Shown: positions 1-52,425, counted from the first letter of the stretch. The stretch is 52,425 nucleotides of DNA from Myxococcales bacterium (GCA_023248635.1 JAHFED010000010.1:77275-129699); one strand, 5' to 3'. Numbers and translations are program-made. The notes: generated by a model from the letters alone, not told the origin.

Positions 1-471
1 GAGCTGGGCCGCCGTCAGGGTCTGGCGATAGACCTGCTTGATGCCGCGAATCTGGTCTTGGGCGAGGTGCTTGCGGGGAAAGAGGGCGTCGAGCCAAATC
101 TTGGGGAAGCGTTCGACGCTGCACGCCGTGATGGCGATGAGCAGGTAGCCGATGATGAGGACGAACCACCAAGAGCCAAAGACGTCGTTCATCTCGAGGA
201 AGGTGAAGAGCTTGAGCTTCCAGGCCTGTTGGGCCCATTGGGCAGCGTGCTCTTCGTACGACAGGGTCTGGTCGAAGAACATGCCGATGAAGCAGGAGAC
301 ACCGAGCGCCAGCAGCAGTCCCATGGCCCGCGGCAGCGAGCACATGAAGCCCCAGAGGCCGGCGTAGAGGTGGCCCATCAGCGACGTCGGGCGCTGGAAG
401 CTGGCGTCGGCGCTCAAGCCCTCAGGATCGAGCTCTTCGCGCTGTGCAAGGGTGGGGTCCAGGCTGATCAT
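1..471 (-). CDS. Cytochrome c biogenesis protein ResB/Ccs1-like, 3' part outside window
   Basis: The first 157 codons of a gene that runs off the left edge. Two hydrophobic segments are visible, around residues 46-65 (MGLLLALGVSCFIGMFF) and 95-115 (SSWWFVL-type, here GSWWFVLIIGYLLIAIT). The spacing and the WWFVL block match the N-terminus of the ResB/Ccs1 family, which works with CcsA to deliver and attach haem to apocytochromes outside the membrane (System II). The ATG at 471 is the first start after an in-frame TGA about 20 bases upstream. The gene begins 47 bases after the stop of a four-haem cytochrome c on the same strand, which fits a cytochrome maturation role. ResB is inferred from the N-terminus only; the downstream half cannot be seen. 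Confidence 0.7.
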   Translation of the reverse strand, partial: MISLDPTLAQREELDPEGLSADASFQRPTSLMGHLYAGLWGFMCSLPRAMGLLLALGVSCFIGMFFDQTLSYEEHAAQWAQQAWKLKLFTFLEMNDVFGSWWFVLIIGYLLIAITACSVERFPKIWLDALFPRKHLAQDQIRGIKQVYRQTLTAAQL

Positions 472-517
472 CGTCGACGAGGTCCTTCAGGGCCCGGGGT
501 TGCCCCAGGCTAGCGAG

Positions 518-991
518 TCAGTCTTTCCAGTGCTTGATCAGAACGCGGCTGCTGGCGAAGTCGAAAGGCCGCAGCGAGGGCGAATCGCTGTGGCAGCGGG
601 CGCAGGCGTTGGCGTCGACTTTGGCGACGAGGTTCAAAAGCCCGGCGAGCTCAGCGTCGCGCATGACCCATTCGGGGGTGTAATGGCGCCCGGGGCCGTG
701 ACAGCTCTCGCACTGCACGCCGCCCAGGGACTGCTGCGTGTCGGTGGGCACCAGCGTGTGACACTGCAGGCAACGCGGGTCCTTCTGCTCCTTCGGCGAC
801 AACACCTCGAGTGCCTTGGCATGGGGCGAGATCTGCCAGGCGGCGAACTCGGCTTCGTGACAGGACTTGCAGCGCTCGGCACCGACGAAATCGTGCTCGA
901 TGACCTGGGCCGCCGACGACGACGACGACGCGCACAGGGCGACGACGACGCCGACGCCCACGGTGGCCAGCAGGAGCTTGCACGGTGACAT
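518..991 (-). CDS. Four-haem c-type cytochrome
   Basis: A 157-residue exported protein with an N-terminal signal segment (residues 3-25) ending in a poly-Ser stretch. It has four CxxCH haem-attachment motifs in order: CKSCH, CLQCH, CESCH and CARCH. This arrangement (GAERCKSCH, then HAKAL, then GVQCESCHGPG) is typical of the cytochrome c554/multihaem family that carries electrons in the periplasm. The frame is open for 88 codons upstream, but the ATG at 991 is chosen because it opens the signal peptide and has an AGG-type ribosome site 7-8 bases upstream. A ResB-like maturation gene follows on the same strand, so the two may be co-transcribed. The electron donor and acceptor cannot be told from sequence. 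Confidence 0.88.
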   Translation of the reverse strand: MSPCKLLLATVGVGVVVALCASSSSSAAQVIEHDFVGAERCKSCHEAEFAAWQISPHAKALEVLSPKEQKDPRCLQCHTLVPTDTQQSLGGVQCESCHGPGRHYTPEWVMRDAELAGLLNLVAKVDANACARCHSDSPSLRPFDFASSRVLIKHWKD

Positions 992-1100
992 GGCAGCACC
1001 TGGGTACACGCCTACGACGACGTCGTCTGCTGCGTTCGTGCGCCCACGGCCGCCTCCGCAAGAAGCCACCCAAAGCGAGCGCAGAAAACGCGGCCAAGCC

Positions 1101-1988
1101 CTAGCGACCGACGGCGGCGCCGATCCATTCCCACATTGCTTTCTGCTGCAAATACGCGCCGTTACCGGTGGGCACCACGCTGAACAGCCCCTCCCAGGTC
1201 GCGGCTCCACGGTGATCCGCCGCGAGGGGGACGACGTCGGCGCCCGCGCGAGCAAAGAGGCGCAGCGCCCGTCGGAGGTGCCAAGCCGAGGTCACCAATC
1301 CCACGCGCTTCCAGCCCCGTGCTTTGATCAGCTGGGCGGCGCGCTGGGCCTCCTCGCTCGTGTTGCGCGTGCCGGTCACGGTGACGATGGCCGCCGGGTC
1401 GACGCCGACGTCGCGCCAGAGCTGCGTGGTCGCTCCCAGGCTGTCGAAGGGGTGGTCGTAGGCCAGCTGGAATCCCTCGATGGGCGTGCCCGTGGTGACC
1501 AGCAGCGGCGTCTGTCGAGAGTGGAACAGCCGCGCGCCCAAAAAGATGCGGTCGCCGCAGGGTCCGAGCTCGACGTTGCCGGGGCCCTGTTGGGCGCCGC
1601 CGCCCAGGACGATGACGGCGTCGAAGGATCCCGCTGACATCGGATCGGCCTGGAAGGGCGCTTCGAGCACATCGATCATCGCTTGGCCCAGGGGCTCATT
1701 GCCGAGCAGCGTCAACACCGCCGCCAGCACCGCCGCCTTGCGGGCGCCGGCATTGTCATCGCGAAAGAGTCGCAGCGTCGCCGTCGACAAGAGCCCGAGC
1801 CAGCACAGCCCCAGCGGCAGCACCGCCCGGCCAAGGGTCTTTTGCAGCACGAGCCCCGTGGGAGCAGCAACGATGGCGACGACGATCAGGAGCGCGCCGA
1901 CGACGACGAAGGGCCAGCGTGCCCTGGTCGCGACACGGCCACGCGCGATAGCGACGATGAGTGCGCAGAGCGAGAGGAGGGTGATCAC
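1101..1988 (-). CDS. YdcF/SanA/ElyC-type DUF218 membrane protein
   Basis: A 295-residue protein with three likely membrane segments in the first 110 residues, followed by a DUF218 domain. Diagnostic blocks are VLGGGAQ (127-133), RNTSEEA (208-214) and VTSAWHLRRA (232-241), the same order as in YdcF, SanA and ElyC. Family members sit in the inner membrane and are linked to envelope integrity and cell-wall precursor or undecaprenyl metabolism; the reaction is not established. The start is a GTG at 1988 with no clear ribosome site; it is kept because it begins directly in the first membrane segment. It follows the repeat protein at 2041-4149 by 52 bases on the same strand. Confidence 0.85.
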   Translation of the reverse strand: MITLLSLCALIVAIARGRVATRARWPFVVVGALLIVVAIVAAPTGLVLQKTLGRAVLPLGLCWLGLLSTATLRLFRDDNAGARKAAVLAAVLTLLGNEPLGQAMIDVLEAPFQADPMSAGSFDAVIVLGGGAQQGPGNVELGPCGDRIFLGARLFHSRQTPLLVTTGTPIEGFQLAYDHPFDSLGATTQLWRDVGVDPAAIVTVTGTRNTSEEAQRAAQLIKARGWKRVGLVTSAWHLRRALRLFARAGADVVPLAADHRGAATWEGLFSVVPTGNGAYLQQKAMWEWIGAAVGR

Positions 1989-2040
1989 TGGAAATGATCG
2001 AAGCTATGGATCTGGCGCCCGGACCAACAGCGATCTGCGG

Positions 2041-4149
2041 TCATTTCTTCTTCAGCTGCAGCGCGAGGCGTTTGGCTTCGTCGACGAGGGGCCCCCGATC
2101 GATCTTGTCGAGGGCCTTCAGCGCCTCGGCAAAAGCCTCTTTCTTGCGGGCCGGATTGAAGGCGATGGACTGGGCGTAGAACAGGTGGGCCTCGCCGATC
2201 CAGGGTTTGACGTCGATGATCGCGCGCAAGGCGACTTCGGCCCGCGGCTGGTCCCCTTTGCGGTTGGCGGCTTCGGCGATCCAGACCTGCACGACGTCGT
2301 CGCCCCCGGTGTCGTTGAAGGTCAAGAGACGATCCGCTGCCCGGCGGGCCTCGACAGGGTCAAGGGTGCGGCACACGAGCACGCTGGCGCGCAGCGTGAG
2401 GACGTCGTCGTCGCCGCTCCATTTCTTGGCCTCCGCGAGCGCGGTGCGAGCCTGCGGGAGATCCCCCTCGCGGGCCTCGATCATGGCCTCCACCGCCGAC
2501 GCGGGGCCGGATCTGAGGCCGAGGCGCTTGAAGGCCCCCAGGCTCTTCTTGGCGCCGGCGACGTTGTCGATTTCGATGTAGCGCCGTGCCGCGAGCAGCA
2601 GCACGCGGGCATCTTGGGGGGCGGCGGCGACAGCGGCGTCGAGAGCCGCTTTCACACCGATGATGTCGTGTTGTTGGGCGCGCAGGGCCGCATCGACGAG
2701 GGCGACGTCGGCGTCGGCGCCGACAGAATCGCGGGCTTGCTGCAGCAGCGTGAGGGCGGTGGCCAGATCGCCACGGGCCGAAGCTCGCTCAGCAAGACCC
2801 AGCTTCTCGACGACGGCCAGGCGCCCGTCCAGCTTGTCGCGCGCGCTGGCGTTTTCGAGCCCCGCAACCAGCTGGCGGACGCGGCGCTCGGGAAAAAAGC
2901 TCGGGTCGGGTGCCGCGGTCCAGGGCAAACCCAAGTCGACGACATCGACGACGTCGCCGTCCCCGCTGTCCACGGGGTGCGAGAAGGAGAACCCCAGCAG
3001 GCCCAGCGGGAGCTGAAATCCACGCGCCGACGTCGACCGGGGCTTGCTGCGCGCTGCCCGCCGTTCGTCCTCGGGGACCGCCCGCAAGAAGCGCGCGCGG
3101 GACACATCCACCAGTAGGCCGACGGACTCGACGGACTTCAAGCCTTTGACGACGGCGTCGGCGGCGTCGGCGTTGGCATCGCTGATGAAGATCTCGAGCA
3201 GCTGTCGGGCGTTGTGGCTCGAGTGGGGGGCGGCCTGCATCGCGCGTTCGAGCAGTTCCTTGTCGACCTCGCCGTCTCGGGTCAGCCCCACGGCCAACAA
3301 GGTGATCGCGAGCTGATCTTCGTCGAGGTCGTCGAGCCCCTCGTCGAGCAAGTCGACGGCGCGGGATTCGTCCGACGACAACGCAGCCTTCTGCCCGGGA
3401 CGCGGGGCGCCTTCGTTTTTTTCGCGCACCGGGCGTCGTGGTTCGGGGACCCCGTTCGCGTCTTCGATGATCGAGGCGACGAGCGCGGTGATGGCACCAG
3501 CAGCGTGCTTGGCATCCAGGCGAAAGAGGCGATCAAGGGCTGCCCGTGCGCCGGCGACGTCGCCGGCGGCCAAGGCGGTGCGAGCGAGCTGGTGGGTCGC
3601 GTGTCGCGTTGGATTGCGCCCAAGGGCCGCGCGTTCGACGAGGCCCCGGCGCTCGACGGGGTCTGGGCAGCGCAGGGCCCGGGCGAGAAACACCAAGGCC
3701 GAAGCCGGAGCGACCTTCAGCTCGTCGTCAAGGCGGGGGTCTGCCAAGGGCGACAGCGTTTGGGGCAGCGCGGCGAGCAAGGTGCGGGCGTAGAGGCCCT
3801 CGGGCGACGTCCGCGTCGACGGCGGCGCCTTCTGCAGCAGCTTCTCGGCTGCAGCACGCTCCCCATCATCGGCCCCGTGCTCGCGCCACAGGAGCACCCG
3901 CGCGAGGGCAGAGACGTCGCCCAGGCCCGCGTCGCCGGCGATCTCGGCGGCCTCCCGCAAGCCCTCGGCGCTGTCGAGCTGCAAATGGAAGCGCGCGCGA
4001 TCGCCGGCAAAGAGCCCGCCCTCGGGCAGCAGCGAGGTCAGCGCTGCACCGGCACCCACTCCGGCGACGACGACGAAGACGACCACGAGGGAGGCCCGCC
4101 ACGTCCACGGGGCCTGCGCCGCCGGCTGCTTCTGCTTCTTCGTCGCCAT
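2041..4149 (-). CDS. Membrane-anchored TPR-like helical-repeat protein
   Basis: A 702-residue protein opening with a basic N-terminus (MATKKQKQ), a transmembrane segment at about residues 19-40, then roughly 650 residues of Ala/Leu/Asp/Arg-rich helices. Repeated patterns such as LARTALAAGDVAGARAAL and LGLAERASARGDLATALTLL look like degenerate tetratricopeptide repeats. It probably scaffolds a complex at the outer face of the inner membrane. The frame is open for 44 more codons upstream, but that part is translated palindromic repeat DNA (4186-4282), so the ATG at 4149 is used. No catalytic motif is visible. I do not recognise a named orthologue. Confidence 0.72.
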   Translation of the reverse strand: MATKKQKQPAAQAPWTWRASLVVVFVVVAGVGAGAALTSLLPEGGLFAGDRARFHLQLDSAEGLREAAEIAGDAGLGDVSALARVLLWREHGADDGERAAAEKLLQKAPPSTRTSPEGLYARTLLAALPQTLSPLADPRLDDELKVAPASALVFLARALRCPDPVERRGLVERAALGRNPTRHATHQLARTALAAGDVAGARAALDRLFRLDAKHAAGAITALVASIIEDANGVPEPRRPVREKNEGAPRPGQKAALSSDESRAVDLLDEGLDDLDEDQLAITLLAVGLTRDGEVDKELLERAMQAAPHSSHNARQLLEIFISDANADAADAVVKGLKSVESVGLLVDVSRARFLRAVPEDERRAARSKPRSTSARGFQLPLGLLGFSFSHPVDSGDGDVVDVVDLGLPWTAAPDPSFFPERRVRQLVAGLENASARDKLDGRLAVVEKLGLAERASARGDLATALTLLQQARDSVGADADVALVDAALRAQQHDIIGVKAALDAAVAAAPQDARVLLLAARRYIEIDNVAGAKKSLGAFKRLGLRSGPASAVEAMIEAREGDLPQARTALAEAKKWSGDDDVLTLRASVLVCRTLDPVEARRAADRLLTFNDTGGDDVVQVWIAEAANRKGDQPRAEVALRAIIDVKPWIGEAHLFYAQSIAFNPARKKEAFAEALKALDKIDRGPLVDEAKRLALQLKKK

Positions 4150-4185
4150 TGCGGTCTGGAATCTACCCTCTGCGAGCCAGAAGGC

Positions 4186-4282
4186 GCGTTTGCGCCGTTG
4201 GCACAGCGCAAACGCAGGAAGCCACTTTGAGCCGTGCCAACGGCTCAAACATCGGCACTTTGAGCCGTGCCAACGGCGCAAA
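4186..4282. repeat. Three intergenic palindromic repeats (TTGGCA-loop family)
   Basis: Three hairpin-forming units lie between opcA and the repeat protein. Copy 1 (4186-4215) has perfect 10-base arms GCGTTTGCGC and GCGCAAACGC around a 10-base loop. Copy 2 (4226-4249) has perfect 9-base arms TTTGAGCCG and CGGCTCAAA around TGCCAA. Copy 3 (4259-4282) is TTTGAGCCG, TGCCAA, CGGCGCAAA. Copies 2 and 3 share the flank CATCGGC and face opposite to copy 1. The same unit recurs at 29543-29601 and 33270-33293, so this is a dispersed REP-like family and not a one-off terminator. Confidence 0.85.
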
Positions 4283-4294
4283 CATCGGCGCCGC

Positions 4295-5425
4295 TCAGCG
4301 CTCGAGCTCCATCGCCCGGTGCAGGGCGACGGCGTAGAGGCGATCGCGTCCGCGTGCTCCGAGGGCGGCCACCAGCAGCTGCTCGATCGGAGGCTCGCCG
4401 GCGCTCAGCTCACGGGTGCCCCGGGCGCCGACGACGTCGACGACCTCCCGCTCCCGCGAGGTGAACCCGAAACGACGACCATCGTCGGTGTCGAAGTGCA
4501 TCGAGTGCAGGCCGCTCGCGCGGGGGCTGCCGGTGACGATGGCGATGTCGATGCCGAGCCCCGTGTCGTCGCGCGAACGCAGGCGCCACGATGCCCCAGC
4601 GACCGACGACGACGGCAGGCGCTCCGAGACCGTCCACTTCAAGCGGCTGATCAACCAGCCGAGCATGAGCTTGGCAGCGGGAAGACCGGCTTCGGTGACC
4701 TCGAGGCGCATGTGTCGCATCTTGAACAGCGCTTCAGCACCCACGGGCGGATCGAACATCGACGCGAGCAGAGAGCGCAGCGTCGCCGTCCGCAGCCAAT
4801 TCAAATCGACCAGCACCAAGCCGTCGAGCAATCCGCCGACGTGGGCAAGCTTGGACAGTGAGCCCCCCGGTGCCTGCATGCTGTCGACGATGAGGCGATC
4901 GACGCCCGAGACCAGCACGCGCACCGCCGAGGCATTGTCGGGCGGCGGGCCCGCCCACCACAGCGCGGTGGGCACGTCGGGCACCACGAGCGCGCGCAAC
5001 AGCGAAGGCACCAATTCGCTGCCCTTGGCGCGGCTCTCGATGTGGATCTCTTCGGTGCACAGCAGCTTTCCGCCGCCGGCGCCGACGTGGCAGTTGGCGG
5101 ACACCCAGGCCTCGAGCTCGGGCCCGGAGGTCGCGTAGGGGTGGTTCAAGACCAAGATGGTGCGGGTGGGCACAGCGTGAACGAGGGCGTCGGCGGTGAG
5201 CTTGGCCTTCGTCATGGCGCCGTCGTCGCTGCAGTAGACGACGAGGTTCCAGGCGCAGGCCCGGGTCAGAGCAGCCGACTTCTCCTTCGACTGCGTACGC
5301 CACAGCGCCGCCAGCTCCTTTTCGATGCCGCCGACGTCGACGGAGACCGCGTAGCCCGCCAGGGGGGTGCCTTCAGGCTGGGGCCCACCCATCGGGGCCT
5401 TGATGCTGGTTCCTGCGGTGGCCAT
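4295..5425 (-). CDS. opcA: Glucose-6-phosphate dehydrogenase assembly protein OpcA-like
   Basis: A 376-residue protein with the OpcA pattern: an N-terminal block with VSVDVGGIEKELAALW, a central block around LLRALVVPDVPTALWWAGPP and a C-terminal DNA-binding-like portion. OpcA stimulates and assembles glucose-6-phosphate dehydrogenase in cyanobacteria and actinobacteria. The gene lies 129 bases downstream of zwf on the same strand, which supports the call. The ATG at 5425 has an AGGA-type ribosome site about 6 bases upstream. The 31-base hairpin at 5481-5511 lies in its 5' leader. The protein is acidic-to-neutral and has no catalytic motif, as expected. Confidence 0.87.
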   Translation of the reverse strand: MATAGTSIKAPMGGPQPEGTPLAGYAVSVDVGGIEKELAALWRTQSKEKSAALTRACAWNLVVYCSDDGAMTKAKLTADALVHAVPTRTILVLNHPYATSGPELEAWVSANCHVGAGGGKLLCTEEIHIESRAKGSELVPSLLRALVVPDVPTALWWAGPPPDNASAVRVLVSGVDRLIVDSMQAPGGSLSKLAHVGGLLDGLVLVDLNWLRTATLRSLLASMFDPPVGAEALFKMRHMRLEVTEAGLPAAKLMLGWLISRLKWTVSERLPSSSVAGASWRLRSRDDTGLGIDIAIVTGSPRASGLHSMHFDTDDGRRFGFTSREREVVDVVGARGTRELSAGEPPIEQLLVAALGARGRDRLYAVALHRAMELER

Positions 5426-5480
5426 GGCTTCCTCGTTGTCGCAGTGTGGTTCAGGGCAGGCGCTGAAACGTCGTGGGAAG

Positions 5481-5511
5481 GCGGGGTCGCTTCAAGGGGA
5501 AGCGACCCCGC
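5481..5511 (-). promoter_or_regulatory. Strong hairpin in the zwf-opcA spacer
   Basis: A perfect inverted repeat with 12-base arms (GCGGGGTCGCTT and AAGCGACCCCGC) and a 7-base loop. It lies after the zwf stop and about 55 bases before the opcA start, both on the minus strand. There is no T-run after it in the minus direction, so it is not a classic intrinsic terminator. It could stabilise the zwf 3' end, attenuate opcA or act through RNA processing. The structure is seen directly; the role is inferred. Confidence 0.6.
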
Positions 5512-5554
5512 TGTCAGGTCCGCGCGATGGACGATCCACCGCTTGAGCGAAGGC

Positions 5555-7087
5555 TCAGAGCCGTCGCCAGGCGTGGTTGGCGCGGCGGAGCATCGCGTCG
5601 GATTCGTCGGGGCCCCAGGTGCCTGCCTCGTAGCTGGGGATGCCCTTGGCGAAGCTGCGCGCCCACTCCTCGTGGATGCGGCTGATGAAGCGCCAGCTGG
5701 CGTCGACCTCGTCGGCGCGGGTGTACAGCGCCTGATCGCCCAGCATGCAATCCAGCTGCAAGCGCTCGTAGGCCTCGGGCGGTTCGGTGCCGAAGGAGGT
5801 GCCGTAGCGGAACTCCATGTTCACCGGGTTGATGTCGAGGGTGTTGCCCGGAACCTTGGAGCCAAAGCGAACCGAGATGCCTTCGTCGGGTTGGATGCGG
5901 ATCGAGAGCACGTTGGGCTCCGTCGACGACTTCTCACCGAACAAACGGTGCGGGGCGTCCTTGAAGATCAAGGCCACCTCGGTGACCTTCTTGGCCATCG
6001 CTTTGCCCGAGCGGAGGTAGAAAGGCACCCCCGCCCAGCGCCAGTTGTCGATGAACATCTTGAGGGCGACGTAGGTCTCCGTCGTCGAACCTGCGGTGAC
6101 CCCCGCTTCCTCATGGTAGTTCGGAATGCGCCGACCGCCGACGGCGCCGGTGCGGTACTGGCCGCGCACGACGAATTCGTCGAAACGCCCCTCGGGGTAG
6201 GGCCGCAGGGCCTTGAGCACTTTGACCTTCTCGTCGCGAAGGTCGGTGGCATTCAACGACGCCGGCGGCTCCATGGCCGTCAACGCCATCACCTGGAAGA
6301 GATGGTTCTGCACCATGTCGCGCAGGATGCCGGCGTGGTCGAAGTAACCGCCGCGGCCCTCGATGCCGAGAGCTTCGGCGCCGGTGATCTGCACCTGCTC
6401 GACGAAGCGGTTGTTCCACAGGGGCTCGAACATCGCGTTTGCGAAGCGGAACACCATCAAGTTCTGGACGGTCTCTTTGCCGAGATAGTGGTCGATACGA
6501 TAGATTTGCTCTTCGCGCAGATGCTTCAAGCAGTGTGCATTGAGCTCGCGGGCGGAGGCGACGTCGGTGCCGAACGGCTTCTCGATGATCACCCGGGTGA
6601 AGGGGCCCTCGGTGCTCTTGTTGATCAGTCCGTTCTCGTCGAGCTGCTTGACGGCAATGGGGAAGGTCGCCGGCGGCGTCGAAATGTAGAACACCCGATT
6701 GCCGGGAATTCCTCGCTCCTTGTCAATCTGGTCGAGCCGCACTTTCAGTGCCTTGTAAGACTCGGGATTGTCGTAGTCGCCGGTGTGAAAGTACACGCCC
6801 TTCTGGAACTGGTTCCAGAGCTCATCGGTGGGCTTGTGGCGCGCGAACTTGCCGCACCACTCCTTCATCTCCTGACGGAAGGCGTCGTCGGTGACCGCCT
6901 TGCGTGCGAAGCCGACGACCGAGAAGGTCGCTGGGAGAAGGCGCTCGGCCATCAGCGTGTAGAGCGCTGGTACGAGCTTGCGCTTGGTGAGGTCACCGGA
7001 AGCGCCAAAAATGACGACGGTGCAGGGCTCGGGCAGACGGTCTTCGGCGAGACCTTGGCGCAAAGGATTGGCAGCAGCTGTGGTCAC
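5555..7087 (-). CDS. zwf: Glucose-6-phosphate 1-dehydrogenase
   Basis: A 510-residue enzyme, normal length for the family, that oxidises glucose 6-phosphate to 6-phosphogluconolactone with NAD(P)+ in the cytoplasm. The dinucleotide-binding motif GASGDLTKRK lies at 28-37. The substrate motif EKPFG is at 169-173, and the active-site signature RIDHYLGKE is at 197-205 with the catalytic His at 200. The start is GTG at 7087; an N-terminus of about 22 residues before the first beta strand is usual. The OpcA-like partner follows. The 194-base region upstream separates it from a divergent lipoprotein gene and should hold both promoters; I see no convincing promoter boxes there. Confidence 0.97.
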   Translation of the reverse strand: MTTAAANPLRQGLAEDRLPEPCTVVIFGASGDLTKRKLVPALYTLMAERLLPATFSVVGFARKAVTDDAFRQEMKEWCGKFARHKPTDELWNQFQKGVYFHTGDYDNPESYKALKVRLDQIDKERGIPGNRVFYISTPPATFPIAVKQLDENGLINKSTEGPFTRVIIEKPFGTDVASARELNAHCLKHLREEQIYRIDHYLGKETVQNLMVFRFANAMFEPLWNNRFVEQVQITGAEALGIEGRGGYFDHAGILRDMVQNHLFQVMALTAMEPPASLNATDLRDEKVKVLKALRPYPEGRFDEFVVRGQYRTGAVGGRRIPNYHEEAGVTAGSTTETYVALKMFIDNWRWAGVPFYLRSGKAMAKKVTEVALIFKDAPHRLFGEKSSTEPNVLSIRIQPDEGISVRFGSKVPGNTLDINPVNMEFRYGTSFGTEPPEAYERLQLDCMLGDQALYTRADEVDASWRFISRIHEEWARSFAKGIPSYEAGTWGPDESDAMLRRANHAWRRL

Positions 7088-7281
7088 GGTGATCCCTCGG
7101 GGGTAGGGGGGGCGGAGCGGGCGCAGCCTACGCCGAACCAGCGCCCTGCCCGCAAGTGCGGCGGCGGGATGCCGCGGAAGTGCTCTTTTGCTTCAGGCGC
7201 AGACGCGCCCGTGGGCTGCATTGCTTCTGGCGCTGGCGCCCCAGAGGTGTGCTGAAAAGCTGGGCTGCGCTATGCAAGGCC

Positions 7282-8013
7282 ATGCGCCCGCTCGTCGTCG
7301 TCGCCGCCCTGCTGCTGCCTGCCTGTGCCAGCGAGCCCACGGTCCGCTGGGGCGAAGAGACGCCCGTCGAAAAGGCCCAGATCCAAAAGCTCGAAGCCCC
7401 CAAGCCAAAGACGGCGACCGAGTACGCCGCCGGCTTCCCCACCGATGGTGCCTGCGAGGCGGAGGCCCGCCGGATCAATGCTCAGAACCGTGAACGGGCC
7501 TTGAAGCTCCTCGGCGCCTGCATCGCGCGGGGCGACTTCAAGAAGATCAGCGCCCTCGTCGACGCGCCGTGGACACCCGACCTCCACAACCTGCCCGAGG
7601 CGCTCACTTGGTGCGCCCGCATCGTCGCCGCCCGCGCTGGCGACGTCGAAGGCGACGTGAAGAGCTGCGCCAAGATTGGAATCGACGTGCACACCCTCGA
7701 GCAGATCTCGGCGGAGCCCGACAAAGTCGCCGGCCGCCTCGTCATCTTCCGCGGGCGCCTCGACCCCGAGCACAAGGGGCGCGACATCCGCTTGATCGAG
7801 ACCACGGTCGAGGGGGCCGACGTCGACGCCGCCACCACCGGCCGCCGCGTGTCTGCGGCTTTCGCCAGCATTCCCATTCCCAGCGGTGACGCCGTCATCT
7901 TGGGGCGGGCCAGCAAGATGGCCGAAGACGTCGCATCCGAAGACGGCGATCCCATGGCCGTCGTTGACGTGTTGGGCAGCTTCGTGACCGCCGAGCGACC
8001 GACCTTCAACTGA
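7282..8013 (+). CDS. Putative lipoprotein, unknown function
   Basis: A 243-residue protein beginning MRPLVVVAALLLPACAS, a short signal with a lipobox (LLPAC) and the modified Cys at residue 15. The mature part has a charged helical region followed by a beta-rich C-terminal stretch (residues about 150-240, starting near VAGRLVIFRGRLDPEHKG) that could be an OB-like fold. The frame is open for 42 codons upstream, but the ATG at 7282 is the one that opens the signal peptide. It converges on the M50-like gene, stop to stop, with a 5-base gap. I do not recognise a family. Confidence 0.68.
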   Translation: MRPLVVVAALLLPACASEPTVRWGEETPVEKAQIQKLEAPKPKTATEYAAGFPTDGACEAEARRINAQNRERALKLLGACIARGDFKKISALVDAPWTPDLHNLPEALTWCARIVAARAGDVEGDVKSCAKIGIDVHTLEQISAEPDKVAGRLVIFRGRLDPEHKGRDIRLIETTVEGADVDAATTGRRVSAAFASIPIPSGDAVILGRASKMAEDVASEDGDPMAVVDVLGSFVTAERPTFN

Positions 8014-8018
8014 CGCGA

Positions 8019-8378
8019 TCAGGCGCGGTGCCGCCACAGCGCGAGCAGGCGCGCACCGTCACTGGTGCCAAAGGGCAAGAGATTGACGACGACGCTCAGC
8101 AATTGAACGCCCGCCGCGAGATGGAAGGCCCACGACGTCGTTTGCCAGAGGGAACCAGCGGCGCCCAGGTTTGCCATTCCGCCGGCCACCAAGAACACGG
8201 CCTCGATTTCTCGGCCACGAGGCAGATCGACCTCGACGCGCACGGCTGGCCAACCCAACACGAGCCGCAACCTCTGACCACCGAGGGCCTTGGCGGCCAA
8301 CGCGTGTCCGGCTTCGTGCACCGCGAGGGCTGCGGCCACGGACCCGAGCAGCAGAGCAAAGCCATCCAATGGGGTCAT
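8019..8378 (-). CDS. Small M50 (site-2 protease-like) membrane protein
   Basis: A 119-residue protein with the zinc metalloprotease motif HEAGH near residue 23, set in a hydrophobic segment (VAAALAVHEAGHALAAKALG). A second block, LLPFGTSDGARLL near the C-terminus, is in the place of the NPDG motif of M50 site-2 proteases. Here Asn-Pro is replaced by Thr-Ser, while the Asp-Gly is kept. Two or three membrane segments fit in the length, which is short for the family. A TTG 51 bases upstream is possible but less likely than the ATG at 8378. It lies just downstream of the giant membrane protein gene. Proteolytic activity is inferred. Confidence 0.7.
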   Translation of the reverse strand: MTPLDGFALLLGSVAAALAVHEAGHALAAKALGGQRLRLVLGWPAVRVEVDLPRGREIEAVFLVAGGMANLGAAGSLWQTTSWAFHLAAGVQLLSVVVNLLPFGTSDGARLLALWRHRA

Positions 8379-8444
8379 CGACGACGACGATGGCGCGGCT
8401 GTTGCCTGCCAGCAAGTGCTCAGCGCCAACGAAGGGAGCCGGGA

Positions 8445-11400
8445 TCAGTCGTCGTCGTTCCAGTGATCGAGCCGCGACGAAGCTCCCTTCAGTGCGGCGG
8501 CAGCGACGTCGCGCTTGATGGTGAAGACGGTCATTCCCGCCAACAACGCGATGCCCACCCCGGCGAGGAGCAGCGTGCCCAACACGGCGTTGTCGAGGCC
8601 GGCGAGAATCAGGCGACCGCCGACGAGGACCAGCGCCGCCGACGCCGCCGCATAGAGCGAGCGCCGGTCGCGTACTCGCATCGCGTAGACGACGCCCATG
8701 GTGGTGACGCCGATGCCGACGGCGAACGATCCGAAGGTCTCGGTGCGCAAGGCCGACCACGCTGCTGTGCAGTAGAGCGGCACATGGCTCATGACGGCCA
8801 AGGATCGGCCGCTGGGGCCGAGCAGGCGGCGATGACGTCGAGCGAGGAAGGTGCCGACGAAGGCCACGGGCAAGAGGTAGGACTCGGGCGCTCGGACGCC
8901 AGCGTGCACCAGGGCCAGCATGCAGGCCGCCACAAGCGCAGCCCCAGCAGCGAGCTCGTAGCGGGCCAGGCGCCGCGATCGGGCCAAGACGGCGTAGAGG
9001 CCGCCGCCGACCATCAAGATCAGCGCCCGCGCCCCCGACGAGGGCCCGAGGGCCGCGGCCAAAAGGGGCAAGGTGACGGCGTAGGCCTCCGCTGCCCTGG
9101 CCACCGAGGACCCGGCGTCCCTCGATCGAGCCAGCGCGCGCAAGGCAAGGAAGGCCACCGCCGCCGCCAACAAGAAGACCGCGTCGGCGCCGGGGAGGTC
9201 GTCGAGCCAAGGTGTGCGGCGCCGGACGTCGACGTACACGGAGAGCGCGATGCCCTGCGCGAAGGCCGCGAGCACGGTTTGCTCCTGGGCCTGCGCGACG
9301 CGCGAGAAGAGCACGACGGCGAGGCCCATGCCGATCCACGTCGACATCAGGGCCGCCGACGTCGGCTGTTCGTCGACGATGGTCAGCCAGAGCAGGCCGA
9401 CGAGCAGGATGAAGGCCGCACCCTCCGCACTCCGACGCAGAGCCGCAGCGACGGCGGGCAGGTGAGCAGCGCGCTCCTTGTGAAAGCCGACGACGAGCCT
9501 GTTGGCCCACACCTTGGCGACAAAGCTCTGCAGCGCGAGACACGCCGCCATCATCCCCGCCAGCCACCACGGAGCCGCCGACGTCGTCAGCACCTCGCCA
9601 CGCACCAACAAGGCCTGGGACGACGCCGTCACCAGCAGCACGCCGCTCGCTCCCAACCATCCCAGCGCGGGTCGCGGCTCGACGGCGACGAGCAGCACCA
9701 ACGCCAGGCTGGCCAACCACATCTCGGGGGCGTGCAGCGTCGGCGCGTCGCCCATCGACAGCAAGAGCGCGAGGCCCACCAACAAGGGCGCAGCGACGAC
9801 GAGCGCGTTCACCATGCCGGCGCGGGCCACCCGCGGCAGCGCCAGACGAGCAGCGACCAACAGCCGCCGTCCACGTCGTCGGTTCAGCAACAAGATGATC
9901 GCCACGATGCCGAGCCCACCGCTTGCCTCCCCCAGGCCGTGGGACTTCGGCAGCCACAAAGCAGCATGGGCGGTCATGTCGAAAGCGCCGCCGGCGAGGC
10001 CACAGATGGCCAACACCACCAGCCCAGCACCGAGAGTGCGGCGGGTGCGCAGGGCAATCAGAGCAGCCAGAAGCAGGGCGACGACGACGACGACGACGAC
10101 GGGTCCGAGGCGCTCGGCCAAGGGAGTGCCGGTGGTGCCCAGCACGCGCACCAACAGGCCAAAGCCCGCCAACGTCGACGCCACCGCCGCCAATCCGCTC
10201 AGGGACACGGCACGAAACGTCACGGGCCGCGGCCAACGCTCAAGCAACCACCAAGGCCGGGCGCCCCACGATCGTCTGCTGTAGAGCAAGCGCGCAACGA
10301 CGGCGTAGAGGACGAGGACGACGACGAGAGCGAGGGCGAAGCCCAACGCGACGGTATCTTGGTCGTGGCCCAGCGCTCGCGCGAAGCCGAACGCGGGCAC
10401 GGCGGCGAAGGAGATCGCGCCCAGAGAGACCAGGGGTTGCACGGCCCGAGCGGCAAACAACGCCCAGGCGTGCAGGCCCGCCAGCAGGCCCAGGAGCATT
10501 GCGAACCCGACGGCGTCGTCGGCGCTCCGATCGGCCACCAGCAGCACGCCGACGGCTGCGGCGAGGGCAGCGGTGACCCCGGCGGCGGCGACGGTGCCCC
10601 ACAAGGGATCGCGCGCGCTGACCCGCCGTCCCCGGCGTCGCACCAGCCTCGTGATCACGGGCAAACGCACCGCCGCGGCGCGCAGCACAGCGGCGATCAA
10701 GGCGAAACAAACCAGCGCGGCCAACGCGGCCAAGCCGCCGACAACGACGTCGTCGACGACGCGGGCGCTCGCCAGGTCGCCCACAGCCAACGCCAGCGCC
10801 AGCCCCAGGGCCGCCAGCATGCCACTCGTCGGAGCCCGCGCTGCCAACAACAGCACCGCGAGGGCCATGCCCGGCAGCACGCCGACGACGTCGACAGCAC
10901 TGATGCGACCCGCAAGGCCTGTGACGGCGACGCCCACCGCACCTACAGCTGCGACGCGGAAAAGAGCCAGGGCGCGAGCGCGTGAAGAGCGCCCCCACCA
11001 CGTCAAAGAGTGCGCGAGCAATCGTCGCGATCGGAGGGCCGGCACCGGCGGGGGCAGCTGGGGTGCGAAGCTGAGCAGGGCGATGACGACGACGACGACG
11101 GCGCCAGCCAACCACGGCCCGAGCTGAAAAGCGTGGTGCAGCTCCCAGACGCCAAGAGGGGCCAGCACCAAAGCCCCCCAGCCAGCGAGGTCGACGGAGC
11201 GCACCAATTCGGCGCAGACCAGCAGGGTCAACGCCGCGATCCAGGCCACCGCCCACAGGGGTTCGCCGTCGAGGCCCTTGGCCACCGCGCCTGCACCAAA
11301 GCCCAAGACGAACAGGAGCGCGGCGCTGATGCCGGCGATCACGGGCCAAGTCGGTCGCTTGCTCCGCACCACGAGGCCGGCGACGACGACGAGCGCCAGG

Positions 11401-13130
11401 AGGCTGACCCCCAGCGTGCCCTGAACGCCCTCGCTCAGCGTCGTCGCACCCAAGGCTTTGCCCAAGGCTGTGAGCAGCACCGAGACGGCGAGCAAGCACC
11501 ACCACACCGATCGCTCCGCGCGGCGATCGCTGACGTAGAGCGCGAGCACGACGAGCACCGCCGGGACAGCGCCGACGTCGTCGCCGGCTCCGGCTGCGAC
11601 GGGCAGCGCGATCAAGAAGAGCGTCAGCGTGGCCAGCTTCTCGCCCAGTCCCAAGTGCGGCGCTCGCCGTTCCCGCGTCGTGGCGGCAAAGAGCGCAAGC
11701 ACGCCGACGAACACGGCAAGGACGCCGATATCGTCGAATTCGATTCCTCCTGCGAGTTGCACGGCCGCCGTGAGAAAACCCGCAGCGAGCGCAGCACCGG
11801 CAGCGAACAAGCAGCGGAAGGCGCGCGGCAGACCCAAGGCCTCGGGCACAGCGAACCAAGAGGCGGCCAGGAACAAGACGACGGCGGCGAAGCCCAGGCC
11901 TTCTTCGTGATCGAGGCTGGCTTCCACGGCCACGCAGGCCAGCACGACGACGACGATGGCGACGCTCCAGCGCACCAACATGCGCACACCGAAGAGGCCG
12001 GGTCGCTGCTCGAAGAGGCGCGCGACCGTGTCAGCGAAGCAGGCGAAGAGCGCGACGCCGACAGTGCTCCCTGCTCCTTCGAAGCCCGCACGATCCGAAA
12101 CCAAAGCCGCAGCGCAAAGAGCCAGGGCGCTGATGTCGTTCACCCAAGTGGGACGACCAGCGAGGGCATCATCGGTGCGCCGAGAAATGCTCGCGCGCAA
12201 CAAGCCTAGGGCCAGGCCACCGACGACGAAGGCCCAGATTTCTCCAGCGGGCGCGGCGACGGCGATGGCGAAGCCGACCAAGAAAAGCACGGTGCCGATG
12301 GCGGGTTCAGCGGCGCCGGCCTGTGCCTTGCGGGCGCCGAAGCGCATGGCGGCCCAAAGAGCAGCGACGACGACGACGTCGACTACGAGGGCGATGGATC
12401 CGGCTTCCTTCCACAACAGTCCGAGGGGGAAGACCGACGAGACTGCGATCAGCCGACCCACCAAGCCCAACACGCGCCCCGCCACCGAGGCCGCGTGACG
12501 CACGGCCAGCACCGCGCCCACGGCAATGAAGGCTGCGGCGAACACGGCGAGGCCCATGCCGACGACGGCGGGGCGCAGGGCCGCGGGGATGTCGCCCCAG
12601 AACAAGTTGGTGCCCCAGAGCGATCCGCCGACGGCAAAGACGGCCCCCGTGAACCAGCCGCCGAGCTCGAGGCGCCGCTCCAACTGGGCCCGGGCGGCGA
12701 CGGGATCGAACACCGGCGGAGGAGGCAGAGGACGCGGCCCCGGTCTTGGACGTGGCACTGGGCGAGCCCGACGATCCGCCGGCCCAGCAGGGGACGCCGG
12801 GGCCGCGACGACGGTGGCGACGGCGGTTGGCGCCGGGGCGACAACGGCAGCGGGCACCGCCGGGGCCCGGGTCGGCGACGACGGCGCCGGGGCTTCGCTG
12901 GCGAGGACAGCGGGTTGAGCCAGGCGCGCGAGGACTTGCTCATGCTCGGTCCGCAGGCTTTGCAGGGGATCCGGGGCCGCCAGAATCTTCTCGACCTCGT
13001 GGGCGAAGAAGAGGTGCTGCCGGCGCAGTTCTTCTGGGGGCGCATCGACGCCCGGGTGGCCGCACGCGCTGCACTCCGCCGATGAGACGGGGCGAGAACA
13101 ACGAGGGCAGACCGACGCAACCAGGCTCAT
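8445..13130 (-). CDS. Giant polytopic membrane protein with N-terminal zinc ribbon
   Basis: A 1561-residue protein. Residues 1-27 hold two CxxC pairs (CPRCSRPVSSAECSACG), a zinc ribbon. Residues about 30-75 are a charged helix, followed by an Ala/Pro/Val-rich linker to about 150. The rest is an almost unbroken run of hydrophobic segments, by eye more than 30, separated by short Arg-rich loops. It resembles the general layout of large DUF2339-like predicted membrane proteins, but I cannot assign it to that family. No transport or catalytic signature is visible. The ATG at 13130 is immediately before the zinc ribbon. Long open frames on the opposite strand across this gene are shadows of its GC-rich codon usage. 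Confidence 0.85.
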   Translation of the reverse strand: MSLVASVCPRCSRPVSSAECSACGHPGVDAPPEELRRQHLFFAHEVEKILAAPDPLQSLRTEHEQVLARLAQPAVLASEAPAPSSPTRAPAVPAAVVAPAPTAVATVVAAPASPAGPADRRARPVPRPRPGPRPLPPPPVFDPVAARAQLERRLELGGWFTGAVFAVGGSLWGTNLFWGDIPAALRPAVVGMGLAVFAAAFIAVGAVLAVRHAASVAGRVLGLVGRLIAVSSVFPLGLLWKEAGSIALVVDVVVVAALWAAMRFGARKAQAGAAEPAIGTVLFLVGFAIAVAAPAGEIWAFVVGGLALGLLRASISRRTDDALAGRPTWVNDISALALCAAALVSDRAGFEGAGSTVGVALFACFADTVARLFEQRPGLFGVRMLVRWSVAIVVVVLACVAVEASLDHEEGLGFAAVVLFLAASWFAVPEALGLPRAFRCLFAAGAALAAGFLTAAVQLAGGIEFDDIGVLAVFVGVLALFAATTRERRAPHLGLGEKLATLTLFLIALPVAAGAGDDVGAVPAVLVVLALYVSDRRAERSVWWCLLAVSVLLTALGKALGATTLSEGVQGTLGVSLLALVVVAGLVVRSKRPTWPVIAGISAALLFVLGFGAGAVAKGLDGEPLWAVAWIAALTLLVCAELVRSVDLAGWGALVLAPLGVWELHHAFQLGPWLAGAVVVVVIALLSFAPQLPPPVPALRSRRLLAHSLTWWGRSSRARALALFRVAAVGAVGVAVTGLAGRISAVDVVGVLPGMALAVLLLAARAPTSGMLAALGLALALAVGDLASARVVDDVVVGGLAALAALVCFALIAAVLRAAAVRLPVITRLVRRRGRRVSARDPLWGTVAAAGVTAALAAAVGVLLVADRSADDAVGFAMLLGLLAGLHAWALFAARAVQPLVSLGAISFAAVPAFGFARALGHDQDTVALGFALALVVVLVLYAVVARLLYSRRSWGARPWWLLERWPRPVTFRAVSLSGLAAVASTLAGFGLLVRVLGTTGTPLAERLGPVVVVVVVALLLAALIALRTRRTLGAGLVVLAICGLAGGAFDMTAHAALWLPKSHGLGEASGGLGIVAIILLLNRRRGRRLLVAARLALPRVARAGMVNALVVAAPLLVGLALLLSMGDAPTLHAPEMWLASLALVLLVAVEPRPALGWLGASGVLLVTASSQALLVRGEVLTTSAAPWWLAGMMAACLALQSFVAKVWANRLVVGFHKERAAHLPAVAAALRRSAEGAAFILLVGLLWLTIVDEQPTSAALMSTWIGMGLAVVLFSRVAQAQEQTVLAAFAQGIALSVYVDVRRRTPWLDDLPGADAVFLLAAAVAFLALRALARSRDAGSSVARAAEAYAVTLPLLAAALGPSSGARALILMVGGGLYAVLARSRRLARYELAAGAALVAACMLALVHAGVRAPESYLLPVAFVGTFLARRHRRLLGPSGRSLAVMSHVPLYCTAAWSALRTETFGSFAVGIGVTTMGVVYAMRVRDRRSLYAAASAALVLVGGRLILAGLDNAVLGTLLLAGVGIALLAGMTVFTIKRDVAAAALKGASSRLDHWNDDD
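10080..10100. repeat. (GAC)7 microsatellite inside the giant membrane protein gene
   Basis: Seven perfect GAC triplets. Read on the minus strand they are GTC codons and give a Val run within a membrane segment of the 1561-residue protein. This is one of several perfect GAC/GTC runs in the window and a candidate site for length variation in steps of one residue. Confidence 0.9.
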
Positions 13131-13253
13131 GCGCGCAGCTTACCCGCGCGGCAGCGAGCGTCTCGTCGACAAAAGCCAGCAGATCGTCGCGACTGCGTCA
13201 CGGGAGGCCCCGTGCCGTTGCGAGTGTGGGAGGCACGCCCTGACGACGACGAA

Positions 13254-13532
13254 TCACTGCTCTGGCGCCGCCTGGCTGCGACGTTTTCGACGGCCCCGTT
13301 CGCGCTGCACGAAGAGGTAGAGCCCTTCGACCTTCTCGCGCGCCCAGGGCGTCTTGCGCAGGAACTTGAGGCTCGAGGCGATGCTCGGATCGCTGTTGAA
13401 GCAGCGGAGGGGCACGCGCTGGCCGAGCTCGGGCCAACCAAAGAAAGCGACGAGATCGCTCAGCATGGCCTCGAGGGTGACGCCGTGCAGTTGGTTCTTC
13501 GACTGTGGCGACGGCGGCGCGGGCTTGCTCAT
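13254..13532 (-). CDS. VF530 family (DUF2132) DNA-binding protein
   Basis: A 92-residue protein with the full VF530 signature: LHGVTLEAMLSDLV, then FGWPELGQRV, then RCFNSDPSIASSLKFLRKTP, then WAREKVEGLYL. VF530 proteins are small helical proteins proposed to bind DNA. The C-terminus is basic (RGRRKRRSQ). The start overlaps the dbpA stop by 4 bases (ATGA), so the two genes are translationally coupled. Function beyond nucleic-acid binding is unknown, but coupling to an rRNA helicase suggests a role around RNA or ribosomes. Confidence 0.92.
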   Translation of the reverse strand: MSKPAPPSPQSKNQLHGVTLEAMLSDLVAFFGWPELGQRVPLRCFNSDPSIASSLKFLRKTPWAREKVEGLYLFVQRERGRRKRRSQAAPEQ

Positions 13533-14908
13533 GCCGGCCTCCCCAGCCGCCAGACGCGGAAGGCCTTGCCCTTGATCTTGCCCGCGCGCAGACCGTCAAG
13601 AGCGAGCGTGGCGCACGCGCTGCTGACGGCGACGTAGCTGTGGCGGGCCGTGATGTCGATCTTGCCGACGGCGTTTCCCGGCAGGCCCGCCGCACCCGTC
13701 AGCGCGCCCAGCACATCGCCGGCGCGCAGTTTGTCTTGGCGCCCTCCCTCGATCATCAACGTCGTCATCGGCGGCGGCAGCGGCGTCGCCTGCGGTGCCG
13801 GCGTCGGCAGCTGACCCCATCGCAGGGGGCCAACGCGCGCGAGGCCGGCAATGCGCTCACGCTCTCGCGCAGAGCAGAGCGCGAGGGCGATTCCTGGGTG
13901 GCCGGCGCGCCCCGTGCGACCGATGCGATGCACATGGACGTCGGGATCGGTCGGCAGCTCCCAAGACACCACGGCTGCCAATCCCTTGATGTCGAGACCC
14001 CGAGCGGCGACGTCGGTGGCGACGAGCACCGCGCAGCTTTTGTTCGCGAACTGCAGCAGCACCTCGTCACGCTCGCGCTGCTCGAGCTCGCCATGCAGCG
14101 CCAAAACCGAAAAGCCCCGCTGCTGCAGGCGGGCAGTGACGTCGCGGACGTCGTTGCGCGTGTGACAAAACACCAAGGCGGAATCGGGGCGGTGCTCAAG
14201 GAGCAAGGCCGCGAGGGCGTCGAGCTTGCGGCCTGGTTCGACCTCGAAAAAGAGCTCCTCGATGTCGGCGGCGCTCACGACGTTGTCGACGGTGACATCG
14301 ACAGGATCGCGCTGAAGCCGGCGGCTTAGGGCCCGAATTTCGTCGGGATAGGTCGCCGAAAAGAGCAGTGTCTGCCGCGTCGCCGGCGCCTGGGCGACGA
14401 CGTCAGTGATGGACTCGAGGAAGCCCATGTCGAGCATGCGATCGGCCTCGTCGAGCACCAGCACCTTCAGGCCGCCGAGATCGATGGTCTCGCGCTCGAG
14501 ATGATCGAGGATGCGGCCCGGCGTGCCGACGACGACGTGGGGCGGCGACTGCAGCGACGGCGTCTGCGTCCGCACGGGCACACCCCCGCACAAGGTCACG
14601 ACCCGCAAGTTGGCGACGAAGCGGGCCAGGCGTCTGATCTCGGTGCTGACCTGATCGGCCAACTCACGCGTCGGACAGAGCACCAGCACTTGCGTACGGG
14701 CGTGGGCGACGTCGACGCGGGCCAGGAGCGCCAGGCCAAAGGCCACGGTCTTGCCGCTGCCGGTGCGGGCCTGAGCGGTCACGTCTCTGCCGGCGAGCAG
14801 GCTCGGAAGGGCGTGCTTCTGCACCGGCGTCATAGTCGCGAAACCCAACACCTCAAGGGCCTGGGCGAGCGCAGGGGCGAGGGGGAGCGTGGAGAAAGAG
14901 CTGGTCAT
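13529..14908 (-). CDS. dbpA: ATP-dependent RNA helicase DbpA
   Basis: A 459-residue DEAD-box helicase. Motifs in order are the Q motif FATMTPVQ (about 23-30), motif I ARTGSGKT (47-54), motif II DEAD (153-156), motif III SAT (184-186) and motif VI HRIGRTGRAG (about 330). After the helicase core, residues about 385-459 form the DbpA-type RNA-binding domain (GDVLGALTGAAGL, then IDI, then SYVAVSS). In E. coli this domain recognises hairpin 92 of 23S rRNA during large-subunit assembly. Length is normal. The downstream VF530 gene overlaps by 4 bases. Confidence 0.94.
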   Translation of the reverse strand: MTSSFSTLPLAPALAQALEVLGFATMTPVQKHALPSLLAGRDVTAQARTGSGKTVAFGLALLARVDVAHARTQVLVLCPTRELADQVSTEIRRLARFVANLRVVTLCGGVPVRTQTPSLQSPPHVVVGTPGRILDHLERETIDLGGLKVLVLDEADRMLDMGFLESITDVVAQAPATRQTLLFSATYPDEIRALSRRLQRDPVDVTVDNVVSAADIEELFFEVEPGRKLDALAALLLEHRPDSALVFCHTRNDVRDVTARLQQRGFSVLALHGELEQRERDEVLLQFANKSCAVLVATDVAARGLDIKGLAAVVSWELPTDPDVHVHRIGRTGRAGHPGIALALCSARERERIAGLARVGPLRWGQLPTPAPQATPLPPPMTTLMIEGGRQDKLRAGDVLGALTGAAGLPGNAVGKIDITARHSYVAVSSACATLALDGLRAGKIKGKAFRVWRLGRPA

Positions 14909-14960
14909 GTGAGGACGGCGTAGAGGCCCACGTCGACGTTTGCCAGCATGCAGAACGCTC

Positions 14961-16175
14961 TCAGGGAGGCAGGCGCCGGCCGAGCTCGCGCTGGGCCCAG
15001 TCGACGTCGCTTTTTTGGAAGCGTGGGTCGGCCCTCAAATGCGCCACGAACGAACGCAAGGTGGGCGCGCCCATCTGCTTCAGCGCCGCGAAGGCGTGGG
15101 CTCGTCGCCCCAACGTGCCCAACAGGGCGCGGTGGGCGGACTCGTCTTGCATGAGCTCGGGATGGAACTGCGTGGTGATGCCATTCCACCTCTCGGTGGC
15201 CTCGATCATCGACCGGCCCGTGTGCTCGTCCGTCACGCGCCCAACGACGCGAAAGCCCCAGCCGGCGAAGTCGACGGCCTGGTGGTGCAGGCTGTTCACC
15301 AGAAGGGCGCGCTGGCGCACCTCTTCGTAGATCATTGATTTTCTTGTGAATTCGACGGGGTGGTGGCCCTCTTTATGGCTCACCGACACCACCTCTTCGC
15401 TCTGCACGTCCTGGATGAGGGAGCCGCCTGCTGCTGCGTTCCAGAGCTGGTGGCTGCGACAGATGCCGAAGGCGAAGAGGTCGCAATCCAGGGCCCGACG
15501 GATGAAGTCGGCTTCGAAGCGGTCCCGCGCGAGGTTGGTGTTGAGCGCGGCGGTGTTGGCCTCGCCATAAAGACGCGGGTCGACGTCGGCGCCGCCGGGG
15601 CCCACCAGCCCGTCGAGGGAGCCCGCCATGGCGGCGACGATGCGCGTGCGCGCGTGGGGGCCGCCGCGCACGCCCAGGTCGGCACAGGGCGGAATGAGCA
15701 CCGGGCGGCAGCCCATCGACTCCACCAGAGCGATGAGGTTCTCAGTGTTGCGGTGCCCCCCGGCCAGGAGCATCGAGGGCTCGGACAACACGATGCCCAC
15801 CGTCGGACGCGCATCGCTGCGCCCTGGGGCCAACGACGACGACGACGACGCCAAACGCGTCAGGGCTTCCTTTTGGTCTGCAAACACTCCGGACTTCAGC
15901 AGCCCGTCGACGTAGCTCGAAAAAGAGCTGCCGGCGGGCAGCAGGACGTCGACGTCGCGGCCGGCCACCCGCACGCACTGCACCAATCCCGGCCCCAGCA
16001 CGGCGCGCCCACCCACCGACGTCGACGGCTGCGTCGGCAGCTTCGGCTGAGGGTTTTCTGGTGCGGCGGTGGGCGCAGTCTTTGTCGGTGCGTGCGGGGC
16101 CTTCGCCCCAGGCAAAGGCGGTGTGCTGCTCCGACGGGGCTTCGTTTCAGCGATCGGACGCATTTCGCGCAGCAT
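14961..16175 (-). CDS. Peptidase C26 family (gamma-glutamyl-GABA hydrolase-like) class I amidotransferase
   Basis: A 404-residue protein. Residues 1-55 are a Pro/Lys-rich, low-complexity leader. The C26/class I glutamine amidotransferase domain covers about 125-360: VGIVLSEPS, GGADVDPRLYGE (about 195-206), the nucleophile elbow FGICRSHQLWNAAAGG with Cys 239, then NSLHHQ, then QFHPE with His 338 and Glu 340 completing the triad. Such enzymes hydrolyse gamma-glutamyl amides. ATGs at 16175 and 16163 are both usable. The (ACG)6 run at 15833-15850 gives a Ser homopolymer in the region before the domain. The substrate is not deducible. Confidence 0.85.
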   Translation of the reverse strand: MLREMRPIAETKPRRSSTPPLPGAKAPHAPTKTAPTAAPENPQPKLPTQPSTSVGGRAVLGPGLVQCVRVAGRDVDVLLPAGSSFSSYVDGLLKSGVFADQKEALTRLASSSSSLAPGRSDARPTVGIVLSEPSMLLAGGHRNTENLIALVESMGCRPVLIPPCADLGVRGGPHARTRIVAAMAGSLDGLVGPGGADVDPRLYGEANTAALNTNLARDRFEADFIRRALDCDLFAFGICRSHQLWNAAAGGSLIQDVQSEEVVSVSHKEGHHPVEFTRKSMIYEEVRQRALLVNSLHHQAVDFAGWGFRVVGRVTDEHTGRSMIEATERWNGITTQFHPELMQDESAHRALLGTLGRRAHAFAALKQMGAPTLRSFVAHLRADPRFQKSDVDWAQRELGRRLPP

Positions 16176-16223
16176 GCCACGAGCCCCGCGCCGGGGCCTC
16201 CCGGGTCGGATCGAGTCACGACG

Positions 16224-18101
16224 TCAGGCGCGTTTCCAGATTTTCAGGATCTGCAGGAAGGCGGCGACGGCAAAGCCGATGGCGATGCCACCCACCAAAC
16301 CCATGCCGACCTTCTTGCCGAAGGCCTTCGACGCCGACTGCTTCTCGACGCGCGGCGGGACGACGATCTCAAAGCGGGCTTCGGCGGCCGTCTTCTCGAA
16401 GCCCAGCTGGTACGCCGTCTGGTTCTTCTCCTCGGTCAGCTGCGCATAGAGCTTCTTCGACGAGTCGGCATTGCGCGTGAGATCAGAGTAGCGAGCCTCG
16501 AAGTCGGGGAGGCTCTTGATGGCCTCTCGCACTTTCTCGAGCTGCACTCGAATGGATTCGAGCTGCGACGTCTTCCCCTGGATCTCGGCGTTCATCTGGG
16601 CGACGGACTTGTCACCCGAGCGGCCGCTGCCGCCGGTCTCATCGGGGGCGGCTTCGATGCGAGCCATGCGCTGCTTCAGCGCGAGGACGTCGGGGTGGTT
16701 GTCGCCGAGCCCGCCCGCCTTGAGCTCGGCGATCTCCTCGCGCACCGCTTGCAAAGCGCGGGCTTTGCGGCCGCCGCCACCGCTCGAGGTTGAGGCTGAC
16801 TTCACCTCGGCCCTGAGCTGCTCGATGGCCGAGACCAACTCGCCCTCGGTCTTTTCCAGCTCGAAGACGAACTCCTGGGACTTCGCTGCGTTCTCGGGCA
16901 GCGACGCCAGGTACTTCTTCTTGAATTCCTTGAGCTCCTCATCGGAGGTCTTCAGCGTCGCTTCGCTCTTGGCGATCTGGTCGGTCAGGTATTCCACCTT
17001 GGAGGTGATGACCTTGGTGACCTTTTCGACCTCGCTGTCGACGAAGGTCTTCACGTGAGTCTGCAGAAAGAGCAGGGCGTTTTCTTCACTGCTGGCCGTG
17101 AAGTCGCCGACGAAATTCTGCACCGGCGGCGGCTGACCGAAATTCGGCGTCGTCGACTCGAAGTTCAGGTTCTTCTGCAGGACCGCGATGAAGTCGTCGG
17201 AGGTGTCGGCCTTGCCCAGGGTCTCGAGGGTGCGCTTGAGCAGCACAGTGCTCTTGAAGTTCGACTTCGCCGCCGTAGCGCGATCGCCGGCGATGCCGCC
17301 GCCGCCGCCCGGACCTGCGGCCCCAGCGCCGTTGATGATGTTCATCTCGAAGGTGGCTTTGCCGCCCGGAGGCTGGGCAAAGCCCAGACCGACGCCAGCG
17401 AGAAGGCCGACGGCGCCGGTGATGCCAATGATCTTTTTGAAAGGCAGGAAGAAGTCGACGACCTTGCGGATGTTGCCGACCATCTCTTCGAGGTTCATCT
17501 CTTGATCGGGAGCGCTCTGAGGGGGGCCCGCGTTGACGACGACGGAGGGCATGCCGTTGCCGTTCATCCCCATCTGCATGCCGTTCATGCCGCTCTGCAT
17601 GCCGTTCATGCCGCCCTGCATGTTGCCGCCGCCGCCCATCAGAATTTGCGGATCGTTCACGCGTTCGACGCGGCCCGACGACGACGACGCTCCTGCTGCT
17701 GTCTGGTATTTGAAGACCGTGTAACCGACCTGCACCAGGTCGCCGTCGCGCAGCTCGGAATCGCTGATCTTCTGCGCGTTGACGAGGGTGCCGTTGCTCG
17801 ATCCCAAATCCTTGATGCGGTAGCCGCCCGGTTCGCGTAGCACCTCGCAGTGACGGCCGGAGACCCGATCGTCGACGAGGGTGATGTCAGCGGCCTCGGA
17901 TCGACCCAGCAGCGTCGATTCAAAGAGGGGATATTTGTGGCCTACGTTTGGGCCCATGCAGACCAGGAAGAAGGCGTCGGCGGAAGCGCTGGGTCGCACG
18001 GCCAGAGCGCGCTGGGCATCCGACGTCGAAAACATCACCGTCTTGTCCTCCTTCTCGTCGCCGGCCGCGCTGGGACCCGGACCCGATCGAGGCGGCTGCA
18101 T
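16224..18101 (-). CDS. FHA domain fused to Wzz-type polysaccharide chain-length regulator
   Basis: A 625-residue protein. A short tail carries the motif DKTVMF (Thr 21), followed by an FHA domain (about 45-132) with GRS (66-68), SGRH (81-84) and SSNGT (101-105), the phosphothreonine-binding residues. A Met/Gly/Asn-rich linker (155-184) follows. The rest is a Wzz/BexD-like copolymerase: membrane helix 1 at about 217-242, a long periplasmic coiled coil, and membrane helix 2 near 595-618. Wzz proteins set surface polysaccharide length. No tyrosine-kinase domain is present. A TTG at 18161 with GGAG upstream is an alternative start; the ATG at 18101 has GGGAG 6-7 bases upstream. A glycosyltransferase gene is divergent. 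Confidence 0.85.
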   Translation of the reverse strand: MQPPRSGPGPSAAGDEKEDKTVMFSTSDAQRALAVRPSASADAFFLVCMGPNVGHKYPLFESTLLGRSEAADITLVDDRVSGRHCEVLREPGGYRIKDLGSSNGTLVNAQKISDSELRDGDLVQVGYTVFKYQTAAGASSSSGRVERVNDPQILMGGGGNMQGGMNGMQSGMNGMQMGMNGNGMPSVVVNAGPPQSAPDQEMNLEEMVGNIRKVVDFFLPFKKIIGITGAVGLLAGVGLGFAQPPGGKATFEMNIINGAGAAGPGGGGGIAGDRATAAKSNFKSTVLLKRTLETLGKADTSDDFIAVLQKNLNFESTTPNFGQPPPVQNFVGDFTASSEENALLFLQTHVKTFVDSEVEKVTKVITSKVEYLTDQIAKSEATLKTSDEELKEFKKKYLASLPENAAKSQEFVFELEKTEGELVSAIEQLRAEVKSASTSSGGGGRKARALQAVREEIAELKAGGLGDNHPDVLALKQRMARIEAAPDETGGSGRSGDKSVAQMNAEIQGKTSQLESIRVQLEKVREAIKSLPDFEARYSDLTRNADSSKKLYAQLTEEKNQTAYQLGFEKTAAEARFEIVVPPRVEKQSASKAFGKKVGMGLVGGIAIGFAVAAFLQILKIWKRA

Positions 18102-18246
18102 CGACGGCTCCCACTCGGGCTCGATGGCTTGGGGCTGGGGGGGTCTCTTCTGACTGGCCAAGGTGCAGCTCTCCCACGGGCTCCGGAAACCATCGAACGC
18201 CGCGCCGCTTGAGGCGCACGGGCGACCAGCGGGCGCCTGAACTGCT

Positions 18247-18306
18247 GATGTCCACGGACTGGGACATCGGAACTTCAAGAGGCCAAAGACGCTGGCGCGT
18301 CTTGAA
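18247..18306. repeat. Two adjacent inverted repeats between divergent FHA-Wzz and glycosyltransferase genes
   Basis: The first (18247-18268) has arms GATGTCC and GGACATC. The second (18274-18306) is nested: outer arms TTCAAGA and TCTTGAA, inner arms AAGACGC and GCGTCTT around TGGC. The second shares its CAAGACGCTGGCG-like core with 26898-26921, 33242-33258 and 40167-40183. Both lie in the 279-base divergent spacer, so they could be operators, REP-type elements or both. No promoter boxes are clear. Confidence 0.7.
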
Positions 18307-18380
18307 TTACCACGACCGCGCCTTGCCTCGTAGCGGAGCGGCGATTGCGGAACAACCAAGAACCCGGCCACAAGGTCCCA

Positions 18381-19589
18381 ATGCGCGTTGCCTACCTCGT
18401 CAACCAGTATCCCAAGGTGAGTCACACCTTCATCCGGCGCGAGATCCGCGCCCTCGAAGATCGGGGCGTCGCCGTCGAGCGCTTCTCGATCCGCGACACG
18501 GCAGCGGAGCTCAAAGACGACGACGACCGCGCCGAATCCGCCCGGACGACCGTGCTCCTGCCCAGCGACAGGGGAGCCGCAGCGACGTCGTTGGCGGCGG
18601 CGTTGGCCCGGGTGGCCTTGGGGTCGCCTCAGCGCTTTCAGCACGCCGTCGGCGCCGCTGTCTCCTTCGCTCAGGCCGCTGATCGCAAGGCGGTGCACGG
18701 TGCCTACCTCGGGGAAGCCGCGCGGCTGAAGCTGCTGTGCGACGAGCGCGGCGTCGAGCATGTGCACGCGCATTTCGGCACCAATTCGACGACGGTGGCG
18801 GCTCTCTGCCACGCCTTGGGAGGCCCACGCTTCTCCTTCACGGCCCACGGACCTGAGGAGTTCGATCGCCCCGAGATCTTGGCCCTCGAGCAGAAGATCA
18901 GCGGAGCCAAATTCGTTGTCGGCGTCTCGTCTTTTGGTCGTTCTCAGTTGCTGCGCCGGACGCCGGCTGCGGAGTGGAACAAGATCAAAGTCGTGCCCTG
19001 CGGCGTCGACGATGCCTTCTTGGGGGAGCGCTTCTTGGCGCCGCTCGATGGCGCCCGCCGCTTGTGCTGCGTCGGTCGACTCTGTGAGCAAAAAGGCCAG
19101 CTGCTGCTCGTCGAAGCCGCCGCCCGGGTCCGCGATCGCATTGGGGCCTTCGAGCTGGTCTTGGTCGGCGACGGCGAGCTGCGCAAGAACGTCGAAGCCC
19201 TGGTCGATCAATACCAGTTGGGCGACGTCGTGCGGATCACGGGCTGGGCGTCGGGGCCCACCGTGCGCGAGGAGCTACTGGCTGCGCGGGCCATGGTCTT
19301 GCCGAGCTTCGCCGAGGGCCTCCCCGTCGTCATCATGGAGGCCCTGGCGCTGGAGCGGCCGGTGATCTCGACCTTCGTCGCCGGCATCCCCGAGCTCATC
19401 GATGAGAGCTGCGGCTGGTTGGTGCCCGCAGGATCCATCGACCCCCTCGTCGACGCCATGATTGCGGCGCTCACGGCACCCGTGCCGGCGTTGCGCGCGC
19501 GGGGCAGCGTGGGCCGGCAGCGCGTGCTCGTACGCCACGACGCAAAAGTCGCCGCCGCGCTGCTCGACGCGGCCTTTGCCGAGCCCTGA
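18381..19589 (+). CDS. Family 4 glycosyltransferase (WcaL/exopolysaccharide type)
   Basis: A 402-residue retaining glycosyltransferase of the GT4/GT-B fold. The N-terminus MRVAYLVNQYPKVSHTFIRR matches colanic-acid WcaL-type enzymes (YPKxSxTFIxxE). The C-terminal domain carries GRLCEQKGQ (232-240) and the nucleotide-sugar motif EX7E (Glu 312 and Glu 320 in FAEGLPVVIMEA). It transfers an activated sugar at the cytoplasmic face during polysaccharide assembly. The frame is open 12 codons upstream, but the ATG at 18381 starts the conserved domain. Being divergent from a chain-length regulator supports a surface polysaccharide role. Confidence 0.92.
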   Translation: MRVAYLVNQYPKVSHTFIRREIRALEDRGVAVERFSIRDTAAELKDDDDRAESARTTVLLPSDRGAAATSLAAALARVALGSPQRFQHAVGAAVSFAQAADRKAVHGAYLGEAARLKLLCDERGVEHVHAHFGTNSTTVAALCHALGGPRFSFTAHGPEEFDRPEILALEQKISGAKFVVGVSSFGRSQLLRRTPAAEWNKIKVVPCGVDDAFLGERFLAPLDGARRLCCVGRLCEQKGQLLLVEAAARVRDRIGAFELVLVGDGELRKNVEALVDQYQLGDVVRITGWASGPTVREELLAARAMVLPSFAEGLPVVIMEALALERPVISTFVAGIPELIDESCGWLVPAGSIDPLVDAMIAALTAPVPALRARGSVGRQRVLVRHDAKVAAALLDAAFAEP

Positions 19590-19709
19590 CCGCCGCGGCC
19601 ACGAACGCTGGATCAGCGCGGGTGAACGCGCAGCGGTCCGACGCTGGCAGTCACAGCAACCTGCGCGACGGTCGCCGTTTTGGGCTGTTGGCAGTAGGGT
19701 GCCCGGCCC

Positions 19710-21242
19710 GTGATCGACTTTCTCCTGGCCCTCAAAGACCAAGCCTTCAGCCTCCTCACCTTTTGGGGCCTAGGCTTTGCCGTCGCTGTCGTCGTGCTCG
19801 AGCGCGCCTTTGGCCGGGTGCGCGATGAGCACCGCCGCGGGCTCAAGGCGCTGGTGGGTCTGACGGGCGCCCATTTCCTGGCGGTGTTGATCGCTGCCGC
19901 GGGGCGCGGATCCGTCGACATCGCCGTCGAGGCCGGGGTGGCGGCGCGCTTGTTCCTCGGCTGGATGGTGGTGCTCGGCTGCGCCACCGTGCTCTTTGAG
20001 ATCGTGTGGCCGCGCACGACCTTGTCGGTCTCGCGCATCCTGCAGGATCTGATGGTCGCCGGCAGCATCGTCATCGTCACCGTCTTCGTGTTGCGGCGGG
20101 CGGGGGTCGATCTCACCAGCATCGTGGCGACGTCGGCGGTGGTCACGGCAGTGATCGGGCTCTCGCTGCAAGACACCCTGGGCAACACCATCGGCGGGCT
20201 GGCCCTGCAGCTCGACAACAGCATCCATGTGGGGGACTGGATCAAGTCCGGCGACGTCAACGGCCGCGTGGTCGAAATCCGCTGGCGCTTCACCGCCATC
20301 GAGACCCGCAATTGGGAAACTATCTACATTCCCAATTCAAAGCTTGTAAAAGACACCGTTACCGTCTTTGGAAAAAGACTAGGACAGCCCCGCCAACTGC
20401 GTCGTTGGGTGTACTTCAATGTTGATTTTCGGCACGCGCCCTCCGACGTCATCGAGACGGTTTTGCAGGCCCTGCATGGCGCACCCATCAACCATGTAGC
20501 CACCGAGCCGAAGTCGAATTGCGTGTTGATGGATTTGGGTGAGTCGACGGCGAAATATGCGGTCCGGTACTGGCTCACCGACGCCGCCGTCGACGACCCC
20601 ACCGATGGCGCCGTGCGGACCCGCATCTTCTTTGCCCTCAAGAGGAAGGGCATTCCGCTGGCGCTGCCGGCCCACGCCCTCTTCATCACCGAGGACAACA
20701 AGAAGAGACGGGAGCGCAAGCAGCTCGAGGAGCACGTCAGGCGGCTCGAGGCGTTGAGCAAGGTCGAGTCCTTCGCGCCCCTCGACGACAAAGAACGCGA
20801 ACGGGTCGCCGACGGCCTGATCTATGCCCCCTTCACCCGAGGGGAAGTCATCACCCGCCAGGGCGCCGAAGCCCATTGGCTCTACATGGTGGTGCGGGGA
20901 AGCGTCAGCGTGCGCGTCGCCGTCGACGGCGTCGAGACCGAGGTTGCCACCATGGGTCCCGGCGAGGTCTTCGGCGAGATGTCGCTGCTCACCGGAGAGC
21001 CGCGGGCTGCGTCGGTCTATGCCACTTCCGACGTCGAATGCTGGCGTCTCGATCGCGAAGCCTTTCGCCAGGTCATTCAAGAACGGCCTGAGATCGCCAC
21101 ACCGATGGCGACGTTGTTGGCCGAGCGACGCGTGCATCTGTCCACCGCCCGCGAGGTCCTGGACGCCGACGCGCGCGGGCGCCGGCTGAAGGCAGAAGAA
21201 GAAGATCTCCTCCACAAGATGAGGGCTTTCTTCGGACTCTGA
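19710..21242 (+). CDS. MscS-type channel with C-terminal cyclic-nucleotide-binding domain
   Basis: A 510-residue membrane protein. Four or five membrane segments precede the MscS pore region (about 134-215), with GLSLQDTLGNTIGGLALQLD at 150-169, then the HVGDWI and VVEIRWRFTAIETR blocks and IYIPNSKL of the beta domain. Residues about 345-470 form a cyclic-nucleotide-binding domain whose phosphate cassette FGEMSLLTGEPRAASV keeps the Glu (423) and Arg (432) that contact cAMP or cGMP. This layout is that of bacterial cyclic-nucleotide-gated MscS-like (bCNG) channels, which are gated by ligand more than by tension. The start is GTG at 19710. Confidence 0.92.
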   Translation: MIDFLLALKDQAFSLLTFWGLGFAVAVVVLERAFGRVRDEHRRGLKALVGLTGAHFLAVLIAAAGRGSVDIAVEAGVAARLFLGWMVVLGCATVLFEIVWPRTTLSVSRILQDLMVAGSIVIVTVFVLRRAGVDLTSIVATSAVVTAVIGLSLQDTLGNTIGGLALQLDNSIHVGDWIKSGDVNGRVVEIRWRFTAIETRNWETIYIPNSKLVKDTVTVFGKRLGQPRQLRRWVYFNVDFRHAPSDVIETVLQALHGAPINHVATEPKSNCVLMDLGESTAKYAVRYWLTDAAVDDPTDGAVRTRIFFALKRKGIPLALPAHALFITEDNKKRRERKQLEEHVRRLEALSKVESFAPLDDKERERVADGLIYAPFTRGEVITRQGAEAHWLYMVVRGSVSVRVAVDGVETEVATMGPGEVFGEMSLLTGEPRAASVYATSDVECWRLDREAFRQVIQERPEIATPMATLLAERRVHLSTAREVLDADARGRRLKAEEEDLLHKMRAFFGL

Positions 21243-21334
21243 GTGGGACGACGTCGCTGGCTGCTCGTGCGCCCGCGAGCCAGCCTCGAAGTTTGACCGC
21301 GGACAGACCCGCAACCTATCGTGCCGTCGTCGTC

Positions 21335-22255
21335 ATGGCCTTGCACAAGCCCCCGAAACCACCCCCGCCGCCGCCTCCCCGAGGCGCTGAACCACCTGTG
21401 GCTCCGGGTCCCGCGCGCGCCAGCACGCCCCCCCCCGCGCGCCGCAGTTCCGTCGACGACGCCACCGACCCCTCGCTGCAGCGCGTCTCCAAGGCCCACC
21501 CGCTCGTGGGCACCGACGGCAAGCTGGCCAAGAAGGAGCTCGTTGAGCAGTACACGCCCTTCGTGCGCAGCATCGCCGCCAAGATCAAAAAGGGCCTCGC
21601 CAAGAACATCGAATTCGACGACCTCCTCGCCTACGGCATGACGGGGCTGCTCGAGGCTGCCGAACGCTACGACCCGCGCATGGGCGCCAACTTCATGACC
21701 TTCAGTTATTACCGTGTGCGCGGTGCCATTTATGATGGACTGAGAGGCATGGGTTGGGTCAGTCGTACTGAGTATCAGAAAATCCGCTTTGAAGAGCGTG
21801 CCACCCAATATCTCGAGAACATGGCGTCGCGCGAAGTCGTCGCCGGCGAATCCAACAAATCCGTCGAGGACAACCTGGAGGAGCTCGCCAACCAGGTCAG
21901 CCAGCTCGTCACCATCTACGTCACCTCCCTCGAAGCCATGGAAGACCTGCAGGTCGAAGACAAGGGTCGCCAACCCATCGATGAGCGCTTCGCCGACGTC
22001 GAAATGAAGGCCCATGTCCGCGAGGCGATCACACGGTTGACCGAAGCCGATCGCGAAATTGTGATGCTCTATTACTTCAAGGAAATGAGCCTTCAAGAGG
22101 TGGGCAATCAGCTCGGTCTCAGCAAGAGCTGGACGAGCCGCCGCCATGCCCAGGCCATCGATCGGCTGACGCGCGTGCTGCAGGAGATCCTGAAGGAGAC
22201 CCCGGCCAGCTCCAAGCCCTCGTCGTTGTCGAAGCCGGCACTTCCCAAGCGCTGA
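21335..22255 (+). CDS. RNA polymerase sigma factor, FliA/WhiG family
   Basis: A 306-residue sigma-70 family protein of the sigma-28 type. A Pro-rich N-terminal extension (KPPKPPPPPPPRG) is followed by region 2 (about 68-145: FVRSIAAKIKKGL, DDLLAYGMTGLLEAAERYDP, FMTFSYYRVRGAIYDGLRG). Region 4 (about 225-285) contains LTEADREIVMLYYFKEMSLQ and the helix-turn-helix EVGNQLGLSKSWTSRRHAQA. The ATG at 21335 is preferred over an open frame 14 codons upstream. No flagellar genes or anti-sigma gene are nearby, so its regulon may not be motility. The Pro-rich leader is unusual for the family. Confidence 0.9.
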   Translation: MALHKPPKPPPPPPPRGAEPPVAPGPARASTPPPARRSSVDDATDPSLQRVSKAHPLVGTDGKLAKKELVEQYTPFVRSIAAKIKKGLAKNIEFDDLLAYGMTGLLEAAERYDPRMGANFMTFSYYRVRGAIYDGLRGMGWVSRTEYQKIRFEERATQYLENMASREVVAGESNKSVEDNLEELANQVSQLVTIYVTSLEAMEDLQVEDKGRQPIDERFADVEMKAHVREAITRLTEADREIVMLYYFKEMSLQEVGNQLGLSKSWTSRRHAQAIDRLTRVLQEILKETPASSKPSSLSKPALPKR

Positions 22256-22260
22256 GCGGC

Positions 22261-22992
22261 TCAAAGAAACAGGGCCCCGCGCCAGCGCAGGTCGACCAGG
22301 TCGGCGCGCACCCGGGCCACGTCGACAACGGTGCCTGCCGCGGCGGCCTCGGCGCGGAGCACGCCCAAGCCCGCGCCCAGCGTTTGCCCTTGGCTGAAGC
22401 AGACCAGCAGCTTGGCCACCGCCGGCGAGACGACGTCGACGACGAACTGCTCGGCGCGCTGAAAACACAGGAGCACGACGGGTTGAGCGGCGGCCGCAGG
22501 CAAGGCCGTCGTCGTCGAGGTCACGCGGTGCACGGGGTGCCGATACAGGGCCAGGCGCGCACTGGGATCGAGCAAGAACACAGCGTCGTCGACGACGGCA
22601 CCCGCTGTCTGGTGCCGACCCGTCTCGGACATCGTCACTTCGATCTCCAGGGCTTCGAAGTGGCACAGCTCGCCGAAGGCCCCGCTGCGCGCCGACGACG
22701 GCAAAGTCGCCGGCTCCTGCTGCATCAGCCAGGCGGTGAACTGTGCGGGTACATCGCGCACCAGCCTCGTGGTCGGCGGCGCCTCCGCCAAAAAGCGAGC
22801 AGCGACGTCGTCGAAATCGGCACGGTGCAGCCGTCGGGCGTGGGGACACGCCCGCTCGATGGTGTTCAGCAGGTTCGAGCGCACCAGATCGCGGTAGACG
22901 CGCTGCCGCCTGCGGTCGACGCCAGCAAGCCAAGTGGGTTCCCGCCCCAAGAGCAAGGCGCGCAAGGCCGCTTCGGTGGAAGCCAAGGTCAT
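22261..22992 (-). CDS. DUF2063 protein (HvfC/BufC-type MNIO partner)
   Basis: A 243-residue protein starting MTLASTEAALRALLLG. The N-terminal half (about 1-90) is the helical DUF2063 region (YRDLVRSNLLNTIERACPHARR, then FLAEAPPTTRLVRDVP). The C-terminal half is beta-rich with PSARLALYRHPVHRV. DUF2063 proteins are partners of DUF692 (MNIO) enzymes, in bufferin systems helping precursor recognition. Its ATG overlaps the stop of the DUF692 gene by 4 bases, so the two are translationally coupled. The position directly after DUF692 is the usual order. The C-terminal end abuts the convergent sigma factor gene. Confidence 0.87.
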   Translation of the reverse strand: MTLASTEAALRALLLGREPTWLAGVDRRRQRVYRDLVRSNLLNTIERACPHARRLHRADFDDVAARFLAEAPPTTRLVRDVPAQFTAWLMQQEPATLPSSARSGAFGELCHFEALEIEVTMSETGRHQTAGAVVDDAVFLLDPSARLALYRHPVHRVTSTTTALPAAAAQPVVLLCFQRAEQFVVDVVSPAVAKLLVCFSQGQTLGAGLGVLRAEAAAAGTVVDVARVRADLVDLRWRGALFL

Positions 22993-23909
22993 CGGCGAGG
23001 TTCCCCGGCGCCGGCATCGACGACGGCTTGCAAACGCTGCAGCTCGAGCTCGAGCTCGGCCAAGGGCGGGATGTTGTGGTCTCGCTCCAAAAGCACGGGC
23101 GCCGGCAGCAGTCCTCGACGTCGCATTTCGCCCACGGTGAAGGCCAGCAGCGCAAAGACGGGATCGATGATGGCCGCGCCATGGGTGTCGATGAGCAAGG
23201 TGGGGACGCCGTCGTCGTCGCGCTCCTCCACCAGGTGACCAGCGACGTGCATCTGCACCACCCGCTCGAGGGGCAATGCGCGGATGTAGGCCTGAGGATC
23301 GAAGCCGAAGTTGACGGCGTTGACGTAGACGTTGTTGACGTCGAGCAGCAGCGAGCAGCCGGCCTCGTCGACGACGCTGCTCACAAAGCTCGCCTCGTCG
23401 AGCTCGTCTTGCGGGTGGCGCAGGTAGGCCGAGACGTTTTCGACGGCGATGGGCAGCTCGAGGCGATCTTGCACCTCGCGAATGCGGCGGCTCGCTCGGC
23501 TGATCGCTTCGGCGGTGAAGGGCAAAGGCAGCAGGTCGTGGGTCTCGGCGCCAGCGACGTGGGTCAGGCAGAGGTGGTCGGAGTACCAGCGCGCCCCGTT
23601 TTCGCGCAGGAACACCTTGAGGGCGGCCAGCAGGTCGTCGTCGACGGGGGCAGCGCCGGAGAAGTCGCCGCACAATCCGTGCGAGACCACGGGCCAGCGC
23701 TCGCGGGCCATGGCCAAGAGCCGACCGCGCCGTCCGCCGACGCCGAGGTGGTTTTCGGGTGCGACCTCGATGAAGGAGGCCGCGCTTCCGTCAGCGGCGA
23801 GCAGCTCGTCGGCCAGGGCCGCGCGCAGACCGAGTCCGACCGTGCCGCGCAAAGTGCGGTCCATGGGGCCGACGGATCGGTCGCGCAGGGTCGCTGCTCT
23901 GTGGTTCAT
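22989..23909 (-). CDS. DUF692 multinuclear non-haem iron oxidative enzyme (MNIO; HvfB/BufB-like)
   Basis: A 306-residue TIM-barrel enzyme of the MNIO (DUF692) family, which modifies residues of ribosomally made peptides using a multi-iron centre. All expected metal-ligand blocks are present: EVAPENHLG (Glu 48, Glu 52), SHGLCGDF (His 77), SDHLCLTH (Asp 111, His 112), VENVSAYL (Glu 157), LLLDVNNVYVNA (Asp 190, Asn 193), HVAGH (His 221, His 225), DTHG (Asp 241, His 243) and LLERDHNIP (Glu 275). The ATG at 23909 lies 14 bases after the upstream lipoprotein gene. No DUF2282-type precursor gene is visible; the substrate may be the adjacent lipoprotein or lie elsewhere. Confidence 0.94.
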   Translation of the reverse strand: MNHRAATLRDRSVGPMDRTLRGTVGLGLRAALADELLAADGSAASFIEVAPENHLGVGGRRGRLLAMARERWPVVSHGLCGDFSGAAPVDDDLLAALKVFLRENGARWYSDHLCLTHVAGAETHDLLPLPFTAEAISRASRRIREVQDRLELPIAVENVSAYLRHPQDELDEASFVSSVVDEAGCSLLLDVNNVYVNAVNFGFDPQAYIRALPLERVVQMHVAGHLVEERDDDGVPTLLIDTHGAAIIDPVFALLAFTVGEMRRRGLLPAPVLLERDHNIPPLAELELELQRLQAVVDAGAGEPRR

Positions 23910-23923
23910 CGAACCTCTCGCCG

Positions 23924-24343
23924 TCACTGCAACAGCTGATCGGGATCCACCGACGTCACGCCTGGCACGGCGCGCACCGATGCCACCCCGGCCGGCGGCA
24001 GCTCGATGGTGGCCTGGTTGGACATCCACCAGCGCTCCACCACGCGGCCGCCGACGGCACCCAGGGCTGCGTCGAGTCCCGCCTGCCCGTTGGCGGTCTC
24101 TCGACGCTTGCTCTCGATGTAGCCCCCCAGGCCGCCGGGGTTGTCGTGGGCGAGGTTGCGGTATTCCTGCAGGTCGGGCCCGGCCTTTTCGAAGCTGACG
24201 ACGTAACGAGCCCGCCCCTCGCTGCCCATGACCCCCGTGCGCTGCAGGCCCGCCAGGCCGTCGTCTGGGCACCCGCCGCACAGCACAGCGAAAAGCACGC
24301 CGAAAACGGCGGCCGTTCCCGGGCGCAGACGCAAAGCATGCAT
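23924..24343 (-). CDS. Small lipoprotein with inhibitor-I9-like domain
   Basis: A 139-residue protein with a signal peptide and a slightly atypical lipobox (AVLCGGC, Cys 25). The mature part (about 45-139) follows the inhibitor I9/subtilisin propeptide pattern: ARYVVSFEKAG, then a helical insert, GGRVVERWWMSNQATIELPP, and an ending in VRAVPGVTSVDPDQ. I9 domains are chaperones and inhibitors of serine peptidases. Here no subtilase is adjacent; the upstream gene encodes an HExxH protein. The DUF692 gene starts 14 bases downstream, so this is also a candidate MNIO substrate, although its only Cys residues (22 and 25) are in the lipobox region. The fold is inferred from pattern. Confidence 0.75.
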   Translation of the reverse strand: MHALRLRPGTAAVFGVLFAVLCGGCPDDGLAGLQRTGVMGSEGRARYVVSFEKAGPDLQEYRNLAHDNPGGLGGYIESKRRETANGQAGLDAALGAVGGRVVERWWMSNQATIELPPAGVASVRAVPGVTSVDPDQLLQ

Positions 24344-24407
24344 TCGCTTCAAGAAAAGCACGTTCCCACCGGAACGGTCCACTGTTCTCCGTGGTGGGGC
24401 CGACCGA

Positions 24408-25775
24408 TCACGGCGCCTTGGCAACGATGACCCGGCGCAGGCGTGCCAGGGGAGCCGTGGCTGACGCCGGCACGATGCCCAGATCCCGCAGCAGTGGCTC
24501 GACGAGGGGAAAGGGGCGGGTGAGGGCTTCGTCGACGTCGTATTGAAGATGCGCGCAGCCTGGAGCCGCCGCCGCCGCTCGCGCCACGAACGCACGCGCG
24601 GGAATGCGGCGCACATCGACGCGCAGCTGCTCGGCGCGGAAGGAGGCGACAACGTCGTCGACGGCGATCCCGGCGCATTGCCGCAGCCCCACATCGAGCA
24701 GCAGCACCACCGCCGCCCCCCCCCAATACACTTGCAGGTAGCGCCCCTCGGCGCGCATGTGCCTGCTCGCGTCAGCGAGGGATTGGGTGAGGGGACCCCG
24801 CGCCGCCGCCTCCTCACCCCTGTCGAATCCGTCGCGCAGCTGGTCCCAGGCCTCGGATTCGCTCAACAGGCCCGCGCGGGCCCGCAGAACGTTCTGGTGG
24901 TAGCTGGCCAACCCCTCGCCCAACCAAGCGTCGTCGACGCCTACGGGTGGCATCAGCAGGTGGGAAAGCTCGTGCACCGCCACCCAGTCGTCGACGACGT
25001 CGTCGACGCGGGCTTGGGCGCCGAGCAGCAAGAGGGCTTGGGGCCCACCGCCACGCTCCACCATCCCAAAGGGCACGCCGCTGCCCCACACGGGATCGAC
25101 GACGACGACGACCTTGGGGAAGGGGAAGCGTCCGCGGTTTCCCGCGGCCACCGCCGTCGCCGCCGCGCTCAGCCAGCGATCGACCTCGCTGCGCACCATC
25201 TGCAGCTCCCCCGGGAGCATCACCACCTGCAACGTAGCAGCGTCGACGGGGAGCTCGCGCATCGACACGTTGCCAAACACCGCCGCCGACGCGAAGGCCC
25301 AAGTCGAGGCATCGACGTCGTAGCTGTCCCCGTGCTTGGGAAAGGGGAGCGCCGCGTTGAAGCCGGGGGGCAGGCTCAGCGTGAGGGTGCCCGACCGCTT
25401 TGGCATGGGACGCCACAGCCACACATCGGGAGAGGAGACGACGACGTCGGGGGCCACGCGGGTGGCACTGTCACGGTCCTGCCAGGTGTCGGCGGCGCGG
25501 CCGAGATCGAGCACGATCTCCTGGCAACCGTCGACGACCCGCGCGGACACGAGGAAGTCCCGCGCCCGCCGTTGTTCGGGACCCACCGCCAGCGCGGGGC
25601 AAACGGTCTCGGAAACGACGAAGGCGGCGTCGACGTCGACGTGCCAGGTCAGTGGGCCTGCGGGTGGGGCGCTGTCGCTCGGGGTGTTTGTTTCCGGTGC
25701 CGGGACGGCGCTCGCGCAGGCCTGGGCGGCGACGACCAGCAGAACCAACGCCCCCTTTGCGTGCCGGGCTGCCAA
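24408..25775 (-). CDS. HExxH metallopeptidase-like lipoprotein (gluzincin type)
   Basis: About 455 residues. The N-terminus (AARHAKGALVLLVVAAQACAS) is a lipoprotein signal with Cys 20. The catalytic region carries HELSH (268-272) and WLGEGLASYHQ (Glu 287), the zinc ligands of gluzincins of the peptidase MA clan. The preceding domain (45-250) is beta-rich with two Cys. The start is uncertain: a TTG at 25775 with AGGGGG 4 bases upstream opens the signal peptide, and no ATG or GTG fits better. The small I9-like lipoprotein follows 64 bases downstream. The protein probably acts on the periplasmic side of a membrane. The substrate is unknown. Confidence 0.75.
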   Translation of the reverse strand: MAARHAKGALVLLVVAAQACASAVPAPETNTPSDSAPPAGPLTWHVDVDAAFVVSETVCPALAVGPEQRRARDFLVSARVVDGCQEIVLDLGRAADTWQDRDSATRVAPDVVVSSPDVWLWRPMPKRSGTLTLSLPPGFNAALPFPKHGDSYDVDASTWAFASAAVFGNVSMRELPVDAATLQVVMLPGELQMVRSEVDRWLSAAATAVAAGNRGRFPFPKVVVVVDPVWGSGVPFGMVERGGGPQALLLLGAQARVDDVVDDWVAVHELSHLLMPPVGVDDAWLGEGLASYHQNVLRARAGLLSESEAWDQLRDGFDRGEEAAARGPLTQSLADASRHMRAEGRYLQVYWGGAAVVLLLDVGLRQCAGIAVDDVVASFRAEQLRVDVRRIPARAFVARAAAAAPGCAHLQYDVDEALTRPFPLVEPLLRDLGIVPASATAPLARLRRVIVAKAP

Positions 25776-25980
25776 CGCTTCCCCCTGACGTCCTCTAGCT
25801 AGTCGCCCCGCTGGGCCTCGTCGATCCGTCGTGCGGGGCGATTTCGCGGGGCGCTGCCTCAGCGAGAACCGAGCCCAGCGACCGAAGAATCCGGGCGGCG
25901 TCGACTCTCGCGGAACACTGGCTTTCCCTGCGCGCGCCTGGCCTGCTATGCGGCCGTCGTCTCGATCGCGGAGCGGAAGA

Positions 25981-26832
25981 ATGCGTCTTGTGGCCTCAGC
26001 TGTTGCCGTGCTCTTTGTTGCAGCCCCTGCCTTTGCGCAGGACGAGCCGGCCACCAGCGAGGCCGGAGGCCACAAAGCCGAAGTCGCCGCCGACGACGAC
26101 GCCGAGTTCCAGCGCGTCGACGAGCGGGCACCGCGCGCCGGAACGCCCCTGATTTCCAACAAGCTCTACCCGATGCAGTACCGCTTCGAATTCACGGGCT
26201 TCTTCGATATTTCCTACGCGGACAAATACGTCGACCACATCGGCGGCCACGCTGGCATCGGCTTTCACCTCTTTGACTGGTTGGCCTTCGAAGCCTTCGG
26301 CGGCTACCTCAGCGGCGACGAGACCGGCATCGTCGAAAATGTGCGCCTCGACGGAAAATCGGCTGGCCTGGCGTCGAGCAACGCCGACTGCGCCAATCCC
26401 GGTTGCGAGCCGCAGCTCCCAGACATGTTCCAAACCACGTGGTTCGCCGGCGGCAACGTTCAGTGGTCTCCCATCTACGGCAAGCTCTCCGCCGTTTCGG
26501 AATACGACCTCAACTTCCAGTTCTACGGCAAGCTGGGCGGCGGCGCCGAGGGCATCCAACGCCTCGAAAACACCGGCGGCTTCAGTGCTCCCGGTGTTCG
26601 TCCCTCGTTCAACTATGGACTGGGTGTGCGCCTCATCCCCTGGAAATATGTCGCCGTCCGGGCCGAGCTCACCAACTACGTCGGCATCAATCCCAATGTC
26701 GAAGAGCATGACGCCACCGACGAGGGCAACTGCAAGGACGGCTACATCCTCGGCCAGGGAAACCAGGAAAGCTGCCTCACCGATTTCTCTCAGAATTCCA
26801 TGTTCCAAATTGGTGTGAGCTTCCTGCTCTGA
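25981..26832 (+). CDS. Outer-membrane beta-barrel protein, myxobacterial OMP family (GltA/GltB-like)
   Basis: A 283-residue exported protein with a clear signal peptide (MRLVASAVAVLFVAAPAFAQ). An acidic region is followed by a beta barrel with alternating hydrophobic residues. It shares the block GNVQWSPIYGK with its neighbour (GNLQWSPLYGK) and ends in FQIGVSFLL, a beta-barrel assembly signal. This fits the myxobacterial outer-membrane beta-barrel family that includes GltA and GltB of the Myxococcus xanthus gliding machinery. A loop carries two Cys (CANPGC) and another pair near the C-terminus. The ATG at 25981 has GGAAG close upstream. It is first in a three-gene plus-strand unit. Confidence 0.82.
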   Translation: MRLVASAVAVLFVAAPAFAQDEPATSEAGGHKAEVAADDDAEFQRVDERAPRAGTPLISNKLYPMQYRFEFTGFFDISYADKYVDHIGGHAGIGFHLFDWLAFEAFGGYLSGDETGIVENVRLDGKSAGLASSNADCANPGCEPQLPDMFQTTWFAGGNVQWSPIYGKLSAVSEYDLNFQFYGKLGGGAEGIQRLENTGGFSAPGVRPSFNYGLGVRLIPWKYVAVRAELTNYVGINPNVEEHDATDEGNCKDGYILGQGNQESCLTDFSQNSMFQIGVSFLL

Positions 26833-26897
26833 ATCCACAAAGAGAACACCAATCCAACGTCGATGACTCAGTGCTGATCTTTACGGGCCGATGACGA

Positions 26898-26921
26898 CTT
26901 CAAGACGCCAGCATCTGGAAC
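26898..26921. repeat. Degenerate copy of CAAGACGC repeat
   Basis: The stretch CTTCAAGACGCCAGCATCTG and its right flank match the core seen at 18274-18306, 33242-33258 and 40167-40183. It lies in the 133-base spacer between the two barrel genes. A 13-base match (CAAGACGCCAGCA) also occurs at 39438-39450 between two other genes. The copy is too diverged to form a perfect hairpin. Confidence 0.5.
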
Positions 26922-26965
26922 ATCCAAACTTCAATGCCCACTTGCAGGGCCACAGTGCTCTCACC

Positions 26966-27880
26966 ATGAGTGTCTCCATGACCAGCCTCCCTTTCGGACT
27001 TCGAGCACTTCTCTGCGCCCTGCCCCTGGTCGGTGCAGCACCCCTGCTCGCTGAGGGCGACGAGAAGCCGGCCGCCACCGAAGACGCCGCCGACGCTGAC
27101 GCCGCTGAAGCTGAAGCAACTGAGCCTCCAACACCCGCCGCAGGGGATCCGAGCGACGTCGGGGCCGGTGAAAAGCCGGTGCTCGAAGAGACGATTTACG
27201 TGGTGCAGGGCAAGCCCTTCCTCGCCCAGGGACACTTCGAGCTGACGCCGCAGATCGCCCAGAGCGTGAACGACTCCTTCACCTCGCACACTGGCGTTTT
27301 GATCTCCGGCCTCTACCACCTGAAGGAAAACGTCGCCCTCGAAGCCACCCTCGGCGTCTTCGGCTGGTGGGACGAGCCCGGCGTCACGAGCCCTCGACTG
27401 GGCGGACGCGACACCGACCTGACCATCGAGCTGAAGCAAAAAGAGAACCTGGCTCCCGAGCGAGTAAAGCTATACCAATTTCCCTATGTCGCCGCCGGCA
27501 ACCTGCAGTGGAGCCCGCTGTATGGCAAGGTGAACGTACAAGAAGTCGTCCTCGGCCAGTTCAATCTCTACCTCTCCGTCGGCGCCGGCGTGATGGGACT
27601 GCAGCTCGAGACCCTCACCCCCGGCATCCCCGACAAGAAGTTCGTGGCGCTCAAGGGCCCGGCTGGCGTGCTGCCCCCGATGGCGTTGACGACGTCGTTC
27701 GGCGGCGGCTTGCGCTTTTATTTCACGGAGTGGCTCGGCGTGCGCGTCGAGGTCCGCGACTACGTCACGCCGCTTTCGGTGTTTCAGAGCGGCGAAAACG
27801 CCGTCGACGATGCCGACGCCCCGAGCTTCGACGTGACCAACACTGTGCTCGCCCAACTGGGCGTCTCGTTCGTGTTCTGA
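26966..27880 (+). CDS. Second outer-membrane beta-barrel protein of the myxobacterial OMP family
   Basis: A 304-residue paralogue of the preceding gene. It has a signal peptide (SLPFGLRALLCALPLVGAAP), a Glu/Ala-rich acidic linker (about 35-75), then a barrel with GNLQWSPLYGKVNVQEVVLG and FGGGLRFYFTEWLGVRVEVR, ending in AQLGVSFVF. ATGs at 26966 and 26978 are both possible. The pair of paralogous barrels followed by a periplasmic TPR-like protein is the gltA/gltB/gltC arrangement of gliding myxobacteria. It is also found in non-gliding relatives, so motility is not proved. Only 12 bases separate it from the next gene. Confidence 0.82.
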   Translation: MSVSMTSLPFGLRALLCALPLVGAAPLLAEGDEKPAATEDAADADAAEAEATEPPTPAAGDPSDVGAGEKPVLEETIYVVQGKPFLAQGHFELTPQIAQSVNDSFTSHTGVLISGLYHLKENVALEATLGVFGWWDEPGVTSPRLGGRDTDLTIELKQKENLAPERVKLYQFPYVAAGNLQWSPLYGKVNVQEVVLGQFNLYLSVGAGVMGLQLETLTPGIPDKKFVALKGPAGVLPPMALTTSFGGGLRFYFTEWLGVRVEVRDYVTPLSVFQSGENAVDDADAPSFDVTNTVLAQLGVSFVF

Positions 27881-27892
27881 GTGGAAGAACCA

Positions 27893-29470
27893 ATGAAGAA
27901 GCTCCTCGTTGCTGCCGCTGTTCTCTCCACTCTCTTGTCTGGCGCTGCCTCGGCGCAGAACCTCGACAAGGCCATCGACGCCTTCAAGGCCGGCGACCAC
28001 GAAAGTGCTGCCGCTGGCTTTTATTCCGTGCTGCGCCTCTCCGAAGACGCCGGCGAGGTCGTCGAAGCCCAATATGGCCTCGCCCGCAGCTTCGAGAAGC
28101 TCGGCTTGAATCTCGCGGCGCTCAAATACTGGAGCGACATCGCCGAGGCCGGCAACGAGCACCCGCACTTCGAGAAGGCCATCGAAGGCCTCGTCAACGT
28201 CGGCGAAGCGCTGCAAGACGACCTCAATATGCCCAAGATCTTAGATAAGGTCTACAACGGGCCCAACATCTCCACGATTGAAAAGATGAACCCCGAAGTA
28301 GTGCAACGGGTGTACTTCCATCTCGGGCGCTACGTCTACAATCGCCAGAACTTCAAAGAAGCTCGCAAGATGTTCAAGGCCGTCAAGGAGGGCAACCCGG
28401 CCTACCCCGGCGCCCAATACATGCTCGGCCTGCTGCGCCTGGGCGTCGGCCAGCCCGACCGTCCGCCGCCCAAGTTCAAGGAGGCCACCGAGCACTTCGA
28501 GAACTGCAGAAACGCCATCCCCAAGGACACCAAGAACCCCAAGCTCGTTGAACTCCGCGACCTTGCCAGCCTCGGATTGGCCCGCCTGGACTACGAGCAG
28601 GCCTACGAGCTCGAAGACGGCGACCCCAAGCGCGACGCCGGCCTGCGCGCCTCGATGCTGGAATTCCAGAAGGTCCCGCGCTTCTCCGATGCCTGGTCCG
28701 AGGCTCTGTTCGAGCGCGCCTGGGCCCACACAGTCAAGAACGATTATGGCCGCGCGCTGGGCGCCCTGCATTCTTTGTCGGCGCCATACTTTCAGGATCA
28801 GTTCTATCCTGAAGCCAAGATCCTGCAGGCAATCATTTACTACTACAATTGCCAATGGGATCGGGTGAACACCATCCTCGACGAGACCAAGTCGAGCTAC
28901 GAGCCCATGGCCGACCGGATGACCAAGCTCGCCGAGAGCAACCTCGAGTACGACGAGTGGTACCCGCTGCTGCAAAAATCGATGGAGCAAAAAGAAGGAG
29001 CCGAAGACGACGCCCTCCTGCCCCGTCGGGTCGCCGCCGCCATCGCTCACGACCCCAAGTTCATGAAGATGGAAGCCTTCCTGAAAGAGATTGATCGCGA
29101 GCGCAAGGTCTTCGAGAAGAACCGTACTTTTGCGAAGTCCGACATGGGCAGCACCCTCGTCGAAGATTTCGACGCCAACGCCGAAGGATACCTGGGCGTC
29201 ATGGGCAAGTTCCTCAAGACCAAGGTCATCTCCGTCGCCGCCGACCTCTCCGACATCTCGACCCGCGCGTCGCTGATCGCCCTGGAGACAAAGACCGCCG
29301 AAGCTGACTGGTTGGAACAAGGCCGCGACATCAACAATCTGGCACGCGCGCGCTTGCCGCGTCCCTTCATCCCAGATGACACCTTTCAGTTCTGGTGGTT
29401 CCGAAACGAGTACTGGATTGATGAGCTCGGCTACTACGAGTTCACCATCAAGACCGAGTGCTTCGAGTAG
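27893..29470 (+). CDS. Periplasmic TPR-like protein (GltC-like)
   Basis: A 525-residue exported protein with a signal peptide (MKKLLVAAAVLSTLLSGAASA) followed by tetratricopeptide-like helices. Examples are LDKAIDAFKAGDHESAAAGF, VVEAQYGLARSFEKLGLNLA and YVYNRQNFKEARKMFKAVKE. It likely resides in the periplasm and docks on the two upstream beta barrels, as GltC is reported to do with GltA and GltB. The start ATG is 27893; a GTG 12 bases upstream is in frame. It is the last gene of the trio; palindromic repeats follow at 29543. Without alignment the orthology to GltC is inference from position, length and repeat type. Confidence 0.75.
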   Translation: MKKLLVAAAVLSTLLSGAASAQNLDKAIDAFKAGDHESAAAGFYSVLRLSEDAGEVVEAQYGLARSFEKLGLNLAALKYWSDIAEAGNEHPHFEKAIEGLVNVGEALQDDLNMPKILDKVYNGPNISTIEKMNPEVVQRVYFHLGRYVYNRQNFKEARKMFKAVKEGNPAYPGAQYMLGLLRLGVGQPDRPPPKFKEATEHFENCRNAIPKDTKNPKLVELRDLASLGLARLDYEQAYELEDGDPKRDAGLRASMLEFQKVPRFSDAWSEALFERAWAHTVKNDYGRALGALHSLSAPYFQDQFYPEAKILQAIIYYYNCQWDRVNTILDETKSSYEPMADRMTKLAESNLEYDEWYPLLQKSMEQKEGAEDDALLPRRVAAAIAHDPKFMKMEAFLKEIDRERKVFEKNRTFAKSDMGSTLVEDFDANAEGYLGVMGKFLKTKVISVAADLSDISTRASLIALETKTAEADWLEQGRDINNLARARLPRPFIPDDTFQFWWFRNEYWIDELGYYEFTIKTECFE

Positions 29471-29542
29471 CCAATAGCCAAGGTCTTCCGCAGCCGGGGC
29501 CGCGCGGAGTAGGCGCCCTGGCGAGAACAGAGTGCTTCCTGC

Positions 29543-29601
29543 TTTGCGCCGTTGGCACGGCTCAAAGTGCTTCCTGCTTTGCGCCGTTGGCACGGCGCAA
29601 A
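29543..29601. repeat. Two tandem copies of the TTGGCA-loop palindrome
   Basis: Copy 1 (29543-29566) is TTTGCGCCG, TTGGCA, CGGCTCAAA. Copy 2 (29578-29601) is TTTGCGCCG, TTGGCA, CGGCGCAAA with perfect 9-base arms. They are separated by GTGCTTCCTGC; the same flank (CTTCCTG / CAGGAAG) borders copies at 4216-4225 in the other orientation. They sit between the GltC-like gene and a thioesterase gene. This is the same family as 4186-4282. Confidence 0.88.
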
Positions 29602-29653
29602 GTCAACGCGGGCGTTGCTTGACAGCGCGACGACGACGACCAACGCTGCCCTC

Positions 29654-30130
29654 ATGGGTCGACCCATCTCCACGGAATACACGCAGGCCAAGAAGCTCCT
29701 GACAGCTGTCCTCGATCCGTCGGGATTGGGACTCGCCTTCGAGCTCGATGGTAACCGCGTCTTCTGCCACGTCGATGCCAACGACGCCTTCTGCGGCAAG
29801 GCCAAAGTGGTGCCCGCAGGCCGCATCCAGGGCGTCGTCGACGATCTCGCGCATGCCACCCTCGCCGCCTTGAAGAAGCGCGTGGGCGTCACCCGCGAGA
29901 GCCGCATTCGCTTCTTGAAGCCCGTGTACGCCGGCGACGTCTTCCGCGCCGACGGCACCCTCTTTCGGGACACGGGTGATCTCTTCGTTGTGCAGGTCCG
30001 CATCAGCAACCGCAAAGAGCAGCTCTGCATCGAAGGGGAGATCGAAGTCTTCGGGCTCACCGCCGATCAAGTTCGTCGCATGACGAGCGATGGCATGATC
30101 CCGCCCGACCTCAAGCGCTTCCTGCCCTGA
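29654..30130 (+). CDS. Hotdog-fold thioesterase (PaaI-like)
   Basis: A 158-residue single-domain protein. The central helix region GRIQGVVDDLAHATLAALKK and the strands RIRFLKPVYAGDVFRADGTL and LFVVQVRISN follow the hotdog thioesterase pattern (helix wrapped by a beta sheet, with FLKPVYAGD typical of PaaI and dehydratase members). It probably hydrolyses an acyl-CoA or acyl-ACP thioester in the cytoplasm. Catalytic residue assignment is uncertain. The ATG at 29654 is used; the frame upstream is translated repeat DNA. A TPR gene follows on the same strand after 70 bases. Confidence 0.75.
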   Translation: MGRPISTEYTQAKKLLTAVLDPSGLGLAFELDGNRVFCHVDANDAFCGKAKVVPAGRIQGVVDDLAHATLAALKKRVGVTRESRIRFLKPVYAGDVFRADGTLFRDTGDLFVVQVRISNRKEQLCIEGEIEVFGLTADQVRRMTSDGMIPPDLKRFLP

Positions 30131-30200
30131 TGGGTCGCTGGAAGCCATCGGGGCAGGCTTCGCGTTGCGCCCTGGGATGTCTCCCGCTAGTGGAGTCGAC

Positions 30201-31031
30201 ATGGCGGACCGAGAGAAGTTCGATCGCATCGCGCAATCGGATTTCCACAACCAAAGAGGCATCGAGCTGGCCGACAGAGGTTGGCTCGAAGAGTCCATTC
30301 GCGAGTTCCACAAGGCCATTGAGCTCGACGCACAGTCCGCCCACGCGCACGACAACCTCGCCACCGTCTACGCCGAAAAGGGCATGCTCCGCGAAGCTCT
30401 CGAGGAGTATTTGCTCGCCATCAACCTCGAGAAGCAGTCGCCGACGGCGCACTACAACCTGGCCTGCTTCCTGGCCACCCACGGCCACGATCTCGCCGTC
30501 CGCGAATACAAAGAGACCATCGATCTGGAGTTTGACTATCCCGACGCTCACCTCAATCTCGGGCTCACACTCGCCGAACGCGGCCTCTTTACCGACGCCC
30601 TCGTCGAATACCAGCAGGCCCTGATCCTCGACCCCGGTGACCCGGTGGCCAAGCACGAGCTTGCCACGGTGCTGATGGACATGGGCAAGCCCGGCGAAGC
30701 CATTCCCCATCTGCGCGAGGTCGTGAAGGTCGAAAGCGACAACCTCGACGCCTGGGTCGACCTCGGCAACTGCTATGCGACGAAGGGCTTCTACTCCGAG
30801 TCCGAACGTGCCCTCGCCCGCGCCCTCGAGATCGACGCCAAAGATCTGATGGCGAACTACCACATGGCTGCACTGCGGGCGGCCCAAGGCGACGCCGACG
30901 GCTGCCTCGAATCCCTGCAGCGGGCCGCCGCCGTCGACAAAGATCGCGTCCGCGTCTGGGTCGAAGGTGACCGCTTCTTCGACGTCGTCAGACGCATGCC
31001 GGCCTTCGCAGAACTGTTCGACGCCGGCTGA
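30201..31031 (+). CDS. TPR repeat protein
   Basis: A 276-residue soluble protein made almost wholly of canonical tetratricopeptide repeats, about six. Examples are NQRGIELADRGWLEESIREF, HDNLATVYAEKGMLREALEE, LNLGLTLAERGLFTDALVEY and VDLGNCYATKGFYSESERAL. There is no signal peptide, so it is probably a cytoplasmic scaffold. The ATG at 30201 has GGAG 5 bases upstream, which decides it over an in-frame ATG 36 bases earlier. It converges on the next gene with a 16-base gap. Confidence 0.88.
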   Translation: MADREKFDRIAQSDFHNQRGIELADRGWLEESIREFHKAIELDAQSAHAHDNLATVYAEKGMLREALEEYLLAINLEKQSPTAHYNLACFLATHGHDLAVREYKETIDLEFDYPDAHLNLGLTLAERGLFTDALVEYQQALILDPGDPVAKHELATVLMDMGKPGEAIPHLREVVKVESDNLDAWVDLGNCYATKGFYSESERALARALEIDAKDLMANYHMAALRAAQGDADGCLESLQRAAAVDKDRVRVWVEGDRFFDVVRRMPAFAELFDAG

Positions 31032-31047
31032 CTGCTCCCGCTGGGCC

Positions 31048-33216
31048 TCAGCCGATGATGCCGTTGCCCACCAGGTCAGCGATGATCCGAACGGTGTCGA
31101 AGCGGTCCATCCCGCTGACCTCGAGGATGTCGTCGTAGGAGAGCGATCCATCCACCTGCGAGAGAATGAATCCCGCGCGGTGGTGCATGTTCATCCAAAT
31201 GACCTCGTCGGGCGGAACCAACTGCCGCGGCACCTTGTGCATGTCGCCGAGCTTGGACTCGTACATCTTGAGCAGCGTCTGCTCGTTGCGCTTGAGGTAG
31301 GCCCGAGCGCCTTCGTGCTGCGGCTGCTTTTTCAGCACCTTCTCGACGAGCTCGAGGGAACCGCTGAAGTCGCCGAGCTCGAAGAGCTCCCGGGCCCCCG
31401 TCATCAAGGCGGTGCATTCGTCGACGGGAACATCGAGCGCCCGTTGCGCGCGCGACAACACCGGCCCGCTCAGTCCTGAGTCCAGCGGGCGCGCGATCTC
31501 GACGGGGGGCACAGATCCTCCCGACGCGCGCTTCAGCAAGGACTCAAAAGCGCTGGCGCGCGGGTTGACGTTGTCGATCTCGAAGCTGACGGCGGGACCA
31601 GCATGGGAGTCCCAAGGGGAGGCGCCAGCGTCGTCGGCGACGGAAGCGCCAGCGGCCACCATCGGGCTCGAGGGAATCTGCAGAGCACCTGGGGCTGCCA
31701 ACAGGGCCCAGGGTGCCCCCGACGTCGACGCGGGCGGGCTCGCGGGGACGACGTCGGGAGGCCGCGGCGGCGACGGCGGGGTGGGAACGACGAGCTCGAG
31801 GAGCGCGCTGGCTTTGACGTCGACGGCTGCAGCTGCGGTCTGTGTCGTCGACGCACTCGGCACCGTCTCAGCGGCGGGCGAGCCGGGTGCCGTTGGCACA
31901 TCAGCAACGGACACCTCGCTCAGCAGGGGCGACGAGGTGAGCGACGAGGGGGGCGGAGCGCCGGGGGCTCGCACCTCGGGAAGGGCCGACATCGCGGGCG
32001 CCTCGTCGAAGTCTTCCCCGAAGCGTCGGCTCGTCCTGACCCCTCGCTCCTCGAGGCGTGGCCCCGGCGTCATGGGAATCAGGATTCTGCCGATCTCGGC
32101 CACTTCGATGTCGACGTCGAACAAATCAGCCCCAGCCGGAGGCAGGGGGCGCGGCGGCGGCGCTCGCTCTGGCGGCGCGCTCGGAGGCAGAGGCGACATC
32201 GCCAAATCTCCCCAAGACGCGTCCAACGAAGCCACGGGCGGCAGCAGGGTCAGCGCAGAGGCCTTCGCCGTCGTCGACCGCGCCTCCAGCGGATCTGCGC
32301 CAGGGGCGCTGCCGGCCGGCGTGCTCCAAGAACGAGCGGCGTTCCACGCATCCGTCGGCGACGGTGACGCATCGATGAACGACGACGGTGGCGTCCAAGG
32401 TGCGTCCGGCGTCGACGTCGACGACCCCGTGTCGTTGTCAACGGCGGCCGCGGGGGTCAACCCGGGCGCGGCGAGGACGGGGGCCGCCGCCGCGAGCTCC
32501 GTCGGCGAGAGCACGATCTCGCCGACGAGCTCGGGGGGGACCAAAGACCCAGCGACGACCGAGGCCACCCTCTCCGCCGGTGCAGCGACGACGTGGCCGC
32601 TGAGCTCGGGACTCGCGACCACAGCTTCGGCAACGACCGGGACGATCTCTGGCGGCACAACGACCGGGGCGGCGAGCTCGGGGGCTGGGACCATTGCGTC
32701 AGCCAGGAGGGGGGCCGCCACCGCCTCGGTGGCGGCAACCGCCTCGACGACGACGACCGCGACCTCGGCGACGACGGGGGTCGCGAGCTCTGGAGGCGCG
32801 GCCTCGACGACGACGACCACGACCTCGGCGACGACGGGGGTCGCGAGCTCTGGAGGCGCGGCCTCGGCGACGGACACCAGGACGTCGGCGACCTCTGCCA
32901 CGGGCGCCGAGGCGGCGGCCACGACGTCCGGGGGCGCCACGGGTTCTGGCGGATCATTCGCCGGTGAGTGCGCGGCGACCCCGGACGGCGCCAGCTTGGG
33001 GCTTGGCGGGGCCGCAGGGACCGCTGCGGCCGCGGGCTCGGGCGGCGCCGCGGGTCCAAGGTGCAGGGCTTCGCGCACGAAGGCGACGTACTGCAGGGCG
33101 GCGGCGTGCTGGGGCTCGACCTCGAGAATGCGGTACCAGCTCTCCAACGCACGGGCTGGGTCGCCAGCGGCGTAATGGCGCATGCCGTCTTCCAACCAGG
33201 TGCTCACGTTGCTCAT
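31048..33216 (-). CDS. TPR protein with long Pro/Ala/Val-rich linker and C-terminal winged-helix-like domain
   Basis: A 722-residue modular protein. Residues 5-52 are a TPR (MRHYAAGDPARALESWYRIL). Residues about 60-600 are low-complexity Pro/Ala/Val/Ser, including an internal 20-residue tandem repeat. Residues about 620-722 contain another TPR (ELFELGDFSGSLELVEKVLK) and a C-terminal module (GFILSQVDGSLSYDDILEVS, then FDTVRIIADLVGNGIIG) of the type seen in many myxobacterial regulatory proteins. It is probably a cytoplasmic adaptor. The ATG at 33216 has only a weak ribosome site. Antisense open frames here are compositional. Confidence 0.8.
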   Translation of the reverse strand: MSNVSTWLEDGMRHYAAGDPARALESWYRILEVEPQHAAALQYVAFVREALHLGPAAPPEPAAAAVPAAPPSPKLAPSGVAAHSPANDPPEPVAPPDVVAAASAPVAEVADVLVSVAEAAPPELATPVVAEVVVVVVEAAPPELATPVVAEVAVVVVEAVAATEAVAAPLLADAMVPAPELAAPVVVPPEIVPVVAEAVVASPELSGHVVAAPAERVASVVAGSLVPPELVGEIVLSPTELAAAAPVLAAPGLTPAAAVDNDTGSSTSTPDAPWTPPSSFIDASPSPTDAWNAARSWSTPAGSAPGADPLEARSTTAKASALTLLPPVASLDASWGDLAMSPLPPSAPPERAPPPRPLPPAGADLFDVDIEVAEIGRILIPMTPGPRLEERGVRTSRRFGEDFDEAPAMSALPEVRAPGAPPPSSLTSSPLLSEVSVADVPTAPGSPAAETVPSASTTQTAAAAVDVKASALLELVVPTPPSPPRPPDVVPASPPASTSGAPWALLAAPGALQIPSSPMVAAGASVADDAGASPWDSHAGPAVSFEIDNVNPRASAFESLLKRASGGSVPPVEIARPLDSGLSGPVLSRAQRALDVPVDECTALMTGARELFELGDFSGSLELVEKVLKKQPQHEGARAYLKRNEQTLLKMYESKLGDMHKVPRQLVPPDEVIWMNMHHRAGFILSQVDGSLSYDDILEVSGMDRFDTVRIIADLVGNGIIG
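32741..32860. repeat. 60-base tandem repeat in the TPR/linker gene
   Basis: Two head-to-tail units (32741-32800 and 32801-32860) differ at one base in 60. A third, degenerate unit follows. On the minus strand each unit encodes the 20-residue pattern PPELATPVVAE plus a Val-rich stretch. Near-identity shows a recent duplication, and the length keeps the frame. Confidence 0.9.
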
Positions 33217-33241
33217 CGCGTCTCAACCCCGCCTGACGTGT

Positions 33242-33293
33242 GCGCCAGCGTCTTGAACCAGCAGTTTGCTATGGGCCGTTGGCACGGCTCAAG
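33242..33293. repeat. Adjacent CAAGACGC-family and TTGGCA-family repeats
   Basis: Bases 33242-33258 (GCGCCAGCGTCTTGAAC) are the exact reverse complement of 40167-40183. Bases 33270-33293 carry GGCCG, TTGGCA, CGGCTCAAG, a copy of the palindrome seen at 4186-4282 and 29543-29601 with a degraded left arm. Both lie in the 142-base gap between the dnaK stop and the TPR protein start, so two repeat families have accumulated at one site. Confidence 0.75.
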
Positions 33294-33358
33294 ACCGCCT
33301 GGGCCAGCCTGAGGGCACTGAATACCGAAGAAAGGTCGCTGGTGGTCACAGCGGCGCC

Positions 33359-35221
<1,863 letters not shown>

Positions 35222-35407
35222 GGGCTCCTTGTGGTTGACACCGCGCATCCTCGCTCTGGTCGGGGGCTCTTTCCAAGTGGGACAGCGAGATGGGGTCCCG
35301 CAGCCCTTTGTGCCGTACCGATGCCCGAAACTCGGTACCTTCTCCCGTCCGGCTGCGGCCGGTGATGTGACCCCTCGCTCCCATCGTCGTCGAAATCTGG
35401 CAGGGCG

Positions 35408-37699
35408 TTGAAGTCCCCGCTGCAGGTGGTGCCCGTGACAGGCGCAGAGATAGGTCCTCCTCCCCCGTCGTCATCCCCGCAGGGCCCGCTGTGGCACCTG
35501 GCCAGCGCCGGCGTCTACGGCGGGTTGTTGGTGCCAGCCGTCGTCATCCCCGACCTCTACAACCAATACACCTTCGCCAAGGCCATCTTCCTGCAGGTCG
35601 TCGTCGCCCTCACCTGCCCGGCCTACGTCGTCCTGGCGTTGCGACATCCGCAGCTGCGTCCTCGGCGCTCGATGGTCACTGTGGCTGCGGCTGCGTGGAT
35701 GGGCGTCGCGATCCTCACCACCCTCGTCGCGGAAGATCGGACCCGCGCCTTCTTCGGCTCCGCCGATCGCATGATGGGGCTCTTTGCCCTGCTCCATCTC
35801 TTTGTCTGGGCCCTGATGGTGCTGGGGACGACGACGACGATGGAGCGTTGGCTGTCGCTGCTGCGGGTCCACACCGTCCTTGGTGCTCTTTTGGCCGTGG
35901 TGGGGTTGGTGCAGCTGGCCGTGCCCACCTTTTTCGTCTTCGGCGGCGTCGTCGAAGGCGGTCGGGTCATCGGCCTCGCGGGCAACCCGATCTACTTTGC
36001 GTCCCACCAGCTCCTCGTGTTCTTCATCGCAGCGCTTTTGTGGAGGCGCGTCGACGGACAACGTGGGTCGTCAGCTTACCTGCTGGTCATGGTGCTCTCG
36101 TTCCTCGCTGTGCTGGCATCTGGGTCGCGCGGTCCCCTGCTCGGACTTGGACTCGGAGCCGCAGCCGCAGTCGTCGTCGTCGTCGTCGCCCGCGGCGCGC
36201 CCCGCGTCGGAGTCGGCATCGCCGGCGCCATCGCCCTCGGTGCCGTTGCCTGGTTGAGCTTGGCGGGCATCGTGGCGCCCCATGTTTCCCAACCCGGCCT
36301 GCGGCACCTCCTGGATCTCAGTGAGCCCGGCCGCGTCGGCTATTGGACCATCGCGGCGCGCGCCATCGGCCTGCATCCGATCTTGGGCGTCGGGCTCGAC
36401 AGCTTCGACCTCGCCTACGTTCTTGCCTACGTCCCGGTGAACGCCTGCACGCCTTTTCACGAGGACCAAGCGCACAACATCGTCTTGCAGACGCTGGCGA
36501 CGACGGGGGTGGTGGGGCTGTGCGCCTGGCTGCTGCTGTGGGCGTCGCTCTTTGCCGCTGTGGTGCGGTCGAGCCCGAGCGTCGGCGTGCGCGCGGCTCT
36601 GATGGGGCTGTTGGTCGGACACCTCACGCAAAGCCAGCTGGCCTTCGATACGCCGTCGACGTGGTCGTCGCTGCTCTTGGTGGGGGCCTTCATCGCCTTC
36701 GGCGCCGCGGCGCACGCTGGGCCATCAACCGGAAGGCCGTCGTCGTCGAAGATGGCCCTCGGGGTCGGCGCCATGTTGCAGCTGCTCGCCGTCGGCGGCG
36801 GATTCTCCTTGACCCTGCGTCCGGCTCTCGCCTCGCGCTCCTTCGAAGACATCGCGGTCGCTCATGCCCGGCGCGACGACACCCTCGCGGTGCAGCGGGT
36901 GCTGGCGAGCGCATCGTCGACGTGGCCCTACGATGAGGAGTGGCTGATTTCGTCGGCGGAATTGCTGCGTCAGCTCGCCGACGAACGGGCCTTTTCCCGC
37001 GTCCCCGATCCTTCGGGCCTCATCGACACCGTCGTCACCCGCGGCGCCGAGATCTTGAAACGCCAGGCGACGGAGGCCCGTCTGGGCCCGCTCTATGGCC
37101 GCATGCTCTCCGACGTCGGCGAGGCCACGCAAAACGATCGTCGACGCACAGCCGCCGAGGAGCAGCTGCGCCGGAACCTCGCGTTCAATCCGCGTCGCAC
37201 CAACACGATGATGGATCTGGCCGATCACCTCGCAGCCACCCACCGCGTCCAAGAGGCGACGCAGCTCTTCGAGCGGGCCCTGGCCGAAAATCCGGGACAC
37301 GGCGAAAGCGAGCGGCGCGCCGGCGTCTTCTTCTGGCGCTCGGGCAACGATCGCCCCCGCGGGGCCGACCTCTTGATCCACGCCACCACCTGCCCCTGTC
37401 TCGACGCCGCCACGCCCCGCCGCATCGCGCAGCTCGCCGAGGCCCACGCCTTCCGCGGCGGCGAAGAGAACCAGGCCGCGCTGCGCGAGATTGCCGGCCA
37501 AGCCGCACGCTTTGGCAGGATCGATCAGCGTTGGACGCTGGCCGTCGCGCGGGTGCTCGAGCGCCGAGACCTCGTGGCCGAACGCAATCTCGTGCTGCGC
37601 GCCTTGCTGAAGAGCGATCCCAAGCAGCAGCGTTACCAGGCGGTCGTCGACGGCAAGCTGGCGCGCATGGCCGAAGCCGAACCGCCGCCGTCACCCTGA
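35408..37699 (+). CDS. O-antigen ligase-like polytopic protein with C-terminal TPR region
   Basis: A 763-residue protein with about 11 membrane segments in residues 28-480, followed by a soluble helical region. The large loop and flanking block GVGLDSFDLAYV, then EDQAHNIVLQTLATTGVVGL (about 320-375), match the Wzy/WaaL (O-antigen ligase) superfamily with its conserved His. The C-terminal part (about 480-760) has TPR-like repeats (LAFNPRRTNTMMDLADHLAA, ATQLFERALAENPGHGESER). Such proteins polymerise or ligate lipid-linked glycans at the periplasmic face. The start is a TTG at 35408; GTG codons a few residues in are alternatives. Divergent from dnaK. The 3' end overlaps the next gene by 9 bases. 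Confidence 0.85.
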   Translation: MKSPLQVVPVTGAEIGPPPPSSSPQGPLWHLASAGVYGGLLVPAVVIPDLYNQYTFAKAIFLQVVVALTCPAYVVLALRHPQLRPRRSMVTVAAAAWMGVAILTTLVAEDRTRAFFGSADRMMGLFALLHLFVWALMVLGTTTTMERWLSLLRVHTVLGALLAVVGLVQLAVPTFFVFGGVVEGGRVIGLAGNPIYFASHQLLVFFIAALLWRRVDGQRGSSAYLLVMVLSFLAVLASGSRGPLLGLGLGAAAAVVVVVVARGAPRVGVGIAGAIALGAVAWLSLAGIVAPHVSQPGLRHLLDLSEPGRVGYWTIAARAIGLHPILGVGLDSFDLAYVLAYVPVNACTPFHEDQAHNIVLQTLATTGVVGLCAWLLLWASLFAAVVRSSPSVGVRAALMGLLVGHLTQSQLAFDTPSTWSSLLLVGAFIAFGAAAHAGPSTGRPSSSKMALGVGAMLQLLAVGGGFSLTLRPALASRSFEDIAVAHARRDDTLAVQRVLASASSTWPYDEEWLISSAELLRQLADERAFSRVPDPSGLIDTVVTRGAEILKRQATEARLGPLYGRMLSDVGEATQNDRRRTAAEEQLRRNLAFNPRRTNTMMDLADHLAATHRVQEATQLFERALAENPGHGESERRAGVFFWRSGNDRPRGADLLIHATTCPCLDAATPRRIAQLAEAHAFRGGEENQAALREIAGQAARFGRIDQRWTLAVARVLERRDLVAERNLVLRALLKSDPKQQRYQAVVDGKLARMAEAEPPPSP

Positions 37700-38398
37700 T
37701 TCAAGCAGGGACGGGCAGCCCGAGGCCACGGCGATGGGCATGCCCGAGGTGGCCGCGCTGACGCCAGCGCTCGTTCGTCGGGCTCGGTCCACACGACGCC
37801 CGATGAGGGCGCAGCGCGCATCCTCGAGGCGCACCAGCGCCGCTTCGACGTCGTCGGCGCGGAGGCCGTCGCGGGGAAGCTCGAGGAAGATGGTGGCCAC
37901 GCCGCCGGACTGGCGGTGGACCAGACAGCGGGCCGCTCCCGGCTCCAGCAACACGAAGCGAAGATCGTCTCGACCATGCACGCGCTCGAGGCGCGCGGTG
38001 GCGGCGGCGACGTCGCTGGCCCAGATGGCGAAGCGCGGCGTGAGCTGCTCGACGAAGCTCAGACCGCGCACCTCGCGCACGGCATCCTGCCAATCGACGT
38101 CGACGACCACGAAGACGTCGTCTCGGTCGTGCTGTTCTCGCGTCACTGTGAGGTGCCACAGGGGATGATCGCCCCGCACCACGGCGTCGACGTCGACGTT
38201 GCAGCCCCGCCCCCGCAGGGTGAGCCCGACAGGTTTGTCGACGTTGCCATTACGCTCGGCCAGCACCTGGTACTGGCGGCCCAGGGTATCGACCAGCTCG
38301 GCCTTCATTCGCTCCGAGGTAAACACCCAGACCGTGATGGCGCTGACGAAGCAGACGACGCCGCCTGCCAACATCACCAGGACCTCGAGTCCAGTCAC
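37691..38398 (-). CDS. Single-pass membrane protein, unknown function
   Basis: A 235-residue protein with one N-terminal membrane segment (LEVLVMLAGGVVCFVSAITVWVF without a signal cleavage site), then a soluble domain with alternating strands (WHLTVTREQ, VFVVVDVDW, DLRFVLLEP, GVATIFLELP). The start is GTG at 38398. The stop overlaps the convergent O-antigen ligase gene by 9 bases. It lies 48 bases downstream of the Cys-motif protein gene and may be in its operon. I do not recognise a family. Confidence 0.65.
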   Translation of the reverse strand: MTGLEVLVMLAGGVVCFVSAITVWVFTSERMKAELVDTLGRQYQVLAERNGNVDKPVGLTLRGRGCNVDVDAVVRGDHPLWHLTVTREQHDRDDVFVVVDVDWQDAVREVRGLSFVEQLTPRFAIWASDVAAATARLERVHGRDDLRFVLLEPGAARCLVHRQSGGVATIFLELPRDGLRADDVEAALVRLEDARCALIGRRVDRARRTSAGVSAATSGMPIAVASGCPSLLESG

Positions 38399-38446
38399 CC
38401 TTCCACGATGCCAACTGACCCGGCGGGCTTCACCGAGATCCCAGCA

Positions 38447-39106
38447 TCATTTTTCTTCGACGTGTAGGTCCCGGGGCAGCGCGACGTCGCCCATGACCAT
38501 GGTGCCCTGGAGTGGGCTGAGCTCGGGCCGGGGCATCTTGCCCATCGTCGGGCGCGTCTTGGCCTTTTTCTCGGGGGCCGGCACGACGGGGGCCGACATC
38601 TCACCCATCTCTCGAATGGGCGGTGCGCCCATCATCGGCTGCAGCGGAGGCGTCGGCACTTCAATCATGCTCCCGGCCACGGGTCGCAGACCGTCTTGCA
38701 AGCTCTCGAGCTTGCGGCTGACGGGGTTCGCTGTGCCCAGGAGGAAGGCGACGGCGGCGGCGGCGGCCCCGGCGCAGGAAGCGATGCCGCCGAGAGTACG
38801 CAGGTGGGCCCGACGAAGGGCGGCGCGAAAACCCACAGGGCAGTCCTCGGTGAGCACGGTGCCGTCGGTGCGGCGGTAGAAGCGCACACAGCAGCTGCCC
38901 TCGTGGCGTTCGATCAGGGCGAGGGCGTCCACGCGCGTCATGGACGACAGGTCGTAGACGTTTTTCTCGCAGGAGCCGCAGAAACGAGCCCGGGAGCCGG
39001 CGTCGTCTTCGAGGGGTCGCATGGCATCCCACTCCGCATGACACGGGCTGGCGATGCGGATGTCGTCGAGGTTGGAGAGGATGGGGAGGAGGTTTTTGCG
39101 CGGCAT
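38447..39106 (-). CDS. Cys-motif protein with one transmembrane helix, uncharacterised
   Basis: A 219-residue protein. The N-terminal module (about 16-92) has a conserved pattern: IASPCHAEWDAM (Cys 22), RFCGSCEKNVYDLSSMTR (Cys 43 and 46), CCVRFYRRTDG (Cys 72 and 73) and TEDCPVG (Cys 89). I recall this module from uncharacterised proteins of Myxococcota and related phyla. The Cys spacing suggests a metal or Fe-S site. A membrane helix (about 103-124) separates it from a Pro/Met-rich C-terminal tail (residues 145-219). The module is thus predicted to be cytoplasmic and the tail external. Function unknown. Confidence 0.8.
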   Translation of the reverse strand: MPRKNLLPILSNLDDIRIASPCHAEWDAMRPLEDDAGSRARFCGSCEKNVYDLSSMTRVDALALIERHEGSCCVRFYRRTDGTVLTEDCPVGFRAALRRAHLRTLGGIASCAGAAAAAVAFLLGTANPVSRKLESLQDGLRPVAGSMIEVPTPPLQPMMGAPPIREMGEMSAPVVPAPEKKAKTRPTMGKMPRPELSPLQGTMVMGDVALPRDLHVEEK

Positions 39107-39192
39107 GTCGCACAGAAACGCAGCCGCCGCCGCCGCGATCTGCGTTCCCGATCACAGTCGGATCAGAGAAGCGACCCTCAGGGCAATGAGAA

Positions 39193-39345
39193 TCAGTCGT
39201 CGTCGGGGATTTTCTCCACCGGGATCAGCGCGGGATCGTAGCCGAGGTCGTCGTCGCCGCTCTCTCCCTTCATCTGGGTCTTCACCGGGCCTTCTTTGGG
39301 CGGCTTCTTCGTCTTGTCGTCCACGGGCTTTTTCTTCGTCGCCAT
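39193..39345 (-). CDS. Small acidic/lysine-rich protein, 50 residues
   Basis: A short frame starting MATKKKPVDDKTKKPPKEGP and ending IPVEKIPDDD. It has a strong ribosome site (GGAGG 8-9 bases before the ATG at 39345). It lies between the kinase gene and the Cys-motif gene on the same strand, 86 bases before the latter. The Lys-rich start and Asp-rich end suggest a disordered peptide. The call rests on the ribosome site, position and amino-acid bias; it could still be a chance frame. Confidence 0.6.
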   Translation of the reverse strand: MATKKKPVDDKTKKPPKEGPVKTQMKGESGDDDLGYDPALIPVEKIPDDD

Positions 39346-39473
39346 CGTCCAGTCCTCCAGGAGTTCATTGCTTCAGCAGGCGCCGAGCGCCACGGCTTCC
39401 CCGTCCCTGCAGCTGAGGCACGCCGACGCCCTGCGGCAAGACGCCAGCAGACTCGTGTCGCCCGCGGGCCGGG

Positions 39474-41204
39474 TCAAGGCTTCGCATTATTGGGGGAAGG
39501 CGGCGCCAGGGGTTCGAGCCTCACGTCTCGCACCAGGGGCTGGCCGGCGGTGGCGGTGACCCGCTCTTCGAAGGTCTGCATGCCCTCCGCTTCCAGCCGA
39601 AGCAGCACGGCTACGCCAGGCTGCACCAAGAAGCCCTGTTCGAAGGGCGTTTCACCGCGGGCCTGACCCTCGATGCTCAGCCGAGCCCGGCTGGGCGTCG
39701 AGCGCACGATCAAGGGCACCCAGGCCTGCACCCGCACGGCATTGGCCGAGCCCGCGACGACGTCGACGTCGACGGTACGGGTGGGCTGGTCGAGAAACTG
39801 GGCCTGCACGCTCGCCTTGCCCGTGGGGACCTCCACCCGCAGCGGCGACTTTCCCACCACGCGGTCGCCGACGATGACCTGCACCCCGCTCGGCACCGTC
39901 TCGACGTGCAACGTGGTCGCGGCCACCAGGGGGGGGGCGGCGGCGACGACGCTGTTGCGCGGATACGCGCGCGCGACGACGACGACCACCAGTGCCAAGG
40001 CGGCCAACAATCCTGCAGACACGACCCTCGCAACACCACCGAATCGGCCGCCGTGCCGAAGGTCCACGCCCCCAAAGACCGAGGCCGCGAGCACGGGGAC
40101 GGCAGCAGTCGTTGACGTCGACTCGGGCCGCGGATGTTTCAGGCCTTCACCGGCTGCAGTGCTGATGTTCAAGACGCTGGCGCTTCTGGAAGCTGGGATC
40201 CACGTCGCTGGCGCGTCTGGTGGCGACGATGTGGCCGTGGGCGCCAACTCCGGCGCGTGCAGCGCGTCCTCGCTCAGAGAGGCCGACAGAGCGAGCTCGG
40301 GGCAGTGCTCACTGAACCATTGCGCAAGAGCGCTCTCGTCGACGCGGCCGGCGATCCAGGTGGTCAGGGTTTCGGCCAATTCGAGGGCCGTCTGGTAGCG
40401 GGTGCCGAGCTCCCGGGACAACGCGGTGCGCAAGATGAGATCGAGGCCGTCGTCGACCTGGGAGTTCAACGACGACGGCGGCGCCACGTTTTCGGCCGTG
40501 ATCCGCTGCATCACCAGCATGTCGCTCTTGTCGCGGAACAAGCGCCGGCGGGTGAGCAGCTCGTACAGGACGATGCCAAGGGCGAAGACGTCGCTGCGTC
40601 GATCGAGTCGGTCGCCGAGACACTGCTCCGGCGACATGTAGGAGACCTTGCCTTTGATGATGCCGGTGCGCGTCTTGGTCTTTTGGTTCGACGTCTTGGC
40701 GACGCCGAAGTCGGTGACCTTCACCTCGCCGCCCTTGCCCACCAGGATGTTCTGTGGGCTGACGTCTCGGTGCACGAGATTCAGCGGCAGGCCCGTCGCC
40801 GCGTCGTTGCGCTCGTGAGCGTGGTGCAGGCCAACGGCGGCGCGTGCGGCGACGTAGGCGCAGAGGTCCACCGGCAGAGGCGCACGGGCGCGCAGCGAGT
40901 GGGCAAAGAGGGAGCCCAGATGGGGACCGTCGACGAGCTCCATGGCGATGAAGTAGGAGCCGGCGACTTCGCCGAGATCGCGGACAGCGACGATGTTGGG
41001 GTGCTGCAGCGCCGCCGTCAGCCGCGCCTCGTCGAGGAACATGGTAACGAAGTCGGGCCGCACTGCGAGCTGGGGCAACATGCGCTTGATGATGACGAGC
41101 CGGTTCACGCTGCCGAAAGCGACGTGTCGCCCGAGATGGATCTCAGCCATCCCGCCGGTGGCGATTTGGTGAAAGAGCTCGTACTCGCCGTAGCGCTCGA
41201 CCAT
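39474..41204 (-). CDS. Ser/Thr protein kinase with transmembrane helix and PEGA domains
   Basis: A 576-residue Hanks-type kinase. The Gly-rich loop is IATGGMAEIHLG (14-25), with the catalytic Lys 40, Glu 59, HRDVSPQN (145-152, Asp 147), DFG (165-167) and SPEQ (191-194). All catalytic residues are kept. A low-complexity linker (about 310-410) is followed by a membrane helix (SAGLLAALALVVVVVARAYP). Outside the membrane are two PEGA domains (VPSGVQVIVGDRVVGKSPLR and TPSRARLSIEGQARGETPFE). It is probably an envelope sensor that phosphorylates cytoplasmic targets. The ATG at 41204 has GAGG close upstream. Part of the linker is encoded by a dispersed repeat (40167-40183). Confidence 0.93.
   Translation of the reverse strand: MVERYGEYELFHQIATGGMAEIHLGRHVAFGSVNRLVIIKRMLPQLAVRPDFVTMFLDEARLTAALQHPNIVAVRDLGEVAGSYFIAMELVDGPHLGSLFAHSLRARAPLPVDLCAYVAARAAVGLHHAHERNDAATGLPLNLVHRDVSPQNILVGKGGEVKVTDFGVAKTSNQKTKTRTGIIKGKVSYMSPEQCLGDRLDRRSDVFALGIVLYELLTRRRLFRDKSDMLVMQRITAENVAPPSSLNSQVDDGLDLILRTALSRELGTRYQTALELAETLTTWIAGRVDESALAQWFSEHCPELALSASLSEDALHAPELAPTATSSPPDAPATWIPASRSASVLNISTAAGEGLKHPRPESTSTTAAVPVLAASVFGGVDLRHGGRFGGVARVVSAGLLAALALVVVVVARAYPRNSVVAAAPPLVAATTLHVETVPSGVQVIVGDRVVGKSPLRVEVPTGKASVQAQFLDQPTRTVDVDVVAGSANAVRVQAWVPLIVRSTPSRARLSIEGQARGETPFEQGFLVQPGVAVLLRLEAEGMQTFEERVTATAGQPLVRDVRLEPLAPPSPNNAKP
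40167..40183. repeat. CAAGACGC-family repeat inside the kinase linker
   Basis: GTTCAAGACGCTGGCGC is the exact reverse complement of 33242-33258 and shares its core with 18274-18306. Here it lies within coding DNA, in the non-conserved linker between the kinase domain and the membrane helix. That suggests insertion of an intergenic repeat into a tolerant region, or chance similarity of a short sequence. Confidence 0.55.
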
Positions 41205-41341
41205 CTGTCCTCGACGCGAAGGCCCACTGTACGTCGACCCTGGCGCCGTCGCGAGAGACACGACGCTGACGATCGTGCCGATGGGCCAGGTCCCAATCCC
41301 CAGTGGCGCGGTGACCGGGCGCACGCCACACTCCCGCCGTC

Positions 41342-42469
41342 GTGTCCGGCGAGAACCTCCGCCAATTTCCGCGTTTTCGCCTGGCGCTCCCGGTGCGCAT
41401 CGATCTGCCCTCGGGCGCAGTGACGACGTCGACGGTGGGGGTCTCGCGCGGGGGGCTGTCGCTGCGCCTGGCGCCCCATCCCGACATCGACGACGACGTC
41501 GCCATCACCATCTGGCTCCCCAATGGCCGGCAGGTGCAGGGGCGTGGCCGCTGCCGATCGCACATGCCGGCGGCGCCTTGGGCCCCAGCGCTGGTCGGCA
41601 TGAGTCTCGAGCTCGATCCGACCAACCGGGGGCTCTGGGAAGCTCTGGTGGACGAAGAAGAGTCCACCGGCTCCCTCTGGCGGATGATTGGGCGCATCGC
41701 CAACGCTCCCGACGACGCTTTGGCTCCCCGCGGCGTCATCGAGGAGCACCCGCTTGGCAGCTCGCGTTTTCACACCGTCGGCGAAAACGGGCTCGCCTAC
41801 CGCCTGGCTTTTGCCAAGCACGACAGCGACGTCGCCGACGACAGCGACCTCTGCCTGCTCCTGCCGGGCTTCCGCGAGCCCGCGCGACGCCTGGTGCAGC
41901 GCGTGTTGCGGCAGGACATGTCCTTTCGACTCGACGAGTCCGGTGCCGTCGTGGTGCGCGCCCGTGTCGTCGAGCTCAAGCGCGGGGGCTGGGCGTATGT
42001 GCAAGGCGACGAACGCATGCCCGTCGGGCTGGTGTCCCTCGGGGTCGGTGAGCTGCTGCTCGTCGAGGAAGCCGGCGTCAGCGTCTTTCCGCATTTCACC
42101 GCCGTCGAGCTCGAGCAGATCGCCTGCGACAGCTTCCGCCACGATCTGACCCGCCCTGCCTTTGCCCGTGCGACGACGACGACGACGACGACGACGGATC
42201 CCAAACGTTTTCAACAGGGGTACGACGCCGTTCGCTTTGCCCAGGCTGCTGCCACCGATGCGCAGGTGCGGCGCTATGGCGACCGGGACATTTTTTTTCA
42301 TCCATCGGTGTGGGCCAAGGTCGTCGACGACGACGGCGGCGAGCTCATGGGACCCACCCTGCAAGACGGTGGCAAGATCTGCGTGCTCGCGCTGGTGGGC
42401 CGCTCGACGCCACGGGTGGTCCCGCTGCACCAGAGCTCCGAGGTGTCGCTGCTCAAACCGCCGCGTTGA
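41342..42469 (+). CDS. PilZ-domain protein
   Basis: A 375-residue protein with an N-terminal PilZ domain (about 1-100). The block FRLALPVRIDL, then TVGVSRGGLSLRL, matches the RxxxR/DxSxxG region that binds cyclic-di-GMP, although the DxSxxG is changed to GVSRGG, so binding may be altered. The remaining 270 residues are mixed alpha/beta with no recognised domain. An (ACG)8 run gives eight Thr in a row near residues 278-285. The start is GTG at 41342, divergent from the kinase gene by 137 bases. Probably a cytoplasmic effector of second-messenger or kinase signalling. Confidence 0.72.
   Translation: MSGENLRQFPRFRLALPVRIDLPSGAVTTSTVGVSRGGLSLRLAPHPDIDDDVAITIWLPNGRQVQGRGRCRSHMPAAPWAPALVGMSLELDPTNRGLWEALVDEEESTGSLWRMIGRIANAPDDALAPRGVIEEHPLGSSRFHTVGENGLAYRLAFAKHDSDVADDSDLCLLLPGFREPARRLVQRVLRQDMSFRLDESGAVVVRARVVELKRGGWAYVQGDERMPVGLVSLGVGELLLVEEAGVSVFPHFTAVELEQIACDSFRHDLTRPAFARATTTTTTTTDPKRFQQGYDAVRFAQAAATDAQVRRYGDRDIFFHPSVWAKVVDDDGGELMGPTLQDGGKICVLALVGRSTPRVVPLHQSSEVSLLKPPR
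42173..42196. repeat. (ACG)8 microsatellite in the PilZ protein gene
   Basis: Eight perfect ACG triplets encoding a Thr run just upstream of a conserved-looking C-terminal stretch. It is among the longest perfect triplet runs in the window and could vary in length without shifting the frame. Confidence 0.92.
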
Positions 42470-42646
42470 TCAGGAGGGTCGGCTGTTCTGCACTTCTTTG
42501 GCGGCCGCCGCGGGATCTTCGGCCTGCGCTTTGGCCCGGTGAAACTCCCGCGGCAGCTTCTTCGTCGTCGACACGAGCTCGCGCAGACGGCGTCCACCGC
42601 TGCCAAAAATCAACACGAGCAGCAGCACGAGCAGCGCGATCTTCAT
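42470..42646 (-). CDS. TatA/TatE-like small membrane protein
   Basis: A 58-residue protein: an N-terminal hydrophobic helix (IALLVLLLVLIFG), then an amphipathic helix beginning GRRLRELVSTTKKLPREFHR and a polar tail. The layout (helix, FG hinge, amphipathic helix with LxEL) is that of TatA/TatE, the pore-forming subunit of twin-arginine protein export. The Pro-Glu-Leu usual at the hinge is Arg-Glu-Leu here. The ATG overlaps the upstream stop by one base (TGATG). It ends the operon with the zinc-ribbon and helical-repeat genes; tatC is not in the window. It may be a Tat component or a look-alike. Confidence 0.72.
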   Translation of the reverse strand: MKIALLVLLLVLIFGSGGRRLRELVSTTKKLPREFHRAKAQAEDPAAAAKEVQNSRPS

Positions 42647-43416
42647 CAGCGCGAGTCCAGCAGGCGGCGGGCCACGGCCTTCACTTCTTTGGCGACGCCG
42701 TTGGCGTGAACGACGTCGTGGAGATCGATGGGCGTCATGGTCGACACCAGCCGCTGGGCCAGCTTGAGGGGGCAATCGGGGTTCAGCACCAGCGCGCGGC
42801 GGATGGAGGCCGCGTTGCCAAAGCGCGAGCGGGCGACGGCGTCGAGCACACCACCGGGCACCGGGCGGCGAGAAGCGACGCGCAAGGCGTGCTCCTCGGT
42901 GACGTGAGGGTTCAGCATCACGTTTTGGATGACCTGGGCATCGGGGTCGTCAAGGACCTTGGTGAGCACGTCACCTGTGACGGTGCGGGCGAGGGACTTG
43001 CGCCGTCCCAGCGTCTCGCCCGCTTCAGCAAGGCTCCCCCGCTTGGCGCGATGGGCGCCGCCCGCGCCGGGCAGGTCGTTGGCCGCCGGCTTCTCCACCA
43101 AGGCCACCACAGCGTCTTCGCCGAGGGCCAAGGCGGTGGCGGTGAGGGCGGCGTGGGTGTCCTTTTCGACTCGGTTGTCGTCGAGGAGCAGGGTGAACGA
43201 TTCGACGACGAGTCGTGCGGGAACGGCGCCCCGCACACTCTCGCGCTGGGCACAGGCTAGCATCTTCACCAGCGGGGCGATGGGTGCTTCGCGCAGCCTC
43301 TCTTCGAGATAGGCCAGACGCAGGGGCCCCTGAGCGACGGCGGCCATGGCGCGGCCGAGGCGTTCGACGACGACGGGGGCGGCCAGGGTCTCGAGATCAT
43401 CGTGGAACTGACTCAT
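42646..43416 (-). CDS. Helical-repeat (HEAT-like) cytoplasmic protein, unknown function
   Basis: A 256-residue protein of short helices with recurring patterns such as DPDAQVIQNVMLNPHVTEEH and LVLNPDCPLKLAQRLVSTM. These resemble HEAT-like or leucine-rich-variant repeats (as in proteins where NP begins each repeat). There is no signal or membrane segment. The ATG overlaps the zinc-ribbon gene's stop by 4 bases and its own stop overlaps the TatA-like start by one base, so the three genes form a coupled operon. I do not recognise a named family. Confidence 0.7.
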   Translation of the reverse strand: MSQFHDDLETLAAPVVVERLGRAMAAVAQGPLRLAYLEERLREAPIAPLVKMLACAQRESVRGAVPARLVVESFTLLLDDNRVEKDTHAALTATALALGEDAVVALVEKPAANDLPGAGGAHRAKRGSLAEAGETLGRRKSLARTVTGDVLTKVLDDPDAQVIQNVMLNPHVTEEHALRVASRRPVPGGVLDAVARSRFGNAASIRRALVLNPDCPLKLAQRLVSTMTPIDLHDVVHANGVAKEVKAVARRLLDSR

Positions 43417-45416
43417 GGCGTCGCGTTTCCGGCGAAGGCGGCGACGCTGACCGCGCTTCCTTCGGGGGGAGCAGGGGCGACGATGACAAAGCGCGCGCGT
43501 TCGCCGGGTGACAGGGGTGGGGCGCCGGGATCGGGTCCCACCAGAGCTGCCAGTTCCTTGACGTCGACGACGTCGGCCACGGCCAAGGCCGAGGGGTTGC
43601 GCCGGACCCAGCCAGCGGCTTTGTCACCGTCTTCGAAGAGCGCATCGACCCGCACCGCCGATGGAGCCCCCGTGCCCTGAGCGACGATGCCGGAGACGAC
43701 GACGACGTCGAAGCCGGCCGGGAGGTGACGCCGTGTCAGCCGCATCGATTCGACGACGGGGCCTGGGGCTGCAACGGGGATGCCTCCGCGGCCCCACAAC
43801 ACCGCGCCGACGACGCTGCCGGTGAGGAGCACGACCTGACAGCAGACCGCGACGGCGCCGAAGATTGGAGCCGCGCGGGCGCGCGCACTCTCGACGGACC
43901 GGCGCGATGGGGCCGGCGGGGCACCGTCGGCGACGTCGACCGCCACGGCTGCAGCGGCAACGGAGGAGGGCTCGGGGGAGCGCTCGGCGGGCGCCAGGCT
44001 GTTCGAGGGGGCGGCTCGACTCGGGCCGGGTGCGCCCAGCGCGCTCGGTGTGTCGAGCTCGAGGCCGAGGCTGGCGAAGGAGTCGTCTTCGCGGGCGGCT
44101 TCAGCGGGGAGCGGGGGGGCGGTGCTGCTGGCGCTCAGCGCCTTGGTCGAGGGTGCAGGGGCAAAGGGATCGGCGATCGGCGGCGCCGGAAACGACGTCG
44201 CCGCTCCCGACGGCGTGGGTGCGACGACGGCGAAGCGATCGTTGGTCGGCGCCGGAGCGAGGGCCGCGGCTTTGGGCGCGAAGGGATCGGGGAAGGAGGA
44301 AGCAAAAGGATCCGTCGTCGTCGTCGACTTGGCAGTGCTGGTCGCGGGCCTGATCGCAAAGGGATCGAAGCCGGGGGGTGGTCTTTCGGCAAAGATGTCG
44401 ATGCCCGGGGTCGCGCTCTTTGGCGGGCTCTGTCGAGCAAAGGGATCGGCCGAAGGCGGGGGCGGCGCGGCGAAGGCATCGACGCTCGGTCTCGCGGGCT
44501 GGGCGATGGAGGCGAAGGGATCGGAGGCGGGCACCTTCGACGCGATGGCGGTGAAAGGATCGGCGGCCGGCCTGGCTGCGATGGAGGCGAAGGGATCGGA
44601 TGGCGCCTTCGGGCCCAGGGAGGCGAAGGGATCGACCGACGCCGACGGGGCCGTGGGGCCTGAGGGCCGAGCATTGGGCGCCAGGGAAGCGAAGGGATCA
44701 GCGGCGGACGCTGCCTTGGCCGGCAGAGAGTTGCCTGCCAGGGAAGCGAAGGGATCAACGGACGGCTTCGACGCGACGTAGGCGAAGGGATCCACGGCGC
44801 GTGGCTTGGGCGCCGCCGCCGCGAAGGGATTCGCAGGCCCCGACGAGGAGAGCGCGTCGACGCCAAAGGTGGGAGCGCTGTCTCCGCCAAAGAGATCGGC
44901 CGGCGGCGGCGGTTTTCCCAGGGCTGCGAAGGGATCGGCAGAACCGTGGGACGACGTCGCCGCTGGGGGCTGGAGAGCGGGGTTGGCTTTGGGCGCGAGG
45001 GTGGCGAAGGGGTCCACCGGGGGACGCGGAGCGAGCTGGGCGAAAGGATCCTGCGGCGACGACGGTGCCGCCCGAGCTGTGGACGCTTGCGCCGGCGCAG
45101 CGCCGATGGTGGCGAAGGGATCAGCCAGGGGCGCTGCCAAAGCCGAAGCGGCATGGGGGGCCGTTGGCATCGAACGCACAGACGGAGCGGGCGCGGCGCC
45201 GAAGCTCGGGGCCGCAGAAGCAGCGGTGGAGTCGGCGCGCGGGCCGGAGGAGGCAGCAGCTGTGGGGCCGGAGGCCGGAGCGCCCGTGGCAGCGCCTGCG
45301 GCGAAGACGTGGTTGCACTTGCCGCAGCGCATCCGGATGGGCCCCTGCGCGAGCTTTTCATCGGGGACCTTGAAGCGCGTCTGGCAGTGCTCGCACGTGA
45401 TGATCATCGACGACAC
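43413..45416 (-). CDS. MJ0042-type zinc-ribbon protein with DPF-rich repeats and C-terminal DUF3426-like domain
   Basis: A 667-residue protein. Residues 5-40 form the zinc ribbon (ITCEHCQTRFKV, then MRCGKCNHVF; Cys pairs CxxC). Residues about 85-460 are disordered and carry about 17 DPF motifs, mostly as DPFAxxA (for example VDPFASLAP, ADPFARQSP). A membrane helix follows (AVCCQVVLLTGSVVGAVLWG), then a beta-rich C-terminal domain of DUF3426 type (FDVVVVSGIVAQGTGAPSAV) that ends outside the membrane. The zinc ribbon and repeats would be cytoplasmic. Starts at 45416 and 45407 are both possible. It heads a coupled three-gene operon. Confidence 0.8.
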   Translation of the reverse strand: MSSMIITCEHCQTRFKVPDEKLAQGPIRMRCGKCNHVFAAGAATGAPASGPTAAASSGPRADSTAASAAPSFGAAPAPSVRSMPTAPHAASALAAPLADPFATIGAAPAQASTARAAPSSPQDPFAQLAPRPPVDPFATLAPKANPALQPPAATSSHGSADPFAALGKPPPPADLFGGDSAPTFGVDALSSSGPANPFAAAAPKPRAVDPFAYVASKPSVDPFASLAGNSLPAKAASAADPFASLAPNARPSGPTAPSASVDPFASLGPKAPSDPFASIAARPAADPFTAIASKVPASDPFASIAQPARPSVDAFAAPPPPSADPFARQSPPKSATPGIDIFAERPPPGFDPFAIRPATSTAKSTTTTDPFASSFPDPFAPKAAALAPAPTNDRFAVVAPTPSGAATSFPAPPIADPFAPAPSTKALSASSTAPPLPAEAAREDDSFASLGLELDTPSALGAPGPSRAAPSNSLAPAERSPEPSSVAAAAVAVDVADGAPPAPSRRSVESARARAAPIFGAVAVCCQVVLLTGSVVGAVLWGRGGIPVAAPGPVVESMRLTRRHLPAGFDVVVVSGIVAQGTGAPSAVRVDALFEDGDKAAGWVRRNPSALAVADVVDVKELAALVGPDPGAPPLSPGERARFVIVAPAPPEGSAVSVAAFAGNATP

Positions 45417-45700
45417 CCGCCCCGACGCTGGGTGCGGAGCACGGGCGCAGCGATCCTGGGTGCGGGGGAGACCATGACGACGCGAATGCTAGGGTTTGGC
45501 GGTGGCGGGTCGCAAATCTCCTGTTGGTGCAGGAGGTCAACGCTGTGCTCACCTCCGCCGCGGGCAGCGCCGCACCGCGTTTGACACGGCACGTCGTTTC
45601 GACGCACCCTCTTTGGGATGAGACGCGGGCTCTTGACGGTCTGCGTCAACGACGACGACGTCCTGCTTGGTGAGTCCCCCGTTTTTGGAGTGCCTGCCTC
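45417..45700. other. 284-base divergent spacer
   Basis: The largest gap in the window, between the divergent zinc-ribbon and PhaR-like genes. It contains a TTGACA (45581-45586), but no convincing -10 box 16-18 bases after it. I see no frame with a ribosome site and no repeat. It should hold the promoters of both flanking units. Confidence 0.4.
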
Positions 45701-46363
45701 ATGAACGAGCTCTCGCAGCGCACCACGAAAATCATCAAGCGCTATGCGAACCGCAAGCTCTACGACACCGAGCGCTCCTGCTACGTCACGCTCGAGGAAA
45801 TCTCCTTGATGATCAAAGACGGCGAAGACGTCCGCGTCGTCGACAACAAGACCAAGGACGATCTGACCGCCGTCACCCTCGCCCAGATCATCGTCGAGGA
45901 GGAGAAGAAGGTCTCGCGCATGCCGCTCAAGCTGCTGCGCAGCATCATCCAAAGCGGCAACGAGGCCCTCTCGAACCTCAGCGTGGGCAACGTCGGCAAG
46001 GCCGCGCAGACCCTGAAGGACGACGTCGAGCGTCGCGTCGAGGCCCTGTGGAAACGCGAGAAGAAGGGCGACGGCGTCGACGAGGGCGAAGGAGCGCGCC
46101 TGCCCGATGGTCCCGCCGCCGTCGGAGCGCCCGCCGCCGCCGCGGCCGCCGACGAGGCCGTGAAAAACGGCGTCATTCAGGAGTTTGTCTCGTCGACGAC
46201 GGACGCCTTTGAGAGCTGGCAAAAGCGCGTCGATGATCGCATCAAAGAGGCCGCCAACAAGATGCCTGGCCGCAGCGGCTCCGACGTCGACGGCCTTCGG
46301 CGCCGCGTCGAGGAGCTCGAGCAAAAGATCGCTCTGCTCGAGGCCGCCAAGAAGAGAGCTTGA
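45701..46363 (+). CDS. phaR: Polyhydroxyalkanoate synthesis regulator PhaR-like
   Basis: A 220-residue protein whose N-terminal domain (8-70) matches the PHB/PHA accumulation regulator DNA-binding domain: KIIKRYANRKLYDTERSCYV, then LEEISLMIKDGEDVRVVDNK. PhaR proteins repress phasin and other granule genes and also bind granules. The C-terminal half is helical, with an Ala-rich linker and a coiled coil at the end (LRRRVEELEQKIALLEAAKK). No PHA synthase gene is in the window. A small coiled-coil protein gene converges directly. The ATG at 45701 has GGAG 11 bases upstream. Confidence 0.85.
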   Translation: MNELSQRTTKIIKRYANRKLYDTERSCYVTLEEISLMIKDGEDVRVVDNKTKDDLTAVTLAQIIVEEEKKVSRMPLKLLRSIIQSGNEALSNLSVGNVGKAAQTLKDDVERRVEALWKREKKGDGVDEGEGARLPDGPAAVGAPAAAAAADEAVKNGVIQEFVSSTTDAFESWQKRVDDRIKEAANKMPGRSGSDVDGLRRRVEELEQKIALLEAAKKRA

Positions 46364-46369
46364 GCCCGC

Positions 46370-46669
46370 TCAGGTTTCGTCGAGCTTGTCGCTGACCTTG
46401 GCCAACCTCGACGTCAGCTCGGCCACGAGCTCTTCGATCTCGGTCAAACGCGTGCGCACCTTGTCGACGTCGTCGACCGTGGGGATGTTGACCAGACCCA
46501 ACACCCCGGTGAGCCCCTTGTCGATGTTGCGCTTGGCCGAGAGTCCACTGACCACCGCCCTCTGCATGGCGGCGACGAAGGCCTCGTTGGCGAGCAGTTG
46601 CCGCACGACCTCGCCCATCTTGTCTTCACCGAGGCCCAGGATGGTCTTGACGGCCGTGTCGTCGCTCAT
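46370..46669 (-). CDS. Small coiled-coil protein, possibly phasin-like
   Basis: A 99-residue protein: an N-terminal helical part (KMGEVVRQLLANEAFVAAMQ) and a C-terminal coiled coil (VDKVRTRLTEIEELVAELTS). It lacks a signal or membrane segment. A clear ribosome site (GGAGG 7 bases before the ATG at 46669) fixes the start. It converges on the PhaR-like gene with a 6-base gap. The pairing with a PHA regulator and the coiled coil suggest a granule-associated (phasin-like) protein, but this is inference. Confidence 0.7.
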   Translation of the reverse strand: MSDDTAVKTILGLGEDKMGEVVRQLLANEAFVAAMQRAVVSGLSAKRNIDKGLTGVLGLVNIPTVDDVDKVRTRLTEIEELVAELTSRLAKVSDKLDET

Positions 46670-46753
46670 GAGTCGCCTCCACAGGGGAAGGCCGCGATTG
46701 GCCGATTCCCAGGGCCATCGCAAGCGGGGCCATCCCAAGCGGGGTGGGACCGA

Positions 46754-47626
46754 ATGAGCATCCTGGCCGTCGTCGTCGTCGTCGTCGTTGTGGGCTTCGG
46801 CTGCTTCCCGCTGCTGAGCGCGCTGTGGCGCGTGTCCTTGGAGGGGCGCGCTCCTCCGGGCTTGTGGCGGGCCGCCGTGGGCGAGGTCTCGGCCTTTGTG
46901 CGCATCGTGGGGTGGAGCCTGGGCCGACACGCGCCTGCAGTTCCCGAAGACGTCGACATCGACGTCGACGCCGAGGTGGTGGTGGTGTTCGTGCACGGGG
47001 CCATGGCCGATGGCAGCTGCACCACCGCTTGGCAGGAGGCTGTCGTCGCCGCCGGCGTTGGCGTTCCGATCTTCGCGCCTGATCACGGCGCCATCGTGCG
47101 CTCGCTGACTGTGCATGCGCAGCGCACCCAAGCCTTCGTCGCGCGGGTACGACGACGCTGCCCGAAGGCGGCGTTGGTGTTCGTCGGCCACTCGATGGGC
47201 GGCCTGGTGATCCGCAAGATGCTCGCCGACGACGACGGCCTACGGGCGGCCACCCGCGGTGTGGTGAGCGTGGCCTCCCCCCACCGTGGGACCCAGAGCA
47301 TGCGGGGCATCGGCCGTCTCTTTGGCGCCGCGCACCTCGGCTTTCAGCACCCCGAGATCAGCGCGCTGCCCGCCCTCGAGCAGCTGGTGCCGGGCAGCGT
47401 GTTCATCGCCAGCGCCGTCGACGCCGTCGTCTATCCCAAAGCGACGTCCCTGCCCCGGCGGTGGGGCATCGACGACGACGCCGGCCTCGTCTTCTCCTTC
47501 GACGAGCTCGGCCATGCGGCCCTGCTGGTGCGCGCTGAGGTCGCCGAGCGCATCGCTGTCCTCGTCGCCGCGATGGTCGTTTCGCCGCGCGGGCCGGACC
47601 CGTTGCCCAGGACCGCTCCTGCGTGA
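46754..47626 (+). CDS. Alpha/beta-hydrolase (lipase-like) with N-terminal membrane anchor
   Basis: A 290-residue protein. An N-terminal hydrophobic segment begins MSILAVVVVVVVVGFGCFPL, with the Val run encoded by (GTC)6. The hydrolase core follows: VVVFVHGAMADG (oxyanion strand), the nucleophile elbow GHSMGG (Ser in the middle), ASPHRGT typical of lipases near PGAP1/LipA types, and a late His (ELGHAALL). The catalytic acid is uncertain. It may act on lipids or esters at the membrane. The ATG at 46754 begins the anchor; the open frame further upstream is not preferred. Confidence 0.82.
   Translation: MSILAVVVVVVVVGFGCFPLLSALWRVSLEGRAPPGLWRAAVGEVSAFVRIVGWSLGRHAPAVPEDVDIDVDAEVVVVFVHGAMADGSCTTAWQEAVVAAGVGVPIFAPDHGAIVRSLTVHAQRTQAFVARVRRRCPKAALVFVGHSMGGLVIRKMLADDDGLRAATRGVVSVASPHRGTQSMRGIGRLFGAAHLGFQHPEISALPALEQLVPGSVFIASAVDAVVYPKATSLPRRWGIDDDAGLVFSFDELGHAALLVRAEVAERIAVLVAAMVVSPRGPDPLPRTAPA
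46769..46786. repeat. (GTC)6 microsatellite at the lipase start
   Basis: Six perfect GTC triplets inside the N-terminal anchor codons, giving part of the Val run. Copy-number change here would lengthen or shorten the membrane segment by single residues. Confidence 0.9.
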
Positions 47627-47711
47627 CTGCCCGCCCGGCCTCAGCGAGAGGTGACCGCCGAGACCAATGTGGCGCGACGCCTGAGTCCGATCCTGCTACG
47701 TCGACGCTGCT

Positions 47712-48653
47712 GTGTTCAGTTCATCGCCGAACGTTGACCGCGCTGGCCGGCAAATTCACTTCGTCACCGGCAAAGGTGGCGTCGGCAAGTCGTTCGTGTC
47801 CTGCGCGCTCGCCCGCCGCTTCGTCGACGCTGGCAAGAACACGCTGCTGTGTCAGGTGAATGCTCGCGACAGCCACAGCGGGCTCTTGGGCCTGCGCGGC
47901 GGTGGCATTCCCGACGACCTCCTCGAGGTGGAGCCCCGGCTGACGGTGCTGAACCTCAACCCCGCCCAGGCCCTGCACGAATACGCGCTCATGACCTTGA
48001 AGCTCGAAGCCCTCTACAGGGCCGTCTTCGACAACCGCCTGACGCGAACCTTCTTGCGCTTCGTTCCTTCGCTGAACGAGCTGACCATGATGGGCAAGCT
48101 CTGGTTTCACGCCGAAGAACCCAAAGACACGGGCCTCTTTGCCTCGGACCGACGGCGCTTCGACCGCGTCGTCGTCGACTGCCCCTCGACCGGCCATGCG
48201 CTCAAGCTCTTTTCCGTCTCGCGGGTGCTGACGGAAACCGTGCGCGTGGGCCCCATGGTCGACAAGACCCGGCAGATGGCGGCGGTGTGGAACGACCCCG
48301 GCCGCACCGCCGTCCACGTCGTCACCCTGCCCGAAGAGCTGCCCGTCAACGAAACCCTCGAGCTGCTGGGCAAGCTGAAAAACGAGCGCACAGCCCAAGC
48401 CGGCGTCGTCGTCGTCAACCAGGTGCTGCCCCGCTTGTTCTCCAAGCCGGCCTTGCTCGATCGTCTCAGCGATTTGGGGGCCATCAACGAGGTCGGCCGT
48501 CGCCGCGTTCAGCGTGAGGCCATGGAAGCCACGCAGCGTGCGCGCCTGTCGGGCTGCGGCCAGTCTCTCGTCGAAGTCCCCCATTTGCAGGAGAGCCCCC
48601 TGGGGCCCGCCCACCTGCACCGCGTCGCCGCGCTGCTCGGCGGTTTCGAATGA
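47712..48653 (+). CDS. ArsA/Get3-type ATPase, first of a pair
   Basis: A 313-residue SIMIBI-class ATPase. The deviant Walker A motif GKGGVGKS (20-27) keeps the signature Lys 21. Switch I, normally around DPA, is altered here to NARDSHSGLLGL. Switch II is DCPSTGHALKLF. The protein resembles the first member of ArsA-family pairs in Myxococcota and Actinobacteria. The start is GTG at 47712. Its stop overlaps the start of the second ATPase by 4 bases (ATGA), so equal amounts are likely made. No arsB, arsR or tail-anchor receptor is nearby, so arsenite export is unlikely; the cargo is unknown. Confidence 0.87.
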   Translation: MFSSSPNVDRAGRQIHFVTGKGGVGKSFVSCALARRFVDAGKNTLLCQVNARDSHSGLLGLRGGGIPDDLLEVEPRLTVLNLNPAQALHEYALMTLKLEALYRAVFDNRLTRTFLRFVPSLNELTMMGKLWFHAEEPKDTGLFASDRRRFDRVVVDCPSTGHALKLFSVSRVLTETVRVGPMVDKTRQMAAVWNDPGRTAVHVVTLPEELPVNETLELLGKLKNERTAQAGVVVVNQVLPRLFSKPALLDRLSDLGAINEVGRRRVQREAMEATQRARLSGCGQSLVEVPHLQESPLGPAHLHRVAALLGGFE

Positions 48654-49825
48654 GCGCTGACCCCCGCGATGAGATGCGTCGACTCGTGACGAGGCAGCGC
48701 GTCATCGTTTGTGTTGGCTCGGGCGGTGTGGGGAAGACAACGACAGCGGCCACCTTGGGCGTAGCGGCGGCGTCGATGGGCCGCCGCACCCTGGTCATCA
48801 CCATCGATCCCGCGCGGCGCTTGGCCAATGCCTTGGGCCTCGACGGCCTGTCGCACCAGCCCCAGCGCGTCGACGAGGTGCTGCTGCAACGCGCCCAAGA
48901 AAAAAGCGGTGCGGCGGCGGCCGCACCCCTGTGGGCCATGATGCTCGACCTCAAGGCGGGCTGGGACGACATGCTTCACCGCACCGCGCCCTCACCGGCG
49001 GTGGCCGAGAAGATTCTCGAGAACCGCTTTTACCGGGTGCTCTCCACCGAGCTGCCCGGCGCCCACGAGTTCATCGCCTGCGAGCACCTGCAGCACCTGG
49101 CCTCGTCGGGGCACTACGACCTCGTCGTGCTCGACACGCCGCCGACGCAGAACGCGCTGGATTTCCTCGACGCTCCTGCTCGAATTCTTGGTGTGTTGGA
49201 TAACGAAGCCTTTCGCTTTTTCGCGGACAAATCCCAGAGCTTGGGGCTGCGATTTCTCGATGGCGCCACCGGTCGGGCTCAGAGCATCATCGCGCGTTTT
49301 ACCGGTGGGGAAATGCTCGAGGAGCTCGGTGATTTCTTGGTGCTGCTGAAAGACCTGTACGCGCCCCTCACCCAAAGGACCAAGGACTTCGTGCAATTGC
49401 TCGGGGGCAAAGAGACCGCCTTCGTCGTCGTCACCGCTCCTCAGACCGCGGTGTTGTCCGAGGCCACCTTCTTCATCGAGGAGCTGCGCCGCCGCCAGCT
49501 CCCCCTCGCCGCCGCCGTCGTCAACCGCCTCACGCCCCCTCCTGCAGAGGCCCTGAGCGCCCTCGAACGAGACGACTGGGACGACGTCGTCGTCGACGTG
49601 GTTGGTGAAGCCGATGGCCGCCCGCTGGTGGCGGCGCTGGATTTGGCTGTGCGCCAGGAGGCTGCCCTCGCTGAGCTGGAGCGGCGCGCTCTCGCCGGCC
49701 TGGGTCAGACCTTGCACGACATCCCGCTGGTGCGCCTGCCGCGCTTGACCGAGGCCATCCACGACGCCGCACGCCTGGTGGAGCTGCTGCCCTGGCTGGT
49801 GGGCGCGGCTGTCGCGCCCAGCTAA
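48650..49825 (+). CDS. ArsA/Get3-type ATPase, second of a pair
   Basis: A 391-residue partner. Walker A is GSGGVGKT (23-30): the signature Lys is replaced by Ser 24 while the catalytic-site Lys 29 is kept. Switch I is canonical (IDPARRLANALG) and switch II is LDTPPTQNALDF. Helical regions after about 170 (KSQSLGLRFLDG, FTGGEMLEELGDFLVLLKDL) match the ArsA family's substrate part. Complementary changes in the two proteins suggest an obligate heterodimer. Translation is coupled to the first ATPase. A TPR lipoprotein gene follows 37 bases later. Confidence 0.88.
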   Translation: MSADPRDEMRRLVTRQRVIVCVGSGGVGKTTTAATLGVAAASMGRRTLVITIDPARRLANALGLDGLSHQPQRVDEVLLQRAQEKSGAAAAAPLWAMMLDLKAGWDDMLHRTAPSPAVAEKILENRFYRVLSTELPGAHEFIACEHLQHLASSGHYDLVVLDTPPTQNALDFLDAPARILGVLDNEAFRFFADKSQSLGLRFLDGATGRAQSIIARFTGGEMLEELGDFLVLLKDLYAPLTQRTKDFVQLLGGKETAFVVVTAPQTAVLSEATFFIEELRRRQLPLAAAVVNRLTPPPAEALSALERDDWDDVVVDVVGEADGRPLVAALDLAVRQEAALAELERRALAGLGQTLHDIPLVRLPRLTEAIHDAARLVELLPWLVGAAVAPS

Positions 49826-49862
49826 GCTGGAACCGTCACGCCCCGCGGGTTGTCGAGGTCTC

Positions 49863-51083
49863 ATGCACGTCCTTCGCGGTACAGCCTCTGCCCTCGCTGT
49901 GGTGGCCTCGGCTTGCGCGACGACGCCGGCGACCGTCTATGTCGAAGCCCCGCCGCTGAGGGTCGTCGCCGAGCCCGTGGGACCCGATGCCTTGGAATCT
50001 TACGACGCCGAAACCCTCTTTTTACGCGGCCTCGATCTGCTCGAAGGCGAAGCCTGGGCCGACGCCGCCGACTACTTCGAGCGCCTGCTGCGCGAATTCC
50101 CCGACGACAGCCACGTGGTGCTGGCCCACTACAACCGCGGCGTCGCCTTCATCCACCTGGTGCGTGGGGACGAAGCCGTCGCCGCCTTCGACGCCTACCT
50201 CGCCGCCCTGCCGCCCTCCACGCTGGAAAAAGACCGACTCGACGGCCGTTTCAAGCGCGGCCAGGCCCTGGCGGTTGCCAAAAGATATGAGGAGGTCGTC
50301 GCCTTGTTCGATGAGATGCTGGTCGAACCCCTCTCGGCCGAGGACAGGATAGAAGCACTCGTCGACGCCGGCGTCGGCCATTATATGCTCGGTCTTTTGC
50401 CCGGCGGTGATCAGACCCACCGGCCGACGGCGGAATATCGCTTTCTCGAGGCGCGCCGCATCGCTCGCAAGGAGAGTGAGAACCGCCGAATGGATGCTGC
50501 ACAGTTCTTTACAGCCCAGGCCGCTTTTTATCTGGCGGAGCTCGCGCACCTCGAGTTTTCAGAGTTCCAGATGAAGTGGCCCAGCGACGTCGACGTCCGC
50601 GCCGTGCAGGCCAAGCAACCCGAGGCCACGCTCGAGGCCTTGTTGGGTGCCCAGCTCGAGGAGAAATGCCAGCGGCTGCTGCGGGCCCAGTACCAATATC
50701 TGCGGGCCATTCGCGAGGGACACGCGGGCTGGGCCGCCGCCGCTGGCTTCAACGTCGGCCGTATGTACGAAGAGATGCACGAAGAGATGGTGCATTTGCC
50801 AGCGCCGGCCGACCTGACGCCCGAGCAGCAGCAGATCTACTCGCAGCTGGTGCGCAAGAAGGTGCTCATCCTGCTCGAGAAGGCCGAGAAGACCTGGACC
50901 CAGACCGCCGACATGGTGGTGCGCACGGGCTCCGACGGCGAATGGGGCAAAAAGACCCGCGACTCCCTCGACAACGTGCGCCGCCGTTTGCTGGAAGAGA
51001 GCGCCGCCGCCGCCGCCGCCCTCGATGCTGACGAGCCGGGGATGCCCGTCGCCGACGCCGGCAAGGGCAAGGGGCAATCGTGA
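49863..51083 (+). CDS. TPR lipoprotein
   Basis: A 406-residue protein with a short signal and lipobox (VVASAC, Cys 19), followed by TPR-like helices. Examples are LFLRGLDLLEGEAWADAADY, VLAHYNRGVAFIHLVRGDEA and RFKRGQALAVAKRYEEVVAL. The tail is Ala-rich. It is probably tethered to a membrane on the periplasmic side. The ATG at 49863 is 37 bases after the ATPase pair on the same strand. The ruvX gene follows 10 bases after its stop. Function unknown. Confidence 0.82.
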   Translation: MHVLRGTASALAVVASACATTPATVYVEAPPLRVVAEPVGPDALESYDAETLFLRGLDLLEGEAWADAADYFERLLREFPDDSHVVLAHYNRGVAFIHLVRGDEAVAAFDAYLAALPPSTLEKDRLDGRFKRGQALAVAKRYEEVVALFDEMLVEPLSAEDRIEALVDAGVGHYMLGLLPGGDQTHRPTAEYRFLEARRIARKESENRRMDAAQFFTAQAAFYLAELAHLEFSEFQMKWPSDVDVRAVQAKQPEATLEALLGAQLEEKCQRLLRAQYQYLRAIREGHAGWAAAAGFNVGRMYEEMHEEMVHLPAPADLTPEQQQIYSQLVRKKVLILLEKAEKTWTQTADMVVRTGSDGEWGKKTRDSLDNVRRRLLEESAAAAAALDADEPGMPVADAGKGKGQS

Positions 51084-51093
51084 GCTGCAGCTT

Positions 51094-51528
51094 GTGACGC
51101 AGGGACGTGTGCTGGGCATCGATCTCGGTTTGCAACGTACGGGTCTGGCCTTGTCCGACGAGCTCGGCGTCTCCACGCGGGGCCTGCCCAACCTCTCGCC
51201 GCGATCGCGCGCCGAAGACGTTGCTTTTTTGATCGACCTCTGCCGCGCCGAAGGCGTCGTCGACGTCGTCGTGGGTTTGCCGCTGATGCCCTCGGGCGAT
51301 GAATCGCCGATGTCGAAGAGAGCCCGGGCCTTCGCGCAGGCGCTCGAAGCCGGGATCCGCGCGGAGGGCCTGGCCGTTGCGGTGCACCTCGTCGATGAGC
51401 GCGGGTCGTCGAAGGCCGCTGCGGCCCGCTTGGTGGACAGCGAGATCAAGAAGTCCAAACGCCGCGCGCTGCTCGACTCCGAAGCAGCACGGGTCTTGGT
51501 GGAAGACTTCATCGCCGCCAGGCGATGA
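51094..51528 (+). CDS. ruvX: RuvX/YqgF family Holliday-junction resolvase-like nuclease
   Basis: A 144-residue RNase H-fold protein, normal length. It has the YqgF blocks LGIDLGLQRTGLALSDELG, VVVGLPLMPSGDE, HLVDERGSSKAAA (Asp-Glu-Arg) and LLDSEAARVLVEDF. The family is needed for 16S rRNA 5'-end processing and was named for junction resolution. The start is taken as GTG at 51094, which begins the domain; an ATG at 51025 would overlap the lipoprotein gene deeply and is less likely. The last codons and the stop (51526-51528) lie inside the first copy of a palindromic repeat array. Confidence 0.9.
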   Translation: MTQGRVLGIDLGLQRTGLALSDELGVSTRGLPNLSPRSRAEDVAFLIDLCRAEGVVDVVVGLPLMPSGDESPMSKRARAFAQALEAGIRAEGLAVAVHLVDERGSSKAAAARLVDSEIKKSKRRALLDSEAARVLVEDFIAARR

Positions 51529-51680
51529 TCCTGGAGACAATTCATCGCCGCCAGGCGATGAACGTGTAGACAATTCACCGACACGCGAAGCGCTGTCGGT
51601 GAATTCGGCGACACGCGAAGCGCTGTCGGTGAATTCATCGCCGCCAGGCGATGAACCTGGAGACAATTCATCGCCCGCCG
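51508..51680. repeat. Array of two interleaved palindromic repeats beginning at the ruvX stop codon
   Basis: Type A is TTCATCGCC, GCCA, GGCGATGAA (9-base arms): copies at 51508-51529 (overlapping the ruvX end), 51541-51562, 51634-51655 and a partial at 51667-51680. Type B has 12-base arms AATTCACCGACA and TGTCGGTGAATT around CGCGAAGCGC: a perfect copy at 51572-51605 and an imperfect one at 51602-51635. The order is A A B B A A'. GGAGACAA or GTAGACAA links several units. Each unit folds as a hairpin. It is not CRISPR-like, since spacers are short and repeated. It lies between convergent ruvX and the P1 peptidase gene. Confidence 0.92.
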
Positions 51681-51696
51681 CTGACCGCGACGTCGA

Positions 51697-52425
51697 CTAA
51701 GTGCGGCCGGCGCCGCCGGGTTGCGCCGGTGCAAAGGGCGAGAAGCGAGCGACGAAATCGCGCACGCGGCCGAGGGGCAAACCGGGGGTCAGGTGGTGGT
51801 TCACGCCGACGACGTCGCCGGCCATGCACATGGCGTTGGCGATGGCTTCTTCGGTGGCGTCGATGGTGGCGCGAAAAATGGGATCGAGGTGTTCGTCGGA
51901 GAGCACCTCGAGCTGTTGAACGCGGCGGGCGGAGGTGCGGGCCAAGCGGTTCGCCGTCGAGAAGGCCAACACGATCTCACCGCTGCCATGGGCCGCACAG
52001 GTTCCGGTGCGGGCGATGCCGAGGGCCGCGCGCTTGGCCACCCGACCCAGCTGGTGCGCCACCACCGGGGCATCAGTGGCTGTGACGACGATGATGCTGC
52101 CGTAGTCGCCGCCCCTTTTGTGAATCTGCCGAAAGTCCTGCTCAACCATCAAGCCCAGCGGCAACCCGCCCAAACGCAGATCGACCATGCGGCCGAAATT
52201 GGATTGCACCAAGACGCCGACGACGTAGCCGCCTTCTTCGGCTTTCAGCACGCGTGACGAGGTGCCGATGCCGCCGGAGAAGTCGAAGCTGGTCATGCCG
52301 GTGCCGCCGCCGACGCTGCCTTCGGGAACGGGTCCTGCGCCCGCAGGAGAGCTCGCGCGTTGCAGGGCTTCGTGAACGTGCACGTTGCGCACGTGGCCGC
52401 CGGCGATGTCGGAGAGCCAGCTGTC
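51697..52425 (-). CDS. P1 family (DmpA/BapA-type) aminopeptidase, 5' end outside window
   Basis: The last 242 codons of a gene that runs off the right edge. The family pattern is clear: VGGGTGM, FDFSGGIGTSSRV, then VGVLVQSNFG, and GDYGSIIVVTATDAP. In DmpA the precursor cuts itself at a Gly-Ser bond in this last block, and the new N-terminal Ser is the nucleophile; the Gly-Ser is present here. These enzymes are N-terminal nucleophile aminopeptidases acting on beta-amino or D-residue peptides. The frame continues upstream to the window end with no stop. A GTG at 52392 is only an internal codon. Confidence 0.9.
   Translation of the reverse strand, partial: DSWLSDIAGGHVRNVHVHEALQRASSPAGAGPVPEGSVGGGTGMTSFDFSGGIGTSSRVLKAEEGGYVVGVLVQSNFGRMVDLRLGGLPLGLMVEQDFRQIHKRGGDYGSIIVVTATDAPVVAHQLGRVAKRAALGIARTGTCAAHGSGEIVLAFSTANRLARTSARRVQQLEVLSDEHLDPIFRATIDATEEAIANAMCMAGDVVGVNHHLTPGLPLGRVRDFVARFSPFAPAQPGGAGRT

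Follow-up and report, generated by a model that had tools for sequence, protein, structure and literature searches.

The four-gene locus described here is probably a rearranged HvfBC (captophorin/oxazolin-type) maturation locus, in which an MNIO (DUF692) enzyme and its DUF2063 partner would act on substrates encoded in trans, the I9-like lipoprotein encoded beside them would not be a substrate, and an M61-like protease would trim or release the product. The locus lies in a 52,425-nucleotide stretch of Myxococcales DNA (hereafter, the window), belonging to a 6.5 Mb draft genome (G000; 135 contigs, 96.7% complete). Sequence reading confirmed the layout originally described: the four genes share the minus strand (Table 1), separated by gaps of 64 and 14 bases, with a 4-base overlap (ATGA) between the MNIO stop and the DUF2063 start.

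Table 1. Features of the locus, in window coordinates; signal sequences and lipoboxes were assigned by eye.
Feature	Position	Strand	Remarks
M61-like gluzincin (HExxH protein)	24408-25775	-	TTG start; HELSH 268-272 and Glu287; N-terminal signal; possible lipobox Cys20
I9-fold (subtilisin-propeptide-like) small protein	23924-24343	-	Signal sequence and invariant Cys25; fills the precursor slot of relatives
HvfB/BufB-type MNIO (P0002)	22989-23909	-	PF05114; putative metal-site residues intact
HvfC/PME1-type partner (P0001)	22261-22992	-	DUF2063 and degenerate RRE-like C-terminus
Terminator-like hairpin with T-rich tail, weak	24361-24376	-	Within the 64-base gap between the M61-like and I9 genes

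The gaps between the genes are too small for a Cys-rich precursor ORF, and the slot before the MNIO holds no DUF2282 precursor. The absence of a visible Cys-rich precursor, noted in the original prediction, extends to the whole window: a six-frame motif scan and a DNA pattern search both failed to find an ORF with at least two EGxCG-like motifs in the 52 kb, and a hidden small Cys-rich ORF was rejected. A defence system was also discarded, as PADLOC gave no match. The terminator-like hairpin is weakly supported, with five such sites seen against 2.6 expected.

The MNIO matches Pfam PF05114 at 291 bits (cut-off 25) and reaches 290.7 bits against the NCBIfam HvfB model NF003818, below its curated cut-off of 360. 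It also stays below the cut-off of the NCBIfam BufB model (254.7 bits), and scores only 79 bits against the ApyH model (cut-off 400). On these scores, it is classed as HvfB-type, and not as a strict HvfB equivalog. Its putative metal-site residues (His77, Asp111, Glu157, Asn158, Asp190, Asn192, His221, His225, Asp241, His243, and Glu275) match those of nearly all HvfB-type relatives in the alignment. The partner matches Pfam PF09836 (DUF2063) at 45.8 bits (cut-off 27.2), while its C-terminal domain model is sub-threshold (17.9 against 27) and its nearest NCBIfam HvfC model gives 90.7 against a cut-off of 142. As far as these profiles and alignments can tell, the two proteins are an intact HvfB/HvfC-type pair. 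Between G000 and a second species of the genus (G002), dN/dS is about 0.28/0.85 for the MNIO, or roughly 0.3, and about 0.40/1.10 for the partner. These low values point to purifying selection on both genes, despite the lack of an adjoining precursor. The window's MNIO is the sole HvfB-type enzyme found in G000; the second DUF692 gene of this genome, on contig C75, was considered as an alternative modifier and rejected, since it belongs to a distant tree branch and lacks some residues conserved in the HvfB type.

The genes preceding this MNIO in its relatives show what the precursor slot usually contains. Most of the 37 MNIO relatives taken from the genome collection closely follow a same-strand gene for a small, exported, Cys-rich protein, commonly with EGSCG or EGKCG repeats; an I9-like protein occupies this place in one only (L009, from G002). 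In the tree, P0002 and L009 form a pair (92/42) inside a well-supported clade (100/98), in which an EG(S/K/D)CG lipoprotein lies before every other member (L007, L008, L010, L011, and L052). The position of the pair within this Cys-precursor clade suggests that the I9 placement is derived, and probably arose once. No clear rule emerged when the residue that follows ERD in the MNIO was correlated with the motif of the precursor.

Cys-rich precursors do exist elsewhere in the genome. A profile built from nine precursors of other genomes, none of them from the window's genus, was run on five genomes; it finds one match on contig C24 (E 6.6e-5) and one on contig C11 (E 0.0046) of G000, two in G001, and the known precursor of G005. 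The C24 and C11 products read as small secreted proteins with terminal EGSCGG repeats, the signal sequence being judged by eye; their endings are ...EGSCGGEKKAGEGSCGGAPKN and ...EASCGGGKKGEEGSCGGDKK...KEGSCGEGSCGGRR. A wider profile (A4), itself built with both proteins, gives 3.6e-20 for C24 and 1.3e-9 for C11, and adds a precursor on contig C186 of G002, with the C-terminus EGSCGGAPKN. The genus, thus, counts two precursors in G000, two in G001, and one, with a single repeat, in G002. The DNA around the C24 copy aligns to the G001 locus, and to G002 along the precursor plus about 300 bases more. No MNIO gene lies beside the C24 or C11 precursor in the stretches read around them. The NCBIfam HvfA-repeat model is the best match for C11 and the second for C24, both below the cut-off because the model expects KCG. 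In G003, from a sister genus of the same family, profile searches detected neither an HvfB-type MNIO nor an EGSCG precursor, and the I9 gene is present.

Most simply, the lipoproteins encoded on C24 and C11 would be modified in trans by the window's MNIO and its partner. The original prediction had named a Cys-rich precursor encoded elsewhere, of the DUF2282 type, among the grounds for giving up its view of the locus, and remote Cys-rich precursors, of the EGSCG type, were found on these two contigs. Encoding at a distance has precedents, as sizeable proportions of bufferin precursors are encoded away from MNIO genes (PMC12452194); these stand-alone precursors resemble the ones described here in not adjoining MNIO genes, and differ from them in being of the DUF2282 or 6/12-Cys kinds, instead of the EGSCG type. 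The present case shows that a gene sitting in the precursor slot can mislead, and that MNIO substrates may be encoded far away.

In the HvfABC and FonABC RiPP pathways (oxazolin/captophorin), an HvfB/BufB-type MNIO with a DUF2063 partner is likewise combined with an exported Cys-rich precursor bearing EGxCG repeats (PMC13097082, PMC13419390). Unlike these systems, the window's genome has its precursors on other contigs, with EGSCG in place of EGKCG, an I9 gene in the precursor slot, and an M61-like protease attached. The characterized HvfA and FonA carry Lys before Cys, and the G000 precursors carry Ser. According to the accessible part of the FonBC work, the enzyme pair accepts Ala, Arg, and Thr at this position, Ser not being among the residues reported there; it requires a small residue after Cys, and leaves a one-repeat peptide unmodified (PMC13097082). 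The Ser before Cys and the single repeat of the G002 precursor count against the reading proposed here. A close parallel for the apparent lipoprotein signal combined with EGxCG repeats is NedABC, a lipidated oxazolin: the EGKCG precursor NedA has a lipoprotein signal, undergoes lipidation, and is modified by 4 Da for each motif (PMC12636315). However, NedA was produced together with its cognate NedB and NedC, whereas the precursor genes here lie elsewhere in the genome. In the proposed pathway, the cytoplasmic MNIO and its DUF2063 partner would oxidize cysteines in the EGSCG repeats of both remote precursors, most likely yielding 5-thiooxazoles; the modified products would then be exported and probably lipidated.

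The small protein that fills the precursor slot has no Pfam match on its own. Its structure was predicted with AlphaFold, which is confident over the I9 domain, and the top 22 Foldseek matches are subtilisin propeptide or pro-subtilase entries, with POIA1 lower. The original assignment as I9-like, with Cys only at positions 22 and 25, was thereby borne out, and the predicted structure indicates a true I9 fold. A profile search retrieved four members in 195 genomes of the phylum (G000, G002, G003, and G005), which share an invariant Cys after a hydrophobic start, a VVERWWM core, and a conserved C-terminal PD..LQ/E region. The four-member profile also matches the propeptide of a subtilase in G096, and adds nothing else in the 195 genomes; a search of 26 further genomes, run without a positive control, returned no relatives. 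The fold is common to the subtilisin propeptides and I9 inhibitors POIA1 and Tk-propeptide. In contrast to these, the window protein is stand-alone and signal-bearing, has an extra helix, and escapes the Pfam I9 model, which matches one of the four members at E 0.29.

The neighbors of the I9 gene differ among the four genomes, most of the genomes compared being drafts and some fragmented, and the G002 contig ending a short stretch before its I9 gene, so that what lies further upstream there is hidden. An MNIO adjoins it in G000 and G002 only, and the HExxH gene in G000 and G005 only, with a cupin gene between them in G005. In G005, these genes stand beside what we take, from sequence reading, to be phosphatidylserine-decarboxylase-like and UvrD-like genes. 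The same presumed pair accompanies the I9 gene in G003, where the HExxH gene is on a different contig. Given these differing neighborhoods, the I9 protein is not tied to the MNIO, and its conservation is independent of it. The four genes are no fixed unit, contrary to what had been supposed; a lack of co-occurrence was the other ground that the original prediction had named against itself.

The possibility that the I9-like lipoprotein is itself the MNIO substrate, modified at a residue other than Cys, for example a C-terminal Asp, has to be weighed at this point. It would account for the protein occupying the precursor slot, 14 bases upstream of the MNIO, in a neighborhood that recurs in a second species of the genus, and for its conserved C-terminal region. 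However, G003, with no detected HvfB-type MNIO, conserves these residues too, as does G005, whose I9 gene is distant from any MNIO; Cys-rich precursors exist in trans; and the MNIO falls in the Cys-precursor clade, far from the ApyH model. We rejected this explanation because of the residues conserved in a genome devoid of HvfB-type MNIO, and regard it as highly improbable. Of the three options originally listed, a remote precursor is, thus, the one that stood, while an unusual I9 substrate and C-terminal modification fell.

I9 domains act on subtilases, not on gluzincins. The I9-like protein most likely either inhibits subtilisin-like proteases after export, as its fold suggests, or is a hitch-hiker. 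It may protect something from subtilases or have come along as a passenger; its adjacency to the MNIO has, however, persisted in two species of the genus, and a pure passenger would not have to stay there. The earlier suggestion of a peptidase-inhibitor pair under modification found no support, given this target preference and the lack of an apparent shared modifiable residue. A related view makes the I9 and M61-like proteins partners in the maturation pathway, the former keeping subtilisin-like proteases away from, for example, the M61-like protease or the exported peptide. The adjacencies of HExxH and I9 (G000, and G005 across the cupin gene) and of I9 and MNIO (G000 and G002) speak for it. 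Nevertheless, the two genes are on separate contigs in G003, the short stretch before the I9 gene at the end of G002 contig C11 holds no HExxH remnant, and nearly all genomes with an M61-MNIO pair lack I9, so that this partnership seems unlikely.

The HExxH protein scores 25.7 bits against Pfam Peptidase_M61, just over the cut-off of 22.0. The Pfam model matches 28 of 33 relatives, and H268, E269, H272, and E287 are invariant in the alignment of all 33. Its structure model (pLDDT 91) finds its best match in 7xyo, an M61 member from Myxococcus fulvus (Foldseek E 2.9e-17), which is also the best sequence-profile match. Profile and predicted structure, thus, agree on an M61-like gluzincin. Aminopeptidases of the M1 and M61 families have a conserved Glu on the strand before HExxH; this strand here reads FGxVxRGGG, without a conserved Glu, as might be expected of an endopeptidase. 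PDB entry 7xyo presumably represents MfuP. According to a review, MfuP is an M61 protease encoded in a lanthipeptide cluster of M. fulvus, and cuts the modified core peptide (PMC10885120), so that both cases feature an M61-type gluzincin in a myxobacterial RiPP locus. They differ in RiPP class and in the window protein being apparently secreted or lipidated, and the identity with 7xyo is about 17% in the structure alignment.

Across the phylum, M61-like proteases are usual companions of MNIO enzymes in myxobacteria. The search of the 195 genomes gave 78 matches, at least 62 of which have a same-strand MNIO match no more than about 1.5 kb away. Such a frequency greatly exceeds what chance would give in genomes of 5-13 Mb, even if many pairs come from one family (Myxococcaceae) and are, therefore, not independent. 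Among the matches listed, 58 same-strand close pairs have the M61 gene upstream and 4 downstream. When 12 loci were opened, eight showed the order M61, Cys-rich (EGSCG-type) lipoprotein, MNIO, which is that of the window with a precursor where the I9 gene sits; three showed Cys-rich protein, MNIO, M61; and no precursor was recognized in the last (L254). The downstream same-strand arrangement occurs at L025 and in G071, G108, G111, and G148, and the M61 gene is divergent from the MNIO at five Polyangia-type loci (L014, L015, L022, L024, and L031). The linkage was unexpected. No paper naming M61 together with MNIO was found among the open-access papers searched, and the MNIO landscape paper mentions a protease a single time, when speaking of RiPP clusters in general.

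The M61-like gene could also encode an unrelated protease whose synteny with MNIO genes was simply inherited in Myxococcaceae. Most close pairs among the matches listed are indeed from one family, and HExxH copies without a nearby MNIO exist in G003, in G005, and as a second copy in G000. Since three or more layouts preserve the pair (same strand with M61 upstream, same strand with M61 downstream, and divergent), we consider this explanation rather unlikely. The preferred reading is that the exported M61-like protease probably trims or sheds the modified lipoprotein. The export processing suggested in the original prediction is strengthened for the HExxH gene alone, a very common MNIO neighbor in the phylum. 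A more specific proposal is tentative, and held with somewhat less than even confidence: a dedicated myxobacterial M61-type metalloprotease would cleave or shed exported, MNIO-modified, lipidated EGxCG copper-binding peptides, the mature product being the released fragment instead of the entire lipoprotein.

A maturation protease for lipidated thiooxazole peptides is a testable idea arising from this linkage. The captophorin paper (2026) leaves open whether the EGKCG peptide matures as the complete modified polypeptide or undergoes proteolysis (PMC13097082). A protease gene kept beside the precursor and the MNIO through several gene orders, across myxobacteria, makes this question directly testable. 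In the tree of M61-like proteins, the window copy joins, with weak support (81/57), the copy of G005 that is linked to I9, apart from the MNIO-linked copies. As this nearest copy is not near an MNIO, the M61-MNIO link in the window may be recent, a re-joining of the two genes.

The sigma-factor gene is convergent with the four-gene unit, and its counterpart in G002, another genome of the genus, adjoins that genome's MNIO locus. On the other side, the beta-barrel-like and TPR genes are divergent from the M61-like gene.

Genes flanking the four-gene unit in the window
Feature	Position	Strand	Remark
RNA polymerase sigma factor, FliA/WhiG-like	21293-22255	+	class judged by eye
Two outer-membrane beta-barrel-like proteins and a TPR protein	25831-29470	+	beta-barrel: weak Pfam matches

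The window's genome (G000) encodes a second M61-like HExxH protein (L120, contig C90), which groups with one copy each from G001 and G002, of the same genus, and G003, of a sister genus. In G000 (L118, C24) as well as in G001 (L122, C1109), the orphan precursor has genes for a VWA-domain protein and a polyketide-cyclase/START-like protein nearby.

Immediately upstream of another MNIO (L045, G002:C216; L044, G001:C717), a large protein is encoded in which EGEGEG repeats occur together with EF-hand-like motifs, Cys motifs of the form CRGxNxC, and a CxxCH site; it is possibly a very long substrate of the adjoining enzyme. A distant DUF692 branch, comprising L002 (G000:C75:25281-25958), L062, L063, and L066, is missing several residues conserved in the HvfB-type, and L002 is followed in G000 by a gene for a 269-residue protein with no family match.
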